Shown here: in pieces, positions 1-64,000 of the stretch | Position numbering within the stretch: position 1 is the stretch's first letter | Layout of the letters: every line of letters starts with the position of its first letter | Origin: Streptomyces lincolnensis | GTDB lineage: Bacteria; Actinomycetota; Actinomycetes; Streptomycetales; Streptomycetaceae | DNA length: 64,000 nucleotides | Reading direction: 5' to 3' | Assembly: GCF_001685355.1 (NCBI RefSeq) | Contig: NZ_CP016438.1 | Coordinates: forward strand, 4,154,001-4,218,000 | Translations under genes and position numbers: made by a program | Notes under the pieces: generated by a model | The model's database searches: none | What the model saw: the letters and a program-made list of their open reading frames with translations, nothing else | What the model was told of the DNA's origin: nothing

Positions 1-301
1 CGAGCGCGTGGTAGGTGTCCGGGGTGAGCCGGTCCGCCGTGGTGTACATGACCTCGCGCCAGGTCCAGAAGGTGCCGGAGCCGACCTGGACGGTGGAGCG
101 CAGGGCGCGGTGGAAGGCGTGGCTGTGGGCGTTCGCCAGGCCGGGGAGGGTCAGGCCGCGGAGGATCTCGGCGCCGGGGGGCGGCGTCTCCGCTCCCGTG
201 CGGACGGCAGTGATGCGGCCGTCCGCGGTCTCCACCGCGACTCCCGGCTCGACATGGGTGTCGAGCCAGGCGTGCTCCAGCCAGTAGGTCTTCGGGGTCA
301 C
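1..301 (-). CDS. hutF: Formimidoylglutamate deiminase, N-terminal part (cut by window edge)
   Basis: The first 100 codons are visible; the rest lies beyond position 1. The enzyme hydrolyses N-formimino-L-glutamate to N-formyl-L-glutamate and ammonia in histidine degradation. The translated start reads [16 protein letters not shown], followed by LPGLANAHSHAFHRALR, which holds the amidohydrolase-superfamily metal motif (HSH at about residues 59-61), then GSGTFWTWREVMY, typical of HutF. The GTG start overlaps the stop of the upstream amidohydrolase (GTGA), which indicates translational coupling in the hut operon. Imidazolonepropionase (HutI) belongs to the same superfamily, but the GTFWTWRE segment favours HutF. 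Confidence 0.85.
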   Translation of the reverse strand, partial: MTPKTYWLEHAWLDTHVEPGVAVETADGRITAVRTGAETPPPGAEILRGLTLPGLANAHSHAFHRALRSTVQVGSGTFWTWREVMYTTADRLTPDTYHAL

Positions 302-1515
302 CTGCACGCCAGTCCTTCCAGTACGTCGGCGAGGGCGAGCACCCCGGCCACGCAGTCGTCCTCGGCCGCGAACTCGGCCGGGGAGTGCGAGACGCCGGTG
401 GGGTTGCGCACGAACAGCATGGCGGTCGGGACGCTCCCGGACAGGATCCCGGCGTCGTGTCCGGCGCCGGTGCCGAGCACGGGCACCTTCAGGTCGGTGT
501 CGGTCCCGAGGATGCGGGCGAGTTCGTCGCGCAGGGCGTGGTCGAACTCGACGACGGGGGTGAAGGACTCCCGGACGATGTCGAGGTCGATCCCGTGGGC
601 GTCGGCGTAGCCGCGGGCGGCCTTCTCGATGCCGCCGAGGACGGCGTCGAGGCTCTCCTGGTCGGCGGCCCGGGAGTCGAGCCAGCCGCGTACCAGGGAG
701 GGGATGGCGTTGACGCCGTTGGGCTCGACGGCGATCTTGCCGAAGGTGGCGACGGCACCGGCGAGTTCCGCCTCCCGGCGGGCGGCGAGCACGGTCTCGG
801 CGTACGACAGCATCGGGTCGCGCCGGTCCACCAGCCGGGTGGTGCCCGCGTGGTTGGCCTCGCCGCGGAAGTCGAACCGCCAGCGCCCGTGCGGCCAGAT
901 GGCGCTGGCGATGCCGACCCGGTCGCCGGACAGGTCCAGCGCCCGCCCCTGCTCGACGTGCAGTTCGACGAAGGCGCCGATGCGGGCGAGCCGCTCGGGG
1001 TCGGGCCCAAGGGTGTCCGGGTCGTAGCCGGCGGCCCGCATGGCCTGCGGGAGGGTGGTCCCCCCGCCGTCGGTCAGCTTGTGCGCCTGCTCGACGGTGA
1101 GCTGTCCGGCGGCGAGCCGTGAGCCGACACAGGCGAGTCCGAAGCGGGCACCCTCCTCGTCGCCGAAGTTGACGATGGCGAGCGGCTTGGTGAACTCCGC
1201 TCCCCTGGCGCGCAGTTCGTCCAGGGCGGCGAAGGAGGACACGACCCCGAGGGGCCCGTCGAAGGCCCCGCCGTCGGGCACGGAGTCGAGGTGCGACCCC
1301 GTGACGACGGCGTCCCCGGCTGCGGGATCGCCGAGCCAGGCCCACTGGTTGCCGTTGCGGTCCACCTCGTGGGTGAGCCCGCGGGTCTCGGCCTGCTCCT
1401 TGAACCAGGCCCGGCATTCGAGGTCGGCGCCGGTCCAGGCGTAGCGGCGGTAGCCGCCGGAGGTGGAGCTGCGGCCCAGCGGCAGCAGCTCCGCCCACAT
1501 GCTGTGGAAGGTCAC
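298..1515 (-). CDS. M20 family amidohydrolase of the hut operon (allantoate amidohydrolase-like)
   Basis: A 405-residue metallopeptidase-fold amidohydrolase of the allantoate amidohydrolase / N-carbamoyl-L-amino-acid hydrolase family. The dinuclear metal ligands are present: [15 protein letters not shown] (H75, D86), [11 protein letters not shown] (E120/E121), ELHVEQG (H186) and a C-terminal GAGHDAG. The GTG start overlaps the hutU stop, and its own stop overlaps the hutF start, so it is locked between two histidine-degradation genes. Family members hydrolyse N-carbamoyl or ureido groups. From its place I infer that the substrate is N-formyl-L-glutamate (the missing HutG step) or N-carbamoyl-glutamate rather than allantoate. 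Substrate is not provable from sequence. Confidence 0.85.
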
Positions 1516-3176
1516 GCGTCGTCACCTTCACGCATCGGGACGCGCACGCCCCGCTCGTCGGCGACGGACTTGGCGATGTCGTACCCCGCGTCGACGTGGC
1601 GGATGACGCCCATGCCGGGGTCGTTGGTCAGCACCCGGCGGATCTTCTCGCCGCCCAGCTTGGTGCCGTCGGCCACCGTGACCTGTCCGGCGTGGATGGA
1701 CCGGCCCATGCCGACGCCGCCGCCGTGGTGGAGGGAGACCCAGGAGGCGCCCGAGGCCACGTTGACCATGGCGTTCAGCAGCGGCCAGTCGGCGATCGCG
1801 TCGGATCCGTCGAGCATGGCCTCGGTCTCGCGGTAGGGGGAGGCCACCGACCCGCTGTCCAGGTGGTCGCGGCCGATCGCGAGGGGGGCGGCCAGCTCGC
1901 CGGAGGCGACCATGTCGTTGAACCGCTCGCCGGCCTTGTCCCGCTCGCCGTAGCCGAGCCAGCAGATGCGGGCGGGCAGGCCCTGGAAGTGGACGCGTTC
2001 GCCGGCCATCCTGATCCAGCGGGCCAGGGACTCGTTCTCCGGGAAGAGTTCCAGGATCGCCTTGTCGGTCTTGGCGATGTCGGAGGCCTCACCGGACAGG
2101 GCGGCCCAGCGGAAGGGTCCCTTGCCCTCGCTGAACAGCGGCCGGATGTACGCGGGCACGAAGCCGGGGAAGGCGAACGCCCGCTCGTAACCGGCGAGTT
2201 GTGCCTCGCCGCGGATCGAGTTGCCGTAGTCGAAGACCTCGGCTCCGGCGTCCATGAAGCCGACCATGGCCTCCACGTGGCGTGCCATGGACTCCCGGGC
2301 GCGGTCGGTGAACCCGGCCGGGTCCTTGGCGGCCGCGTCGGCCATGTCCTCGAAGGCCACGCCCACCGGCAGGTAGGCCAGCGGGTCGTGGGCGGAGGTC
2401 TGGTCGGTCACGATGTCGATGGGGGCGCTCTCGGCGAGCATGCGCGGGAGCAGCTCGGCGGCGTTGCCGAGCAGGCCGATGGAGAGCGGACGACGGGCGT
2501 CGCGGGCCTCCACCGCCAGCTGGAGCGCGTGCTCCAGGGAGTCGGCCCGCACGTCGAGGTACCGGTGCTCGATGCGCCGCTCGATCGCGCGCGGGTCGCA
2601 GTCGATGCAGATCGCGACGCCGTCGTTCATGGTGACGGCGAGGGGCTGGGCGCCGCCCATGCCGCCGAGGCCGGCGGTGAGGGTGATCGTCCCGGCGAGA
2701 GTGCCGCCGAACTTCTTCGCGGCGACGGCGGAGAACGTCTCGTAGGTGCCCTGGAGGATGCCCTGGGTGCCGATGTAGATCCAGGAGCCGGCGGTCATCT
2801 GGCCGTACATGGTCAGGCCGAGGGCCTCCAGGCGGCGGAACTCCTCCCAGTTGGCCCAGTCGCCGACGAGGTTGGAGTTGGCGATCAGGACGCGCGGGGC
2901 CCACTCGTGGGTCTGCATGACGCCGACGGGGCGGCCGGACTGGACGAGCATGGTCTCGTCCTGCTTGAGGGTCCTCAGGGTGCGGACCATCGCGTCGAAG
3001 GAGCGCCAGTCGCGGGCCGCCTTGCCGGTGCCGCCGTAGACGACGAGCTTGTCGGGGTGTTCGGCGACCTCGGGGTCGAGGTTGTTCTGGAGCATCCGCA
3101 GGGCGGCTTCCTGCTGCCATCCCAGGGCGCTCAGTTCCGTACCGCGCGGCGCTCGGACGGGGCGGGGTCCTGACAT
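1512..3176 (-). CDS. hutU: Urocanate hydratase
   Basis: Full-length urocanase (554 residues) that converts urocanate to 4-imidazolone-5-propionate using tightly bound NAD as electrophile. Signature segments are [10 protein letters not shown] near residues 49-58, [20 protein letters not shown], and [18 protein letters not shown] carrying a Cys at residue 405 at the position of the conserved urocanase cysteine. The ATG start follows an AGGAGG Shine-Dalgarno with a 6-nt spacer. First gene of the minus-strand hut operon; its stop overlaps the next start. The upstream region, shared with a divergent decarboxylase gene, carries an inverted repeat that may be the operator. Confidence 0.97.
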
Positions 3177-3207
3177 GGTCTGCCTCCTGGGGGACTGTTG
3201 CTGCCGT

Positions 3208-3232
3208 TATTCACATCCTTGCTTCATGAATA
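3208..3232. promoter_or_regulatory. Candidate operator between hutU and the divergent decarboxylase
   Basis: TATTCA and TGAATA form a perfect 6-bp dyad separated by 13 bp, in an AT-rich patch within an otherwise GC-rich 136-bp divergent intergenic region. The size suits a dimeric repressor. Assignment is by position only; no regulator gene lies next to it in the window. Confidence 0.35.
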
Positions 3233-3312
3233 GAACTAGTCAAGACGTTCACGCGTCAGCGTCGGTAGGGAACAGATGTTTCGCCGGCCGGGTGAGCGTG
3301 GAGGACGGGGAC

Positions 3313-4707
3313 ATGGTGAACGGGTACAGCGACAGCGCACAGGACCGGGACGACAGCGACGTGGAGCGGGCCGTCCGCCGGCACGGGGCGGTGCGGGCCG
3401 CGGTCGAGCAGGGCCTGCTCGGGCAGGACACCCCGATCGTCGGCCTGCTCGACGTCATCGGCATCCGGGAGTCGGCGGCGCGGCTGCGCGCGGCCTTCGA
3501 CGAGGTCACCGCGCCGGGCACGCCCGTGCTGCACGCGTTCGCGGTGAAGGCGACCCCGCTGGTGCCGGTGCTGCGGCTACTGCGGGACGAGGGGATCGGC
3601 GCGGAGGTGGCGAGTCCGGGCGAGCTGGCGCTGGCCCGGGCGGCGGGGGTGGCGCCCGGCCGGACGGTGCTGGACTCGCCCGCCAAGACGCCCGCCGAAC
3701 TGCGGGAGGCGCTGGCGCTGGGCATCGCGGTCAACGCCGACAATCCGCAGGAGCTGGACCGCATCGACGCCCTGATGCGGTCCGCGCCCAGCCGCTCGCC
3801 GCTCGGGATCCGGGTCAATCCGCAGGTCGGCGGGGGCTCCATCGAGGCGACGTCGACGGCCACGGCGACCTCGAAGTTCGGGGTGGCGCTGCGTGACGCG
3901 GGGGCGCGGGAGTGGGTGGTGCGGGCGTACGCCGACCGGCCGTGGCTGTCCCGGCTGCACGCGCACACCGGTTCGCAGGGCATCCCGCTCACCCTGCTGG
4001 CCCAGGGCGTCGCGGAGACCTACGCGCTCGCCGAGGAGATCAACCGGCGGATCGGGCGGCCCCAGATCGACACGATCGACATCGGCGGCGGGCTGCCGGT
4101 GAACTTCGCCTCGGACGCGACGGCACCGACGTACGCGGACTACGCGCGGGCGCTCAGGGAGGCGGTGCCGGGGCTGTTCGACGGGCGGTACGGGCTGGTC
4201 ACCGAGTTCGGGCGGTCGCTGCTGGCCAAGCACGGCACGGTGGTGGCCCGCGTCGAGTACGCCAAGAGCGCGGGCGGGCGGCCGGTCGCGGTGACCCACG
4301 CGGGCGTGCAGGTGGCGACCCGGACGGTGTACGCGCCGGGCGCGTGGCCGCTGAGGATCGCCGCCTACGACGGCAAGGGGCGGCCGAAGGAGGGGCCCGA
4401 GGTGATCCAGGACGTGGCCGGTCCGGCCTGCTTCGCGGGCGACCTGCTGGCCCGGGAGCGAGCGTTGCCGCTGCTCCAGCAGGGCGACTACGCGGCGGCG
4501 CTGGACACGGGGGCGTACTACTTCGCGCACCACTACGCCTACAACTCCCTGGCCCGGCCCGGGATCTACGGCTTCGCGCCGGACGGGAACGGCGGTGTCG
4601 TCTTCGCGACCGTGCGGGAGGAGCAGACGGTCCAGGAGATCGTGGCCGAATCGGGAGGGGCGCACGCCGGGGCACTCACGCCCCTTCGCGCACCCGGGCG
4701 CGACTGA
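3313..4707 (+). CDS. PLP fold-type III amino acid decarboxylase (LysA/ornithine decarboxylase-like)
   Basis: A 464-residue alanine-racemase-fold decarboxylase. Visible motifs: FAVKATP with Lys79 as the likely Schiff-base lysine; HTGSQ (PLP contact); DIGGGLPVNF (phosphate-binding glycines); ACFAGD with Cys373 at the catalytic-cysteine position of DAP and ornithine decarboxylases; and DTGAYYFAHHYAYN near the C terminus. The ATG at 3313 has GGAGG 8 nt upstream; an in-frame GTG at 3292 lacks a comparable site. The ACFAGD segment departs from the CESGD of LysA, so I doubt it is the lysine-biosynthetic enzyme. The substrate is unknown; its divergence from hutU hints at amino-acid degradation. Confidence 0.85.
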   Translation: MVNGYSDSAQDRDDSDVERAVRRHGAVRAAVEQGLLGQDTPIVGLLDVIGIRESAARLRAAFDEVTAPGTPVLHAFAVKATPLVPVLRLLRDEGIGAEVASPGELALARAAGVAPGRTVLDSPAKTPAELREALALGIAVNADNPQELDRIDALMRSAPSRSPLGIRVNPQVGGGSIEATSTATATSKFGVALRDAGAREWVVRAYADRPWLSRLHAHTGSQGIPLTLLAQGVAETYALAEEINRRIGRPQIDTIDIGGGLPVNFASDATAPTYADYARALREAVPGLFDGRYGLVTEFGRSLLAKHGTVVARVEYAKSAGGRPVAVTHAGVQVATRTVYAPGAWPLRIAAYDGKGRPKEGPEVIQDVAGPACFAGDLLARERALPLLQQGDYAAALDTGAYYFAHHYAYNSLARPGIYGFAPDGNGGVVFATVREEQTVQEIVAESGGAHAGALTPLRAPGRD

Positions 4708-4746
4708 CGTGCGCCGGTGGCCCTGCTGATCGAATGACCGGGCTGA

Positions 4747-4775
4747 TCAACTGGCCGGACAATCAGGCCAGTTGA
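4747..4775. terminator. 10-bp perfect inverted repeat (terminator or operator)
   Basis: TCAACTGGCC and GGCCAGTTGA are perfect complements around a 9-nt loop, 40 nt after the decarboxylase stop and about 120 nt before the roadblock operon. No T-run follows, which is common for Streptomyces terminators, but an operator for the downstream operon is equally possible. Confidence 0.5.
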
Positions 4776-4893
4776 CCCACCTTAGTCTTCCGCAGCATGT
4801 TCCACCGGAAAATGCCAGAACCCTCACCCCTCCCGCACACGGTGCGTAGCTTCGTCGTCACTCAGCCGAAGCCCAGGCGGGAGGGGAGCCACG

Positions 4894-5307
4894 GTGCCCG
4901 GAATCGACACCGGAATCGACGAGTGTCTGCTGGAGGTCATGCGACTGCCCGGTGCCCGAGGCGCCGCGCTGGTCGACTGGACCAGCGGGCTGGCCCTGGG
5001 CACCGTCGGGGAATCCCCGGGCGGCGATCAGGAGGCGGCCGCGGTGGAGGCCGCCGAGCTGGCCCGGCTCGCCGCCGAGCAGCACGTCTTCGCGCCCGAC
5101 CCCGGCGGCGGCACCCCCGACGGGGACGATCCGCCGGTCGAGGACCTGATCATCAGCAACCGGGACAGCTACCACCTGCTGCGGTTCGTGGGTACGTCCT
5201 TCGACAGCAGCGTGTGCCTGCATCTGTGGCTGGCCCGCGCGGACGGCAATCTCGCGCTGGCCCGCATCCGGCTCGGCGAGATGGCCGGACGGCTGGTGCT
5301 GGGATGA
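4894..5307 (+). CDS. Roadblock/LC7-like protein 1
   Basis: A 137-residue soluble protein resembling the roadblock/LC7 fold (MglB-like), which usually forms dimers that act on small Ras-like GTPases. The segment GARGAALVDWTSGLALGTVGE parallels GSTGVALVDYTTGMALGTMGG of the third roadblock protein downstream, so the two are paralogues. This one has a longer acidic loop (about residues 65-85). The GTG start is preceded by GGAGGGGAG. Its stop overlaps the next start (ATGA), so the pair is translationally coupled. First gene of a four-gene plus-strand set without the GTPase and sensor kinase of classical conservons. Confidence 0.75.
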   Translation: MPGIDTGIDECLLEVMRLPGARGAALVDWTSGLALGTVGESPGGDQEAAAVEAAELARLAAEQHVFAPDPGGGTPDGDDPPVEDLIISNRDSYHLLRFVGTSFDSSVCLHLWLARADGNLALARIRLGEMAGRLVLG

Positions 5308-6158
5308 CGACCGTCAGAACCACTCCCGCCGCCCCTCCGCCCCGGCTGCCCGTGCGGGACAAGGCCTCTGCCCGGGACCGGGGCTGGGGCGGCGGCTCGC
5401 CGATGCTGAGCCGGCTCGCCGCCGAGCGGGCCACCGGCGTCCTCGTCCGCGAACGCGGCACGCTGCGGCTCTCCCGGGGCCGGGTGGTCGACGCCGAGAG
5501 CCCGGCGGCGCCCGGCCTGGACGTCCTGCTCAGCGCGCGGGGCACGCTCGACGGCGAGGCCTGGCGGCGGGCGGTGTCCGAGACCGGGGACCACCATCAC
5601 GCGGGCCACCGTCTGGTCGAGTGCGGGCTCCTCGCGCCGGGCGCGCTGGAGCTGTGCCGGCTGGTCGCGCTGTACGACGCCGCGTACTTCGCCCTCGGCC
5701 CCAGCGGCGTCCCGGGCCGCTTCCGGTACGCCGCCGAGGACGGGCCCGGCTGCGGCTGCCCGGTACCGGTGGCCGCCCTGGAGCGGGAGACCCTGCGCCG
5801 CCGTGATCTGCTGCACCGCATCTGGCCCGACCCGGCCACCGACGAGCGGCCCCTGACCCGGGCGCACCGGGCCGTACCCCCGCCGGCCACCGGCCGCCAG
5901 CGCGCGGTCCTGGCCGAGCTGGACGACGTCCGTACGGCGGCGGACATCGCGCGGGAGCTGGGCCGCCCGGCGTTCCACACCCTGGTGGACCTGCGGCGGC
6001 TGGCGGCGGCCGGAGTCGTCGCGACCCGCGAGCCCGCCCCCGCCGAGGCTCCCGACCCGTTCGAAGGGATCCCGGCCGATGCCACCGATCCCCACATCAC
6101 GTTCGATCCCCACATCACGTTGCTGAAGAGGCTCAGGGATGCGCTGGAGGCCCTTTGA
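5304..6158 (+). CDS. DUF4388-like / winged-helix-like protein of the roadblock cluster
   Basis: A 284-residue protein whose start overlaps the preceding roadblock stop. Residues about 33-95 (LSRLAAERATGVLVRERG, then a short strand-rich segment) resemble the DUF4388 / PatA N-terminal type domain that often accompanies roadblock and GTPase modules. Residues about 190-240 (AVLAELDDVRTAADIARELG, DLRRLAAAGVV) look like a winged helix. No membrane segment. Near the C terminus an 18-bp tandem duplication gives a repeated DPHITF/DPHITL. I infer a signalling adaptor or regulator; DNA binding is not shown. Confidence 0.65.
   Translation: MTTVRTTPAAPPPRLPVRDKASARDRGWGGGSPMLSRLAAERATGVLVRERGTLRLSRGRVVDAESPAAPGLDVLLSARGTLDGEAWRRAVSETGDHHHAGHRLVECGLLAPGALELCRLVALYDAAYFALGPSGVPGRFRYAAEDGPGCGCPVPVAALERETLRRRDLLHRIWPDPATDERPLTRAHRAVPPPATGRQRAVLAELDDVRTAADIARELGRPAFHTLVDLRRLAAAGVVATREPAPAEAPDPFEGIPADATDPHITFDPHITLLKRLRDALEAL
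6087..6121 (+). repeat. Tandem duplication inside the DUF4388-like gene
   Basis: The 17-mer GATCCCCACATCACGTT occurs twice with an 18-bp period, in frame, so the protein gains a duplicated DPHITF-type hexapeptide at its C terminus. Confidence 0.85.
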
Positions 6159-6192
6159 CCGACAGCGGACCCGCGCCGAGAGGAGAGACCTG

Positions 6193-6744
6193 ATGGCAGC
6201 GGAGGCCGACATACGGGAGGAGTTGCGGCGGCTCAGAGCGCGGGTGCCCCAGCTGACCGGCGCCCTCGCGGCCGGGCCCGACGGACTCGTCCTCGCCCGG
6301 GACACCCCCGGCGTCGACCCGGCGGCGGTCGCCGAACTCACCGCGGCGGCCCACGGCCTCGCCGGGAAGCTGGCGGACGCGGCCGGCCAGGGCGAGGTCC
6401 GCGAACTGCTCGTCCGCGGTGTCCACGGCTATGTGGCGGCGTACACGGCGGGCCGTGCCGCCCTGCTGACGCTGCTCGCCGAGGACGGCGTGAGCGTGGG
6501 GCGGCTGCATCTGGAGGGCCGCCGGGCCGCCGCCCGGATCGGGGAACTCCTCGACACCGCGCCGCCCGTCCCGGCCGAGCCGGCGCCGAAGCCCGCCGCG
6601 AAGCCCGCCGCCACCCGGGCCAGAACACCCCGTACGGCCAGGCCCAAGCCCGTCACCCCACGGACCGCCGCCGCCCGTACCGCGACCCCCACGACCCCCG
6701 AGACGCCCGCCGCTCCGACGGCGGGGCGTACCACCGAAAGTTGA
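6193..6744 (+). CDS. Roadblock/LC7-like protein 2 with Ala/Pro/Thr-rich tail
   Basis: A 183-residue protein. Residues about 1-120 have the roadblock pattern (LTGALAAGPDGLVLARDTPG, then helices, then GYVAAYTAGRAALLTLLAED). From about residue 120 the chain becomes a low-complexity tail rich in Ala, Pro, Thr, Arg and Lys (PAPKPAAKPAATRARTPRTA), probably disordered and basic. The ATG at 6193 follows a GAGAGGAGAG Shine-Dalgarno; an upstream in-frame ATG at 6139 lies inside the previous gene and has no such site. Third gene of the roadblock set; the basic tail could bind nucleic acid or membrane lipids, which is inference. Confidence 0.72.
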   Translation: MAAEADIREELRRLRARVPQLTGALAAGPDGLVLARDTPGVDPAAVAELTAAAHGLAGKLADAAGQGEVRELLVRGVHGYVAAYTAGRAALLTLLAEDGVSVGRLHLEGRRAAARIGELLDTAPPVPAEPAPKPAAKPAATRARTPRTARPKPVTPRTAAARTATPTTPETPAAPTAGRTTES

Positions 6745-6763
6745 GAGGAACCGAGGAATCGTC

Positions 6764-7138
6764 ATGGCCAACACCGAAACCTGTCTGAAAGAGGCACTCG
6801 CCTCCATCGAGGGCTCCACCGGCGTCGCGCTCGTCGACTACACCACCGGCATGGCGCTGGGCACGATGGGCGGCAGCAAGAGCTTCGACCTCAATGTCGC
6901 CGCCGCCGGCAACACCGACGTGGTCCGCGCCAAGATGCGCACCATGGAGCACCTCGGCCTCAAGGGCCAGATCGAGGACATCCTGATCACGCTGTCCGAC
7001 CAGTACCACCTGATCCGGCTGATCAGTGGCCGCGGCGGCAACGGTCTCTTCCTCTACCTGGTCCTGGACGCCAAGCGGTCCAACCTCGCGATGGCCCGCC
7101 ACCAGTTGCGGAAGATCGAGGAGGACCTCGAAGTCTGA
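6764..7138 (+). CDS. Roadblock/LC7-like protein 3
   Basis: A compact 124-residue roadblock/LC7 protein close to the minimal fold: N-terminal helix (CLKEALASIEG), beta hairpin (STGVALVDYTTGMALGTMGG), central helix (TDVVRAKMRTMEHLGL), then strands IEDILITLSDQYHLIRLIS and LFLYLVLDAKRSNLAMAR. Conserved small roadblock proteins of this kind occur widely in Streptomyces. ATG start after a GAGAGGAACCGAGGAA leader. It closes the plus-strand set and converges on the membrane protein that follows. It probably homo- or heterodimerises with the two paralogues upstream. Confidence 0.8.
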   Translation: MANTETCLKEALASIEGSTGVALVDYTTGMALGTMGGSKSFDLNVAAAGNTDVVRAKMRTMEHLGLKGQIEDILITLSDQYHLIRLISGRGGNGLFLYLVLDAKRSNLAMARHQLRKIEEDLEV

Positions 7139-7161
7139 GCGGTCCGCGTCCGAGCGGTCCG

Positions 7162-7749
7162 CTACACCAGGGCCGCGGTGCGGCGGCGCGCTCCGCCCGG
7201 GGCCGCGTCGCCCGCCGCGATGCCCGTGCTGCGGTAGCCCCTGACCGCCTTGCCGGCCGGTCGGCCGCCGCCCGCGGCGAGCCAGTCGACCCGCACCCAC
7301 AGCAGCGCGTCCCCGGCCTGCTCCCGCCGCCCGAGCCAGGCGGCCTTCAGCCGGAGCCCCGTCCCGCACCCGGCGAGCAGCATGCCGCCCGCCGCGGGCA
7401 CGGCGAACGCGCTGCCCAGCGCGGCCAGGAAGGCGAGCAGCAGCCACCAGCGGTGTCCGCGGCGCCAGGTGCGCACGCTCACCGCCCGGTCCTGGAGGAT
7501 GTCGTGCTTGCCGGCCCGGACGGCCGAGCCGGCCAGCGCGGCATACCTCCTGCGACGGCCGTACGCCACGACCGCCGCCCCGATGATGAACAGGGCCGCT
7601 CCGGCCATCACGCCGATCCGGCGGCCGGTCAGTCCCGGTACCAGGACGCCGATGCCCGCCGCGAACACCCCGAGCCACCACATCGGTGCGGCTCCGGCCC
7701 GTACGACGACCGCCACCCGAGCCAGTCCCTGAGCTCCCTCGCGTGCCAC
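7162..7749 (-). CDS. Small membrane protein of unknown function
   Basis: A 195-residue protein with about four predicted transmembrane segments in two hairpins: MWWLGVFAAGIGVLV / IGVMAGAALFIIGAAVVAYG and RWWLLLAFLAALGSAFAV / AGGMLLAGCGTGLRL. The loop between hairpins and the C terminus are Arg-rich and presumably cytoplasmic. The GTG at 7749 has GGAGG a few bases upstream; longer in-frame extensions run into non-coding sequence. Monocistronic, convergent with the roadblock cluster. I recognise no family. Confidence 0.6.
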   Translation of the reverse strand: MAREGAQGLARVAVVVRAGAAPMWWLGVFAAGIGVLVPGLTGRRIGVMAGAALFIIGAAVVAYGRRRRYAALAGSAVRAGKHDILQDRAVSVRTWRRGHRWWLLLAFLAALGSAFAVPAAGGMLLAGCGTGLRLKAAWLGRREQAGDALLWVRVDWLAAGGGRPAGKAVRGYRSTGIAAGDAAPGGARRRTAALV

Positions 7750-7873
7750 GTTCCGCCTCCTCGTCGCCTCGGCACAGCCGTTCTCGGCCGCACAGATTAG
7801 CGAGTGAACGTGAGACGAGTCTGAGAGCGCCACGCGAGCACCCGCAGCGGCCCTGCCACTCCACGCGGCCCGG

Positions 7874-8725
7874 TCACTCCACGAACAGCCCCCGGGCCGC
7901 CGCCCGCGCGTCGAACTCCTCAAGGCGTGCCTGTGCGTCGGGCAGGTCGTCGCACATCGCCTCCAGCAGGACCCGGCCGAGCAGCATCGGCGCGCAGGCC
8001 GTGTCGAAGGCGAGCCCGGTGCCGACGGCGGCCGGCAGCAGCAGGTCGGAGACCTTGGCGACCGGCGCGAAGGCGGAGTCGGCGACCGTGACGACCGTCA
8101 GGCCCGCCTCCTTGGCGTAGGCCAGGGTGTCCACGACCTCGCGCGGGTGCCGGGGCAGCGCGAAGCACAGCAGTGTCGAGGCGCCCGCCCGGACGGCGGC
8201 GTCGATCCGGTCGTGGATCATCGTGCCGCCCTCGTGCAGCAGCCGTACGTCGGGATGGACCTTGGCGGCGAAGTACGCGAAGCCGTACGCCTGGGAGGCC
8301 GCGGCCCGCAGTCCGAGGACGGGCAGGGGCCGCGAGGCCGCGAGCAGCCGGCCCGCCCGCTGCACGGGCCGCGGGTCGGCCAGCACCTGGGCCAGATGCC
8401 TGAGGTTCTCGATCTCCGCCTCGACGGCCTGCTGGTACTCGTTGTACGACGCCGTGGGCGCCGCCGGTTCGCCGGGCGCGACCTCGCGCAGGTGCTTGCG
8501 CAGGGCGGGGTAGCCGTCGAAGCCGAGGGCGACCGCGAAGCGGGTGACGGAGGGCTGGCTGACCCCGGCGAGTTCGGCCAGCTCGACGCTGGACAGGAAC
8601 GGCACGTCGGCGGCCCGCCGCACCATGCTGTGCGCGATGCGCCGCTGGGTGGGCGTCAGCCGGTGCCCCTCGAACAGCGCCTGCAACCGTGCGGCGGGAG
8701 TGTCCGTCACACCCATGTCGCTCAT
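7874..8725 (-). CDS. MurR/RpiR family transcriptional regulator with SIS domain
   Basis: A 283-residue regulator. The N-terminal HTH_6-type domain (about residues 10-85) includes LTPTQRRIAHSMVRRAADVP and the recognition region ELAGVSQPSVTRFAVALGF. A C-terminal SIS domain (about 130-270) follows with VLGLRAAASQAYGFAYF and AYAKEAGLTVVTVADS. RpiR proteins normally sense phosphorylated sugars, but many control other catabolic genes. The ATG overlaps the lyase stop (ATGA), so it is co-translated with the lyase and probably controls it and the divergent transporter. A GGGGGAG Shine-Dalgarno precedes the start. Confidence 0.88.
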   Translation of the reverse strand: MSDMGVTDTPAARLQALFEGHRLTPTQRRIAHSMVRRAADVPFLSSVELAELAGVSQPSVTRFAVALGFDGYPALRKHLREVAPGEPAAPTASYNEYQQAVEAEIENLRHLAQVLADPRPVQRAGRLLAASRPLPVLGLRAAASQAYGFAYFAAKVHPDVRLLHEGGTMIHDRIDAAVRAGASTLLCFALPRHPREVVDTLAYAKEAGLTVVTVADSAFAPVAKVSDLLLPAAVGTGLAFDTACAPMLLGRVLLEAMCDDLPDAQARLEEFDARAAARGLFVE

Positions 8726-10230
8726 GCCCCGCTCCCCCTCCAGATGTCCGTGAACCGGTCGAGCAGTGCGGCCGCCGTCGTCACGTCGTGCGTGAGCGGC
8801 CGGTCGGCCGGGTCCTCGTCGAGCACCGCCTCGGCGAGCTCCAGCGCGCGGCCCACCGGAAGGTCCGGGTCGGCCCGGAGGCCGCGCTGGCGCAGCGCCC
8901 GTACGGCGGCGACCAGTTCGCAGCCGACGACGAGACGGTACGCGCCGCACGCGCGCAGTGTCTGACGTGCGGCGAGCGAGGCGAAGCTGGCCTGTTCCTC
9001 GACGCCTCGGGAGAGTACAGCGTGCCCGAGCGAGGCGGGTGCCGAGAAGGCCCGCAGATCGCCGAGGGCGGCCCCGGCGGCGTACTCCAGGATCATCACG
9101 CCGGAGGAGGCGGGCTCGGCGTCGGCGAGGAAGGGCTTCAGGCGGGTGAAGGCGGGCTCGTTGAGGGTGGACAGGCGGGAGGTGGACAGCCGCGCCACCT
9201 GGGTCAGGGCCAGCCTGAAGTGGTCCAGGGACAGGGCGAGTTGGGCCTGGTAGAAGCCGCCGTGGTGGTAGGCGGCCATGTCCTCGGGCGAGATGAGCGG
9301 GTTCTCGGCGGCGGCGTTGATCTCGACGGCGAGGACCTCCTCCAGGGCGTCGGCCGCGTCCTGCGCCGGGCCGTGGATCTGGGGCAGGCAGCGGAAGCCG
9401 TAGGGGTCCTGGATCCGACCCAGTGGCGGGGTGGGCCGGTCCTCGGCGCCGACCAGCTCCCGCATCCGGCGGGCCACTTCGCCGGATCCGCGGTGCGGTC
9501 GGGCGGCGTGCACGGGAGCGGCGTACGCCTCGTGCGAGCCGTCGACGGCGAGCAGGGAGAGGGCGGCGACGACCTGGGTGGCCTCCACCAGAGCGCGCAG
9601 TTCGTGCAGGGCGAGGGCGGCCTGGCCGAGGGTGAGGGCGTTGCTGCTGATGAAGGCGAGGGCGTCGTTGTTGTCGACGGGCTGGGCCTCGGGGGCTCCC
9701 GGCCCTCGCCAGGGGTGCTCCCCCGCGAGCGCCAGCCCCACCTGTGCCAGTGCCGCGATGTCGCCGGTGCCCACCGACCCGAACTCGTTGACGACCGGGT
9801 AGGCGCCGTTCTCCAGCGCCTCGCACAGCGCCGTCACCACCGTCGGCCGGAGCCCCGCCCCGCCCGCGAGCAGCTGGTTGGCCCGCACGGCGAGCATCGC
9901 GCGCACCTGCCGGGCGGGCAGTTCCTCGCCGATGGCGCCGGCATGACTGCGCAGCAGCCGCAGCCCGTGCTCGGCGGCCGCCTCGGTGGGCACGTCCTCG
10001 TTCCGGTTGGCGCCGACGCCGGTGGAACGGCCGTAGACGCGTCCGGTCGCGGCGATCTGCCGGGCGGCGTCCCAGGACTGGGTCACCCGCTTCATCCCGT
10101 CGGTCGCGGGCACCGGCCGCGCGGTCCCGTCGGCGAGGCGGACGACGTCCTCGACGCCCAGCCCGATCCCGTCGAGGACCACCAGGCCGGTGTGCACAGG
10201 ACTCGGCGTGTCCACGATCCGAGACGACAT
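8722..10230 (-). CDS. Aromatic amino acid lyase-family protein lacking the MIO triad
   Basis: A 502-residue homologue of histidine/phenylalanine ammonia-lyases. Conserved family features: YGRSTGVG with Tyr66, LRSHAGAIGE, QDPYGFRCLPQIHG (Tyr277, Arg280), AAENPLIS and VEEQASFASLAARQTL. The cofactor site is abnormal: canonical GSVGASGDLAPLAH is here GSVGTGDIAALAQ, one residue shorter with Thr-Gly in place of Ala-Ser-Gly, so MIO cannot form in the usual way. The LALxNGT segment is replaced by LAFISSNA. The ATG at 10230 follows GAGGGGAG at about 10 nt. Coupled to an RpiR regulator, divergent from a quaternary-amine importer. I infer a MIO-independent beta-elimination, for example of a trimethylammonium group (ergothionase-like), not ordinary HutH activity. 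Confidence 0.85.
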   Translation of the reverse strand: MSSRIVDTPSPVHTGLVVLDGIGLGVEDVVRLADGTARPVPATDGMKRVTQSWDAARQIAATGRVYGRSTGVGANRNEDVPTEAAAEHGLRLLRSHAGAIGEELPARQVRAMLAVRANQLLAGGAGLRPTVVTALCEALENGAYPVVNEFGSVGTGDIAALAQVGLALAGEHPWRGPGAPEAQPVDNNDALAFISSNALTLGQAALALHELRALVEATQVVAALSLLAVDGSHEAYAAPVHAARPHRGSGEVARRMRELVGAEDRPTPPLGRIQDPYGFRCLPQIHGPAQDAADALEEVLAVEINAAAENPLISPEDMAAYHHGGFYQAQLALSLDHFRLALTQVARLSTSRLSTLNEPAFTRLKPFLADAEPASSGVMILEYAAGAALGDLRAFSAPASLGHAVLSRGVEEQASFASLAARQTLRACGAYRLVVGCELVAAVRALRQRGLRADPDLPVGRALELAEAVLDEDPADRPLTHDVTTAAALLDRFTDIWRGSGA

Positions 10231-10293
10231 CAAGCCCAAACTCCCCTCAATCGGGACAACCGGTCTTGCTCTCCGGTCATTCGTTACCTCGGA

Positions 10294-10315
10294 TTAACGT
10301 CGAGGCGTTGACAAC
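10294..10315. promoter_or_regulatory. Candidate operator/promoter between lyase and ABC importer
   Basis: TTAACG-TCGAGG-CGTTGA is an 18-bp dyad with one mismatch (10294-10311). It overlaps GTTGACAAC (10307-10315), itself a 9-bp dyad that contains a TTGACA-like -35 reading toward the transporter. This is the most structured part of the 141-bp divergent region and a plausible target for the RpiR regulator. Binding is inferred. Confidence 0.35.
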
Positions 10316-10371
10316 CTATTCACACACCGAGAACTCTGCATGACGTTATACAGCCGGGCAAGGGACATCTC

Positions 10372-11415
10372 ATGATCCAGTTCGACGCGGTCCACAAACG
10401 CTTCCCCAACGGCACGACAGCCGTCCACGACCTTTCCCTGCGCATGCCGGAAGGCGGCGTGACCGTCCTCGTCGGATCCTCCGGTTGCGGCAAGACGACC
10501 ACCCTCAGGATGATCAACCGGATGGTCGAGCCGACCTCCGGCACCATCAGGGTCGGCGGCAAGGACGTCACCGAGCAGGACGCCGCGGAACTGCGCCGTT
10601 CCATCGGATACGTCATCCAGCAGGCGGGCCTCTTCCCGCACCGCACGGTCCTCGACAACATCGCCACCGTGCCGCTGCTCCTCGGCCACGGCCGCCGCAG
10701 GGCACGGGCCCGGGCGGCGGAGCTGCTGGAGACCGTCGGCCTCACCGCCGAGGCCGGCAAGCGGTACCCGCACCAGCTCTCCGGCGGCCAGCAGCAGCGC
10801 GTCGGCGTCGCCCGCGCACTCGCCGCCGACCCGCCCGTCCTGCTCATGGACGAACCGTTCGGCGCGGTCGACCCGGTCGTGCGCACCCAGCTCCAGGACG
10901 AACTGCTGCGACTCCAGAAGGAGTTGAACAAGACCATCGTCTTCGTCACGCACGACATCGACGAGGCGGTCCGGCTCGGCGACCGCATCGCGATCTTCCG
11001 CACCGGCGGCCACCTCGTCCAGTGCGCCCCGCCCACCGAGCTGCTGGCCCGGCCGGCCGACGACTTCGTGGCCGACTTCCTCGGCGCCGAGCGCGGCCTG
11101 AAGCTGCTCTCGCTGAAGACCCTCGCCGAGGTCCCGCAGGGCCCGGCCCCGGAAGGCGGCGCCTGGACCCTCGTACTCGACTCGCGGCGCAGGCCCCTGC
11201 ACTGGGCGCCGAAGAACACGCCGGACGCCGAGATCCCCGTACGACCGCTCAAGGACGACGACTCCCTGCTCGCGGCCCTCGACGAGTCCGTCGCCTCCCC
11301 CACCGGTCTGGTCGCCCGGGTCGACGCCGACGGCGTTCTCACCGGCGTCTCCTCGCGCGACGACATCCACGAGCACGCGGGCCGGGCGCACACGGAAGCC
11401 CGGGTGGCCGCATGA
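10372..11415 (+). CDS. Quaternary-amine ABC importer, ATP-binding protein (OpuC/ProV type)
   Basis: A 347-residue ATPase. Walker A VGSSGCGKTT (about 39-48), Q-loop region YVIQQAGLFPHRTV, signature LSGGQQQRVGVARAL, Walker B LLMDEPFGAVDP, then a C-terminal extension (about residues 240-340) resembling the CBS-type regulatory domain of glycine-betaine transporters. The osmoprotectant family signature RRSIGYVIQQAGLFPH is clear. Its stop overlaps the first permease start (ATGA). It powers uptake of a quaternary amine; the divergent lyase suggests a catabolic rather than osmotic role. Confidence 0.93.
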   Translation: MIQFDAVHKRFPNGTTAVHDLSLRMPEGGVTVLVGSSGCGKTTTLRMINRMVEPTSGTIRVGGKDVTEQDAAELRRSIGYVIQQAGLFPHRTVLDNIATVPLLLGHGRRRARARAAELLETVGLTAEAGKRYPHQLSGGQQQRVGVARALAADPPVLLMDEPFGAVDPVVRTQLQDELLRLQKELNKTIVFVTHDIDEAVRLGDRIAIFRTGGHLVQCAPPTELLARPADDFVADFLGAERGLKLLSLKTLAEVPQGPAPEGGAWTLVLDSRRRPLHWAPKNTPDAEIPVRPLKDDDSLLAALDESVASPTGLVARVDADGVLTGVSSRDDIHEHAGRAHTEARVAA

Positions 11416-12053
11416 CCATCGACTGGTCGTGGATATCCGGCCACACCGACGACCTCACCACCCTCACGCTCTCCCACCTCCAGGCCGCCCTGACCGCGGT
11501 CCTCCTCGGCCTGATGATCTCGCTGCCGCTCGCGGTGCTCGCCCACCGGGTCCGGCCCCTGCGCGGGTTCCTGCTCGGCCTGTCGAACGTCCTGTTCACG
11601 ATCCCGTCGATCGCGGTCTTCGTGCTCCTGCTGCCGGTCAGCGGACTCACCCGCACCACGACCGTGATCGGCCTGACGATCTACACCCTGGTCGTCCTGC
11701 TCCGGAACACCGTCGAGGGCCTCGACTCGGTCCCCGCGCGGACCAAGGAGGCGGCCAGGGCGATGGGCACCCGCCCCCTGCGCACCCTGCTCACCGTCGA
11801 GTTCCCGCTCGCGCTCCCCGTGATCATGGCGGGCGTCCGCATCGCGACGGTCATGTCGATCTCCCTCGTCTCCGTCGCCACCTACATCGGCGACGGCGGC
11901 CTCGGCCAGCTCTTCACCGACGGCTTCCAGCGCAACTTCCCCACCCCCGTGATCGTCGGCGTGGTCCTCACGCTGCTGCTCGCCGTGGTGGCGGACGCGC
12001 TGCTCGTCGCCCTCCAGTACGTCCTGACGCCGTGGAAGCGGAGGCGAGCCTGA
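11412..12053 (+). CDS. Quaternary-amine ABC importer, permease 1
   Basis: A 213-residue BPD_transp_1 permease with about five or six transmembrane helices (LTLSHLQAALTAVLLGLMIS, FLLGLSNVLFTIPSIAVFVL, VIGLTIYTLVVLLRNT, PVIVGVVLTLLLAVVADALL). The EAA-like coupling loop reads TKEAARAMGTRPLRTLLTVE. The pattern IPSIAVFVLLLPVSGL is typical of OpuCB/YehW-type permeases. The start overlaps the ATPase stop and the next permease follows after one base, so expression is tightly coordinated. Confidence 0.92.
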   Translation: MTIDWSWISGHTDDLTTLTLSHLQAALTAVLLGLMISLPLAVLAHRVRPLRGFLLGLSNVLFTIPSIAVFVLLLPVSGLTRTTTVIGLTIYTLVVLLRNTVEGLDSVPARTKEAARAMGTRPLRTLLTVEFPLALPVIMAGVRIATVMSISLVSVATYIGDGGLGQLFTDGFQRNFPTPVIVGVVLTLLLAVVADALLVALQYVLTPWKRRRA

Positions 12054-12054
12054 G

Positions 12055-12717
12055 ATGTACGAGCTCCTCAAGAACCTCGGCATCTGGCTGACCAGCGGCT
12101 CCGAGTGGGCCGGATCCGACGGCATCGCCCACCGCCTCGCCGAGCACCTCCAGTACTCGCTGCTCGCCACCCTCATCGCGACCGCGATCGGCCTCCCCCT
12201 CGGCCTGCTGATCGGCCACACCGGCAGGGGCGCCTTCCTCGCGATCAACCTGGCGTCCTTCGGCCGCGCCCTGCCGACCGTCGGCCTCGTCGTGCTGGTC
12301 TTCCTGGCCGGCGGACTGTCCATGCTCCCGGTCTACGTCGCCCTCGTCGCCCTCGCGGTCCCCGCGATCGTCACCAACACCTACGCCGGGATGACGGCCG
12401 TGGACCCGGACGTCCGCGACGCCGCCCGGGGCCAGGGCATGCGCGGCCACCAGGTCCTGTTCCAGGTCGAGCTGCCCCTCGCCCTCCCCCTGATCATGAC
12501 GGGTCTGCGCCTGGCGCTGATCCAGGTCGTCGCCACGGCGACCATCGCGGCCTACGTCTCCTTCGGCGGCCTCGGCCGCTACGTCTTCGACGGCCTCGCC
12601 CAGCGCGATCTCGTCCAGGTGCTCGGCGGCGCGGTGCTGGTGGCCGCGGTCGCCGTCGTCCTCGACCTGGGCCTCTCCGGCCTCCAGCGCTTCCTCTTCC
12701 GCCACCGCACCGCCTAG
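12055..12717 (+). CDS. Quaternary-amine ABC importer, permease 2
   Basis: A 220-residue paralogue of permease 1 with about six transmembrane helices (LQYSLLATLIATAIGLPLGL, FGRALPTVGLVVLVFLAGG, VYVALVALAVPAIVTNTYAG, VLGGAVLVAAVAVVLDLGL). The coupling loop is DAARGQGMRGHQVLFQVELP. Together with permease 1 it forms the heterodimeric channel. It starts one base after the upstream stop and ends 11 bp before the binding-protein gene. Confidence 0.92.
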   Translation: MYELLKNLGIWLTSGSEWAGSDGIAHRLAEHLQYSLLATLIATAIGLPLGLLIGHTGRGAFLAINLASFGRALPTVGLVVLVFLAGGLSMLPVYVALVALAVPAIVTNTYAGMTAVDPDVRDAARGQGMRGHQVLFQVELPLALPLIMTGLRLALIQVVATATIAAYVSFGGLGRYVFDGLAQRDLVQVLGGAVLVAAVAVVLDLGLSGLQRFLFRHRTA

Positions 12718-12728
12718 GGAACCCGCAC

Positions 12729-13658
12729 ATGAACCGACGCACTCTGCTCGGTGGCCTCTTCGCCGTGGCCTCCGTCCCCGCCCTCTCCGCCTGCGCCGGC
12801 GGCATCACCTCCCTCGAAGGCCAGGGATCCTCGTCCGGAGGCGGCGGCTCCAGCAAGGACGGAGTCACCATCGGCACCGCCAACTTCACCGAGAACCAGG
12901 TACTGGGCTATCTCTACGCCGCCGTACTGGAGAAGGCCGGCGTGAAGACCACCGTCCGCCCCAACCTCGGCACCCGCGAGATCCTCATCCCCGCTCTCAA
13001 GGGCGGCGACATCGACCTCCTCCCCGAGTACCAGGGCGCCCTGCTGCACTACCTGGACCCCAAGGCGACGGCGACCGAGGAGGGCGAGATGCAGAACGCC
13101 CTCGCCGTCGCGCTCCCGGCCGGCCTCCAGATCCTGCCGTACGGCATGGCCGAGGACTCGGACGCCTTCGTCGTCACCAAGGAGACGGCCGCCCGCTACG
13201 GTCTGACCTCCCTCGCCGACCTGAAGAAGCAGAACGGCAAGCTGGTCATCGGCGCCGCGCCCGAGGTGAAGAAGCGTCAGGTCGGCGTGGTCGGCCTCAA
13301 GGACGTCTACGGCGTGGAGTTCAAGGAGTTCAAGTCCCTCGACTCCTCGGGCCCGCTGGTCAAGGGCGCCCTGAAGAAGGGCGACGTCGACGTGGCGAAC
13401 CTCTTCACCACCGACACCGACATCCAGGCCAACGACTGGGTCGTCCTGACCGACCCGAAGAACCTCATCCCCGGCCAGCACGTCGTCCCCCTCATAGCCG
13501 ACCGCAAGGCCGACTCCACCGTCCGCAAGGCCCTCGCCCGCCTCGGCAACGTCCTCACCACGGCCCAGCTCACCGAGCTCAACCGCCAGGTCGACAAGGA
13601 CAAGAAGGACCCGGAGGACGTGGCGAACGCGTACGCGAAACAACACGGCCTGGCGTGA
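12729..13658 (+). CDS. Quaternary-amine-binding lipoprotein of the ABC importer (OpuAC/OsmF type)
   Basis: A 309-residue solute-binding lipoprotein. Residues 1-22 form a lipoprotein signal peptide ending in LSAC, followed by a Gly/Ser-rich linker and a type II periplasmic fold. Family hallmarks: IGTANFTENQVLGYLYAAVL, DLLPEYQGALLHYLDP (usual PEYTGT) and ANLFTTDTDIQANDWVVLTD. OpuC-type proteins bind betaines, choline, carnitine or ergothioneine through an aromatic cage. I cannot fix the ligand from sequence; the neighbouring lyase makes a histidine betaine the most interesting candidate. Confidence 0.92.
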   Translation: MNRRTLLGGLFAVASVPALSACAGGITSLEGQGSSSGGGGSSKDGVTIGTANFTENQVLGYLYAAVLEKAGVKTTVRPNLGTREILIPALKGGDIDLLPEYQGALLHYLDPKATATEEGEMQNALAVALPAGLQILPYGMAEDSDAFVVTKETAARYGLTSLADLKKQNGKLVIGAAPEVKKRQVGVVGLKDVYGVEFKEFKSLDSSGPLVKGALKKGDVDVANLFTTDTDIQANDWVVLTDPKNLIPGQHVVPLIADRKADSTVRKALARLGNVLTTAQLTELNRQVDKDKKDPEDVANAYAKQHGLA

Positions 13659-13753
13659 ACGGCTCCTGACACGGCCACACGGCCACGTGACCGCCCGGAA
13701 CACGGGGGCTATCCCCAGTGCCGCCGGCGGCGTGGCTGCCTACCGTGGGGCCC

Positions 13754-14194
13754 ATGAGCGGAATGGACGCGCGGGACACCGAGCTGAAGAAGGAACTCGA
13801 CGCCACCTTGCAGGCACGCAGGGAGCTGGGCGAGGAGTACGAGTCCGCGCTGGTCGACTCCTTCCTGGAGAAGGTCGACCAGCGTATCGACGGCGCCGTG
13901 GAGCGCCGGATGCGGCGGCACACGGCCGAGCAGCAGATGGTGGCGGCCCGGGGCTCGCGGTCGCCGCAGCCCACCGATTCCTGGGGTGACCGCTTCGGCT
14001 TCGGGATCGTCTCGCTGGTGCTGGCGATCCCGCTGTCCGCGATCGGCGGCGGTGTGGCCGACCTGCCGGGCCTCCTCGCCGCCTGGGCGGGCATCGTCGG
14101 CGTGAACGCCTTCCAGGCGGTCCGCACCAACCCGGGGCTCTTCCGCGGACGCGACAGCCGTAAGTCCTCCCAGGACAGTGACTGGGAGGAATGA
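13754..14194 (+). CDS. Small coiled-coil membrane protein
   Basis: A 146-residue protein. Residues about 5-70 are charged and helical (DTELKKELDATLQARRELGE, DQRIDGAVERRMRRHTAEQQ), suggesting a coiled coil. Residues about 88-122 hold a hydrophobic hairpin (FGIVSLVLAIPLSAIGGG, LPGLLAAWAGIVGVNAFQAV), and a charged Ser/Asp-rich tail follows. Similar Streptomyces proteins are annotated as hypothetical membrane proteins. The ATG at 13754 was chosen over another at 13763; no strong Shine-Dalgarno precedes either. Confidence 0.7.
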   Translation: MSGMDARDTELKKELDATLQARRELGEEYESALVDSFLEKVDQRIDGAVERRMRRHTAEQQMVAARGSRSPQPTDSWGDRFGFGIVSLVLAIPLSAIGGGVADLPGLLAAWAGIVGVNAFQAVRTNPGLFRGRDSRKSSQDSDWEE

Positions 14195-14594
14195 GCCGAG
14201 CCGTAGAAAGCCGGGGAGCTTTCGCGGGGACCGCCGCACCCCCGTGTGACGGAGGGCGGGACGACGGCGGTCCCCGCGAGGGACGCGGGCCGGGTCAGGG
14301 CCAGGCTTGCGCGTCCAAGGCGTCTGTGGAGGTCCGGGAGCCGCTCCGGAGGTCCGTGACGCCGTTCTGTTGCCGCCGGGGCGGGGAGCCGCTCCCGCCC
14401 TGCCGACACCCACTAATGTGCCGGACCCGTGTTAAGCGGGTGCTGCGTGGACGTGACGCGCTCGTACCACTTCTGCGAAGTCGACGATTTCGGTAGGTAA
14501 TCGCAAGTCCGCCGCGTACACCGGCCGTTCACCGGAGGTTTCCCGGCGAACCTGGGAGCCGGGCAGGAAATCGCCACCCGCCCGGCCACGGGGG
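14195..14594. other. 400-bp convergent intergenic region
   Basis: It contains a strong 15-bp stem hairpin (14222-14279) and an imperfect 17-bp dyad CGAAGTCGACGATTTCG at 14476-14492. A 54-codon minus-strand reading frame (14413-14577) lacks a convincing Shine-Dalgarno and is not called. Otherwise I see nothing. Confidence 0.6.
14222..14279. terminator. Bidirectional terminator hairpin
   Basis: TCGCGGGGACCGCCG and CGGCGGTCCCCGCGA are perfectly complementary over 15 bp with a 28-nt loop, 28 nt after the coiled-coil membrane gene. It sits between convergent genes and may serve both. Confidence 0.65.
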
Positions 14595-15992
14595 CTACTT
14601 GGTGCCCGTGGCGCCCTTGGCGAGGAAGGCGAGCAGGTCCTGCCGGCTGATGACGCCGGTGGGCTTGCCCTCGACGAGGACGATCGCCGCGTCGGCCGCA
14701 CCCAGCACCGACATCAGGTCGCCGACCGGCTCACCGGAGCCGACCTGGGGCAGTGGCGGCGACATGTGCTTCTCCAGAGGGTCCTCCAGCGAGGCCTGCT
14801 GGGCGAACAGCGCGTTGAGCAGCTCGCGCTCCACGACCGACCCGACGACCTCGGCCGCCATCACGTCCGGGTGACCGGCGCCCGGCTTGACGATCGGCAT
14901 CTGCGAGACGCCGTACTCGCGCAGCACCTCGATGGCCTCGCCGACGGTCTCGTCCGGGTGCATGTGCACGAGGGACGGGATGGCGCCGTGCACCTTGTCG
15001 TTGAGGACGTCAGCGACGCGGGCGCTGGGACCCTCGTCCTCCAGGAAGCCGTAGTCGGCCATCCACTCGTCGTTGAAGATCTTGCTGAGGTAGCCGCGGC
15101 CGCTGTCGGGCAGCAGGACGACCACGACGTCGTCCTCACCCAGCCGCGAGGCGACCTCCAGCGCCGCCACGACGGCCATTCCGCAGGAGCCGCCGACCAG
15201 CAGCCCCTCCTCCTTGGCGAGCCGGCGGGTCATCTGGAAGGAGTCCTTGTCGGACACGGCCACGATCTCGTCGGCGACGGTCCGGTCGTAGGCGGTCGGC
15301 CAGAAGTCCTCACCGACGCCCTCGACGAGATACGGCCGTCCCGAACCGCCGGAGTACACGGACCCCTCCGGGTCGGCGCCGACGACCTTGACCTTGCCGT
15401 CGCTGGCGTCCTTCAGGTAGCGCCCGGTCCCGGAGATGGTGCCGCCGGTGCCCACACCCGTCACGAAGTGGGTGATCCGGCCCTCCGTCTGCTCCCACAG
15501 CTCGGGGCCGGTGGAGTGGTAGTGGGAGAGCGGGTTGTTGGGGTTGGAGTACTGGTCGGGCTTCCACGCGCCCGGCGTCTCACGGACGAGCCGGTCGGAG
15601 ACGTTGTAGTAGGAGTCCGGGTGCTCGGGGTCCACGGCGGTGGGGCAGACGACGACCTCGGCGCCGTAGGCGCGCAGCACGTTGATCTTGTCGGTGCTCA
15701 CCTTGTCGGGGCACACGAAGATGCACTTGTACCCCTTCTGCTGGGCCACGATCGCGAGCCCCACGCCGGTGTTCCCGCTGGTCGGCTCGACGATGGTGCC
15801 GCCCGGCTTCAGCGCGCCGCTGTCCTCGGCCGCCTCGATCATGCGCAGGGCGATGCGGTCCTTCACGCTGCCGCCGGGGTTGAAGTACTCCACCTTGGCC
15901 AGGACGGTGGCCCTGATGCCCTTGGTCACGCTGTTGAGCCTCACCAGCGGGGTGTTGCCGACGAGGCTGATCATCGAGTCGTGGAATTGCAC
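14595..15992 (-). CDS. cbs: Cystathionine beta-synthase
   Basis: A 465-residue PLP fold-type II enzyme that condenses homocysteine and serine to cystathionine (reverse transsulfuration). PLP lysine lies in NPGGSVKDR (K44), with SGNTG (substrate/PLP), GTGGTISGTG (phosphate-binding glycines) and GGSCGMAVVAAL. Residues about 335-460 form a tandem CBS-domain (Bateman) module: VHMHPDETVGEAIEVLREYG and PVGDLMSVLGAADAAIVLVE. O-acetylserine sulfhydrylases lack this module. Monocistronic, divergent from the SGNH gene. Confidence 0.95.
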   Translation of the reverse strand: MQFHDSMISLVGNTPLVRLNSVTKGIRATVLAKVEYFNPGGSVKDRIALRMIEAAEDSGALKPGGTIVEPTSGNTGVGLAIVAQQKGYKCIFVCPDKVSTDKINVLRAYGAEVVVCPTAVDPEHPDSYYNVSDRLVRETPGAWKPDQYSNPNNPLSHYHSTGPELWEQTEGRITHFVTGVGTGGTISGTGRYLKDASDGKVKVVGADPEGSVYSGGSGRPYLVEGVGEDFWPTAYDRTVADEIVAVSDKDSFQMTRRLAKEEGLLVGGSCGMAVVAALEVASRLGEDDVVVVLLPDSGRGYLSKIFNDEWMADYGFLEDEGPSARVADVLNDKVHGAIPSLVHMHPDETVGEAIEVLREYGVSQMPIVKPGAGHPDVMAAEVVGSVVERELLNALFAQQASLEDPLEKHMSPPLPQVGSGEPVGDLMSVLGAADAAIVLVEGKPTGVISRQDLLAFLAKGATGTK

Positions 15993-16152
15993 CGTTGTCT
16001 CCGGATGCTTGCAAAAGAAGTGGTCGTGATTGTTCCGCCAGCCTATGGCCTGTAAGGGGTGCGCGGCGGCCGTTCACTCGCCGTTGAGATTGGGCGACGG
16101 TCCGTACGGGGCAAGGAGTGGATGTACGGACTCGAGGAGGTGGCGGCGACGC

Positions 16153-17178
16153 ATGACGAGCATGTCGAGGGCACGGGTGGCCCGGCGGATCGCGGCCGGT
16201 GCCGCGTACGGCGGTGGCGGGGTCGGATTGGCGGGCGCGGCGGCCATGGGCCTGCTGCTGGCGGAGGTACGGCTGGCGAGGCGCCAGGTGGGCAACGGCA
16301 GCACACCGCACGTCCCCCATTCAGAGGGCCGTTACGGCCATGTCTACGCCGTCCCCGACGAACCTCCCCTGCGCATGGTGATGCTGGGCGACTCCACCGC
16401 GGCGGGCCAGGGCGTGCACCGGTCCGGCCAGACGCCGGCCGCGCTGCTGGCGTCGGGACTCGCGGCCGTGGCCGAACGCCCGGTGGAGCTGCGCAACGTC
16501 GCCCTGCCCGGGGCCCGCTCCGACGATCTGGACCGCCAGGTCGCCCTGACCCTGGCGGATCCCGCCCGGGTGCCCGACGTCTGCGTGATCATGATCGGCG
16601 CGAACGACGTCACCCACCGGATGCCGCCGACCCGCTCGGTGCGGTACCTGTCGGCCGCGGTACGCCGGCTGCGCACCGCCGGTGCGGAGGTCGTCGTCGG
16701 CACCTGTCCCGACCTCGGCACGATCGAGCCCGTGCAGCAGCCGCTGCGCTGGCTGGCCCGCCGGGCCTCCCGGCAGCTGGCGGCCGCGCAGACGATCGGC
16801 ACCGTGGAGCAGGGGGGCCGCACGGTGTCCCTCGGTGATCTGCTGGGCCCGGAGTTCGAGGCCAATCCCCGCGAGCTCTTCGGGCCCGACAACTACCACC
16901 CCTCCGCGGAGGGGTACGCGACCGCGGCCATGGCCGTCCTGCCGACGGTCTGCGCCGCGCTGGGGCTGTGGCCGGCGGACGAGGAGCGTCCCGACGTCTC
17001 CCGCCGCGAGGGCTTCCTCCCCGTCGCCCGCGCCGCCGCGGAGGCCGCCTCGGAGGCGGGTACGGAGGTCGCCGCCGCGGTGTCCACGGGCCCGAAGGGC
17101 CCCTGGGCCCTCCTCAAGCGCCGACGCCGGCGGCGGGTCCAGGAACCGGAGCCGACGGCTGCGACGCCGCAGCCCTGA
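16153..17178 (+). CDS. SGNH/GDSL hydrolase, membrane-anchored
   Basis: A 341-residue serine esterase-like protein with an N-terminal membrane segment (residues about 10-35, AAGAAYGGGGVGLAGAAAMG). SGNH blocks are present: MLGDSTAAGQG (nucleophile Ser), an oxyanion Gly around NVALPGARSDD, MIGANDVTH (block III Asn) and DNYHPSAEGY (Asp/His). The C terminus is Arg-rich and basic. The ATG at 16153 follows GAGGAGG by 12 nt; ATG 16162 is an alternative. Likely an extracellular lipase/esterase or deacetylase; substrate unknown. Confidence 0.88.
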   Translation: MTSMSRARVARRIAAGAAYGGGGVGLAGAAAMGLLLAEVRLARRQVGNGSTPHVPHSEGRYGHVYAVPDEPPLRMVMLGDSTAAGQGVHRSGQTPAALLASGLAAVAERPVELRNVALPGARSDDLDRQVALTLADPARVPDVCVIMIGANDVTHRMPPTRSVRYLSAAVRRLRTAGAEVVVGTCPDLGTIEPVQQPLRWLARRASRQLAAAQTIGTVEQGGRTVSLGDLLGPEFEANPRELFGPDNYHPSAEGYATAAMAVLPTVCAALGLWPADEERPDVSRREGFLPVARAAAEAASEAGTEVAAAVSTGPKGPWALLKRRRRRRVQEPEPTAATPQP

Positions 17179-17210
17179 TCTCGCCGCCGGGCTGGAATCA
17201 CGGCCACCTT

Positions 17211-17280
17211 CCAGCCCGTCCGGCGTTTGAGGACGAGGCCCCTTCAGGGCCGATCGGGGGTCTGGGGGCGCAGCCCCCAG
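17211..17280 (+). repeat. Dispersed Streptomyces intergenic repeat, copy 1
   Basis: A roughly 70-bp element beginning CCAGCCCGTCCGGCGTTTGA and ending in a GGGGGTCTGGGGG / CAGCCCCCAG hairpin. A near-identical copy lies inverted at 46837-46908. It sits 30 bp after the SGNH stop. Such elements are frequent between Streptomyces genes and may act as terminators or RNA structures. Confidence 0.85.
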
Positions 17281-17334
17281 GGGCGGCCACCCCCATCCAC
17301 CCGCGCTGGTTCCCGCTCCACCGCCGGAGGCCCA

Positions 17335-17349
17335 AGCAAGCGCTTAGAC
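17335..17349. promoter_or_regulatory. Candidate operator upstream of the thiolase
   Basis: AGCAAGCGCTTAGAC contains the palindromic core AAGCGCTT. Similar motifs are bound by TetR-family regulators of acyl-CoA genes in actinobacteria (recollection). It lies about 105 bp before the thiolase start. Confidence 0.35.
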
Positions 17350-17453
17350 AATTGCGGTCAGGGTCACACCCCCACCCCCGTGACCCAGGCCATACGTCCG
17401 GGTAACTTCCCACACAGCCCTGCCCGACCCCCCGGTATGTCAATGGAGCCGTG

Positions 17454-18674
17454 ATGCCCGAAGCCGTGATCGTCTCGACCGCCCGCTCCCCCATCGGCCG
17501 TGCCTTCAAGGGCTCGCTCAAGGACCTCCGCCCGGACGACCTCACCGCCACGATCATCCAGGCGGCCCTGGCCAAGATCCCCGAGCTGGATCCGAGGGAC
17601 ATCGACGACCTGATGCTCGGCTGCGGCCTGCCCGGTGGCGAGCAGGGGCACAACCTCGGCAGGATCGTCGCCGTACAGATGGGCATGGACCACCTCCCCG
17701 GCTGCACGATCACCCGTTACTGCTCCTCCTCCCTCCAGACCAGCCGCATGGCCCTGCACGCCATCAAGGCCGGCGAGGGCGACGTCTTCATCTCGGCGGG
17801 CGTGGAGATGGTGTCCCGTTTCGCCAAGGGCAACTCCGACAGCCTCCCGGACACGCACAACCCGCTCTTCGCCGAGGCCGAGGCCCGTACCGCCGAGGTC
17901 GCCCAGCAGGAGGGCACGACCTGGCACGACCCGCGCGAGGACGGCCTCGTCCCGGACCCGTACATCGCGATGGGCCAGACCGCCGAGAACCTGGCCCGCG
18001 CCAAGGGCATCACCCGCCAGGACATGGACGAGTTCGGCGTCCGCTCGCAGAACCTCGCCGAGGAAGCCATCAAGAACGGCTTCTGGGAGCGCGAGATCAC
18101 CCCGGTCACCACCCCCGACGGCACGGTCGTGAGCAAGGACGACGGCCCGCGCCCCGGCGTCACCCTGGAGGGCGTCCAGGGTCTGAAGCCGGTCTTCCGC
18201 CCGGACGGGCTCGTCACCGCCGGCAACTGCTGCCCGCTGAACGACGGCGCCGCCGCGGTCGTCGTCATGAGCGACACCAAGGCCCGCGAGCTCGGCCTGA
18301 CCCCGCTCGCCCGCATCGTCTCGACCGGTGTCTCCGGCCTCTCGCCCGAGATCATGGGCCTCGGCCCGGTCGACGCCTCGCAGCAGGCTCTGCGCCGCGC
18401 CGGTCTCACCATCGACGACATCGACCTGGTCGAGATCAACGAGGCGTTCGCCGCCCAGGTGATCCCCTCCTACCGCGAGCTGGGCATCGACCTCGACCGG
18501 CTGAACGTCAACGGCGGCGCCATCGCCGTAGGACACCCCTTCGGCATGACCGGTGCCCGCATCACCGGCACGCTCATCAACTCCCTCCAGTTCCACGACA
18601 AGCAGTTCGGCCTGGAGACGATGTGCGTCGGCGGCGGCCAGGGCATGGCGATGGTCATCGAGCGCCTGAGCTGA
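17454..18674 (+). CDS. Acetyl-CoA C-acyltransferase (thiolase)
   Basis: A 406-residue thiolase that makes or cleaves beta-ketoacyl-CoA. Nucleophile Cys90 in [19 protein letters not shown], catalytic His361 in [13 protein letters not shown] and Cys391 in [10 protein letters not shown] are all present, so it should be active. ATG 17454 was chosen: GGAG lies 5 nt upstream, whereas the GTG at 17451 would leave 2 nt. It is monocistronic with a candidate operator upstream. Biosynthetic versus degradative role cannot be decided from motifs alone. Confidence 0.95.
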
Positions 18675-18733
18675 CCACCCGAAAGGACGCCAACCACCCG
18701 TAGCCGTACGGAAACCCAGCGTCACCCTTCGGC

Positions 18734-18762
18734 CCGGAACCCTTGAACCACCAGGGTTCTGG
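18734..18762. terminator. Terminator hairpin after the thiolase
   Basis: CCGGAACCCT pairs with AGGGTTCTGG (one G-T wobble) around a 9-nt loop, 60 bp after the thiolase stop. No T-run. Confidence 0.55.
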
Positions 18763-18802
18763 GTCGATTTGTGATCCAATCTCCCTCAGGATGTGACCTA
18801 TC

Positions 18803-18818
18803 TCCCTTCCGGAAGGGA
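18803..18818. promoter_or_regulatory. 16-bp perfect palindrome
   Basis: TCCCTTCCGGAAGGGA is a perfect uninterrupted palindrome about 145 bp upstream of the next gene, in an intergenic stretch of about 290 bp. It is a likely dimer-binding site; the cognate regulator is unknown. Confidence 0.35.
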
Positions 18819-18963
18819 TTCACGCAGGTCAGCACCCCTCCATCAGCATGCGTCGGGCCCAAAGTCCTGTCCGATTCGTGACGTTACGCACTGACAGCGG
18901 GATAGTCCGCCCTTCAAGCTGATGTAGGAAGTCGGGGGTCGACTTTGAACCGGGAGTACGTCA

Positions 18964-19755
18964 GTGAGCGCCATGCCGATCGCCTTGCTGGTCACCACGG
19001 CCGCCACGGGCGCCGTGGGCGTCGCCGTCCTGCGCACCCTCATGGTGCTGCGCCGACAGGTCGCCGCCCTGCACACCGAGCTCGCCGCGGGCAACGCCGC
19101 CGCGGCGCGAGCCCTGGTGCCGTCCGCCCGCCAGTCCGCCGATGCCGACGGGATACGTGCCGCCGTGGCCGAGGCCCTCGCCGAGGAGCGGGAGCGCGAG
19201 CTCGCCGAGGCGCGCGCCTTCTGGGCCGCGCAGGAGGCCCGAGACGCCTCCGACGCACCCTCGCTCCTTGGGCTGCCCGACAGCGAACTCTTCCTGCCCC
19301 GGCAGGCCGATTTCGTGGGCCTGGAGCCGCTGGAGCCGGTCGCCGAGCCGACCGCCGACAGCGAGGAGTACGCCGCCGACTCCCCGGAGCTGGCCGCGGC
19401 CCGCCGCCGCCACCCCTCGCACCCGGACTTCGTGCCGGTCGCCTCACCGGTCGTGAACGACCACGAGCGCACCGTCGCCACCCTTGAGGACCTCGCGGCC
19501 TCCGGGACCGAACTCACCGACGTCCGCCCCGGCCCTCTCGGCACCCTCGACGTCTATGTCTTCGCCGACGGCACCACCCTCTGCATGACCCCGGGCCACC
19601 GCGAGACGGCCGAACGCCTGGCCACCGCCCTGCGGGCCGGCGAAACCCCGGTCCTCCTCGGCGGCTCCGGCATCTCCGGCGCCTACACCCTCACCTTCGC
19701 CTGCGGCGAGGAGAACGTCTACATCCTGGCGGACCGGGTCATAGCGAGCCTCTGA
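18964..19755 (+). CDS. Membrane-anchored protein of unknown function
   Basis: A 263-residue protein with one N-terminal transmembrane helix (ALLVTTAATGAVGVAVLRTL, about residues 6-26), an Ala/Glu-rich helical region (EALAEERERELAEARAFWAA), an acidic linker, and a compact C-terminal domain (about 165-263). That domain contains DVYVFADGTTLCMTPGHRET and ends with FACGEENVYILADRVIASL. The GTG start is preceded by GGGAG. I do not recognise the family; the C-terminal beta-rich domain is probably cytoplasmic. Confidence 0.65.
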   Translation: MSAMPIALLVTTAATGAVGVAVLRTLMVLRRQVAALHTELAAGNAAAARALVPSARQSADADGIRAAVAEALAEERERELAEARAFWAAQEARDASDAPSLLGLPDSELFLPRQADFVGLEPLEPVAEPTADSEEYAADSPELAAARRRHPSHPDFVPVASPVVNDHERTVATLEDLAASGTELTDVRPGPLGTLDVYVFADGTTLCMTPGHRETAERLATALRAGETPVLLGGSGISGAYTLTFACGEENVYILADRVIASL

Positions 19756-19768
19756 CGCCGAAGGCGTC
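19754..19768 (+). terminator. Short hairpin at gene end
   Basis: GACGCC-GAA-GGCGTC, a 6-bp stem with 3-nt loop directly overlapping the stop codon of the preceding membrane-anchored protein gene. Confidence 0.4.
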
Positions 19769-19803
19769 AAGGGGCGCGGGGAACTGCGCGACCAGCCACG
19801 ACG
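19769..19803 (+). repeat. Probable dispersed intergenic repeat
   Basis: AAGGGGCGCGGGGAACTGCG and the following CGACCAGCCACGACG match a motif I recall as very common between Streptomyces genes. Only one copy is in the window, so this rests on memory. Confidence 0.45.
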
Positions 19804-19825
19804 GACCGTCACCCGCCAAGCGGCC

Positions 19826-20182
19826 TCAGACCCCCGCCCTCTTCTGCGCCTCTTCCACCAGCCTCACAGCTTCGGCAACCTGGCCCTCGTCCTCCAGGAC
19901 GAGGGCCAGGTCATGTACAGCAACGGTGATTTGGTCGGCGGCGGCAAACATCCCCGCATCAGGCATCACCCGAGGCTCAACCCCGGGCGCCTCCACAACC
20001 TGCGCCCACTCGACGAACGCCCTGGCCAGCGCCAGCGCCTCCGCGGCAGCGCCCCGTTGCAGACGGCTCTGCGGTGCCGCCCGCAAACGGTCGGCAAAGT
20101 GATCCACAGCCCGGGTCAGACGCGTCGTATCCACCACGGCGCAACCGTACGCGTCCCACCGGGACTGTTGCCAACGGGCCAA
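19826..20182 (-). CDS. Small hypothetical protein
   Basis: Up to 118 residues, almost wholly alpha-helical and rich in Ala and Arg (VDHFADRLRAAPQSRLQRGA, AADQITVAVHDLALVLEDEG). No membrane segment or motif. The start is uncertain: a TTG at 20182 gives the longest form, while GTG codons at 20137 or 20134 give about 102 residues beginning VVDTTRLTRAV or VDTTRLTRAV, which better match the helical core. None has a clear Shine-Dalgarno. Divergent from the DUF4287 gene. Confidence 0.55.
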   Translation of the reverse strand: MARWQQSRWDAYGCAVVDTTRLTRAVDHFADRLRAAPQSRLQRGAAAEALALARAFVEWAQVVEAPGVEPRVMPDAGMFAAADQITVAVHDLALVLEDEGQVAEAVRLVEEAQKRAGV

Positions 20183-20241
20183 CGCTCAGGCACGGTGACC
20201 TGAAGGACCGGCTTACATCCCCTTTGCGTCCGGAGGCGCCG

Positions 20242-20472
20242 ATGTCCCACGTCCTCTCCGAGGAGACCCACCGCAACATGCTCGCCCGCATCCCCCACTG
20301 CACCGGTCGTGAAGTGTCCGACTGGCTCCGCACCGTCGAAGATGGCCCGGCCCTCTTCCGCTTCGAGGAAAAGGTCAGCTGGCTCCGCCACGAACACAAC
20401 CTCGCGTACGGCCACGCGAAGGCGATCGTCCACGAGTACGACCTGAGGAGGGCGGCGCGCAAACTCCTCTAG
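20242..20472 (+). CDS. DUF4287 domain protein
   Basis: A 76-residue basic protein (MSHVLSEETHRNMLARIPHC, then KVSWLRHEHNLAYGHAKAIV) matching the small DUF4287 family, whose function is not established. ATG start with GGAGG 5 nt upstream. Followed by a strong terminator shared with the convergent Bax-inhibitor-1 gene. Confidence 0.78.
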   Translation: MSHVLSEETHRNMLARIPHCTGREVSDWLRTVEDGPALFRFEEKVSWLRHEHNLAYGHAKAIVHEYDLRRAARKLL

Positions 20473-20523
20473 GCGCGCGAAGAGACGGCCGCCGAGCACG
20501 CGAAGACGGCCGCACAGACGACG

Positions 20524-20553
20524 AAGGGCCCCGGGTCTCGGCCCGGGGCCCTT
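20524..20553. terminator. Bidirectional terminator
   Basis: AAGGGCCCCGGG and CCCGGGGCCCTT form a perfect 12-bp stem with a 6-nt loop between convergent genes. The AA/TT ends give short T-tracts in both directions. Confidence 0.85.
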
Positions 20554-20574
20554 GTGCCGTACGACCGTCGGAGA

Positions 20575-21486
20575 CTAGTCGTTGCTGTTGAGGATCGCGA
20601 TGATCCTCAGGAACTCCATGTAGATCCAGACCAGCGTGAGCGTCAGGCCGAAGGCCGCCAGCCAGGCCTCCTCGCGCGGCGCGCCGTAGGCGATACCGTC
20701 CTCGACCTGCTTGAAGTCCAGGGCGAGGAAGGCGGCACCGAGCAGGATGCCGATGACACCGAAGACGATGCCGAGCGGTCCGCTGCGGAAGCCGAGGCCG
20801 TCACCGCCGCCGAAGACGGCGAACAGCAGGTTCACCATCATCAGCATGACGAAGCCGAGCGCGGCCGCCATCACGAAGCCGTAGAACCGGCGGTTGACGC
20901 GGATCCAGCCCGCCTTGTACGCGATCAGCACGGCGGCGAAGACGGCCAGTGTGCCGATCACCGCCTGCATGGCCGCACCGCTGGCGATGCGGTTGTCGAC
21001 GATGCTGGAGACGACTCCGAGGAACACGCCCTCGAAGGCGGCGTACGTCAGGATCAGCGCGGGCGAGGCCTTGCGCTTGAAGGACTGGACGAAGGCCAGG
21101 ACCATGCCGATCAGCGCGGCACCGATACCGATGCCGTACGAACGGCTGATGTTCGCGTCGTCCACGGGCAGCAGCGCCCAGGCGAGCGCGGCCGTGACGA
21201 CGAGGACGCCGAGCGTGGTGCCGGTACGCAGGACGACGTCGTCGATGGACATCCGGCCGGTGGTGGCCGGGGCCTGCGGCGGCGCGCCGTGCTGCACGTC
21301 CTGCTGGGCGTAGGGATTCTGCGCGTACGGGTTCTGGGCGTACGGGTTGCCGGACTGCGGCTGCGCGTACGGGCTGCCCTGCGTGCCTACGGCTGCGCCC
21401 CCGGCCTGCGGCGCGGTGTTGAAGCCCGCGTGGCCGTTGTCGCGGCTGAACCCCCGTCGCGAGAAGACCGGGTTGCTGCTCCTCAT
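20575..21486 (-). CDS. Bax inhibitor-1/YccA family membrane protein
   Basis: A 303-residue protein. Residues 1-75 form a cytoplasmic Gln/Asn/Pro/Ala-rich tail with repeats (NPYAQ three times), followed by about seven transmembrane helices (TLGVLVVTAALAWALLPV, IGIGAALIGMVLAFVQSF, PLGIVFGVIGILLGAAFLAL and others). Matches the bacterial YccA/Bax1-I fold, pH-gated cation-leak or proteolysis-modulating proteins in other bacteria. The ATG at 21486 follows GGAGGAG. Bacterial role in Streptomyces is unknown. Confidence 0.88.
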   Translation of the reverse strand: MRSSNPVFSRRGFSRDNGHAGFNTAPQAGGAAVGTQGSPYAQPQSGNPYAQNPYAQNPYAQQDVQHGAPPQAPATTGRMSIDDVVLRTGTTLGVLVVTAALAWALLPVDDANISRSYGIGIGAALIGMVLAFVQSFKRKASPALILTYAAFEGVFLGVVSSIVDNRIASGAAMQAVIGTLAVFAAVLIAYKAGWIRVNRRFYGFVMAAALGFVMLMMVNLLFAVFGGGDGLGFRSGPLGIVFGVIGILLGAAFLALDFKQVEDGIAYGAPREEAWLAAFGLTLTLVWIYMEFLRIIAILNSND

Positions 21487-21697
21487 TTCACTCCTCCATG
21501 GCCACCGTCTGTGGACCTTGGCCTCAAGAGTAATAGGTAGGCAAAGGAATGACCCTAGTGCTTGGGGAGGATCTTTCCCTCGTCGTGATGGGCAACACGC
21601 TACGCGTGCCACTGATTCCCGGCGCCCGCAGGGCCCGGATCATGACCTACCTGGGACAGAGCCGTCACCTTGCCCCACCCGAAGCTCAACCCGAGGC

Positions 21698-22873
21698 TCA
21701 CCCGAACGCGAAGCCCGTGTACGCCTCGGCGAGATCGGTCTCGGCGGCCCGCGAGCCGGCGATCCGCTCCAGCCGGGCGAGCTGGAGCCGGTCCTCGAAG
21801 GGGGTGGCGTCGGGGGCCCGGTGCAGCAGCGTCGTCATGTCGTAGGAGAACCGCTCGGCCTGCCAGACCCGGTGCAGACAGGTCGCGGAGTACGCGTCGA
21901 GCAGCTCCGCCGAGCCCTTCTCCTTCTGGTACGTCAGGGCGCGCGCGAAGGTCACGACGTCACCGACGGCCAGGTTGAGCCCCTTGGCCCCGGTGGGCGG
22001 CACGATGTGGGCCGCGTCCCCGGCGAGGAAGAGCCGGCCGTACCGCATGGGCTCGTGGACGTAGGAGCGCATCGGGGTGACGGACTTCTGGGTGATGGGG
22101 CCGCGCTCCAGCCGCCAGTCGTCGGCGGTCTCGAAGCGGCGCTCCAGCTCGTCCCAGATCTCCTCGTCGGCCCAGGACTCGGCGTCGGTGCCCTCGGGCA
22201 CCTGGAGGTAGAGGCGGGAGACGGCCGGGGAGCGCATGGACAGCAGGGCGAAACCGCGGTCGTGGCGGGCGTAGACCAGCTCGTCGTGGGAGGGCGGGAC
22301 GTCGGCGAGGATGCCGAGCCAGCCGAAGGGGTAGGCGCGCTCGAACACCTGGGTGAGCTCGGCGGGTATCGCCTTGCGGGCCACGCCCCAGAAGCCGTCG
22401 CAGCCGACGACGTAGTCGCACTCCAGGACGTCTTCGCGCCCCTGGTGACGGAAGCGGACGCGCGGGCTGTCGGTGTCGGCGCCCTCGACGGCGAGCGCCT
22501 CCGCCTCGAACAGCAGGGGGCCGCCCCCGGCGAGCTGGAGGGCGATGAGGTCCTTGCAGACCTCGGTCTGGGCGTAGACCATCACCGACCGGCCGCCGGT
22601 GAGGGCGGGGAAGTCGACGCGGTGGCGCTTTCTGGCGTAGCGCAGCTCTATCCCGTCGTGCCGCAGGCCCTCGCGGTCCATGCGCTGCCCGGCGCCGGCC
22701 TCGCGCAGCACGTCGACCGTGCCCTGCTCCAGGATTCCGGCCCGCTGCCGGTGCTCGACGTAGGCGCGGTCGCGGCTCTCCAGGACGACCGAGTCGATGC
22801 CCGCGTTGTGCAGCAGCCGGGCGAGGAGGAGGCCGGCGGGGCCGGCTCCGATGATGCCGACGGTGGTGCGCAT
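21698..22873 (-). CDS. pobA: 4-hydroxybenzoate 3-monooxygenase
   Basis: A 391-residue class A flavoprotein hydroxylase that converts 4-hydroxybenzoate to protocatechuate with NAD(P)H and oxygen. FAD motifs: GIIGAGPAGLLLARLL (GxGxxG, residues 7-22), CDYVVGCDGFWGVARK (DG motif) and LFLAGDAAHIVPPTGAKGLN (GD motif). QRAGILEQGTVDVLREAG and RSVMVYAQTEV are typical of PobA. Two GTGAAG/CTTCA-type dyads lie upstream. No pca genes are in the window. Confidence 0.95.
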   Translation of the reverse strand: MRTTVGIIGAGPAGLLLARLLHNAGIDSVVLESRDRAYVEHRQRAGILEQGTVDVLREAGAGQRMDREGLRHDGIELRYARKRHRVDFPALTGGRSVMVYAQTEVCKDLIALQLAGGGPLLFEAEALAVEGADTDSPRVRFRHQGREDVLECDYVVGCDGFWGVARKAIPAELTQVFERAYPFGWLGILADVPPSHDELVYARHDRGFALLSMRSPAVSRLYLQVPEGTDAESWADEEIWDELERRFETADDWRLERGPITQKSVTPMRSYVHEPMRYGRLFLAGDAAHIVPPTGAKGLNLAVGDVVTFARALTYQKEKGSAELLDAYSATCLHRVWQAERFSYDMTTLLHRAPDATPFEDRLQLARLERIAGSRAAETDLAEAYTGFAFG

Positions 22874-22942
22874 CGACCCATCCTCTCTGTTCTCTCGTAG
22901 GTTCTCTCGTCTGTACTTCGCGTCTGTTCTCGCGTTCGCGTG

Positions 22943-22958
22943 GTGAAGTTTTCTTCAC
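22943..22958. promoter_or_regulatory. pobA upstream palindrome 1
   Basis: GTGAAG-TTTT-CTTCAC is a perfect 16-bp dyad 70 bp upstream of pobA. A related site follows at 23031. Likely operator for a pobA regulator (PobR is of the IclR or AraC type elsewhere); the regulator is not adjacent. Confidence 0.5.
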
Positions 22959-23030
22959 TTGCTTTCAGACATGAGTCTCCGACCGCGTACGGCCGCTGTC
23001 AACGGTCGGACGGGGAACGCTTCAGTGAGG

Positions 23031-23041
23031 TGAAGTCTTCA
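23031..23041. promoter_or_regulatory. pobA upstream palindrome 2
   Basis: TGAAG-T-CTTCA, a second dyad built from the same half-site as the element at 22943 but with closer spacing. It lies between bldA and pobA. Confidence 0.35.
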
Positions 23042-23064
23042 ATGGAGGGTGCAGGTGTCGGAAG

Positions 23065-23148
23065 TGCCCGGAGCCGGACTTGAACCGGCACGCCCGCGAA
23101 GGGGCAGCGAGGTTTAAGCTCGCCGTGTCTGCATTCCACCATCCGGGC
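23065..23148 (-). tRNA. bldA: tRNA-Leu (anticodon UAA), bldA
   Basis: An 84-nt class II tRNA. The acceptor stem pairs GCCCGGA with TCCGGGC, the T-loop segment is GGTTCAAGTCC, and there is a long variable arm (TGCCCCTTCGCGGGCG). The anticodon stem is GCGAG/CTCGC with loop CTTAAAC, giving anticodon UAA at 23114-23116. CCA is not encoded. This tRNA reads the rare UUA codon and is the developmental regulator BldA of Streptomyces, which gates translation of TTA-containing regulatory genes for sporulation and antibiotics. I noticed no in-frame TTA in the window's genes. Confidence 0.97.
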
Positions 23149-23535
23149 AGGCCATGGGCTCCGCATCGAGGTTCCCGAGCCTATCGGGACGCCTCCCCCC
23201 AACAGGGGTCGGGTGGCCCGATGTTGTCTTATTTTATTGAGTTCTGAGGGAGCATCAGCACCCTGAACAGTCCATCCGCACTTGCCAATAGCCTTACGCG
23301 GGACGTGTCACCACGCATGCGGAATGACGGAATTTCACCGTCTGAACGAGGACGCTCCACCTGTTCTCGACGCACCGGGTCGTCAGGGGTGACCCTCATC
23401 CCCAGGTATGACAGCGCGCGGTGTGGTCCGACTCGAGTCTGCCTTCGGAACCGGAACAGCGGCTGACTACACGGCGCTCCGCGGCGGCGACGATGGAGGT
23501 ATTCCCCCAGTCGTCGTTCCCAGGAGTGCCCTCTC
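23149..23535. other. 387-bp intergenic region upstream of bldA and the ABC exporter
   Basis: Contains the bldA promoter region. TAGGCT on the minus strand at 23183-23178 is a candidate -10, placing the 5' end about 22 nt before the mature tRNA. An AT-rich block (TCTTATTTTATTGAG, about 23227-23241) is unusual for this genome and may be an upstream element. The right half holds the ABC promoter; I see no further gene. Confidence 0.4.
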
Positions 23536-24306
23536 GTGACCACCACACCCATCGTCGGCCGGACCACCGCAGTGGCGGCGCGTGCCACGGATCTGTCGAA
23601 GATCTACGGTCAGGGCGAGACCCAGGTGGTCGCCCTGGACCGGGTCTCCGCCGACTTCCGGCAGGCCGAGTTCACCGCGATCATGGGCCCCTCCGGCTCC
23701 GGCAAGTCCACGCTGATGCACTGCGTGGCGGGCCTGGACACCTTCTCCTCGGGATCGGTGCGCATCGGTGAGACCGAGCTGGGGTCGCTGAAGGACAAGC
23801 AGCTGACCAAGCTGCGCCGGGACAAGATCGGGTTCATCTTCCAGGCGTTCAACCTGCTGCCGACGCTGACCGCCCTGGAGAACATCACGCTCCCCATGGA
23901 CATCGCGGGCCGCAAGCCGGACAAGCAGTGGCTGGACACGGTGATCCGGATGGTGGGACTGCGGGACCGTCTCGGTCACCGTCCCGCCCAGCTCTCCGGC
24001 GGACAGCAGCAGCGCGTCGCCGTGGCCCGCGCCCTGGCCTCCAGGCCCGACATCATCTTCGGCGACGAGCCGACCGGAAACCTCGACTCGCGCTCCGGCG
24101 CCGAGGTCCTCGGCTTCCTCCGCAACTCCGTGCGGGAGCTCGGCCAGACGGTGGTCATGGTGACCCACGACCCGGTGGCCGCGGCCTACGCGGACCGGGT
24201 GGTGTTCCTCGCGGACGGCCGCGTCGTCGACGAGATGACCCGGCCCACCGCCGAGTCGGTCCTCGACTTCATGAAGCAGTTCGACGCCAAGGGCCGCACC
24301 AGCTGA
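23536..24306 (+). CDS. MacB/LolD-like ABC transporter ATP-binding protein (system 1)
   Basis: A 256-residue ATPase. Walker A MGPSGSGKST, Q-loop FIFQAFNLLPTLTALEN, signature LSGGQQQRVAVARALA, Walker B IIFGDEPTGNLDS, H-loop VMVTHDP. Typical of MacB/LolD/FtsE ATPases that energise FtsX-type permeases for extrusion of lipids, peptides or drugs. GTG start after GGAG. It is a close paralogue of the ATPase at 51149-51937; both end in GRTS. The permease follows after 59 bp. Confidence 0.93.
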   Translation: MTTTPIVGRTTAVAARATDLSKIYGQGETQVVALDRVSADFRQAEFTAIMGPSGSGKSTLMHCVAGLDTFSSGSVRIGETELGSLKDKQLTKLRRDKIGFIFQAFNLLPTLTALENITLPMDIAGRKPDKQWLDTVIRMVGLRDRLGHRPAQLSGGQQQRVAVARALASRPDIIFGDEPTGNLDSRSGAEVLGFLRNSVRELGQTVVMVTHDPVAAAYADRVVFLADGRVVDEMTRPTAESVLDFMKQFDAKGRTS

Positions 24307-24365
24307 CGCCAAGGGCCCACCGGCTGACGTCCGCTCACCCCACCTATCTGGACTGAGACAACCCC

Positions 24366-26894
24366 ATGTTCCGTACCGCCTTGCGCAACGTCCTCGCGCA
24401 CAAGGCCCGGCTCCTGATGACCGTGCTCGCCGTGATGCTCGGCGTGGCCTTCGTGTCGGGGACCCTGGTCTTCACCAACACCATCTCCGACGCCTACCAG
24501 AAGAGCTCGGCCAAGGGCTTCGACCAGGTCGACGTCGCCGTCACCGCGGAGTACCAGGACGCCGAGGGCGACCGGGTGGGCAAGTCCCACGACCTGACCC
24601 AGGCGGTGCTCGATGCGAGCACCCGGGTTCCCGGTGCCGCGTCCGCCATCGGCGTCGTCAGCGACTTCACCGCCATCGCCGACAAGGACGGAAAGCTCAT
24701 CGGCCAGGGCTTCCAGTCGCAGGGCGCCAACTACTGGGGCGCCAAGGACCCCCGCTACCCGCTGGTCAGCGGCCACGCCCCCAAGGGCGAGGGCGAGATC
24801 CTCATCGACGCCGAGACCGCGAAGCGCGCCGGCTACAAGGTCGGCGACACCGTACGGATGTCGGTCGACGGCCCCGTCCTCACCCCGAGGATCACCGGCA
24901 TCTTCACCACCGACGACGGCAACGTCGCCGCCGGCGGCAGCCTCACCCTGTTCGACACGACGACCGCGCAGCGCCTCCTCGGTGAGCCCGGCACCTACGA
25001 CGAGATCGACGTCAAGGCGAAGCCGGGCGTCACGCAGGCCGCGCTGAAGGCCCAGCTGGACAAGGCGCTGCCGAAGGGCGCCACCGAGACCACCACCGGC
25101 AGGCAACTCGCCGACGACCAGGCGCAGATGATCTCCCAGTCGATGAGCGGCATGCAGACGGGCCTGCTGGTCTTCGCCGGTATCGCCCTGTTCGTCGGCA
25201 CGTTCATCATCGCCAACACCTTCACCATGCTGGTCGCCCAGCGCACCAAGGAGCTGGCCCTGCTGCGCGCGGTCGGTGCCTCGCGCCGGCAGGTGACACG
25301 GTCGGTGCTGATCGAGGCGTTCGTGGTCGGCGCGGTCGCCGCCGTGGCCGGTCTGCTCGCGGGCATCGGCATCGGGGCCGGACTGCGCTCCCTGATGGGC
25401 ACGTTCGGCGCGACCGTCCCCGACGGGCCGCTGGTCATCAAGCCCGCCACGATCGTCACCGCGCTCGTGGTCGGCATCCTGGTGACCATGATGGCCGCGT
25501 GGCTGCCCGGCCGCCGGGCCGCGAAGATCCCGCCGGTGGCGGCCATGAGCAGCGTGCACGCCAAGGCCACCACCAAGTCGCTGGTGCTGCGCAACACTCT
25601 GGGCTCGCTGATCGCGGGCGCGGGCGTCGCGGTGGTCCTGGCGGCCACGACGATGGACGGCTCGGACGGCCAGATGCCCATGGGCCTCGGCGCGGTGCTG
25701 CTGATCATCGGCGTGTTCATCCTGACCCCGCTGCTGTCCCGCCCCCTCATCGCCGCCGCGGCGCCGGTGCTGCGCGCCTTCGGCATCTCCGGCAAGCTGG
25801 CCCGGCAGAACTCGGTGCGCAACCCGCGCCGCACGGCCGCCACCGCCTCCGCGCTGATGATCGGCCTGACCCTGATCACCGGTATGACGGTGATGGCGGG
25901 CAGCCTCCAGCAGGCCATCGACAAGATGGCGGCGTCCTCCATCAAGGCTGACTACGTGGTCTCCATGGCGAACGGCAACGCGCTGTCGCCGGACGTCGAG
26001 AAGAAGCTGAAGCAGGCCGACGACGTCACCGCCACCAGCCCGCTGACCAACGCCGCCTCCCGTATCGACGGCGAGACCGAGTACCTGACCGGTGTCAACG
26101 GCGCCGCGATCGGCGACCTGGTGGGCCCGAAGGTCGACGACGGCTCCTTCAAGGTCGGCGGCTCCCAGGTCGTGGTGGACAGCGAGACCGCCAAGTCCAA
26201 GGGCTGGAAGGTCGGTTCCGGCTTCAGCGTCTCCTACGAGGACGGCAAGAAGCAGCGGCTGACGGTCGCCGGGACCTACGAGAGCAACGAGTTCCTGCGC
26301 GGCATCCTGCTCGACGAGTCGACCCTCGCCCCGCATGTGACGGACCCGTACGTCATGCAGGTCATGGTGAAGACCTCCGACGGCGCGTCCGGCGCGGTGC
26401 AGGACAAGCTGGAGAGGGCCCTCGGCACCAACCCGGCGATCAAGGTCCAGGACAAGAAGGACATCTCCAACGAGATCGCGAAGATGTTCACGCTGATGCT
26501 GAACATGGTGTACGGCCTGCTCGCGATGGCGGTGATCGTGGCGGTCCTCGGGGTCATCAACACCCTGGCCATGTCGGTCTTCGAGCGCTCCCAGGAGATC
26601 GGCATGCTCCGGGCGATCGGCCTGGACCGCCGGGGCATCAAGCGGATGGTCCGCCTGGAGTCCCTGGTGATCTCGCTGTTCGGCGCGGTGCTGGGCATCG
26701 GTCTGGGCGTGTTCTTCGGCTGGGCGGCCGGTGAGCTGCTGGCCTCGAAGATGGCGACGTACGAACTGGTCCTGCCCTGGGCCCGGATGGCCGTCTTCCT
26801 CCTCCTGGCCGCGACGGTGGGCATCCTCGCCGCCCTGTGGCCGGCCCGGCGGGCGGCCCGGCTGAACATGCTGACGGCGATCAAGTCGGAGTAG
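24366..26894 (+). CDS. FtsX-type ABC permease (system 1)
   Basis: An 842-residue double-FtsX permease. An N-terminal helix (LMTVLAVMLGVAFVSGTLVF, about 18-37) is followed by a large extracytoplasmic domain, a first FtsX domain of three or more helices (about 265-400), a middle helix pair, a second extracytoplasmic domain, and a terminal FtsX domain (about 710-835) with MLRAIGLDRRGIKRMVRLES. ALLRAVGASRRQVTRSVLIE is the matching coupling loop in the first half. Moves an unidentified substrate; neighbours give no clue. Confidence 0.9.
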   Translation: MFRTALRNVLAHKARLLMTVLAVMLGVAFVSGTLVFTNTISDAYQKSSAKGFDQVDVAVTAEYQDAEGDRVGKSHDLTQAVLDASTRVPGAASAIGVVSDFTAIADKDGKLIGQGFQSQGANYWGAKDPRYPLVSGHAPKGEGEILIDAETAKRAGYKVGDTVRMSVDGPVLTPRITGIFTTDDGNVAAGGSLTLFDTTTAQRLLGEPGTYDEIDVKAKPGVTQAALKAQLDKALPKGATETTTGRQLADDQAQMISQSMSGMQTGLLVFAGIALFVGTFIIANTFTMLVAQRTKELALLRAVGASRRQVTRSVLIEAFVVGAVAAVAGLLAGIGIGAGLRSLMGTFGATVPDGPLVIKPATIVTALVVGILVTMMAAWLPGRRAAKIPPVAAMSSVHAKATTKSLVLRNTLGSLIAGAGVAVVLAATTMDGSDGQMPMGLGAVLLIIGVFILTPLLSRPLIAAAAPVLRAFGISGKLARQNSVRNPRRTAATASALMIGLTLITGMTVMAGSLQQAIDKMAASSIKADYVVSMANGNALSPDVEKKLKQADDVTATSPLTNAASRIDGETEYLTGVNGAAIGDLVGPKVDDGSFKVGGSQVVVDSETAKSKGWKVGSGFSVSYEDGKKQRLTVAGTYESNEFLRGILLDESTLAPHVTDPYVMQVMVKTSDGASGAVQDKLERALGTNPAIKVQDKKDISNEIAKMFTLMLNMVYGLLAMAVIVAVLGVINTLAMSVFERSQEIGMLRAIGLDRRGIKRMVRLESLVISLFGAVLGIGLGVFFGWAAGELLASKMATYELVLPWARMAVFLLLAATVGILAALWPARRAARLNMLTAIKSE

Positions 26895-26916
26895 CGCCAC
26901 GGCGGCCGGCACACGC

Positions 26917-26951
26917 GGGGCCCGGTTCCTCCTGGTGGGGAACCGGGCCCC
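26917..26951. terminator. Bidirectional terminator
   Basis: GGGGCCCGGTTCC and GGAACCGGGCCCC, a perfect 13-bp stem with 9-nt loop, between the convergent permease and methyltransferase genes. Confidence 0.85.
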
Positions 26952-26977
26952 GGTCGCGTACTCAGTTCCAGGTGCGC

Positions 26978-28270
26978 TCAGTTCCAGGTGCGGGAGCGCA
27001 GCGGCAGCCCCGACGCTCCGGACTCCGGGGCGCGGACGGCGAGGACCTGGTTGACGCCGATGCGGTTGCGTTCGAAGGCGAGCGCGCAGGCGGCCATGTA
27101 CAGCCGCCAGACCCGGGCCCGCCCGGGGGAGGTGAGCCGCATCGCGCGGTCCCAGTCGCCCTCCAGGTTGGCGACCCAGCGGCGCAGGGTCAGGCCGTAG
27201 TGCTCACGGATCGACTCGACGTCACGGACCTCGAACCCGGCGCGTTCGAGCTGCGTGACGGTGGTGCCGACGGGGGCGAGCTCCCCGTCGGGGAAGACAT
27301 AGGCGTCGATGAACTCGTCCAGGTGGTACGACGCCTCGTCGCGCTGCGGACGGCGGCCGATCTGGTGGTTCAGGAGCCGTCCCCCGGGCTTCAGCAGCCG
27401 GAAGAGGTTCTCGGCGTACTCCAGATACCGGTCGGCGCCGACGTGTTCGGCCATCCCGATGGAGGAGATGGCGTCGAAGGGCCCGTCCTCGACGTCCCGG
27501 TAGTCCTGTACGCGGATCTCGATCCGGTCGGTGAGCCCCTCGCCGGCGACGCGCTTGCGGGCGTAGGCGGCCTGTTCGTGGGAGAGGGTGACGCCGACGA
27601 CGCTCACCCCGTACTCGCGGGCGGCGTGGATGGCCATCGAGCCCCAGCCGCAGCCGACGTCGAGCAGGCGCAGGCCGGGCTTCAGGCCGAGCTTGCGGGA
27701 GATCAGGTCCAGCTTGTCGTACTGGGCGGTCTCCAGGGTGCTGTCGGGGTCCGGCCAGTAGGCGCAGGAGTACACCATGCTCGGCCCGAGGACGATCTCG
27801 TAGAAGTCGTTGCCGACGTCGTAGTGGTGGCTGATGGCCCGCTTGTCACTGCTCTTGGTGTGCAGGTGCCTGCGGGGTCTGCGCAGCTCCTCGCGTGGCG
27901 GGGCGGGCGGCAGCGGAGGCCAGGCCAGCACGATCAGCCGGCGTACGGCGGCCCGCGCCTCGGGGTCGCGCAGGACCTCGGACAGGGTCCTGGCGTCCTC
28001 CCCGCGCTCCCACACCAGCCCCGACATCATCTCCAGCCCGGCGTAGAGGTCGCCCTCGATGTCCAGGTCGCCGGCGACCCAGGCCCGCGCGAGCCCCAGT
28101 TCGCCGGGCTTCCACAGCAGCCGGCGGACGGCCCTGCGGTTGCGTACCACCAGCGCGGGCGCGTCGGGCGGCCCCGCCTCCGAGCCGTCCCAGGCCCGGA
28201 TGCGTACCGGCAACGGCACACCGAGCAATTGTCCGAAGAGGTCCCTGAGCCGCAGCGCGGCATCTGCCAT
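26978..28270 (-). CDS. Cyclopropane-fatty-acyl-phospholipid synthase family methyltransferase
   Basis: A 430-residue SAM-dependent methyltransferase of the CFA synthase family. An N-terminal lipid-binding-like part (about 1-150) is followed by KRAISHHYDVGNDFYEIVLG, PSMVYSCAYWPDPDSTLETA, SAM motif LLDVGCGWGSMAIHAA and SSIGMAEHVGADRYLEYAEN, all typical of CfaB/mycolic-acid-cyclopropanase enzymes. It would modify unsaturated acyl chains of membrane phospholipids. The ATG at 28270 follows GGAGGT by 6 nt. Confidence 0.9.
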   Translation of the reverse strand: MADAALRLRDLFGQLLGVPLPVRIRAWDGSEAGPPDAPALVVRNRRAVRRLLWKPGELGLARAWVAGDLDIEGDLYAGLEMMSGLVWERGEDARTLSEVLRDPEARAAVRRLIVLAWPPLPPAPPREELRRPRRHLHTKSSDKRAISHHYDVGNDFYEIVLGPSMVYSCAYWPDPDSTLETAQYDKLDLISRKLGLKPGLRLLDVGCGWGSMAIHAAREYGVSVVGVTLSHEQAAYARKRVAGEGLTDRIEIRVQDYRDVEDGPFDAISSIGMAEHVGADRYLEYAENLFRLLKPGGRLLNHQIGRRPQRDEASYHLDEFIDAYVFPDGELAPVGTTVTQLERAGFEVRDVESIREHYGLTLRRWVANLEGDWDRAMRLTSPGRARVWRLYMAACALAFERNRIGVNQVLAVRAPESGASGLPLRSRTWN

Positions 28271-28413
28271 GGCGCACACCTCCGTGACGAGGATCCCGGA
28301 ATTGTCCACTTTGGTAAACAGCGACGCGGCCGGATGCACTCCGAGTGGGTGGTCACGACTGGGCAAAACAGGTGCACGGGCCACGCACCGCCGGCGCTCG
28401 CGTCTCAGGAACG

Positions 28414-28455
28414 CCGAAGGGCCCCCTGCACCACGGATGGCAGGGGGCCCTTCGG
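28414..28455. terminator. Terminator of ndh
   Basis: CCGAAGGGCCCCCTGC and GCAGGGGGCCCTTCGG, a perfect 16-bp stem with 10-nt loop, 36 nt beyond the ndh stop. Confidence 0.85.
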
Positions 28456-28491
28456 ACGGTTCAGCGACTTGAGGAGATCAGCCTGAGGAGA

Positions 28492-29880
28492 TCAGGAGGC
28501 CTTCGCCTCGGTCTTCTTCTCGGCCTTCTTCGGCTCGGCCGCCGGCACGGGCCTCGCGGCCTCGTAGAACTCCTCGCGCGGGTGCTCCATCGCGCCGAGG
28601 GAGACGACCTCGCGCTTGAGGAACATGCCGAGGGTCCAGTCGGCGAAGACACGGACCTTGCGGTTCCAGGTCGGCATGGCCAGACCGTGGTAGCCGCGGT
28701 GCATGTACCAGGCGAGACGGCCCTTGAGCTTGATCTTCATCTTGCCCATGACGATCATCGCGACGCCCTTGTGGAGCCCGAGACCGGCCACGGCGCCCTT
28801 GTTGGCGTGGCTGTAGTCCTTCTGCGGGAAGCCGCGCATCCCGGAGATGACGTTGTCGCCGAGGACGCGGGCCTGACGCAGCGCGTGCTGGGCGTTCGGC
28901 GGGCACCAGGCGTTCTCGTTGCCGGCCTTGCGGCCGACGAGGTCCGGGACCTGGGCGTTGTCGCCGGCGGCCCAGATGTAGTCGGTGCCCTGGACCTGGA
29001 GGGTCGTCGCGCAGTCGACGTGACCGCGGGGGCCGAGCGGCAGGCCGTAGCGGGACAGGACCGGGTTCGGCTTGACGCCGGCGGTCCAGACGATGGTGCT
29101 GGAGTCGACCTCCAGGCCGTTCTTCAGCACCACGTGGCCGTCGACGCAGGAGTCCATGGAGGTGGAGAGGTAGACCTCGACCCCGCGGGCCTCCAGGTGC
29201 TCCTTGCCGTACTGGCCGAGCTTGGGGCCGACCTCGGGGAGGATCTTGTCGGCGGCGTCGACGAGGATGAACCGCATGTCCTCGCGGGAGACGTTGGTGT
29301 AGTACTTGGCCGCGTCGCGGGCCATGTCCTCGACCTCGCCGATGGTCTCCGCACCCGCGAAGCCGCCGCCGATGAAGACGAAGGTGAGCGCCTTGCGGCG
29401 GATCTCCTCGTCGTTCGTGGAGTCGGCCTTGTCCAGCTGCTCCAGCACGTGGTTGCGCAGGCCGATGGCCTCCTCGATGCCCTTCATACCGATGCCCTGC
29501 TCGGCGAGGCCGGGGATCGGGAAGGTGCGGGAGACCGCGCCGAGGGCGACGACCAGGTAGTCGAAGGGCAGCTCGTACGCCTCGCCGACCAGCGGGGCGA
29601 TCGTGGCGACCTTGCGGTCCTGGTCGATGGTGGTGACCCGGCCGGTGAGGACCTCCGCCTTGGGCAGCACGCGTCGCAGCGGGACGACGACATGGCGCGG
29701 GGAGATGTTGCCGGCGGCGGTTTCGGGGAGGAAGGGCTGGTAGGTCATGTACGACCGGGGGTCGACGACCGTGACGGTCGCCTCGCCGTAGCGCATCTTC
29801 TTGAGAATGCGCCGAGCTGCGTACAGGCCTACGTACCCACCGCCTACTACGAGGATCCTGGGACGCTCCGTGGTGCTCAT
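28492..29880 (-). CDS. ndh: Type II NADH:quinone oxidoreductase
   Basis: A 462-residue non-proton-pumping NADH dehydrogenase of the inner membrane face. FAD-binding VVGGGYVGLYAARRI (about 10-24), ATVTVVDPRSYMTYQPFLPE, NAD-binding FVFIGGGFAGAETIGEVEDM (about 167-186) and DYIWAAGDNAQVPDL are present. A C-terminal amphipathic region (about 390-430, WYMHRGYHGLAMPTW) and a Lys/Ala tail fit membrane attachment. A Rex-like operator lies about 320 bp upstream, consistent with redox control. Confidence 0.95.
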   Translation of the reverse strand: MSTTERPRILVVGGGYVGLYAARRILKKMRYGEATVTVVDPRSYMTYQPFLPETAAGNISPRHVVVPLRRVLPKAEVLTGRVTTIDQDRKVATIAPLVGEAYELPFDYLVVALGAVSRTFPIPGLAEQGIGMKGIEEAIGLRNHVLEQLDKADSTNDEEIRRKALTFVFIGGGFAGAETIGEVEDMARDAAKYYTNVSREDMRFILVDAADKILPEVGPKLGQYGKEHLEARGVEVYLSTSMDSCVDGHVVLKNGLEVDSSTIVWTAGVKPNPVLSRYGLPLGPRGHVDCATTLQVQGTDYIWAAGDNAQVPDLVGRKAGNENAWCPPNAQHALRQARVLGDNVISGMRGFPQKDYSHANKGAVAGLGLHKGVAMIVMGKMKIKLKGRLAWYMHRGYHGLAMPTWNRKVRVFADWTLGMFLKREVVSLGAMEHPREEFYEAARPVPAAEPKKAEKKTEAKAS

Positions 29881-30300
29881 GCCATCGAGTATCCACCCGC
29901 CTCAGGGGGGTCGCTCGTGCGCCCCTTCACAAGCTTCCTCGGGGTGTGTGCTATCCTCCGCCGCTCGCGTGATCCAGGTCATGGCGGCGACCGGGAACCC
30001 CCGTGTAGGGAGGGCCGTTGTCAATGCCGCGTGAGCTGCCTCTCCGCACCTCCGGACCCTCCGTGAGCCCCCTCCGCGGACCCCCCGCACACCGCCCCCG
30101 CGATGCCCGCATGCGCCCGATCTGAACACGTTCAAGGGCATGTCGAGCCCTCGGAAGGGTCAACGCGATGACTTTCGTGCTCCGACAGGGCCGAATTCCT
30201 TGTGAAGAACTTCACGAACTTTCTCGACGGCACGTCATCGAGGGGCCCCGAAGGACCCCTCGAACGTGCTCATACGTTGTCCGACCTGCTCAGCAGAGGC
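29881..30300. other. 420-bp region upstream of ndh
   Basis: Long leader/promoter region between ndh and the ppx gene, both minus strand. It holds a Rex-like operator at 30200-30217. No convincing ORF or structured RNA was found, although the approximately 300 bp between operator and start leaves room for an untranslated leader. Confidence 0.5.
30200..30217. promoter_or_regulatory. Rex operator-like site upstream of ndh
   Basis: TTGTGAA-GAAC-TTCACGA closely fits the Rex consensus of inverted TGTGAA half-sites with a 4-bp centre. Rex of Streptomyces senses the NADH/NAD ratio and represses respiratory genes; ndh is a known type of target (recollection). Confidence 0.75.
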
Positions 30301-31242
30301 TCACGCGACCGACCACGCGATGCCGTCGAGGATGTCGTGCTCGCTCACCACGACCTCCTCCGCACCGATCCGTTCCATGATCGACAGCAGTACGAGGGCA
30401 CCGGCTGCGATCACGTCGACACGGCCGGGGTGCATGGAGGGGATGGCCGCGCGCTCGGCGTGGGTGGAGTGCAGCAGACGGTGGGTGATCTCGCGGACCG
30501 AGTCGTAGGAGATCCGTGAGTGGTGGATGGCCGTCGAGTCGTACGCCGGCAGGTCGAGCGCGATCGCGGAGAGCGTGGTGACCGAGCCGGCCAGGCCCAC
30601 CAGGGTGTGCGCCTCGCGCAGCGGCACGGACCGCTCGGCGAGGTCGAGGGCGGCCTCGATGTCGGCGCGCATCGCGGCGACCTGCGCCTCGGTGGGCGGG
30701 TCGGTCACCGCCCCGTCCTGGACGAGATGCCGCTCCGTCATCCGGACACAGCCGACGTCGACGGAACGCGCCGCCCGCACCCCGTCGTCCCCGACCACGA
30801 ACTCGGTCGACCCGCCGCCGATGTCCACCACCAGGTAGGGCCGGGCCAGGTCGTCCCGCCCGGTGAGCTCCTTGGTGGCACCGGTGAAGGAGAACTCCGC
30901 CTCCCGGTCCCCGGTGATCACCTCGGGCTCGACGCCGAGGATGTCCAGCACCCCGCGCACGAACTCGTCCCGGTTCTCCGCGTCCCGGGAGGCCGAGGTC
31001 GCCACGAACCGCAGCCGCTCCGCCCCGTGCTCCTTGATCACCGCCGCGTACTCGCGACAGGCGGCGAAGGTCCGCTCCAGCGCCTCGGGCGCCAGCCGCC
31101 CGGTACGGTCGACGCCCTGCCCGAGGCGCACGATCGTCATACGGCGGTCCAGATCGACCAGTTCACCGGTCGCCGGGTCGCAGTCCGCGACCAGGAGCCG
31201 GATGGAGTTCGTACCGCAGTCGACGGCGGCGACCCGGGTCAC
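30301..31242 (-). CDS. Ppx/GppA family exopolyphosphatase/pppGpp phosphatase
   Basis: A 313-residue member of the sugar-kinase/Hsp70/actin fold family that hydrolyses polyphosphate or (p)ppGpp. Motifs: VAAVDCGTNSIRLLVAD (N-terminal phosphate loop), ATSASRDAENRDEF, YLVVDIGGGSTEFVVG (phosphate 2) and VGLAGSVTTLSAIAL. It is the short two-domain form seen in actinobacteria, without the C-terminal HD-like half of E. coli Ppx. The GTG start overlaps the DUF501 stop (GTGA). Confidence 0.9.
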   Translation of the reverse strand: MTRVAAVDCGTNSIRLLVADCDPATGELVDLDRRMTIVRLGQGVDRTGRLAPEALERTFAACREYAAVIKEHGAERLRFVATSASRDAENRDEFVRGVLDILGVEPEVITGDREAEFSFTGATKELTGRDDLARPYLVVDIGGGSTEFVVGDDGVRAARSVDVGCVRMTERHLVQDGAVTDPPTEAQVAAMRADIEAALDLAERSVPLREAHTLVGLAGSVTTLSAIALDLPAYDSTAIHHSRISYDSVREITHRLLHSTHAERAAIPSMHPGRVDVIAAGALVLLSIMERIGAEEVVVSEHDILDGIAWSVA

Positions 31243-31769
31243 TGTTCGTCCTCCGGCACGCCCGTCACGCACGTCCCCTTCAGCCACCACTCCGGCAGCA
31301 TCTCGACGGCCTCGTCGCCGAGGGGGTTGACCCCGGGGCCGGCCGCCAGCGAGTGCGCGACCAGGACGTGCAGGCACTTCACCCGGTCCGGCATGCCACC
31401 CGCGCTCGGGAAGCCCGCCAGGACCTCGATGGCGTCACGGCGCGCGAGGTAGTCCTCGTGCGCGGCACGGTAGGCGGCGGCCAGCTCCGGATCGCTCTGG
31501 AGCCGCTCCGTCATCTCCTTCATGACGCCGTTCGCCTCCAGCGTGCCGATCGCCGAGGCGGCGCGCGGGCACGTCAGGTAGTACGTCGTCGGGAAGGGGG
31601 TGCCGTCGGGGAGGCGGGGCGCCGTCTCCACCACGTCCGGCTGTCCGCAGGGGCAGCGGTGCGCGATCGCCCGCAACCCGCGCGGCGGCCGTCCGAGCTG
31701 CTGCTTGAAGGCCTCGACATCCGCGTCGGTCGGCTCGGTGCGCGGTGTGGAGGGCGGAGGCGTTTCCAT
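31239..31769 (-). CDS. DUF501 domain protein
   Basis: A 176-residue protein of the actinobacterial DUF501 family, nearly always found between enolase/FtsB and Ppx genes. Conserved features: LGRPPRGLRAIAHRCPCGQP, TYYLTCPRAASAIGTLEANG, and a HVLVAHSLAAGPGVNPLGDE segment. Two Cys in RCPCGQP and one in LTCPRA could bind metal. Function unknown. It overlaps the ppx start, and FtsB lies 60 bp upstream. Confidence 0.85.
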   Translation of the reverse strand: METPPPSTPRTEPTDADVEAFKQQLGRPPRGLRAIAHRCPCGQPDVVETAPRLPDGTPFPTTYYLTCPRAASAIGTLEANGVMKEMTERLQSDPELAAAYRAAHEDYLARRDAIEVLAGFPSAGGMPDRVKCLHVLVAHSLAAGPGVNPLGDEAVEMLPEWWLKGTCVTGVPEDEQ

Positions 31770-31795
31770 GCCTGTCTTTCTATCGTTCCATCGGT

Positions 31796-31840
31796 CGGTT
31801 CACGGATCAGTCGTTCACTGATCGTCGGTTCACTGATCGG
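31796..31840. repeat. Three imperfect tandem repeats at the ftsB 3' end
   Basis: Units CGGTTCACGGATCAGT, CGTTCACTGATCGT and CGGTTCACTGATCGG follow one another with 14-16 bp period, overlapping the stop of the FtsB-like gene. Confidence 0.6.
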
Positions 31841-32306
31841 AGGCGTCGGACTTGTCGACGCCGTCCCAGACGTTCGCGTACCAGGGGCGGTCGGCCGCCC
31901 CCAGGTCGGCTCGGGACTGCCGGGCCGCGTTCGGGTCGACGACGATGAAGCCCGTCTCGCCCGGCAGGACGTAGTGCAGCCGCTGCCGGATCTGCTGCTG
32001 GGCGTACGCGTCGTCCTGCCAGCGTGCCTTGAGGTCCCGCAGCTGCTCCACCCGCTGCCGGGCCTGCTCCTTCTCCCGCTGGAGATCGGCGATCTCGGCG
32101 CGCTGGGAGACGTACTGCCTTATGGGATACGCGAGCGCCACGACCAGTGTGCACAGGACGAGGGCCAGCAGCGCGGCCCGGCCGGTCAGCCGGGAGCGGC
32201 GGGCCTGCCGTTTGGTCTGGGAGCGGTAGACACGGGCCGCGGTCTGCTCGCCGAGCAGCCTGATCCTGGTCGTGGTGGAGAAACGGTCCCGGTCCTTGAC
32301 GGCCAT
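31830..32306 (-). CDS. divIC: FtsB/DivIC-family septum formation initiator
   Basis: A 158-residue bitopic protein. The basic cytoplasmic N terminus (about 1-42) is followed by one transmembrane helix (AALLALVLCTLVVALAYPIR, about 44-63), an extracytoplasmic coiled coil (EIADLQREKEQARQRVEQLR) and the DivIC-type segment IRQRLHYVLPGETGFIVVDP. It is part of the FtsQ/FtsL/FtsB division complex that activates septal wall synthesis. Downstream of eno, as is usual in actinobacteria. Confidence 0.88.
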   Translation of the reverse strand: MAVKDRDRFSTTTRIRLLGEQTAARVYRSQTKRQARRSRLTGRAALLALVLCTLVVALAYPIRQYVSQRAEIADLQREKEQARQRVEQLRDLKARWQDDAYAQQQIRQRLHYVLPGETGFIVVDPNAARQSRADLGAADRPWYANVWDGVDKSDASDQ

Positions 32307-32331
32307 CTCTCACTCCCGTTCTCACACGCGC

Positions 32332-32373
32332 GTACGTCCCCGCACACGGTACGGGACCGGTACGGGGACGTAC
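32332..32373. other. 11-bp inverted repeat in the ftsB leader
   Basis: GTACGTCCCCG and CGGGGACGTAC separated by 20 bp, between eno and ftsB. Possible second terminator hairpin or ftsB regulatory element. Confidence 0.4.
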
Positions 32374-32390
32374 GTACGACTGGCTACGGA

Positions 32391-32410
32391 TTGACCCGGT
32401 GGGGGTCAGC
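32391..32410. terminator. Short terminator hairpin after eno
   Basis: TGACCC and GGGTCA around a short loop, about 14 nt beyond the eno stop. Confidence 0.5.
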
Positions 32411-32421
32411 CCTTGCTGTGC

Positions 32422-35104
<2,683 letters not shown>

Positions 35105-36097
35105 CTATTCGGTACCAAGTCCGAGGGTCTGACCGGGCACGATGCGGCTCGGGTCGGTGCCGATGGCCGCCTTGTTCTCCTCGTAGAGCGCGCGCCACCC
35201 GCCCTGGAGGTCCAGGGAGTCGGCGATGGACGCGAGCGTGTCCCCGGGGCGCACGATGTACGAGTCGTCGCGGGCGGCGTGCCGGCCGGCGGAGGCGGCG
35301 GTGTCGGCACCCTCGCCCGCACCCTCGTCGGCGCTGCCGCCGCGGTGCTTGCCGCCGCTGAGGGTGTCTCCGGTGGACGTGCCGCCGAGGGCTCCGATGT
35401 CGACGAGGGCCGAAGAGCCGCCCTCGCGCCAGGAATTGTCCGACTCGTCCTGCTTCGGTGCACCTGTGGAGGGGCTGTCCGACCGCTGTGAGCCGCCCCG
35501 CGGAGTGGAATCGGCGGTGGGGTCGGTGGTGGGATCGGTGGATGTGCCGGACTTGGCCGGGTTGTCCGACGGAGTGCCGGACGGCGAGGGCGACGACGCG
35601 TCCGATCCGGAGTCCGCGGACGAACCGGCCGACGACTCGGAGGAGTCGGTCAGACCGGAGCCGGCGCCGGAGTCACCGGAGCCCGTGCCGTCGGACACAC
35701 CCGTGTCGACGTCGGCCGCCTTGGAGTCCTGACTGAGCCCGTTGAGCAGACCGCAGGTGGACCAGTAGCCGACGCCCTGGTCCGCGAGGATCTTCTCGGC
35801 GACGGTGATCTGCTGGTTCCGGCTGGCCTGGTCGGGCCGCTCGGCGAAGTCGAGCCCGCCGTGTTTGTCCCAGTCCTCCTGGGCGATGTTCAGCCCGCCG
35901 TACTGATCCGCGCCCTGGTGGCTCCAGGCGCCTTCGGTCTCGCAGTTGGCGACCTGGTCCCACGTGGTCCCGGTGGCCGCGCTCGCGCCGGTGGCCCCGA
36001 GGAGCGGAATGGCGATGGCGGAACCGGTCACCCCGGCCGCGACGAGGATGGCCGGAGCCTGGCGGGGGCGACGGTGACGACCGTTCCCGGAGAGCAT
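35105..36097 (-). CDS. rpfC: Second Rpf-domain protein with LysM (RpfC-like)
   Basis: A 330-residue secreted Rpf. The signal peptide (about 1-41) is followed by an Rpf domain (about 43-115) with ANCETEGAWS (Glu53) and QYGGLNIAQEDWDKHGG, a very long Ser/Asp/Gly/Pro linker (about 125-275), and a C-terminal LysM (about 280-328, YIVRPGDTLASIADSLDLQG). The ATG at 36097 follows AAAGG. It is paralogous to the downstream rpfA but has no ydaO-type leader, so the two should be regulated differently. Confidence 0.92.
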   Translation of the reverse strand: MLSGNGRHRRPRQAPAILVAAGVTGSAIAIPLLGATGASAATGTTWDQVANCETEGAWSHQGADQYGGLNIAQEDWDKHGGLDFAERPDQASRNQQITVAEKILADQGVGYWSTCGLLNGLSQDSKAADVDTGVSDGTGSGDSGAGSGLTDSSESSAGSSADSGSDASSPSPSGTPSDNPAKSGTSTDPTTDPTADSTPRGGSQRSDSPSTGAPKQDESDNSWREGGSSALVDIGALGGTSTGDTLSGGKHRGGSADEGAGEGADTAASAGRHAARDDSYIVRPGDTLASIADSLDLQGGWRALYEENKAAIGTDPSRIVPGQTLGLGTE

Positions 36098-36184
36098 GCG
36101 GAGACCTTTCACGAGACGACGGTGGCCGGCGCGGAGCGTACTGCTCGGCGCCGCGCTGATCCGTGAACGTATCGGCAGTCGAAC

Positions 36185-36197
36185 ACTTGTCACAAGT
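36185..36197. promoter_or_regulatory. 13-bp palindrome upstream of rpfC
   Basis: ACTTGTCACAAGT, a perfect odd-length dyad about 90 bp upstream of the rpfC start, in a locally AT-rich promoter-like stretch. Confidence 0.4.
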
Positions 36198-36291
36198 TAA
36201 TGCCGCGTAGATCACGTGAAAGTCACAGACTTGAGGGCGTGTCACCTTTACGCAGGTGAGAGCGGTCGACCACGGGGCGTGAACGCGGCGC

Positions 36292-37560
36292 TCAGCGGGG
36301 GGCGAACTGCACGGGGAGGGTGCGCAGTCCACGCATGATGAGGCCGCCGCGCCAGCGCAAATCGGTCGGATCCGCCGCCAGTTGCAGGTCGGGAAGGCGG
36401 GTGAGGAGGGTGGCGAGCGCGGTCTGGCCCTCCAGTCGGGCGAGGGGCGCGCCGAGGCAGTAGTGGATGCCGTGGCCGTATCCGAGGTGTTGGTTGTCAC
36501 GCCGGCCGAGATCGAGCACGTCCGGGTCCGCGAACCGCTCCGGATCCCGGTCCGCCGCGGCCAGGACGACGAGGACGGGGTCGCCGGCCGCGATGTCCTG
36601 CCCGCCGATGCTCAGCGGGCGGGTCGCGAACCGCCAGGTGGCCATCTCCACGGGACCGTCGTAGCGCAGGAGTTCCTCGACGCCGGTCTCCAGCAGGCCG
36701 CGGTCGCCCCCGGCGAGCGACTTCTGCAGGCGGGCCCGCTGCTCGGGGTGGGTCAGGAGGGCGTAGGTGCCGTTGCCGATCAGGTTGACGGTGGTCTCGA
36801 AACCCGCGAAGAGCAGGATGAAGGCCATGGCGGCGGCCTCGTTCTCGGTGAGGTGCTCGCCGTGGTCGGAGGCCCGGATGAGACCCGAGATGAGGTCCTC
36901 GCCGGGGGTGGGTTCGTCGGGCAGGGCCTCTCGCTTGCGGTGGATCAGGTCGGCGAGGTAGCCGCGCATCTTCTTCACCGACCGGGCCACACCGCCGCGG
37001 GGGCCGCCCTGGTGACGGATCATCATCCCCGCCCAGTCCCGGAAGTCGTCCTGGTCCTCGCGGGGGACGCCGAGCAGGTCGCAGATCGCGTAGATGGGGA
37101 GCGGGAAGGCGAACTCGTGGATGAGGTCGGCGCTCCCCTTGTCCGCGAACCCGTCGATGAGCTGATCGGTGAGTTCCTGGACGCGCGGCGCGAACTCCGC
37201 GACCCGGCGCGGTGTGAACGCCTTCGACACCAGCCTGCGCAGCCGGGTGTGGTCCGGCGGGTCGATGTTCAGCAGATGCGTCATCAGCTCCGCCTTGCGC
37301 TCCCCGGGGATACCGGTCTTCCCCTTGGCGTGCGCCGGCTCGTCGTGATGCGCCGGGTTCTTGGACAGCCGCGGATCGGCCAGCGCCTGCTTGGCATCGC
37401 CGTAGCGGGTGACCAACCAGGCCTCCACCCCGCTGGGAAGACGCGTCCGCTGCACCGGCGCGTGCTCACGGAGCCAGGCGTACGCCGGGTAGGGGTCGCC
37501 GGCGAACTCCCAGGTGAAGAGTTCGGGTGCGGGGCTGAGAGGGATGGGCTGGTCGGTCAC
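36292..37560 (-). CDS. Cytochrome P450 (CYP107-like)
   Basis: A 422-residue soluble bacterial P450. HLLNIDPPDHTRLRRLVSKA (C helix), I-helix FAGFETTVNLIGN, K-helix EELLRYDGPVE (ExxR), and heme loop HLGYGHGIHYCLGAPLARLE with Cys368. The first Phe of the usual FGxGxHxCxG signature is Tyr here. The I-helix Thr pair is intact, so normal oxygen activation is expected. No ferredoxin gene is adjacent. Substrate unknown. Confidence 0.93.
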   Translation of the reverse strand: MTDQPIPLSPAPELFTWEFAGDPYPAYAWLREHAPVQRTRLPSGVEAWLVTRYGDAKQALADPRLSKNPAHHDEPAHAKGKTGIPGERKAELMTHLLNIDPPDHTRLRRLVSKAFTPRRVAEFAPRVQELTDQLIDGFADKGSADLIHEFAFPLPIYAICDLLGVPREDQDDFRDWAGMMIRHQGGPRGGVARSVKKMRGYLADLIHRKREALPDEPTPGEDLISGLIRASDHGEHLTENEAAAMAFILLFAGFETTVNLIGNGTYALLTHPEQRARLQKSLAGGDRGLLETGVEELLRYDGPVEMATWRFATRPLSIGGQDIAAGDPVLVVLAAADRDPERFADPDVLDLGRRDNQHLGYGHGIHYCLGAPLARLEGQTALATLLTRLPDLQLAADPTDLRWRGGLIMRGLRTLPVQFAPR

Positions 37561-37584
37561 TCCTTGACGGTATCCGGGCGGGGG

Positions 37585-37660
37585 CGGTCATGGCGGGGTG
37601 GGGACGAGGACGGTCATGGCGGGGTGGGGACGAGGACGGTCATGGCGGGGTGGGGACCGG
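37585..37660 (+). repeat. Three tandem copies of a 26-bp unit
   Basis: The unit begins CGGTCATGGCGGGGTGGGGA and ends CGAGGA. Copies start at 37585, 37611 and 37637, the first two identical and the third diverging at its end. They fill the gap between mazG and the P450 gene. Confidence 0.9.
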
Positions 37661-37664
37661 GGCG

Positions 37665-38660
37665 CTACCGCCCGGTGCCGGCCGCGAGGCCCTCGGCCGC
37701 GCGTACGGCGTCCCGGTAGGCGCGGGCCGCCGCGCGCAGGGCCGCCTCGGGGTCCACGCCGGCCGCCTCGGCGTGGATCGCGAGGGTCAGGAGGTCGTAG
37801 CCGACGCCGTCGCCTGTGGGGAGGGGGACGTCGAGGCCGGCCGTGCGGACGCGGGAGGCGAGCTTCGCGGCGAGGGCGAGGCCCGGCTGGCCCAGGGGTA
37901 TGCCGTCGGTGACCGATTCACGTCGCTTCTCGACGGCCTTGGTGCGCAGCCAGTGTTCCTTGACCTCTTCGGGGGTGGTGGCGGTCTCGTCGCCGAAGAC
38001 GTGCGGGTGACGGTGGATGAGTTTGGTGACGATGCCGCCGGCGACGTCGTCGACGGAGAAGGGGGTGTCGGGGTGCTCCTCAGCGATCCTCGCGTGGAAG
38101 ACGACCTGGAGGAGGACGTCGCCGAGTTCCTCGCGGAGTTCGTCGCGGTCGCCGTCCTCGATGGCCTCGACGAGTTCGTACGCCTCCTCGATGCCGTACT
38201 TGGCGAGGCCCTCGTGGGTCTGCCGGGAGGACCACGGGCACTCGGCGCGGATGCGGTCCATCACCTGGACGAGGTCGAGGAGCCGGGCGCCGGGCAGGTC
38301 GTAGGAGGCGGGCAGCAGCTCCAGCTCGGGCATGGTCACGCGTCCGGAGCCCGCGAGGCGTGCCAGTCCGTCGGTGAGGGCCGGTTCGCCCTCGCCGGTC
38401 GCCACGACGACCACGGTGCCGCCGTCGGCGCAGGCGGCTACCAGTTCCTCGGCGGTCGGTGCCGTCTCGTCGACGCCTATGCCCGCCTCGCGCAGATACG
38501 GCAGCTGCGGGTGCGCGCCGTCCGCGCAGAGCACGCGGTCGGCGGCGTGCAGTGCCTGCCAGGCGGGCCAGGAGAGCAGTCCGGGCGCGACGCGGTGGCT
38601 GGTGGTGAGCAGGACGATGCGGCCGGGGCCGGAGGCGGCTTCGGGACTGGTTGCGTTCAC
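37665..38660 (-). CDS. mazG: MazG nucleoside triphosphate pyrophosphohydrolase
   Basis: A 331-residue protein. The C-terminal MazG domain (about 125-290) has CPWSSRQTHEGLAKYGIEEA, the metal-binding pattern EEAYELVEAIEDGDRDELRE followed by EELGDVLLQVVFHARIAEE, and VTKLIHRHPHVFGDE. The N-terminal about 120 residues (IVLLTTSHRVAPGLLSW, VVVVATGEGEPALTDGLARL) look like a degenerate tetrapyrrole-methylase domain, as in other actinobacterial MazG proteins. It hydrolyses aberrant NTPs/dNTPs. Confidence 0.92.
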   Translation of the reverse strand: MNATSPEAASGPGRIVLLTTSHRVAPGLLSWPAWQALHAADRVLCADGAHPQLPYLREAGIGVDETAPTAEELVAACADGGTVVVVATGEGEPALTDGLARLAGSGRVTMPELELLPASYDLPGARLLDLVQVMDRIRAECPWSSRQTHEGLAKYGIEEAYELVEAIEDGDRDELREELGDVLLQVVFHARIAEEHPDTPFSVDDVAGGIVTKLIHRHPHVFGDETATTPEEVKEHWLRTKAVEKRRESVTDGIPLGQPGLALAAKLASRVRTAGLDVPLPTGDGVGYDLLTLAIHAEAAGVDPEAALRAAARAYRDAVRAAEGLAAGTGR

Positions 38661-38698
38661 ACCTCGAAGCTAACGCACGGCGCCGACGGCACCGCGAG

Positions 38699-38755
38699 TT
38701 GTCCACAGGCACAGGTGTCCACAGGCACAGGTGTCCACAGGCGCCGTTGTCCACA
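38699..38755. repeat. Array of four DnaA-box-like 9-mers with exact 16-bp period
   Basis: TTGTCCACA (38699), GTGTCCACA (38715), GTGTCCACA (38731) and TTGTCCACA (38747), each followed by GGC. TTGTCCACA is the preferred Streptomyces DnaA box. The array lies upstream of mazG and behind the SurA-N gene, far from any obvious oriC. Confidence 0.85.
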
Positions 38756-38822
38756 GGCCGGGGCCCTCCACGGACAGGGCGCGTGTGCCCGCCGTACCGT
38801 TACGCCACCTCGCGGCGGTGCC

Positions 38823-39467
38823 TCAGGCCGTCTGTCCGGTCTCCGGCGCCGTCACCTCGCGCAGCCACGGCATCTTCGTGTCGGCGCGGCTGCTCTTCTG
38901 GGCGTCCCAGGTGCCGTAGCGCGGGTTGAGGTCGACGCCGAGGTCCTTGGAGGCCTTGGCGAGTGCGTTCCAGAAGGCGGGGTCGCCGGTGTCGGTGCCG
39001 ACCTTGGCGGCGAGCTTCTGGGCCTCCAGCTGGAAGCGGAGGTTGTCGTCGAGGCGCTCGGGGGCGATGCCGTACTGCTGGAGCCAGGCGGTCTCCAGTG
39101 CCTTGGCGCCACCCGTCTGCTGTTCCAGGCCGGCGCGCATCTGCTGGACCTCGTAGCGGCTGACGGTCACGCCCGCTTCCTGCGCGGCGCGGTGCACCAC
39201 CTGGTCGAGGACCATGTTGTGCAGGGTGTCCCGGGTGAGGGTGCCGGTCCCGGCGACGGCCTGTGCGTACTGCGCCTCGTCCGCCACCGCGGCCCGCTGC
39301 GCCTCGCGGACCTCGTTCACCCGGTTCTCCAGCTGGGCGACGGTGATCCGCTGGCCGCCGACGACGGCCGCCGCGCCGGGGTGCGCGTCGTTTCCGCAGG
39401 CGGTGAGGAGGGGGGCCGCGGCGATCGCGGCGGAGAGGAGGAGCGCGGTGCGACGGCGGCGGTGCAA
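38823..39467 (-). CDS. SurA_N-domain lipoprotein
   Basis: A 214-residue lipoprotein. The signal peptide (RRRRTALLLSAAIAAAPLLTAC) ends in lipobox LTAC, then VVGGQRITVAQLENRVNEVR and helical sequence typical of the SurA/PrsA chaperone N-terminal domain. There is no parvulin PPIase domain, so it would be a chaperone-only form. The start is TTG at 39467 with GGGAGG about 5 nt upstream; no ATG or GTG fits the signal peptide. It lies between the kinase gene and mazG. Confidence 0.82.
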   Translation of the reverse strand: MHRRRRTALLLSAAIAAAPLLTACGNDAHPGAAAVVGGQRITVAQLENRVNEVREAQRAAVADEAQYAQAVAGTGTLTRDTLHNMVLDQVVHRAAQEAGVTVSRYEVQQMRAGLEQQTGGAKALETAWLQQYGIAPERLDDNLRFQLEAQKLAAKVGTDTGDPAFWNALAKASKDLGVDLNPRYGTWDAQKSSRADTKMPWLREVTAPETGQTA

Positions 39468-39637
39468 GGAAGCCTCCCGAGGAGATTGTGCGGCGGTGCA
39501 CAAGGTCTTGCGGTGATCGATGGTAGGCAGTGGGCAAGCTCTGGCCAACCCATTCGACCAACGATTCACCAGGACTTCGGGCACCGACGCGGATCCCGTG
39601 CGCATCCCGTGCCGCGCCGGGCGGGACGGCGGGTTCC

Positions 39638-41173
39638 CTAGCCGCGCACCTGGCCGAGCCATTCCAGGGTCCGGCGGACCTCCATGGCGAGCGGGTGGCC
39701 GGGGCCGTGCAGGCGCTCCGCGTCGTGCAGCAGGCGGGCCAGGGTGTCGTGGGCGGCGGCGCGGTCGCCGAGGGCGAGCAGGAGGTGGCCGATGCGGCGG
39801 CGGACGTCGTGGGCGAGTTCGGGGTCGCCTGCCACGTACTGGTTCTCGTAGTACGGCAGCAGCGCGCGGTACTCGGCGAGCGCGGCCGCCGGTTCGCCGA
39901 GCTGCTCCAGGCACTGGGCGGCCTCGAAGCGGAAGCGGAGGGAGCGGGGGTCGGCGTGGCCCGCCTCGGCGGCGCGTTCGGTGGCGAGGGCGCGCAGGAC
40001 GGGCAGCGCGCGACGGTACTGGCCGTCGTCCATGAGGGTGGCCGCGTACTGCTTGCGCAGGGTGCGGACGACCGGGGAGTTCTCGCCGTGCTGCTGGGCG
40101 GCGACCGGGAGGATCGCGCCGAGGATGTCGACGGCCTGGGTGATCCGGCCCTCGCCGAGGAGGCGCTTGACCTCGTCGACGGCGCGGGCGACGTCCGTCT
40201 TCTCGGCGGGCGGCGCGACCGGGGCGGCGGGGGCGGGCTGCGGCGCGGGCGTCCGCGCGCGGTCGGGCCAGGGGGCGTGCGGGCTCAGGAACGGGCGCGT
40301 GGGGTCCAGGGGCGCTCCGGTGGGTCTCCCGCGCGCGGGCAGCAGCGGCGTGAGGTCCTCGTACACGTCCTGCGCGGAGGCGGGCCGGTGCTGCGGGTCC
40401 TTGGCGAGCAGCCGCAGGACCAGCGCTTCGAGCGGCTCGGGCACCTCGGGGCGGATGCGGCGAACGGGCAGCGGGGGCTCGTACAGGTGCCGGTGCAGCA
40501 CGCCGAGCGCCGTCGATCCGGCGAACGGCACGTCACCGCTGAGGAGTTCGTGCAGCACCACACCGAGCGCGTACAGGTCGGTGTACGGGCCGACCGCGCC
40601 CCCCATGGCCTGTTCGGGGGCCATGTAGGCGGGCGAGCCGATGGGGGTGCCGGTGTGGGTGAGGCGGGTGGTGTCGGCGTCCATGACGGAGGCGACGCCG
40701 AGGTCGAGGACGGTGACCGTGCCGTCCTGCTTCACCATCACATTGCGCGGCTTGAGGTCGCGGTGGACGATCGGCACGGCGTGCACGGCGCTCAGCACGG
40801 CGCACAGTTGCGCGGCGACGGCGACGGCCCACTGCCAGGGGTACGGGCCGTGTTCGGCGAGATGGTCGGAGAGGTCGGCGCCGTCGACGTACTGCATGAC
40901 GAGGAACAGTTCCTCGTCCTCGCTGCCCGCGTCGTGCACGGTGACCAGGCCCGGGTGGTCGACCTGTGCGGTGACCCGGCACTCGCGCACGAAGCGCCGG
41001 CGCAGTTCGTCCGCCTCCTGGCCCGCCACCTTGTCGGGGCGCAGCAGCTTCACCGCGACGCGCCGGTCCAGCCGCTGGTCGTACGCCGTCCAGACCTGGC
41101 CCATGCCGCCCTGGCCGATGAGGGTGGACAGTTCGTAGCGGTCGGCGACGACGCGTCCTGCCGTCGCGGTCAC
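39638..41173 (-). CDS. Soluble serine/threonine protein kinase with TPR-like C terminus
   Basis: A 511-residue Hanks-type kinase. Gly-rich loop LIGQGGMGQVW (about 19-29), VAVK (Lys42), VHRDLKPRNVM (Asp139) and YMAPEQAMGG are canonical; the DFG motif is DLG (157-159). Residues about 345-511 are helical repeats (QYRRALPVLRALATERAAEA, EPAAALAEYRALLPYYENQY) resembling TPRs. A Pro/Ala linker lies between. No transmembrane segment or PASTA domain, so it is cytoplasmic, unlike PknB. The GTG start overlaps the stop of the upstream membrane gene. Confidence 0.93.
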   Translation of the reverse strand: MTATAGRVVADRYELSTLIGQGGMGQVWTAYDQRLDRRVAVKLLRPDKVAGQEADELRRRFVRECRVTAQVDHPGLVTVHDAGSEDEELFLVMQYVDGADLSDHLAEHGPYPWQWAVAVAAQLCAVLSAVHAVPIVHRDLKPRNVMVKQDGTVTVLDLGVASVMDADTTRLTHTGTPIGSPAYMAPEQAMGGAVGPYTDLYALGVVLHELLSGDVPFAGSTALGVLHRHLYEPPLPVRRIRPEVPEPLEALVLRLLAKDPQHRPASAQDVYEDLTPLLPARGRPTGAPLDPTRPFLSPHAPWPDRARTPAPQPAPAAPVAPPAEKTDVARAVDEVKRLLGEGRITQAVDILGAILPVAAQQHGENSPVVRTLRKQYAATLMDDGQYRRALPVLRALATERAAEAGHADPRSLRFRFEAAQCLEQLGEPAAALAEYRALLPYYENQYVAGDPELAHDVRRRIGHLLLALGDRAAAHDTLARLLHDAERLHGPGHPLAMEVRRTLEWLGQVRG

Positions 41174-41748
41174 CTTCCGCCCTCGGGGTTGCCGTGGGGA
41201 CGGCCGTCGTGGTTGCGCAGGTAGTCACTGAGCTCGTCGAGCTCGGCGCGCACCTCGTCGATACGCGCGGGCGCGGGGCGCTGCGGAGGCGGGGTGTACG
41301 GCGCCCCGGAGGTCTGCGGGAGGGCCGTCGCGGTGTACGGCGTCGGCGGCGCGGGCTGCGGATAGCCGTACGCCGGAGCCGTCCGCGGCGGATAGCCGCC
41401 GTGGCGGAGCCGGTGGAAGTGGCGGATGTCCGCCGCGAGGTAGTACGCGATCCCGGCGACGAGCGTGCCCAGCAGCAGGACCATGCCCGTCCAGCCGCCC
41501 ACGGTGTGGACGTCCTCGCCGGGCTCGGTGCCGATCAGCACGAGCGCGAGGATGTCGGCGACGAGCGCGGCCACGAACAGGCCCCAGTCGAGCGGCTTGC
41601 GCGTGACGATCGCCAGGCGCAGCAGCATCGTCCAGGCCAGGAGCCCGACACTGAAGATCGCGATCACCACGAACAGCACGCGCAGGAAGACCAGCCACCC
41701 CATGTGGGGCGGCTGCTTCACCGGCTGCGTGTAGCCGTGGCCATGCAT
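41170..41748 (-). CDS. Membrane protein coupled to the kinase
   Basis: A 192-residue protein with about three to four transmembrane helices (GWLVFLRVLFVVIAIFSVGL, WGLFVAALVADILALVLIGT, TGMVLLLGTLVAGIAYYLAA) and a Pro/Tyr-rich cytoplasmic tail (YGYPQPAPPTPYTATALPQT) ending in a charged helix. The ATG at 41748 has GGAG 5 nt upstream. Its stop overlaps the kinase GTG, so it is a probable partner, membrane anchor or substrate of that soluble kinase (inference). Confidence 0.75.
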   Translation of the reverse strand: MHGHGYTQPVKQPPHMGWLVFLRVLFVVIAIFSVGLLAWTMLLRLAIVTRKPLDWGLFVAALVADILALVLIGTEPGEDVHTVGGWTGMVLLLGTLVAGIAYYLAADIRHFHRLRHGGYPPRTAPAYGYPQPAPPTPYTATALPQTSGAPYTPPPQRPAPARIDEVRAELDELSDYLRNHDGRPHGNPEGGR

Positions 41749-41944
41749 GACAGCTCCTGGTGTCCGAGGTGCGCGCGTACGGGCGCGGCCGACGTCGGGC
41801 AACGCCGGTCGCGCGATTGTCGCTTCGAGCGTATAGGCCGACACCTGCGAGCGGTCCTGGGTTGTACCGAACCGTTGTCGACCTGATCACGTCACCCGGC
41901 GGGGCAGGTCGGCGGAGGCCGCATCCGCACGTTCGGCTCGGCCT

Positions 41945-42742
41945 TCACGCCCCGCACTGCCTCAGCATGATCTGCCGGTCGGGGGCGGTCACCGGTAGGT
42001 CGTACTTGACGGCGACCTGGGCGAAACGGATCGCGTAGGCGCAGCGGATGCGTTTGTTCGGGGGGAGCCAGGAGGCGGGGCCGGAGTCGCCCTTGGAGGA
42101 GTTGGCGCGGCCTTCGGCCGGGATGAGGTTCAGGGGGTCGTTGGCCAGTTGCTCGCGTTTGGTCTCCGACCAGCGGGCGGAGCCCATCTGCCAGCTGTAG
42201 GAGAGCGGCACGACGTGGTCGATCTGCACCTCGGTGGCCTTCTGTTTGCGCCACTGGATGACGGTGCCGGTGTAGGGGTCGTTGAGGGTCATGGAGACGA
42301 CCACGCAGTCGGAGCCGGAGCGGAAGCGCACGTCCCGGCCGTCGCGCTGGAGGAGGTCGTTGCGGGTGTCGCAGCCGTTGCGGGACAGCGGGACGCCTTC
42401 GGCGGTGTCCATCCAGGCGTAGCCGAACTCGTCGCGGTCGTAGCCCGTCTTGGGGCCGCGTCCCTTGGTGCGGACCGTCTCGATGAGCTTGCGGGCCGTG
42501 GCCTCGTCGGTCTCGCTCGTCACGGGGGCGAGGCCGGGCTTGACTCCGTCCGGGTTCTGGAGCGGGCTGACGGCGTGGCCGTCCGCCGCGGGGGCCGCCG
42601 CGCCGCTCTCCGGTGACGAACCGTCGGTGCCGGCGGTGTCGCCGGCGTCGAGGCCTTCGCATCCGGAGACGAGGGCCATGGCCGCGCACAGAGCCAGCCC
42701 GGTCATGACGGCGGACGCCGTCCCACCCTTGCGACGCGCCAT
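41945..42742 (-). CDS. Secreted HNH/GmrSD-type nuclease lipoprotein
   Basis: A 265-residue lipoprotein (signal ending LVSGC, Cys28). After a disordered Gly/Ser/Asp linker comes a DUF1524/HNH-like domain (about 85-265) with QWRKQKATEVQIDHVVPLSY, NDPLNLIPAEGRANSSKGDS and SWLPPNKRIRCAYAIRFAQV. The DHV...N...N pattern is the beta-beta-alpha metal finger of HNH nucleases. It probably degrades extracellular DNA for nutrition. ATG with AGGGGAGGGA upstream. Confidence 0.87.
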   Translation of the reverse strand: MARRKGGTASAVMTGLALCAAMALVSGCEGLDAGDTAGTDGSSPESGAAAPAADGHAVSPLQNPDGVKPGLAPVTSETDEATARKLIETVRTKGRGPKTGYDRDEFGYAWMDTAEGVPLSRNGCDTRNDLLQRDGRDVRFRSGSDCVVVSMTLNDPYTGTVIQWRKQKATEVQIDHVVPLSYSWQMGSARWSETKREQLANDPLNLIPAEGRANSSKGDSGPASWLPPNKRIRCAYAIRFAQVAVKYDLPVTAPDRQIMLRQCGA

Positions 42743-42886
42743 GGTGCGTCCCTCCCCTTGCCCTGCCGGTTACCGCTGGTCCCACGGTAGCGGCCGAGAG
42801 GTCCAGACCACATCGGTCCTTAAATGGGCATTGCGGGCATGTCGGGCGTATGGTCGATGGCGAGTCACCTGCGGAAGGAGCTCTGG

Positions 42887-43069
42887 ATGGGCATCTTCGA
42901 CAAGATCAAGAGCCAGATGAAGGGCGACCGGGCGAAGGACATGTCCGATGTCGCGGAACGCAAGGCCAACGAGAAGACGGGCAACAAGTACGAGAGCCAG
43001 GTCGACGACGGGCAACAGCGGATCGAAGACCGGCTCGGCATGGATCGCGACAGGCCCGAACAGCCGTAA
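42887..43069 (+). CDS. Small MT0933-like antitoxin-family protein
   Basis: A 60-residue hydrophilic protein starting MGIFDKIKSQMKGDRAKDMS, with KTGNKYESQVDDGQQRIEDR and an acidic end. The MGIxDKxK start and the KTGxKYxxQVDxG block resemble Rv0909/MT0933-type antitoxins, but no toxin gene is adjacent. AAGGAG precedes the ATG. Toxin-antitoxin function is doubtful here; a stress-protein role is equally possible. Confidence 0.7.
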   Translation: MGIFDKIKSQMKGDRAKDMSDVAERKANEKTGNKYESQVDDGQQRIEDRLGMDRDRPEQP

Positions 43070-43084
43070 GGCCCTGGACTCACC

Positions 43085-43123
43085 GAGGCCGTCCGCGGAG
43101 ACACAGCTCCCGCGGACGGCCTC
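43085..43123. terminator. Bidirectional terminator
   Basis: GAGGCCGTCCGCG and CGCGGACGGCCTC, a perfect 13-bp stem with 13-nt loop, between the antitoxin-like gene and convergent mfd. Confidence 0.85.
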
Positions 43124-43162
43124 ACCCTCACCCTCACCCTTGCCTTGCCTTGCCTTGCCTTC
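43120..43162 (+). repeat. Adjacent simple-sequence repeats
   Basis: About four CTCACC-type hexamers run directly into four to five TTGCC pentamers, filling the space between the terminator and the mfd stop. Confidence 0.85.
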
Positions 43163-46729
<3,567 letters not shown>

Positions 46730-47072
46730 TCTGGGGCGGCTTTCGTCGAGGTGGGCAACGCGAATCGCCCGACGCGCGCGGCGGCCGGGGGCATGTCGTC
46801 CAGCGTACGACGACGCCGACGTCGAGGTGGCTGTCCCTGGGGGCTGCCGCCCCCAGACCCCCGCTTCGGCCCTTAAGGGGCCTCGTCCTCAAACGCCGGA
46901 CGGGCTGGGGTGCCCTGGACCGGCGTTGAGATGCGCCCGCTGAGATACCCACCCGAAACAGCCGCGCTACCACACACCACCCCCACAACACCTCCCACCC
47001 CCGGTCGCCCGCTCCTGATCTCCGCAGACGACCCTGGTGGCACGCGCCCGCCCCGACCCATAAGGCCCGCAC
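46730..47072. other. 343-bp divergent region between mfd and the DUF2079 gene
   Basis: Contains the dispersed repeat copy 2 (46837-46908) and the two promoters. The stretch 46930-47060 is C-rich with no clear sites; no ORF or RNA gene was recognised. Confidence 0.5.
46837..46908 (-). repeat. Dispersed Streptomyces intergenic repeat, copy 2 (inverted)
   Basis: The reverse complement matches the element at 17211-17280 with only a few differences (CCAGCCCGTCCGGCGTTTGA start, GGGGGTCTGGGGG end). The CTGGGGGCTGCCGCCCCCAG part is a hairpin. Confidence 0.85.
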
Positions 47073-48515
47073 ATGCCCGCTCCTTCCCTCCCCCTGACCG
47101 GGACGTCCGCCCGCCCCCACATACCCGCGCCGGTCACGCCCGCCCCGCGTGACCGGCTTCTGCTGTTCCCCCGGAGGGATCCCTGGGTGCTCGCGGGGGC
47201 CCTGTTCCTCGCCTACGCGACGGTGTCGGTGGGGCGGTACCGGCACATGGCCTCGATGTCGTGGGACCTGGGGATCTTCGAGCAGGTGGTGCGGGCGTAC
47301 GCGCATCTCCGGGTGCCGGTGGCCGATCTGAAGGGGCCGGGGTTCAACATCCTGGGGGACCACTTCAGCCCGGTGACGGTGGTGCTGGCGCCGCTGTACC
47401 GGCTCTTCCCCTCGCCGGTGACGCTGCTGGTGGCGCAGGCGGCGTTGTTCGCGCTGTCGGCGGTGCCGGTGACACGGGCGGCGGCGGGGCTGCTGGGGCG
47501 GCGGCGGGGGCTGGCCCTCGGGGTGGCGTACGGGCTGTCGTGGGGGGTGCAGCGGGCGGTCGACTTCGACTTCCACGAGATCTGCTTCGCCGTACCGCTG
47601 ATCGCGTTCGCGCTGGAGGCGGTGCTCGCGCGACGGTGGCGGAGCGCCCTGTGCTGGGCCCTTCCGCTGGTCCTGATGAAGGAGGACCTGGGACTGACCG
47701 TGGCGGCGATCGCGGTGGTGGTCGCGCTGCGGGCCCGGCACTTCGCGCCGCGGACGGTGCCGTACGCCCTCGCGGTGGCCCTGTTCGGCGTGCTCGCCAC
47801 CGCGCTCACACTCACCGTCGTGATCCCGGCCTTCAACACCACCGGGGCGTACGACTACTGGGACAAGGTGAGCGAGACGGGCGGCCCCTGGGACGGTCTC
47901 GACACCAAACTGCGGACGCTCGCCTGGCTGCTGATCCCCACCAGCGGCCTGTTCGCGCTGCGCTCGCCGCTCCTGCTGGTGGCGCTGCCGACGCTCGGCT
48001 GGCGGTTCCTCTCCGGCGACCCGCACTACTGGGGCACGGACTGGCACTACAGCGCCGTCCTCATGCCGGTGGTCGTCCTCGCGCTGGCCGACGCGCTCTC
48101 CGCCGCGCGGCACAGCCCGAGCGCCCGCGTGCGGTCGTACGCCTCCCATCTGCCGGCGGCCGTCGTCGCGGCGGCGCTGGCGCTGACCACCACGCTGCCG
48201 CTGTCCGCGCTGACCGAGGCGGACGTCTACCGCAAGCCGGCCGAGGTGCGGGCCGTGGAGGGGCTGCTGGACCGGATCCCGGACGGCGCGAGCGTGGAGG
48301 CGAACATCGGGCCGATCAGCCGGCTGACCTCGCGGTGCCGGGTGTTCTGGATCGGCAACACGCGGGGCATCGCCCCGGACTTCATCGCCATCGACAACTC
48401 CACCAGGTGGGTCGAGGACGTGATGGAGTACTCCCGGCAGCTGCATCCGCGGGCGACGTACGTCGTGGAGGGCTCCTCCCACGGCTATGTGCTGATGAAG
48501 CGCACGCGGCCCTGA
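47073..48515 (+). CDS. DUF2079 multi-pass membrane protein
   Basis: A 480-residue polytopic protein with about nine to ten transmembrane helices and GT-C-like layout: VLAGALFLAYATVSVGRYRH, the conserved ASMSWDLGIFEQVVRAYAHL, GDHFSPVTVVLAPLYRLFPS, FDFHEICFAVPLIAFALEAV, LVLMKEDLGLTVAAIAVVVA. The acidic DLGIFEQ and FDFHE positions resemble catalytic sites of polyprenyl-phosphate glycosyltransferases, but activity of DUF2079 proteins is not established. An in-frame start further in cannot be excluded. Confidence 0.82.
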   Translation: MPAPSLPLTGTSARPHIPAPVTPAPRDRLLLFPRRDPWVLAGALFLAYATVSVGRYRHMASMSWDLGIFEQVVRAYAHLRVPVADLKGPGFNILGDHFSPVTVVLAPLYRLFPSPVTLLVAQAALFALSAVPVTRAAAGLLGRRRGLALGVAYGLSWGVQRAVDFDFHEICFAVPLIAFALEAVLARRWRSALCWALPLVLMKEDLGLTVAAIAVVVALRARHFAPRTVPYALAVALFGVLATALTLTVVIPAFNTTGAYDYWDKVSETGGPWDGLDTKLRTLAWLLIPTSGLFALRSPLLLVALPTLGWRFLSGDPHYWGTDWHYSAVLMPVVVLALADALSAARHSPSARVRSYASHLPAAVVAAALALTTTLPLSALTEADVYRKPAEVRAVEGLLDRIPDGASVEANIGPISRLTSRCRVFWIGNTRGIAPDFIAIDNSTRWVEDVMEYSRQLHPRATYVVEGSSHGYVLMKRTRP

Positions 48516-48526
48516 ACACGGCGACG

Positions 48527-48568
48527 GCCCGGCGCCGAGAAGTCCCCCGTGACTTCTCGGCGCCGGGC
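48527..48568. terminator. Bidirectional terminator
   Basis: GCCCGGCGCCGAGAAGTC and GACTTCTCGGCGCCGGGC, a perfect 18-bp stem with 6-nt loop, between convergent genes. Confidence 0.9.
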
Positions 48569-48587
48569 GCTCCCCCGTGCGGGATGG

Positions 48588-51152
48588 CTACTCGGTGGCG
48601 ATGGCGTTCAGGACGTTCATCCGGCCCGCCCGGAACGCCGGGACGAGGGCGGCGAACAGGCCCACGAACGCGGAGCCGATGAACACCCCGATGATGGTCG
48701 TCCAGGGAATCTCCAGGACCCCCAGGCCCTCCAGGGCGAGCAGCTTCTGGGCGGTGGTGCCCCAGCCCATGCCCAGGCCGAGGCCGAGCAGGGCGCCGAA
48801 GAGGGCGATGACCACCGACTCCATGCGGATCATCCGCCGCAGCTGGCGCCGCGAGAGGCCGATCGCCCGCATCAGGCCGATCTCCCGGGTCCGCTCGACC
48901 ACCGACAGCGCGAGGGTGTTCACCACACCGAGCACGGCGACGATGATCGCGAGGGCCAGCAGGCCGTAGACCATGTTCAGCAACTGGCCGACCTGGTTCT
49001 TCAGTTCCTGCTTGTAGTCGGTCTGGTCGCGGACCTGGTACTGCGGGTACTTGTCCAGGGACTCCTTCAGGGCGGCGTAGGCCTGCTTCTCCTGGCCGTC
49101 CTTGGCCTTGGCGAACATGATCGAGTTGGGCGGGATCTGGTCGGCCGGGACGTACTTCCGCATCGTCTCGATGCTGAGGTAGCGCGAGCCCTTGTCCAGC
49201 GCCCCGCTGTCGTCGGTGACGGCGGCGACCTTCAGCCTGGCCGTCTCGCCGCCCTTGAAGGCGACGGTGATGGTGTCGCCGACCCGCACGCCGTGGGCCT
49301 TGGCGTAGTCGGAGCCGACCGACATGGCGTCCTTGCCGTAGGCGGCCGTGAGGGTGCCCGCCGTGGTGGGGCGGCGCAGGTCCTTGGCGTACGACGGGTC
49401 GGCGGCGGTGACGCCCTTGGTGTCCTTCTTGCCGTCGGGCGAGGTGAGGGTGGCCTCCAGCTCCTTGTAGCTGGTGACGTGGGCGAGGCCGGGGCTGCGC
49501 TCCATGGCCTGCTGGGCCTGGGGCACGATCCGCTGGTTGCCCTGGACGATGAAGTCCGCGCCGACGGACTTGTCGAGTTCGCTGGTGGCCGAGGCGACCA
49601 TCGAGGAGCCGACCACCGACAGACAGGCCACCAGGGCCAGGCCGATCATGAGGGCCGCGCCGGTGGCGCCGGTGCGGCGCGGGTTGCGCAGGGCGTTGCG
49701 CTCGGCGAGGCGGCCGACGGGTCCGAAGGCCCGCAGCAGTACCGCGCTGATCACCCGTACGACACCGCCGGCCAGCAGCGGGCCGATGACGACGAACCCG
49801 ATGAGGGTCAGCACGACTCCGCCGCCCAGCAGCAGCGCGCCCTCGCTCGCCTTGTCGGCGTTCGCGGCCGTGTAGAGGGCGAAGGTGCCCGCGCCGGTCA
49901 GGACGAGCCCGATCAGGCCGCGCACCAGGCCGGCCCTGCCGTCGGCGGGGGTGCCGGCGTCGCGCAGCGCGGCCATCGGGGAGACCTTGCCGGCGCGGCG
50001 GGCCGGCAGGTAGGCGGCGAGGACGGTGACCACGACACCGAGGACGAGTCCGGCGATCGGGGTCGTCGTCGTCACGGTGAGGTCGTCGGTGGAGAGGTTC
50101 ATGCCGGCCGCCGACATCAGCTTCATCAGGCCGATCGCGATGCCGACTCCGGCGCCCACGCCGAGGATGGACCCGACGACTCCGAGGAGCAGCGCCTCGA
50201 CCAGCACGGACCGGTTGACCTGCTTGCGGGAGGAGCCGATCGCCCGCATCAGGCCGATCTCGCGGGTTCGCTGGGCGACCAGCATCGAGAAGGTGTTGAT
50301 GATCAGGAAGATGCCGACCAGGAACGCGATCCCGGCGAAGCCGAGCATGGCGTACTTGATGACGTTCATGAACTGGTCGATGCCCTGACGGTTCTCGTCG
50401 GCGTTCTCCTTGGCCGTCTGGATCTTGAAGGTGCCGTCCAGGGCCTGGGTGACGTTCTGCTTGAGCTGCGCGTCGCTGGCGCCGTTCGCGGCGGTGACGT
50501 AGATCTGGGTGAACAGGCCGGTGGCGCCGAGCAGTTCACGCTGGGCGGTGGCGGTGTCGAAGTAGAAGACGGCCGCGCCGGGGTTGGTCACCTTGAAGGC
50601 GGCGACACCGACGATGCGTGCCGTGAAGTCACCGGCGACGGAGATGGTGCGCAGTTCGTCGCCGAGCTTGAGGTCGTGCTTGTCGGCGGTGTCGGCGTCG
50701 ACCATCACCTCGGTGGGGCCGCGCGGGGCGTGCCCGGAGGTGATGTCCATCGTGCGGGCGTCGCTGCTGGTCCAGTTGCCCGCGATGGTCGGGGCGCCGT
50801 CGCTGTTGCCCATGTTCTTGTTCGCGCTGTCGACGACGGTCACGTTCATCGCACTGACCGCGCCCTCGGCGGACTTGACGTCCTTCGCCTTCTCCACCTG
50901 CGGGAGCAGGGCGGCCGGCAGGGAGGCGGGCTTGCCGTTCTGCGGGGTGTCGTCGCTCTTGGCGCCCTTCGGGGAGACCGTGACGTCGGAGGCGGTCGAG
51001 GCGAAGAGCTTGTCGAACGTCGTGTTCATCGTGTCGGTGAAGACGAGCGTGCCGCAGACGAACGCCACCGACAGCATGACCGCGACGGCGGACAGGGCCA
51101 TGCGTCCCTTGTGCGCGAAGAAGTTGCGCATCGAGGTCTTCAGGACGGTCAT
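48588..51152 (-). CDS. FtsX-type ABC permease (system 2)
   Basis: An 854-residue double-FtsX permease with the same layout as the one at 24366-26894: N-terminal helix (MALSAVAVMLSVAFVCGTLV), extracytoplasmic domain, first FtsX domain with REIGLMRAIGSSRKQVNRSV, middle helices, second extracytoplasmic domain, and final FtsX domain with REIGLMRAIGLSRRQLRRMI. It is paralogous to system 1 over its length. Its ATG overlaps the ATPase stop (ATGA). Export substrate unknown. Confidence 0.9.
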   Translation of the reverse strand: MTVLKTSMRNFFAHKGRMALSAVAVMLSVAFVCGTLVFTDTMNTTFDKLFASTASDVTVSPKGAKSDDTPQNGKPASLPAALLPQVEKAKDVKSAEGAVSAMNVTVVDSANKNMGNSDGAPTIAGNWTSSDARTMDITSGHAPRGPTEVMVDADTADKHDLKLGDELRTISVAGDFTARIVGVAAFKVTNPGAAVFYFDTATAQRELLGATGLFTQIYVTAANGASDAQLKQNVTQALDGTFKIQTAKENADENRQGIDQFMNVIKYAMLGFAGIAFLVGIFLIINTFSMLVAQRTREIGLMRAIGSSRKQVNRSVLVEALLLGVVGSILGVGAGVGIAIGLMKLMSAAGMNLSTDDLTVTTTTPIAGLVLGVVVTVLAAYLPARRAGKVSPMAALRDAGTPADGRAGLVRGLIGLVLTGAGTFALYTAANADKASEGALLLGGGVVLTLIGFVVIGPLLAGGVVRVISAVLLRAFGPVGRLAERNALRNPRRTGATGAALMIGLALVACLSVVGSSMVASATSELDKSVGADFIVQGNQRIVPQAQQAMERSPGLAHVTSYKELEATLTSPDGKKDTKGVTAADPSYAKDLRRPTTAGTLTAAYGKDAMSVGSDYAKAHGVRVGDTITVAFKGGETARLKVAAVTDDSGALDKGSRYLSIETMRKYVPADQIPPNSIMFAKAKDGQEKQAYAALKESLDKYPQYQVRDQTDYKQELKNQVGQLLNMVYGLLALAIIVAVLGVVNTLALSVVERTREIGLMRAIGLSRRQLRRMIRMESVVIALFGALLGLGLGMGWGTTAQKLLALEGLGVLEIPWTTIIGVFIGSAFVGLFAALVPAFRAGRMNVLNAIATE

Positions 51153-51937
51153 GACGTGCGCCCCCGGGCGTCGAAGTCCTTCATGCGGTCCAGGACGGCC
51201 TCGGCGGTGGGCTTGTACATCTCGTCGACGATCCGGCCGTCAGCCAGGTAGAGCACACGGTCCGCGTAGGAGGCGGCGACAGGGTCGTGGGTGACCATCA
51301 CGATGGTCTGGCCCAGCTCGTCCACCGAGCGGCGCAGGAAGCTCAGCACCTCCGCGCCGGCACGGGAGTCGAGGTTTCCGGTCGGCTCGTCACCGAAGAT
51401 GATCTCGGGGCGGGCGGCCAGGGCACGGGCGACGGCGACGCGCTGCTGCTGGCCGCCGGAGAGCTGGGTGGGCCGGTGCTTGAGCCGGTCGCTGAGCCCC
51501 ACGGTGTCCACGACCCGTCCCAGCCACGCCCGGTCGGGCTTCCGGCCGGCGATGTCCATGGGCAGGGTGATGTTCTCGAGCGCGTTCAGCGTCGGCAGCA
51601 GGTTGAACGCCTGGAAGATGAAACCGATCCGGTCCCGGCGCAGCTGGGTGAGCTTCTTGTCCTTCAGGCCGGTGATCTCGGTCTCGTCCAGGTAGATCTG
51701 CCCGGAGGTGACGGTGTCCAGACCGGCGAGGCAGTGCATCAGCGTGGACTTGCCGGAGCCCGAGGGGCCCATGATCGCGGTGAACTGCCCGCGGGCGATG
51801 TCCACGTCGACGTGGTCGAGGGCGACGACACGGGTCTCCCCGGACCCGTACGCCTTGACGACCTGCCGCGCCCGCGCGGCAACGGCCGTACGCCCTCCAG
51901 TGCCCCCGTGCCTGGTGATGGTTACAGCCGATGTCAC
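51149..51937 (-). CDS. MacB/LolD-like ABC transporter ATP-binding protein (system 2)
   Basis: A 262-residue ATPase with Walker A MGPSGSGKST, FIFQAFNLLPTLNALENITL, signature LSGGQQQRVAVARALA, Walker B IIFGDEPTGNLDS and VMVTHDP. Very similar to the system 1 ATPase, including the GRTS C terminus. First gene of the pair, divergent from the DHA2 efflux gene across 413 bp. Confidence 0.93.
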   Translation of the reverse strand: MTSAVTITRHGGTGGRTAVAARARQVVKAYGSGETRVVALDHVDVDIARGQFTAIMGPSGSGKSTLMHCLAGLDTVTSGQIYLDETEITGLKDKKLTQLRRDRIGFIFQAFNLLPTLNALENITLPMDIAGRKPDRAWLGRVVDTVGLSDRLKHRPTQLSGGQQQRVAVARALAARPEIIFGDEPTGNLDSRAGAEVLSFLRRSVDELGQTIVMVTHDPVAASYADRVLYLADGRIVDEMYKPTAEAVLDRMKDFDARGRTS

Positions 51938-52350
51938 GGTATGTCTCCTATGTCGGTCAGCGCGTAAGTCGCCGAGGCCCGCTCGGCAGGTGCTGCGTGC
52001 TTGGGTACGGCGTTCAGTCTGGTCCCGGGAGGGTCCCCGGCGCGCTGGTGCTCAGCGCAGTCTTCTGCTGGGGAAAACCCCACCCCGGCCGGTTCGGTCA
52101 ACCACCCCCGACCGCTCCCCAGCGGCGTAAAGCCAGGTTAAGGAGCGGGCGGGCCCCGTCTCGTCCTCCGGCGGTACGAACCCTCCCCGAGCCGTAGTAC
52201 TGAGGTTCCCCTAGGGGCTCTCCACCGGTGGGTGGAGGCGTTCTCGGGGTCCGCTCCACCCACCGGTCCAGTCAGGCTGCACCCTGCCGTGGCGTGAGGG
52301 TCAAGTGAGATGGTGATGCGCGGCAGTTGGATGCAGGGGGAAGGAACCCG
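51938..52350. other. 413-bp divergent region between ABC system 2 and the efflux pump
   Basis: Holds both promoters, the hairpin at 52225-52266 and the palindrome CCCCTAGGGG around 52209-52218. Two-component or TetR operators could be here but I recognise none. No ORF is convincing. Confidence 0.5.
52225..52266 (+). other. 13-bp perfect stem hairpin in the efflux-gene leader
   Basis: CCGGTGGGTGGAG and CTCCACCCACCGG around a 16-nt loop, 85 bp before the efflux start. Could be a leader attenuator or operator. Confidence 0.45.
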
Positions 52351-53850
52351 GTGGGCGACATAAGACCCGCGCTCCGTGAGGACGCACCGCGCACCGCACC
52401 CGACCGGCGCGGGGCCGTGGTGGCGGCCCTGATGCTCGCGATGGCGCTGGCCGCTCTGGACTCCACCATCGTCTCCACGGCCGTGCCGCAGATCGTGGGT
52501 GATCTCGGCGGGTTCTCGGTCTTCTCCTGGCTGTTCTCCGGCTATCTGCTGGCCGTGACGGTCACACTGCCCCTCTACGGCAAGCTCTCCGACACCTTCG
52601 GGCGCAAACCGGTGCTGGTCGTGGGCGCGGTCCTGTTCCTGCTCGGGTCGCTGCTGTGCGCGGTGGCCTGGAACATGGGGGCGCTGATCGCGTTCCGGAT
52701 CGTGCAGGGGCTGGGCGGCGGGGCCTTGCAGGGGACGGTGCAGACGCTCGCCGCCGATCTGTACCCGCTGAAGGAGCGCCCGAAGATCCAGGCCAAGCTG
52801 TCCACGGTGTGGGCGGTGTCGGCGGTCGCGGGGCCGGGCGTGGGCGGGTTGCTGGCGACCTACGCGGACTGGCGGTGGATCTTCCTGGTCAACCTGCCGA
52901 TCGGGGCGGTCGCGCTGTGGATGATCGTCCGGTTCCTGCACGAGCCCGACCGGGGGACGACGGGCACGCGCGCGCGGGTCGACTGGGCGGGCGCGCTGGC
53001 GGTGTTCGCGTGCGGCGGGGTGCTGCTCACCGCGCTGGTGCAGGGCGGCGTGGCGTGGCCGTGGCTGTCGGGCCCCTCGCTCGCCCTGTTCGCCGCGGGG
53101 CTCGCGCTGGCCGGGGTCGTGGTGCTGGTGGAGCGACGGGCGGCCGAGCCGATCATCCCCGGGTGGGTGTGGCGCCGCCGCACGATCGCCGCGGTGAACC
53201 TGGCCCTGGGCGCGCTGGGCCTGCTGATGGTGGCGCCGAGTGTCTTCCTGCCGACCTACGCCCAGTCGGTGCTGGGCCTGGCCCCGGTGGCCGCCGGGTT
53301 CGTGCTGTCGGTGTGGACGCTCAGCTGGCCGGTGTCGGCGGCGCTGAGCCAGCACGTCTACCGGCGCATCGGCTTCCGCAACACGGCGATGCTCGGGATC
53401 GGCTCGGCGGCGCTGATCCTGCTGGCGTTCCCGTTCCTGCCGTATCCCGGCCGGGCCTGGCAGCCGGCCCTGCTGATGCTGCTGCTCGGCGGCGCGCTCG
53501 GCCTCTTCCAACTCCCCCTGCTCGTCGGTGTCCAGTCCACGGTCGGCTGGGAGGAACGCGGCACGGCCACCGCGTCCGTCCTGTTCTGCCGCCAGACCGG
53601 CCAGACCGTCGGCGCGGCGGTCTTCGGCGCGATCGCCAACGGGGTGCTCGCCGCCCGGCTCGGCGGCGCCGGCGACCTGGACTCCGTCACCCGCGCCCTG
53701 GACGCGGGCCCCGCCCCCGAGGCGACCCGGCGGGCCGTCGCGGACGCGGTCCACGCGGTCTACCTGGGCGCTTCCTGCGCGGCGGCACTGGCGTTCCTGG
53801 TCCTGCTGTTCCTCGCCCCGCGACGGTTCCCGCTGCTCAAGGAGCAGTGA
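52351..53850 (+). CDS. DHA2-family MFS drug efflux transporter
   Basis: A 499-residue 14-helix MFS protein (EmrB/QacA subfamily). N-terminal motif LAALDSTIVSTAVPQIVGDL, motif A GKLSDTFGRKPVLVVG, motif C region AVSAVAGPGVGGLLATY, and GWEERGTATASVLFCRQTGQ in the second half. Exports drugs or metabolites by proton antiport. GTG at 52351 was chosen because AAGGA lies 5 nt upstream; an in-frame TTG at 52327 lacks one. No TetR gene is adjacent. Confidence 0.92.
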   Translation: MGDIRPALREDAPRTAPDRRGAVVAALMLAMALAALDSTIVSTAVPQIVGDLGGFSVFSWLFSGYLLAVTVTLPLYGKLSDTFGRKPVLVVGAVLFLLGSLLCAVAWNMGALIAFRIVQGLGGGALQGTVQTLAADLYPLKERPKIQAKLSTVWAVSAVAGPGVGGLLATYADWRWIFLVNLPIGAVALWMIVRFLHEPDRGTTGTRARVDWAGALAVFACGGVLLTALVQGGVAWPWLSGPSLALFAAGLALAGVVVLVERRAAEPIIPGWVWRRRTIAAVNLALGALGLLMVAPSVFLPTYAQSVLGLAPVAAGFVLSVWTLSWPVSAALSQHVYRRIGFRNTAMLGIGSAALILLAFPFLPYPGRAWQPALLMLLLGGALGLFQLPLLVGVQSTVGWEERGTATASVLFCRQTGQTVGAAVFGAIANGVLAARLGGAGDLDSVTRALDAGPAPEATRRAVADAVHAVYLGASCAAALAFLVLLFLAPRRFPLLKEQ

Positions 53851-53893
53851 TATTCGCGTGCCCCACCGGTGGCGGCTGCCTATCCTGCGCCTC

Positions 53894-54373
53894 ATGGTGA
53901 GACTGGAGCGGCTGCGGGCCGACCACGCGGACACCCTGCTGGCCTTCGAGCGGGCGAACCGCGCCTATTTCGCGCGGTCGATCCCGGACCGGGGGGACGC
54001 GTACTTCGCCGAGTTCACCGGCCGGCTCGCGGCCCTGCTCGCCGAACAGGACGCCGGTGTCTGCCACTTCCACGTGATCAAGGACGACCGGGACGAGCTG
54101 GTCGGCCGGGTCAACCTGGTCGACGTCACGGACGGCACGGCCGAACTGGGCTACCGGGTGGGCGAGTCGGCCGCGGGCCGGGGGGTGGCGAGCGCGGCGG
54201 TCGGGGAGGTCTGCCGGCTGGCGGAGACGACGTACGGTCTGCTCTCGCTCACCGCGGTCACGACCCTCGACAACCCGGCGTCCCGGACCGTCCTCGAACG
54301 CAACGGTTTCACCGTCACCGGCGACTTCACCATCGGCGACCGCCCCGGCGTCCGCTACACGCGGCCGTTCTGA
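53894..54373 (+). CDS. GNAT-family N-acetyltransferase (RimJ/RimL type)
   Basis: A 159-residue acetyltransferase. Start MVRLERLRADHADTLLAFER, motif D/A region AELGYRVGESAAGRGVASAA (acetyl-CoA pyrophosphate loop RGVASA) and motif B TAVTTLDNPASRTVLERNGF are typical of ribosomal-protein/small-molecule N-acetyltransferases. ATG 43 bp after the efflux gene, possibly in one operon. Substrate unknown. Confidence 0.9.
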   Translation: MVRLERLRADHADTLLAFERANRAYFARSIPDRGDAYFAEFTGRLAALLAEQDAGVCHFHVIKDDRDELVGRVNLVDVTDGTAELGYRVGESAAGRGVASAAVGEVCRLAETTYGLLSLTAVTTLDNPASRTVLERNGFTVTGDFTIGDRPGVRYTRPF

Positions 54374-54386
54374 ACGGAAGCCGGCG

Positions 54387-54776
54387 TCACCGCTCCCGTT
54401 CGAACCAGTCCCTGGACTGGTTCAGGAACAGCAGCACGAGCGCGGGCGCGCCCAGCCCGATCCGCAGCCCGGCGTCCAGGAACTCCAGGGGCGCGTCCGC
54501 GCCGGACAGCCGGCTGACGGTCGGCAGAAGCATGAACAGCAACAGCACGATGGTCGTGATCCGGACCCCGCCCCGCGCACGACCGCCGTAGGTCAGGGCG
54601 AGCAGCGCGCAGACCCACACGAACAGCCAGGGCGCCATCATGTCGCCGAGCCCGTAGGAGGTCAGGCCCCCGGAGCGCGCGAGCACCACGACCATGCCGG
54701 TGAACGCCAGCGCGAACAGCAGCAGTTGAGCGGCCCGCACCTGCCCGGGCAGCACGGACTCACGTACGTCGGACAT
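54387..54776 (-). CDS. Small membrane protein
   Basis: A 129-residue protein with about four transmembrane helices (AAQLLLFALAFTGMVVVLAR, APWLFVWVCALLALTYGG, GVRITTIVLLLFMLLPTVSR, LRIGLGAPALVLLFLNQSRD). The start MSDVRESVLPGQVR at 54776 has GGGGG 9 nt upstream; ATG 54785 is too close to it. Convergent with the GNAT gene. Family not recognised. Confidence 0.72.
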   Translation of the reverse strand: MSDVRESVLPGQVRAAQLLLFALAFTGMVVVLARSGGLTSYGLGDMMAPWLFVWVCALLALTYGGRARGGVRITTIVLLLFMLLPTVSRLSGADAPLEFLDAGLRIGLGAPALVLLFLNQSRDWFERER

Positions 54777-54903
54777 CGACACCATCCCCCAAGAACCCCG
54801 CCCCCGGTCAACCGGCGCATCGTACCGACCCGGACACGAAACCAGGGTCGCCCCCTCCCCACGCAGGACGCCCGCCCCGCCCTCGTCGGCGTCTGCTGGA
54901 TGC

Positions 54904-57309
54904 ATGGATCTCAACAGGCGTACGGCGATGGCGGCGGGCCTCGGAGCGACGACGGCGGTGGTGACGGGAGCCGGTACGGCGCGGGCCGCCGGGACGAAGG
55001 CGGCCGGACCGCCGGTGATCACCGTGCAGGGCGAGTCAGCGGCACGCACCAACATCCCGGTCGTGCGCGACCGCCGCGCCTCCGGCGGCCGTCTCCTCGC
55101 CCTGCTGACGACCGAGCGGCCACCGGAGCCGTCCGGCTGGTACGCCACCTACCGGGTCCGCGTCCCCGAGGCCGGCGTGTACGCGCTGACCGCCGTGGCG
55201 ACCGCCCCGGTCGAGACCCCGCACACCGAGGCGGTGGCCTCGTACCTCCGACTGGCCGTGAGCGACGGCCCGTTCACCGACCTCGACCACGCCCAGCCCC
55301 ACTGGTACGACTCACCGCCCGCCTGGGGCGACCTGTCCGTCCTCGACCTCGGCGAGGTGGAACTCCGCGGCGGCACCGACACGTTGACGTTCCGCGTCGA
55401 CGAGAAGACGGTCCTGGACACCACCACCGCCTACGTCCTCACCCTCGACCGCTTCACCCTCCGCCTCCGCCCCGGCCACCCGGCCCTGCGCACGGCCACC
55501 GTCGCCCGCCACCGCGCCGACGAACCCGCCCGCCTCCGTCTCACCCTGGACGGCCGCGCCCGCCGCCCGCACCCCGTGCGCTACACGGTCACCGACCACT
55601 TCGGCCACCGGGTCGCCACCGGCCGTACGACGATCCCCGAGGGCGCCACCGGCACGACCGTCGCCCTGCCCAAGGACCTCCCGCCGGGCCACTACCGCGT
55701 CGACGCCGACGGCGTGGGCGGCGCCTTCGCGCGCCTGCCCGTGCGCCCGGCGCCGACCGGCGCGGCGAGCCGCTTCGGCGTCAACGTCTGGGCGGCCTCC
55801 CTGCTCCCGCCGTCCCGGCTGGACGAATTCGCCGCCGCCATGCGGGACATGGGGGCGGGCTGGGTGCGCGACGGCCAGTCCTGGCCGGCCGTGGAGCCGA
55901 CGCCGGGCGGCTACGACACCGCGCACCACGACCGCGCGACCCGCACGCTGCGCGCCCACGGCCTGGCCGTCCTCGACGTGCTCTCACCGGCGCCCGAGTG
56001 GGCGATGACCGAGGCGTCCCTGCCGCTCCCGGCGGACCTCAGGCACGCCTACCGCTACGCCCGCCGGCTGGCCGCGGCCGCCCCGGAGGCGCTCCAGCTG
56101 TCGAACGAGCCCGACGTGGACACCACCCGCTCCACCGGCGACGCCCACGCCGCGTTCGTGAAGGCGGCGGCACTCGGCATCAAGGACGCCGCGGAGAATC
56201 CCCCGCTCGTGGTCCTGCCCGGCATCGCCCAGACGGGCCCCTTCCAGGACCTGATGCTCGCCAACGACGTCGTCCGCTACGCCGACGCGTGGGCCTTCCA
56301 CGGCTACCCCGACCCCGCCCGACCCGGCGAGCCCGAGTTCCCGGGCGCGGCGGACGAACAGCACGCCCTCGCCCGCCGGCACGGCGCGGACGTGCCGCTG
56401 TGGATGACGGAGTGCGGCGCGTTCCAGACCGCCCGCCCCGGACAGGATCTGACACCCGCCGAACAGGCCGTCCAGGCCCGCTACGTGGTGCGTTCCATGG
56501 TGGAGGGACTGGCCGCGGGCAACGCCCGCCAGTTCTGGTTCGCGGCCCCGCCCCTGTACGACGACGGCGTCTGGTTCGGCCTGCTGGACCGCGCGTTCGA
56601 CCCGCTGCCCGCCTACAGCGCCCTCGCCGCGCTCACCTCCCTCCTCGGCGCGGCCCACTTCGTCGGCCCGGCCCGCCGACTGCCCGCCGGGGCCCGGGGG
56701 TTGGTCTTCGACACCGGACGCGGCGAGCTGGTCACGGTGGTCTGGGCGCCCCGGCCGGTGCGCGTAGGGCTGCGGGGGACGGCGTACGACATCATGGGCC
56801 GCCGCCTGCGCGGGAGCGGCCCGCTGACCGCCTCGCCCGACCCGCTCTACGTCGTCTCCCGTGGCGCGGGCCCGTCCCCCGCGCCGGAGTCGGCCGCCCG
56901 CACCCTCTCCGACGCCGAGCACATCGTGCTCGTCCAGCGCTTCTCCGCCCGTGACGCGGCCCCCGGCAAGGAGGACGGGGACGCGCCGGCGCCGTACGGC
57001 TACCGCCTGGGCCGCCGTACGCGGATGCGGGTCGAGGTCTACAACTTCTCCGCCGAGGCGCGGACCGTGACGGTGACGGCCGGTTCGCCGGGCGGAGGCT
57101 GGTCGGTGCGGGCGCGCGCGGGGACGCGGGTGCGGGTGGCCGCCCGGGGGCGTGCGGGCGTCGACTTCGTGGTGACGGCGGGGAGTTCGGTGCCGCGCCG
57201 GGTGGACCGGCGGCTGTCGTTCGGCGCGGTGCTCGAAGACGGCTCCGGAGGCGGCTCCGACGGTGGCCGGCAGGTGCCCAAGAGCGTGGCGCTCGTGCAC
57301 CTGAAGTAG
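54904..57309 (+). CDS. Tat-exported clan GH-A-like glycoside hydrolase
   Basis: An 801-residue secreted protein. The Tat signal (LNRRTAMAAGLGATTAVVTG, residues 3-22) is followed by an N-terminal beta domain (about 40-190, possible carbohydrate-binding), a second beta domain (about 195-280), a TIM-barrel (about 285-610) and C-terminal beta domains (about 610-801). In the barrel, QLSNEPDVD supplies a candidate acid/base Glu402 and WMTECGAFQ a candidate nucleophile Glu503, as in GH5/GH39-type enzymes. Substrate unknown. Weak Shine-Dalgarno. Confidence 0.8.
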   Translation: MDLNRRTAMAAGLGATTAVVTGAGTARAAGTKAAGPPVITVQGESAARTNIPVVRDRRASGGRLLALLTTERPPEPSGWYATYRVRVPEAGVYALTAVATAPVETPHTEAVASYLRLAVSDGPFTDLDHAQPHWYDSPPAWGDLSVLDLGEVELRGGTDTLTFRVDEKTVLDTTTAYVLTLDRFTLRLRPGHPALRTATVARHRADEPARLRLTLDGRARRPHPVRYTVTDHFGHRVATGRTTIPEGATGTTVALPKDLPPGHYRVDADGVGGAFARLPVRPAPTGAASRFGVNVWAASLLPPSRLDEFAAAMRDMGAGWVRDGQSWPAVEPTPGGYDTAHHDRATRTLRAHGLAVLDVLSPAPEWAMTEASLPLPADLRHAYRYARRLAAAAPEALQLSNEPDVDTTRSTGDAHAAFVKAAALGIKDAAENPPLVVLPGIAQTGPFQDLMLANDVVRYADAWAFHGYPDPARPGEPEFPGAADEQHALARRHGADVPLWMTECGAFQTARPGQDLTPAEQAVQARYVVRSMVEGLAAGNARQFWFAAPPLYDDGVWFGLLDRAFDPLPAYSALAALTSLLGAAHFVGPARRLPAGARGLVFDTGRGELVTVVWAPRPVRVGLRGTAYDIMGRRLRGSGPLTASPDPLYVVSRGAGPSPAPESAARTLSDAEHIVLVQRFSARDAAPGKEDGDAPAPYGYRLGRRTRMRVEVYNFSAEARTVTVTAGSPGGGWSVRARAGTRVRVAARGRAGVDFVVTAGSSVPRRVDRRLSFGAVLEDGSGGGSDGGRQVPKSVALVHLK

Positions 57310-57483
57310 GCGCCCGGGTACCCGGCGTAGGCGTTCGGGGCGGCGAAAAATCAGAGTTAACGGCGGTAACACCGCAGGTCAGCGAAGTAAGCGCATACCG
57401 ACCAATCAGTTTGGTGAAACCCTTCTCGGTCGTGCCTACCTGCGAGTAGCGTGCGTCACTCCGTTCGCCCAAGGAGTACCGGG

Positions 57484-57888
57484 ATGTCCTACGACCCACC
57501 GCCGTACGCCACTTACCCGTGGCAGCCGCCCGCCCCGCCCGAGCCCGTCGAGCGACGGCCCCGCCACCGGACCGCGCTCGGGCACCACAGCGACCTGCGG
57601 CTCCTGCGCAGCGCCTACCGCTGGCAGCGGCGCACGGCCACGCTCACCGCGCTCGGCTACTTCACGCTCTTCCTGATCCTGTCCGCGTTCGCGCCGTCCT
57701 TCATGGCGGGCACGGTCGCCGGCGGACTGCCCACCGGTCTGCTGCTCGCCCTGATCCAGGTGCCCGTCACCTGGCTGGCGGTCGGCCTCTACGAGCACAC
57801 CGCCCGCCGTCACGTCGACCCCCTCGCGGACCGCATCCGCAAGGAGTCCGCGCTGAACGCCAAGCGGGAGGAGGCGGCACGGCGATGA
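57484..57888 (+). CDS. DUF485 membrane protein
   Basis: A 134-residue protein. A Pro/Tyr-rich N terminus (YDPPPYATYPWQPPAPPEPV) precedes the DUF485 motif SDLRLLRSAYRWQRR and two transmembrane helices (LTALGYFTLFLILSAFAPSF, GLPTGLLLALIQVPVTWLAV), then VGLYEHTARRHVDPLADRIR. DUF485 proteins nearly always precede acetate-type symporters and are thought to assist them. The ATG follows AAGGAG, and the stop overlaps the symporter start. Confidence 0.9.
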   Translation: MSYDPPPYATYPWQPPAPPEPVERRPRHRTALGHHSDLRLLRSAYRWQRRTATLTALGYFTLFLILSAFAPSFMAGTVAGGLPTGLLLALIQVPVTWLAVGLYEHTARRHVDPLADRIRKESALNAKREEAARR

Positions 57889-59495
57889 CCGGCTTCGACG
57901 ACTCCTCGCAGGCGATGTCCCTCGTGGCGTTCTCCACGGTCGCCACCATCACCCTCCTGCTGTGCGTGATGACCGGCCCCGACAGCGACGACCTCGACGA
58001 GTTCTACACGGGCTACGGCTCCCTCTCCCCGATGCGCAACGGCCTCGCCATCGCGGGCGACTACATCTCCGCCGCGACCGTCCTCGGCACCGGCGGCGTC
58101 ATCGCGCTCTACGGCTACGACGGCGTCGTCCTCGCCCTCAGCACGGCCCTGTCGCTGATGCTGCTGATGTTCCTGCTGGCCGAACCCCTGCGCAACGCGG
58201 GCCGGTTCACCATGGGCGACGCGCTGACCCGGCGGACGCCCGGCCGCGCCGTCCGGATGACGGCGTGCGTGGTGACCCTCGCCGCGCTGCTGCCGCTGAT
58301 GCTGGTGCAACTCGCCGGCACCGGGCAGCTGCTGGCGTTCATCCTCGGCTTCTCCGGCGACTCCCTGAAGACCGGCTGCATCATCGGCCTGGGCGCGCTG
58401 ATGATCAGTTACGCGGCGATCGGCGGGATGAAGGGCACCGCCCTCATCCAGATCCTGAAGATCGTGATGCTGCTCGGATCGGGCGCCGTCGCCTCCGTAC
58501 TCATCCTGAACCGGTTCGACTGGAACCCAAGCACGCTGTTCGACACCGCGGCCGACAACAGCGGGGTGGGCTCCGCCTTCCTCAGCTCGGGCCTGCAGTT
58601 CGCCGGCGGTCCCCATCCCCGCCTCGACATGATCACCGCACAGCTGGCCGTGGTCCTCGGCGGCGGCTGTCTGCCGCACGTCACCATGCGCATGTACACC
58701 GCCTCCAGCGCCCGTCAGGTGCGCCGCTCCATGTCCTGGGCGGTGGCGTCGGTCGCGCTGTTCGTCCTGGTCATCACCGTCGTGGGGTTCGGCGCCACGG
58801 CGTTGATCGGCCGGGAGGTGATCGCGGGGGCGGACCCGCAGGGCAACACGGCCTATCTGCTGGGCTCCCGGGCGGCGTTCGGCGAGGACGTCTCGACCGC
58901 CGAGACCCTGCTCTTCACCACCGTCACGACGGCGATCTTCCTCACCCTGCTCGCCTCGGTCGCCGGAATGATCCTCTCCTGCGCCAACTCCCTCGCCCAC
59001 GACGTCTTCGCGGCCCGCGCGCACGAGATGTCCGAACGCCGCGAGATGCTGCTGGCCCGCCTGTCGGCCCTGGCGGTCGGCGTCCCCGCGATCATCCTGG
59101 CCACCCTGGTCCAGCACCGCAGCCTCCAGCCCCTGGTCACCCTCTCCTTCTGCCTCGGCGCCTCCGCCCTGGCCCCCGCCCTCGTCTACAGCCTCTTCTG
59201 GCGCCGCTACACCCGAACGGGCCTGCTCTGCACGCTCATCGGCGGCTCCGCGGTGGTCCTCGTCCTGATGCCGGGCACCAACCTCGTCTCGGGCTCCCCG
59301 GTATCGGCCTTCCCCGGCGCCGACTTCAACTTCTTCCCCTTCACCACCACCGGCCTCGTCTCCATCCCGGCCGGATTCCTCCTCGGCTGGCTGGGCACGG
59401 TGGCCTCCGGCCGGCGGAAGTCGGAGGAGCAGAGGAAGCAGTACGAGGCGGTGGAGGGGTGGATCCTGGCGGGGGCGGTGCGGAAGGGGAGTTGA
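57885..59495 (+). CDS. Sodium:solute symporter (ActP/acetate type)
   Basis: A 536-residue SSS-family permease with about 13 helices. DDLDEFYTGYGSLSPMRNGL, IAGDYISAATVLGTGGVIAL (sodium-site region of TM2), GMKGTALIQILKIVMLLGSG and ISCANSLAHDVFAARAHEMS match ActP/MctC monocarboxylate transporters. It is coupled to DUF485 through an ATGA overlap. Probably imports acetate or short monocarboxylates. Confidence 0.93.
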   Translation: MTGFDDSSQAMSLVAFSTVATITLLLCVMTGPDSDDLDEFYTGYGSLSPMRNGLAIAGDYISAATVLGTGGVIALYGYDGVVLALSTALSLMLLMFLLAEPLRNAGRFTMGDALTRRTPGRAVRMTACVVTLAALLPLMLVQLAGTGQLLAFILGFSGDSLKTGCIIGLGALMISYAAIGGMKGTALIQILKIVMLLGSGAVASVLILNRFDWNPSTLFDTAADNSGVGSAFLSSGLQFAGGPHPRLDMITAQLAVVLGGGCLPHVTMRMYTASSARQVRRSMSWAVASVALFVLVITVVGFGATALIGREVIAGADPQGNTAYLLGSRAAFGEDVSTAETLLFTTVTTAIFLTLLASVAGMILSCANSLAHDVFAARAHEMSERREMLLARLSALAVGVPAIILATLVQHRSLQPLVTLSFCLGASALAPALVYSLFWRRYTRTGLLCTLIGGSAVVLVLMPGTNLVSGSPVSAFPGADFNFFPFTTTGLVSIPAGFLLGWLGTVASGRRKSEEQRKQYEAVEGWILAGAVRKGS

Positions 59496-59798
59496 GGCGG
59501 AGTTGACGACGCGGAGTTGACGACGCGGAGTTGACGCCCGCACCACCGCGGGCAGGCGGGCGTCCGCCTCAGGATGGCGTCCCGCCGGGTGGTGTAGCCG
59601 ATCAGCGGACCGGAACTCGCAGGTCACGCCGGGCACTTCGGCCGACTGGCGCCCTCCCGGCGTCTGATCGGGCGCCTTCGCGTGACGCGCCCGGCGGAGA
59701 GATCGTCGCGAGCCGGATACCGGACGGCAAGGCGCACGATCGCTTACACCACCTCGCGGGACGCGACCCGCCGCAGCGCACCCCTGGCGCGGGAAGCC
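59496..59798. other. 303-bp convergent intergenic region
   Basis: Starts with the 14-bp tandem repeats (59497-59535). The rest shows no clear hairpin or ORF. Confidence 0.5.
59497..59535 (+). repeat. Tandem 14-bp repeats after the symporter
   Basis: GCGGAGTTGACGAC occurs at 59497 and 59511, with a partial third copy at 59525. A GGAGTTGA before the stop suggests the expansion arose from the gene end. Confidence 0.85.
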
Positions 59799-60686
59799 TC
59801 ACTCCGTCGCGGCCCGTCCCGTGAGCGCCGACAAGCTGCTTCGCACGTGCTCCATCTGCGCCTGCATGTCGTCCCACCTCGCCCCGTGCTCGCGCAGCAC
59901 CCGCTCGGTCTCCCGGGCGATCCGCTCCTCCCGCGCCCGGGCCTCGGCGACGATCTCCGCCGCCCGCAGCCGGGCCTCCTCCTGCCGTTCCCGCCCGGAG
60001 AACTCCGCCGCGGCGAATGCCTGCTTGGCCTCCGACAGCGCGGCCTCGGCGCGGGCCACCCGCTCGGCGACGCGTGCGTCCACCGCGGCGGTCCGCTCCC
60101 GCGCGGAGTCCTCCAGCTCGGCCAACCGCTCGGCCTGCTCCCCGGCCTGCTCGGAGAGCATCGCGGTGGTGCGCTGCCGTACCTCGCGCAACGCGGCGAG
60201 CGCCTCTGAGCGCCCCTCCTTCACCTCGCGCCGGGCGGAGATCCGGATCTCGTCCGCCCGGGCACGCGCCGCGAGCAGGCGCCGCTCGGCACGTTCGTCG
60301 GCGTCGGTACCGAGGGCGTCGGCCTCCGCCCGGGCGGCCTCACGCACGCCGTCCGCGTGCGCCCGCGCCTCCTCCACGACCCGCCGCGCCTCCCGCCGGG
60401 CGCGTTCCCGCACGGCGTCGGCCTCCTCCTGCCCGAGCGCGAAGAGCCGCCGCGCGCCCTCGCCGAGCGACTCGTAGGTCTGCGGGGCGAGCCGGCCCAC
60501 GACCTCCCGCATCCCCACGGCCTCCGCCTCCATCTCCTTGGCGAGGACGGTCAGCCGGGCGGCGCGCTCCCAGGCGTCGTCGCGGTCCCGGGACAGGGCA
60601 CGGGCGTACGCGTCGACCTGGTCGGGGCGGTAACCGCGCCCCCGTCCGGCCACGAACCCATGGGACGACGCCGCTGCGCTGCTCAT
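59799..60686 (-). CDS. Long coiled-coil protein (DivIVA-like / cellulose-binding-protein annotation)
   Basis: A 295-residue Ala/Arg/Glu-rich coiled coil. The N terminus SSHGFVAGRGRGYRPDQVDA resembles the DivIVA N-terminal segment that binds curved membrane; after it, nearly the whole chain is heptad-like (KEMEAEAVGMREVVGRLAPQ, EADAVRERARREARRVVEEA, EQAGEQAERLAELEDSARER). Streptomyces proteins of this kind are often labelled cellulose-binding and relate to polar cytoskeleton proteins such as Scy. ATG 60686 was chosen because AGAGGGG lies upstream. Confidence 0.8.
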   Translation of the reverse strand: MSSAAASSHGFVAGRGRGYRPDQVDAYARALSRDRDDAWERAARLTVLAKEMEAEAVGMREVVGRLAPQTYESLGEGARRLFALGQEEADAVRERARREARRVVEEARAHADGVREAARAEADALGTDADERAERRLLAARARADEIRISARREVKEGRSEALAALREVRQRTTAMLSEQAGEQAERLAELEDSARERTAAVDARVAERVARAEAALSEAKQAFAAAEFSGRERQEEARLRAAEIVAEARAREERIARETERVLREHGARWDDMQAQMEHVRSSLSALTGRAATE

Positions 60687-60829
60687 CCTGGAACCCCTCT
60701 CCGCCGAACGGACGCGGCACGATGCCGGCGCGCACATCTTGATATATCGGACGGAAGTGTTCATAACGCGACACTCCGCGCGCAGGTTACGGCCACGCAC
60801 GTACAGAGCACGGTCACGCCCGCACAGGA

Positions 60830-60867
60830 AAGGGCCGGACCCGGTCACACGACCGGGTCCGGCCCTT
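60830..60867. terminator. Strong terminator after the deaminase/SUKH-4 gene
   Basis: AAGGGCCGGACCCGGTC and GACCGGGTCCGGCCCTT, a perfect 17-bp stem with ACAC loop, 66 nt beyond the stop at 60933. Confidence 0.9.
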
Positions 60868-60932
60868 CACGCACGATCCTGCGTGTTCCTGCGCGTTCCT
60901 GTGCGGCAAGCAGGCTGTTCAGGCGCGGGGCG

Positions 60933-63692
60933 TCACAGCAGCCCGTCCCACATCTGCTCCAGCAGCACCGACCACCAGCTCTCCGGCGAACCGAGCGCCG
61001 CCGGGTCGAGGGCGGCCAGCTGGACCTGGAAGTCGACGGTCCAACGGCCCGCCTGCTCCTGGTTCAGACCGAAGCGCAGCCGCCACATACGGCCGAGCAA
61101 CCCCAGGCACCGCTGGAACTCGGGCAGCCCCGTGTTCACGAACTGCGGCGGCACGGACGCACCGCCCGGCCCCGCCTCCACGGGCACGGCCACGATGTTC
61201 GCCGTGCCGTACTGCACGCAGATCGCCCGGCCGAAGTCGCTGCCCATGACGAGGTACGAGCCCGCGTCCGGGGCCGGCTGCACCCCGCGCTCGGCCGCCA
61301 GCTCCGCCAGCGTCGGCACCGGCCGCCCCGGCTGGGCCTGTGCCCAGAAGAACGGCCCCATGTCCATCGGCAGCCCCGCCGCCACCAGCGAGTGCGCCAC
61401 CACCGGCGGCACGCCCTGCCGGGACACCGCGGCCTGCTCGAACCGGAAGATCCCCGGCCCGAACGCACCCGCCAGCTCCTGCCCGATCGCCTCCGGGGGA
61501 ACCGGCGGAACCGGCGGCACCGGCTGCAACGGCGCCCGCACCGGGGCCGGACGGGCGGGCCCGTCGGCGACCTGGTGCAACTCGCCCTGGTGGGCGAGCA
61601 GTTGCCGCATGCCCTGCTGCCGGCTCGCGTGATCCGTGCCGTACGGCGCGATCGAGGTGATCCGCGCCTGCGGCCACTGCTCCCGGATCATCCGCGCGCA
61701 GTACGCGCCCGGCAGCTCGCACGACTCCAACTCGGTGTGCAGCTCAAGCACCTGGTCCGGCGGCACGTTCATCGCGCGCAGCTCGTGAAAGATCTGCCAC
61801 TCCGGGTGCGGCGTCCCCGGCGCCGAACGCCGGATCAGCTGCTGCTCCGACCCGTCCTGCGCGCGGTAGCGCAGCACGGCCTGGTAGCCGGGGCCGACCG
61901 TCGGCTGCCCCTGCGGCGGATAGCCGTACGACGGCTGCTGCCCGGGGCCCGGCGGCGGAGGCGGCGGCATCGCACCCGGCGGCACGGCACCCGGCGGGGG
62001 CATCGAGCCGGGCGGCGGCGGAGGCATCGCCCCGGGCGGCATCGGCTGCGGCGCACCGGGAGGCGCGATGGGGGCGCCGGGAGCCATACCGGGCGCACCG
62101 GGGGCCCCGGGAACCCCGGGGGCCTGCGGCGGTGGAGGCACACCGGGACCGCCCACCGGGGGCCCGGCCAGCATGGTCTCCGCGTGATGCACGGCCCCAC
62201 GCGGACCCCCGGAGGAGCCCTGCGCACCAGGACCGGCCGGGGCGCCGGGAGGCTGGGGAGCACCGGGCGTGCCCGGAGCGCCGGGAGGATGCGGAGCTCC
62301 CGGGGCGCCGGGGGCACCCGGAGCGCCAGGGGGCCCGGGCGGCTGCGGCCCGCCCCCGCCGGGGCCCATCCGCCCGGGATCGGCCAGCATCGTCGCGGCA
62401 TGGTGAACCCCACCCGGCGGCGTACCACCGGGCACTCCGGGAGCACCGGGAGGATGCGGAGCGCCGGGCGGGTTGGGCGCGCCGGGAGCCACCGGCCCAC
62501 CGGGTCCCGCAGGTCCGTCCGGACCGAGAGACGAGACGAGCTGCGTCGGCACATACCCACCCGCCGGCGCACCCGGCGCCCCGGGCGGTGCGGGCGTGCC
62601 CGCCTGTCCCGCTCCCGGCACCCCGGGCGCACCCGGCGGAGGCGGCGGGTTGGAGCCCGGCCGACGCGGCGGAGGCGCCGCCTTGCTGGTCGCGGCATCG
62701 GCGATGTCCGCGGCGTTCGGAGCACCCCCCGGAGCACCCCCCGGAGCAGCGGCCCCGGGAGCCTGCGGATAGCCGTACGACGACGCGGGCGGCGCGGGCG
62801 GAGGCGGAGGTGTGGCACCAGGGCCCGGGCCCTGCGGATAGCCGTAGGCAGACGCAGCCGGCGAAGGCGGAGGCGGCGTCGTGCCCGGGGCGTTCGGTGC
62901 GTTCGGGTCGTCGACCGCCGGAGCGACCGCTGTCGACGGAAGCCGGCTGCCGCCGGACATCAGCGCGGTCTGGGCGTCCGGCGTCGCCGCGGGCGGCCGG
63001 TCCTCGGCCTCGTCACCGCTCAGCGGCGGCGAGAACACGGTCGCGGGCAACGGCACGGAACGGTCCTCCTCCGTACCGGCGTTGGTGTCCGTCCCGGCCC
63101 ACGGAGTGGCCCCGGGCGGCACACCCGGCGCCCCGGAGGGCCCGGAGGAAGAAGGGGAAGGGGAGGGAGAGGGAGCCGGAGGGAACGGCGGCGAAGCGGA
63201 GGCGGCGGCAGCCGCGCCCGACCCCGGCACACCGGCCTGCGTCTCGGGCAGCGAATTCCCCGCAGCCCCGCCGGAGGCACCCGCGCCCGCACCCCGCCGG
63301 TCCGGAATCCCCAGCTTGTCCGCCGCCTCCTGCAACCACTCCGGCGGACTCAGCAGGAACGACGTCTGATTGAGGTCGACCCGGGCCGCGGGCGCCGGTA
63401 CCGCGTCGGCGACCTCGTCGGCACGGCCGTACTCCTCCTCGTACCGGCGAATCACCTCGCCCACCGGCAGGGACGGCCACAGCGTGGCCTCGCCGCTGTC
63501 CCGGGCGATCACCAGCCGCTGCGCGCCGCCGTCGGAGCGCGGCCCGTCCGCGCGGTCCTCGGCCCACACCACGAACCCGAGATCGAACTCCCGCACCCGC
63601 ACCTCACGGTGCTGGTACGCCGGCACGTCTCCGTTGATCCACTCCTCGGCGCGCTCCTGCGCCTGCGCGAAGGTCACCATCGTCCAGCTCAC
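60933..63692 (-). CDS. Multidomain deaminase/SUKH-4 protein with Imm35-like N terminus
   Basis: A 919-residue cytoplasmic protein. Residues about 1-90 resemble YrhB/Imm35 (MVTFAQAQERAEEWINGD, then VIARDSGEATLWPSLPVGEV). About 125-590 is a Pro/Gly/Ala low-complexity linker with collagen-like GAPGAPGAP and YGYPQ runs. About 590-700 is a nucleotide-deaminase-like domain: HPE at 628-630 and Cys658/Cys665 (CELPGAYC) are candidate zinc ligands. About 715-919 is a SUKH-4 domain (GIFRFEQAAVSRQGVPPVVA, DFGRAICVQYGTANIVAVPV). GTG 63692 overlaps the upstream stop; ATG 63680 is an alternative. No signal peptide. Role unknown. Confidence 0.85.
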   Translation of the reverse strand: MSWTMVTFAQAQERAEEWINGDVPAYQHREVRVREFDLGFVVWAEDRADGPRSDGGAQRLVIARDSGEATLWPSLPVGEVIRRYEEEYGRADEVADAVPAPAARVDLNQTSFLLSPPEWLQEAADKLGIPDRRGAGAGASGGAAGNSLPETQAGVPGSGAAAAASASPPFPPAPSPSPSPSSSGPSGAPGVPPGATPWAGTDTNAGTEEDRSVPLPATVFSPPLSGDEAEDRPPAATPDAQTALMSGGSRLPSTAVAPAVDDPNAPNAPGTTPPPPSPAASAYGYPQGPGPGATPPPPPAPPASSYGYPQAPGAAAPGGAPGGAPNAADIADAATSKAAPPPRRPGSNPPPPPGAPGVPGAGQAGTPAPPGAPGAPAGGYVPTQLVSSLGPDGPAGPGGPVAPGAPNPPGAPHPPGAPGVPGGTPPGGVHHAATMLADPGRMGPGGGGPQPPGPPGAPGAPGAPGAPHPPGAPGTPGAPQPPGAPAGPGAQGSSGGPRGAVHHAETMLAGPPVGGPGVPPPPQAPGVPGAPGAPGMAPGAPIAPPGAPQPMPPGAMPPPPPGSMPPPGAVPPGAMPPPPPPGPGQQPSYGYPPQGQPTVGPGYQAVLRYRAQDGSEQQLIRRSAPGTPHPEWQIFHELRAMNVPPDQVLELHTELESCELPGAYCARMIREQWPQARITSIAPYGTDHASRQQGMRQLLAHQGELHQVADGPARPAPVRAPLQPVPPVPPVPPEAIGQELAGAFGPGIFRFEQAAVSRQGVPPVVAHSLVAAGLPMDMGPFFWAQAQPGRPVPTLAELAAERGVQPAPDAGSYLVMGSDFGRAICVQYGTANIVAVPVEAGPGGASVPPQFVNTGLPEFQRCLGLLGRMWRLRFGLNQEQAGRWTVDFQVQLAALDPAALGSPESWWSVLLEQMWDGLL

Positions 63693-64000
63693 TCCCCCAC
63701 CGAAGACGCGGACGCCGAGGACGCCGCCGCGGACGCCCCCGCAGGCACCGACCGCGCGAACCCGCCGTCCACCATCAGGTTCGCCACCGTCTCCAGCTCC
63801 GGCGGATTGCCCGCCAGCCGGGACAGGAACCCGTCGAAGTCCTCACCGCACGGCAGCAGCAACCGCTCCACCCGCTCCGCCGGCGGCGTGGACGGGTCCA
63901 CGTCCCGCGCGTCGTCGTAGGCGCAGAACCACACCGAACCGGCCCGGTCGCCCTTCACCTTCACGGCCAGCAAACCGCCCTGCACGAAACCGACCCCCAG
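63689..64000 (-). CDS. SUKH/SMI1-KNR4-like protein, C-terminal part (cut by window edge)
   Basis: At least 103 C-terminal residues are visible, starting LGVGFVQGGLLAVKVKGDRA and continuing VWFCAYDDARDVDP, LLPCGEDFDGFLSRLAGN, then an Ala/Ser-rich end. The strand-turn-helix pattern resembles the C-terminal half of SUKH (SMI1/KNR4) proteins. The stop overlaps the next start (GTGA), so it is translationally coupled to the deaminase/SUKH-4 gene. The start lies outside the window. Confidence 0.65.
   Translation of the reverse strand: MGVGFVQGGLLAVKVKGDRAGSVWFCAYDDARDVDPSTPPAERVERLLLPCGEDFDGFLSRLAGNPPELETVANLMVDGGFARSVPAGASAAASSASASSVGE

Follow-up and report, generated by a model that had tools for sequence, protein, structure and literature searches.

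The window, a 64,000-nucleotide stretch of Streptomyces lincolnensis DNA, contains the gene of a 502-residue PF00221 lyase without the MIO cofactor triad (8722..10230, minus strand; ATG at 10230, stop at 8722), a predicted hercynine trimethylamine-lyase. It matches the Pfam model PF00221 at 376 bits (cut-off 27.3), and its best NCBIfam model is hutH (TIGR01225) at 281.6 bits, below the cut-off of 539.15. The stop codon overlaps by 4 bases the ATG of an RpiR-type regulator (7874..8725, minus strand; HTH_6 42.5 bits, cut-off 28.3), an overlap already reported in the sequence-only reading. A spacer of 141 bases (10231..10371) separates the lyase from a divergent importer operon and contains the imperfect palindrome CTGCATGACGTTATACAG (10336..10353), which is well conserved among 44 aligned spacers and is a possible operator. 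The operon, on the plus strand, encodes an ABC_tran ATPase (10372..11415; proV is the best NCBIfam model, with 309 bits against a cut-off of 327), two BPD_transp_1 permeases (11412..12053 and 12055..12717) and a binding protein of EgtU-like fold with a lost aromatic cage (12729..13658; OpuAC, PF04069, 185 bits); this order of ATPase, permease, permease and binding protein is of the OpuC type.

About 5.5 kb from the lyase lie the genes of a canonical urocanate hydratase HutU (1512..3176, minus strand; TIGR01228, 894 bits) and of an adjoining M20-type amidohydrolase (298..1515, minus strand; PRK09290.1-4, 659 bits, cut-off 372), which likely performs the last hut step. At the window edge, a hutF-like gene is truncated to its 5' part (1..301, minus strand); it was assigned from its sequence and from its place beside hutU and the amidohydrolase in relatives, and hutI is located just beyond the window edge. 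HutU scored 641.9 bits against the thiourocanate hydratase model, below the cut-off of 930. EgtD and HutI both score above cut-off in the genome, which also encodes a single urocanase-family protein and, at 6.33 Mb, a normal HutH with GSLGCSGD and NGT.

Cofactor loop and active site of the lyase

The codons of residues 151-157 (9760..9780, minus strand, counted from the ATG at 10230) specify the shortened cofactor loop GSVGTGD, without Ala/Cys-Ser-Gly. In the alignment, the loop GSVGTGDIA is one residue shorter than the MIO-triad loop, NGT is changed to SSN (Ser195-Ser196-Asn197), and Tyr66, Tyr277 and Arg280 are all kept; on the lost triad, the altered NGT motif and the three retained residues, the sequence-only reading was correct. 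The shorter loop without the triad is found in 157 of 159 distinct family rows, and chance or sequencing error was therefore rejected as its cause; the N-terminal part of the two exceptions (L051 and L059) is apparently misread by frame. Ser-Ser replaces the NG of NGT in all 159 rows, in which Arg280, Glu382 and Glu411 are each invariant as well. His96 (156/159) and Tyr66 (155/159) are missed in a few rows because of misread N-termini in some paralogues.

The active site of the lyase is assembled from several subunits. The histidine-binding residues of histidine ammonia-lyase (HAL), namely Tyr66, His96, Arg280 and Glu411, are kept in the alignment. One characterised HAL requires Tyr52, His82 and Glu411 (PMC11432326); from that paper's numbering they were transferred to Tyr66, His96 and Glu411 of the lyase via the HutH rows rather than via the paper's own protein. 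As these essential residues are conserved in the family, a histidine-like substrate is likely. The lost cofactor, together with an RpiR partner in 34 of the 80 named loci (the best 80 of 561), could also indicate a family that no longer acts as a lyase and instead has a role in regulation or ligand binding. However, the substrate-side catalytic residues are kept in nearly all 159 rows, as is seldom the case in inactive enzymes, and this explanation is very improbable.

AlphaFold models of the lyase (mean pLDDT 87.1) and the binding protein (85.9) confirmed the folds. The lyase fold is not nearer to ergothionase than to HAL, with T. cruzi HAL as the top Foldseek match and VIA tying both. Similar to HutH, the lyase possesses the common fold and the substrate-side residues Tyr66, His96, Gln274, Arg280, Phe326 and Glu411, and the two share operon company. 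Unlike HutH, it lacks the MIO triad, has the Asn of NGT replaced and belongs to a separate clade. The tree revealed an actinobacterial MIO-less clade apart from HutH and from ergothionases, and clustering with active MIO enzymes, which would speak against the sequence-only reading, was not found. Membership in HutH was rejected by the triad, the score and the clade. That the protein is an ordinary MIO ammonia-lyase for histidine or an aromatic amino acid is hardly credible: hutH is indeed the best NCBIfam model, but 281.6 bits fall far short of the cut-off of 539, and a normal HutH is encoded elsewhere in the genome.

Ergothionase, represented by the T. denticola enzyme (6s7j) and the Burkholderia Ert clusters, also has the PF00221 fold. 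The T. denticola protein, a MIO-free trimethylamine-lyase, aligns with our lyase at the loop without a gap, and common to both are a MIO-free loop shortened by one residue, SxNA at the NGT position, and the His/Arg/Glu of the substrate site. The earlier description of a MIO-less, ergothionase-like lyase adjoining an OpuC-type importer is supported. Nevertheless, the lyase family and the known ergothionases form two separate clades (100/99 and 100/100, clade order unresolved). At column 383, the T. denticola ILEY/IQK column, four of five ergothionase-type rows have a lysine, which we take to be catalytic in ergothionase, whereas Tyr occupies this column in 154 of the 159 family rows; Glu382, present in all of the latter, is a further difference. 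The partners differ too, being thiourocanate hydratase, desulfurase and ErtD for ergothionase and the canonical hut genes for the lyase. The lysine column, the separate clade and the missing partner genes led us to reject ergothionase membership.

Binding pocket of the importer

In both sequence and fold, the binding protein comes nearest to EgtU. This similarity might suggest a betaine ligand, but the pocket comparison speaks against using it in this way. The cage Asn339/Tyr341/Tyr419/Tyr443 of the EgtU binding domain EgtUC (7txl) is changed to Asp/Asp/Phe/Gln, with Asp143, Asp145 and Gln250 at the aromatic-cage positions, and Thr275 and Lys242 are replaced by Arg and Ala, respectively. Position 341 is Asp in 25 of 26 binding-protein rows, and Tyr at 443 is found in one of 24. 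The ergothioneine determinants of EgtU, Gly244 and Phe293 (PMC9732360), are Phe and Tyr in all 26 rows. The EgtU imidazole/carboxylate residues Glu375 and Arg379 are kept in the 24 rows covering them, which may be a common trait of the wider family. ProX/OpuC importers share with this importer the OpuAC domain, the gene order and Phe/Tyr at 244/293, but their Tyr cage and ligand lysine are missing in 25 of the 26 rows; the deep-branching unit L080 retains Lys242, Asn339, Tyr341 and Tyr443. Thus, of the complete OpuC-type quaternary-amine importer proposed from sequence, the family, gene order and completeness stand, whereas the quaternary-amine ligand is doubtful because the binding protein has no aromatic cage.

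Among 26 binding proteins, the cage has given way to two aspartates and an arginine (in 25, 23 and 25 of them, respectively), and the importer occurs within hut operons containing hutH as well. Both would suit an importer of histidine or a free-amine histidine compound for the hut pathway, with the lyase acting on a different, activated non-betaine histidine derivative. We consider this arrangement unlikely: MIO loss is otherwise tied to trimethylamine elimination by ergothionase, and we know of no natural activated free-amine histidine substrate.

Gene neighbourhood in relatives

The lyase was detected in 60 of 121 sampled Streptomyces genomes (E<=1e-60). Five of 193 lyase matches were dropped for length (420 aa or less), and 14 of the 188 were dropped as duplicates. 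In several distant actinobacterial families, the gene lies in or beside hut operons. One locus (L080) carries on one strand RpiR, symporter, hutH, importer, lyase, amidohydrolase, hutU and hutF, another (L181) has the order importer-hutU-lyase, and in four (L126, L136, L139 and L145) the lyase and importer-hutH-hutU-amidohydrolase-hutF are divergently oriented. The 80 named loci scored best of 561 confirmed in a ranking against L080, the first sequence of A1, and are not a random sample; in 11 of these 80, egtD (hercynine synthesis) is located within 10 kb of the lyase. The hut-egt proximity around the lyase may be an old synteny. The previous suggestion that the nearby hut genes offer downstream chemistry is strengthened by their recurrence in distant actinobacteria and by egt genes adjoining the lyase in some, and the neighbourhood suggests that the lyase product enters the canonical hut pathway.

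Against a hercynine substrate, neither importer nor hut nor egtD genes were seen in the sequence covered at 27 of these best 80 of 561 loci, some on short contigs; 21 of the 27 are from Pseudonocardiaceae, which supply 25 loci. The gene lists of two loci, in Lentzea and Saccharothrix, yielded no informative enzymes beyond those named. Also against it, 11 of 31 measured Streptomyces copies are more than 2 Mb from hutU, the 31 being a part of the copies that have both genes on one contig; whole lyase-importer units (G065, G052 and G066) are among these distant copies. In favour of it, HutU was found in 12 of 13 lyase genomes versus 123 of 383 others in the phylum sample, where genomes are not independent; with Streptomyces excluded the contrast is weak (4/5 versus 119/379). 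The lyase was scored there at E<=1e-70 with at most three candidates per genome, so weak members may be missed. Against it again, HutU had no match in one lyase-bearing genome (G246). Moreover, canonical hutU also adjoins an ergothionase-type lyase in Paracoccus that does have the lysine, and therefore context alone cannot fix the substrate.

A divergent-clade ergothionase, converting imported ergothioneine to thiourocanate and trimethylamine, would explain the loop and SxNA pattern, the importer nearest EgtU and the egt genes near some loci. We regard it as quite unlikely. Besides Tyr in the lysine column and the separate clade, thiourocanate hydratase above cut-off was found in none of the 121 Streptomyces genomes, nor in the S. 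lincolnensis genome, where thiohydantoin desulfurase had no match either, and EgtU Gly244, Phe293 and the cage are not kept in the binding protein.

Predicted pathway and its meaning

On balance, we lean towards the lyase being a MIO-free beta-elimination enzyme for N-alpha-trimethylated histidine, most likely hercynine, that feeds the hut pathway, a substrate read from sequence and gene order. The MIO loss, the conserved residues, the separate clade, the neighbourhood and the lack of thiourocanate-pathway genes are found by computation. Ergothioneine, the candidate named at the outset, is less likely and is unsupported because of the missing thiourocanate genes, the missing lysine and the lyase's own clade. 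As for the original proposal that the module imports and deaminates a trimethylammonium amino acid, a histidine-derived trimethylammonium compound is probable, while the import half is weakened by the lost cage of the binding protein.

We propose that the lyase would convert hercynine to trimethylamine and urocanate; a quaternary trimethylammonium can leave as it is, so that the MIO electrophile is unneeded. In this scheme Tyr66 would be the base at the beta-carbon, the imidazole would be bound and polarised by His96 and Glu411 together with Glu382, and the carboxylate would be bound by Arg280. From urocanate, the steps of HutU, HutI, HutF and the amidohydrolase would lead to glutamate. Uptake of hercynine or a related histidine compound would fall to the divergent EgtU-like importer, and both the lyase and importer units would be under the control of RpiR.

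Hercynine is an intermediate in the synthesis of the antioxidant ergothioneine and also its desulfurised oxidation product. Our literature search found no paper on hercynine breakdown. As the best scores are with histidine ammonia-lyase models, automatic naming would hide the lyase family. More tentatively, the family could be a widespread undescribed class, hercynine trimethylamine-lyase, returning hercynine to glutamate via the ordinary hut pathway. If so, it would provide a second, separate MIO-free clade for studying how the HAL fold can function once the cofactor is gone, and an importer of EgtU fold would bind its ligand without an aromatic cage. Ergothioneine-making soil actinomycetes would also be hercynine consumers and a new soil source of trimethylamine, and egt and hut metabolism would be joined.

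Cofactor loop and conserved residues

The lyase gene (8722-10230, minus strand, in a window spanning 4,154,001-4,218,000) encodes a protein of 502 aa in a genome of 10.3 Mb on one contig, and its nearest named orthologs are from Streptomyces, with an identity of up to 93% (S. canus locus L169). The cofactor loop aligns gap-free with that of the T. denticola ergothionase (6s7j), GSVGTGDIA against SSIGEGDIT; the HutH of the same genome has GSLGCSGDLA. Among 159 distinct lyase-family rows, 157 share a loop shortened by one residue relative to HutH, carrying Thr (155 rows) or Ile (2 rows); the remaining two rows seem to be frame-misread. Ser-Ser replaces the NG of NGT in all 159 rows, confirming the MIO-less lyase recognized by the sequence-only reading. 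Arg280, Phe326, Glu382 and Glu411 are each found in 159/159 rows, followed by Gln274 (157), His96 (156) and Tyr66 (155). A study of a HAL lists Tyr52, His82, Asn194 and Glu411 as essential (PMC11432326); by motif, the lyase family has counterparts of Tyr52, His82 and Glu411 and lacks that of Asn194. As these residues are kept without MIO, the family looks made for a histidine-like molecule and MIO-free. The lyase probably acts in the manner of an ergothionase.

Two further PF00221 proteins are encoded in the genome. A normal HutH (695 bits, cut-off 539) lies at 6.33 Mb. The other protein, at 10.2 Mb (L002/L185), has an intact MIO triad, with GSLGASGD and NGT, but Gln at the position of HutH Glu411, and is thus probably an aromatic enzyme, not one specific for histidine. 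At locus L081, an extra PF00221-like frame (10915-12186, minus strand) lies 2 kb from the MIO-less lyase, with the loop AVGAAGE, Arg replacing His96 and a very long branch.

Hercynine or ergothioneine as substrate

Removal of trimethylamine from hercynine would give urocanate, usable by canonical urocanases, and from ergothioneine thiourocanate. The urocanases near the lyase in the window, L080, L081, L084, L139 and L181 are canonical, scoring 875-935 bits with the hutU model and 626-681 bits with that of thiourocanate hydratase. The hutU of the window is the sole urocanase-family protein of the genome, which has HutI and EgtD above cut-off and no thiohydantoin desulfurase. No thiourocanate hydratase above cut-off was found in 121 Streptomyces genomes. 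Therefore, hercynine is favoured over ergothioneine, and the proposed ergothioneine/histidine-betaine catabolism is narrowed to hercynine entering the ordinary hut pathway.

An ergothionase cluster on a Burkholderia arboris plasmid (L179) has a thiourocanate hydratase (1050 bits, cut-off 930), a thiohydantoin desulfurase and ErtD in the vicinity of a MIO-less lyase carrying a lysine present in 4/5 ergothionase-type rows; 154/159 lyase-family rows have Tyr there. The window lyase was rejected as an ergothionase proper, as neither this lysine, the clade nor the partner genes were found for it.

HutU was present in 12 of 13 lyase-bearing genomes versus 123 of 383 others in a 396-genome phylum sample (Fisher p 1.6e-5), and without Streptomyces in 4/5 versus 119/379 (p 0.04), with genomes counted as if independent and kinship ignored. 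Ten non-Streptomyces lyase genomes, half of them also in the phylum sample, were queried directly; nine had HutU and one (G246) gave no match. However, a Paracoccus saliphilus plasmid (L182) has a full hutF-I-H-G-U cluster in which the canonical hutU is immediately followed by a MIO-less ergothionase-type lyase with the lysine (7911-9599); TRAP transporter genes are nearby. Therefore, neighbours alone cannot settle the substrate.

Gene neighbourhoods

The RpiR gene overlaps the lyase gene by four bases, and 141 bases lie between the lyase and the divergent ATPase-permease-permease-binding protein operon; most Streptomyces orthologs keep this order of RpiR, lyase and divergent importer. The divergent spacer contains an imperfect 18-base palindrome (10336-10353, CTGCATGACGTTATACAG) that is well conserved in an alignment of 44 spacers and forms a candidate operator. 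In the window and in other Streptomyces, the DNA from hutU to the lyase includes a PLP decarboxylase gene (3286-4707 in the window) of diaminopimelate/ornithine type, scoring under the LysA cut-off. Among 31 Streptomyces copies measured, hutU is within 22 kb of the lyase in 20 and more than 2 Mb away in 11. In a second Streptomyces paralogue group (~50-60% identity), the binding protein and lyase genes are adjacent; in L034 and L053, ~4.6-5.8 kb with a putative sensor kinase-GTPase conservon separates this pair from the permeases. Near the lyase, genes for a LacI regulator and an amidohydrolase and a small cupin-like gene form a recurring group (L084, L087, L124, L131, L139, L145, L180; in Streptomyces L044, L045, L048, L049, L129), the latter two without NCBIfam matches in L139.

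The lyase-hut association is closer outside Streptomyces than within. In L080, the genes run on a single strand from RpiR, a symporter and hutH through the ATPase, both permeases, the binding protein and the lyase to the amidohydrolase, hutU and hutF. In L126, L136, L139 and L145, the genes hutF-amidohydrolase-hutU-hutH-binding protein-permeases-ATPase are directed away from the lyase. L084 and Dactylosporangium L143 have importer-hutU-amidohydrolase-hutF, an Arthrobacter plasmid (L181) importer-hutU-lyase on a single strand, and Thermoleophilaceae L097 hutU-hutH adjoining the lyase.

Hercynine is the product of EgtD. Past the lyase, L139 encodes EgtD (378 bits, cut-off 291), EgtB (448, 360), EgtA (437, 371) and an EgtC under cut-off in the segment scored (187, 219). 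Among the best 80 of 561 confirmed loci, egtD lies within the 10 kb flank in 11 (7 Thermomonosporaceae, 1 Streptosporangiaceae, 1 Thermoleophilaceae, 2 unclassified actinomycete bins); in the S. lincolnensis genome it is 4.7 Mb from the lyase. Old synteny is a possible explanation of the hut-egt proximity. Of the same best 80, 33 carry at least one of hutU, hutH and hutF, a related binding protein is encoded in 40 and RpiR in 34, and 27 have no importer, hut or egtD gene, 21 of these being among the 25 Pseudonocardiaceae loci.

The titles and abstract openings searched, with subscription literature mostly outside coverage, contained no description of hercynine breakdown, though one may exist, and no match joining hercynine, urocanate and trimethylamine. 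The matching literature on both hercynine and urocanic acid has ergothionase converting ergothioneine to thiol-urocanic acid, and a 2026 paper states that ergothionase is named from few genera and that divergent homologs may go undetected (PMC13405746).

Two findings slightly lower the odds for hercynine: the counter-example from Paracoccus and the Pseudonocardiaceae loci that lack importer, hut and egtD genes. Leaving the importer ligand aside, the analysis partly supports the catabolic system proposed by the sequence-only reading, narrowed to a probable hercynine lyase that would supply the ordinary hut pathway.
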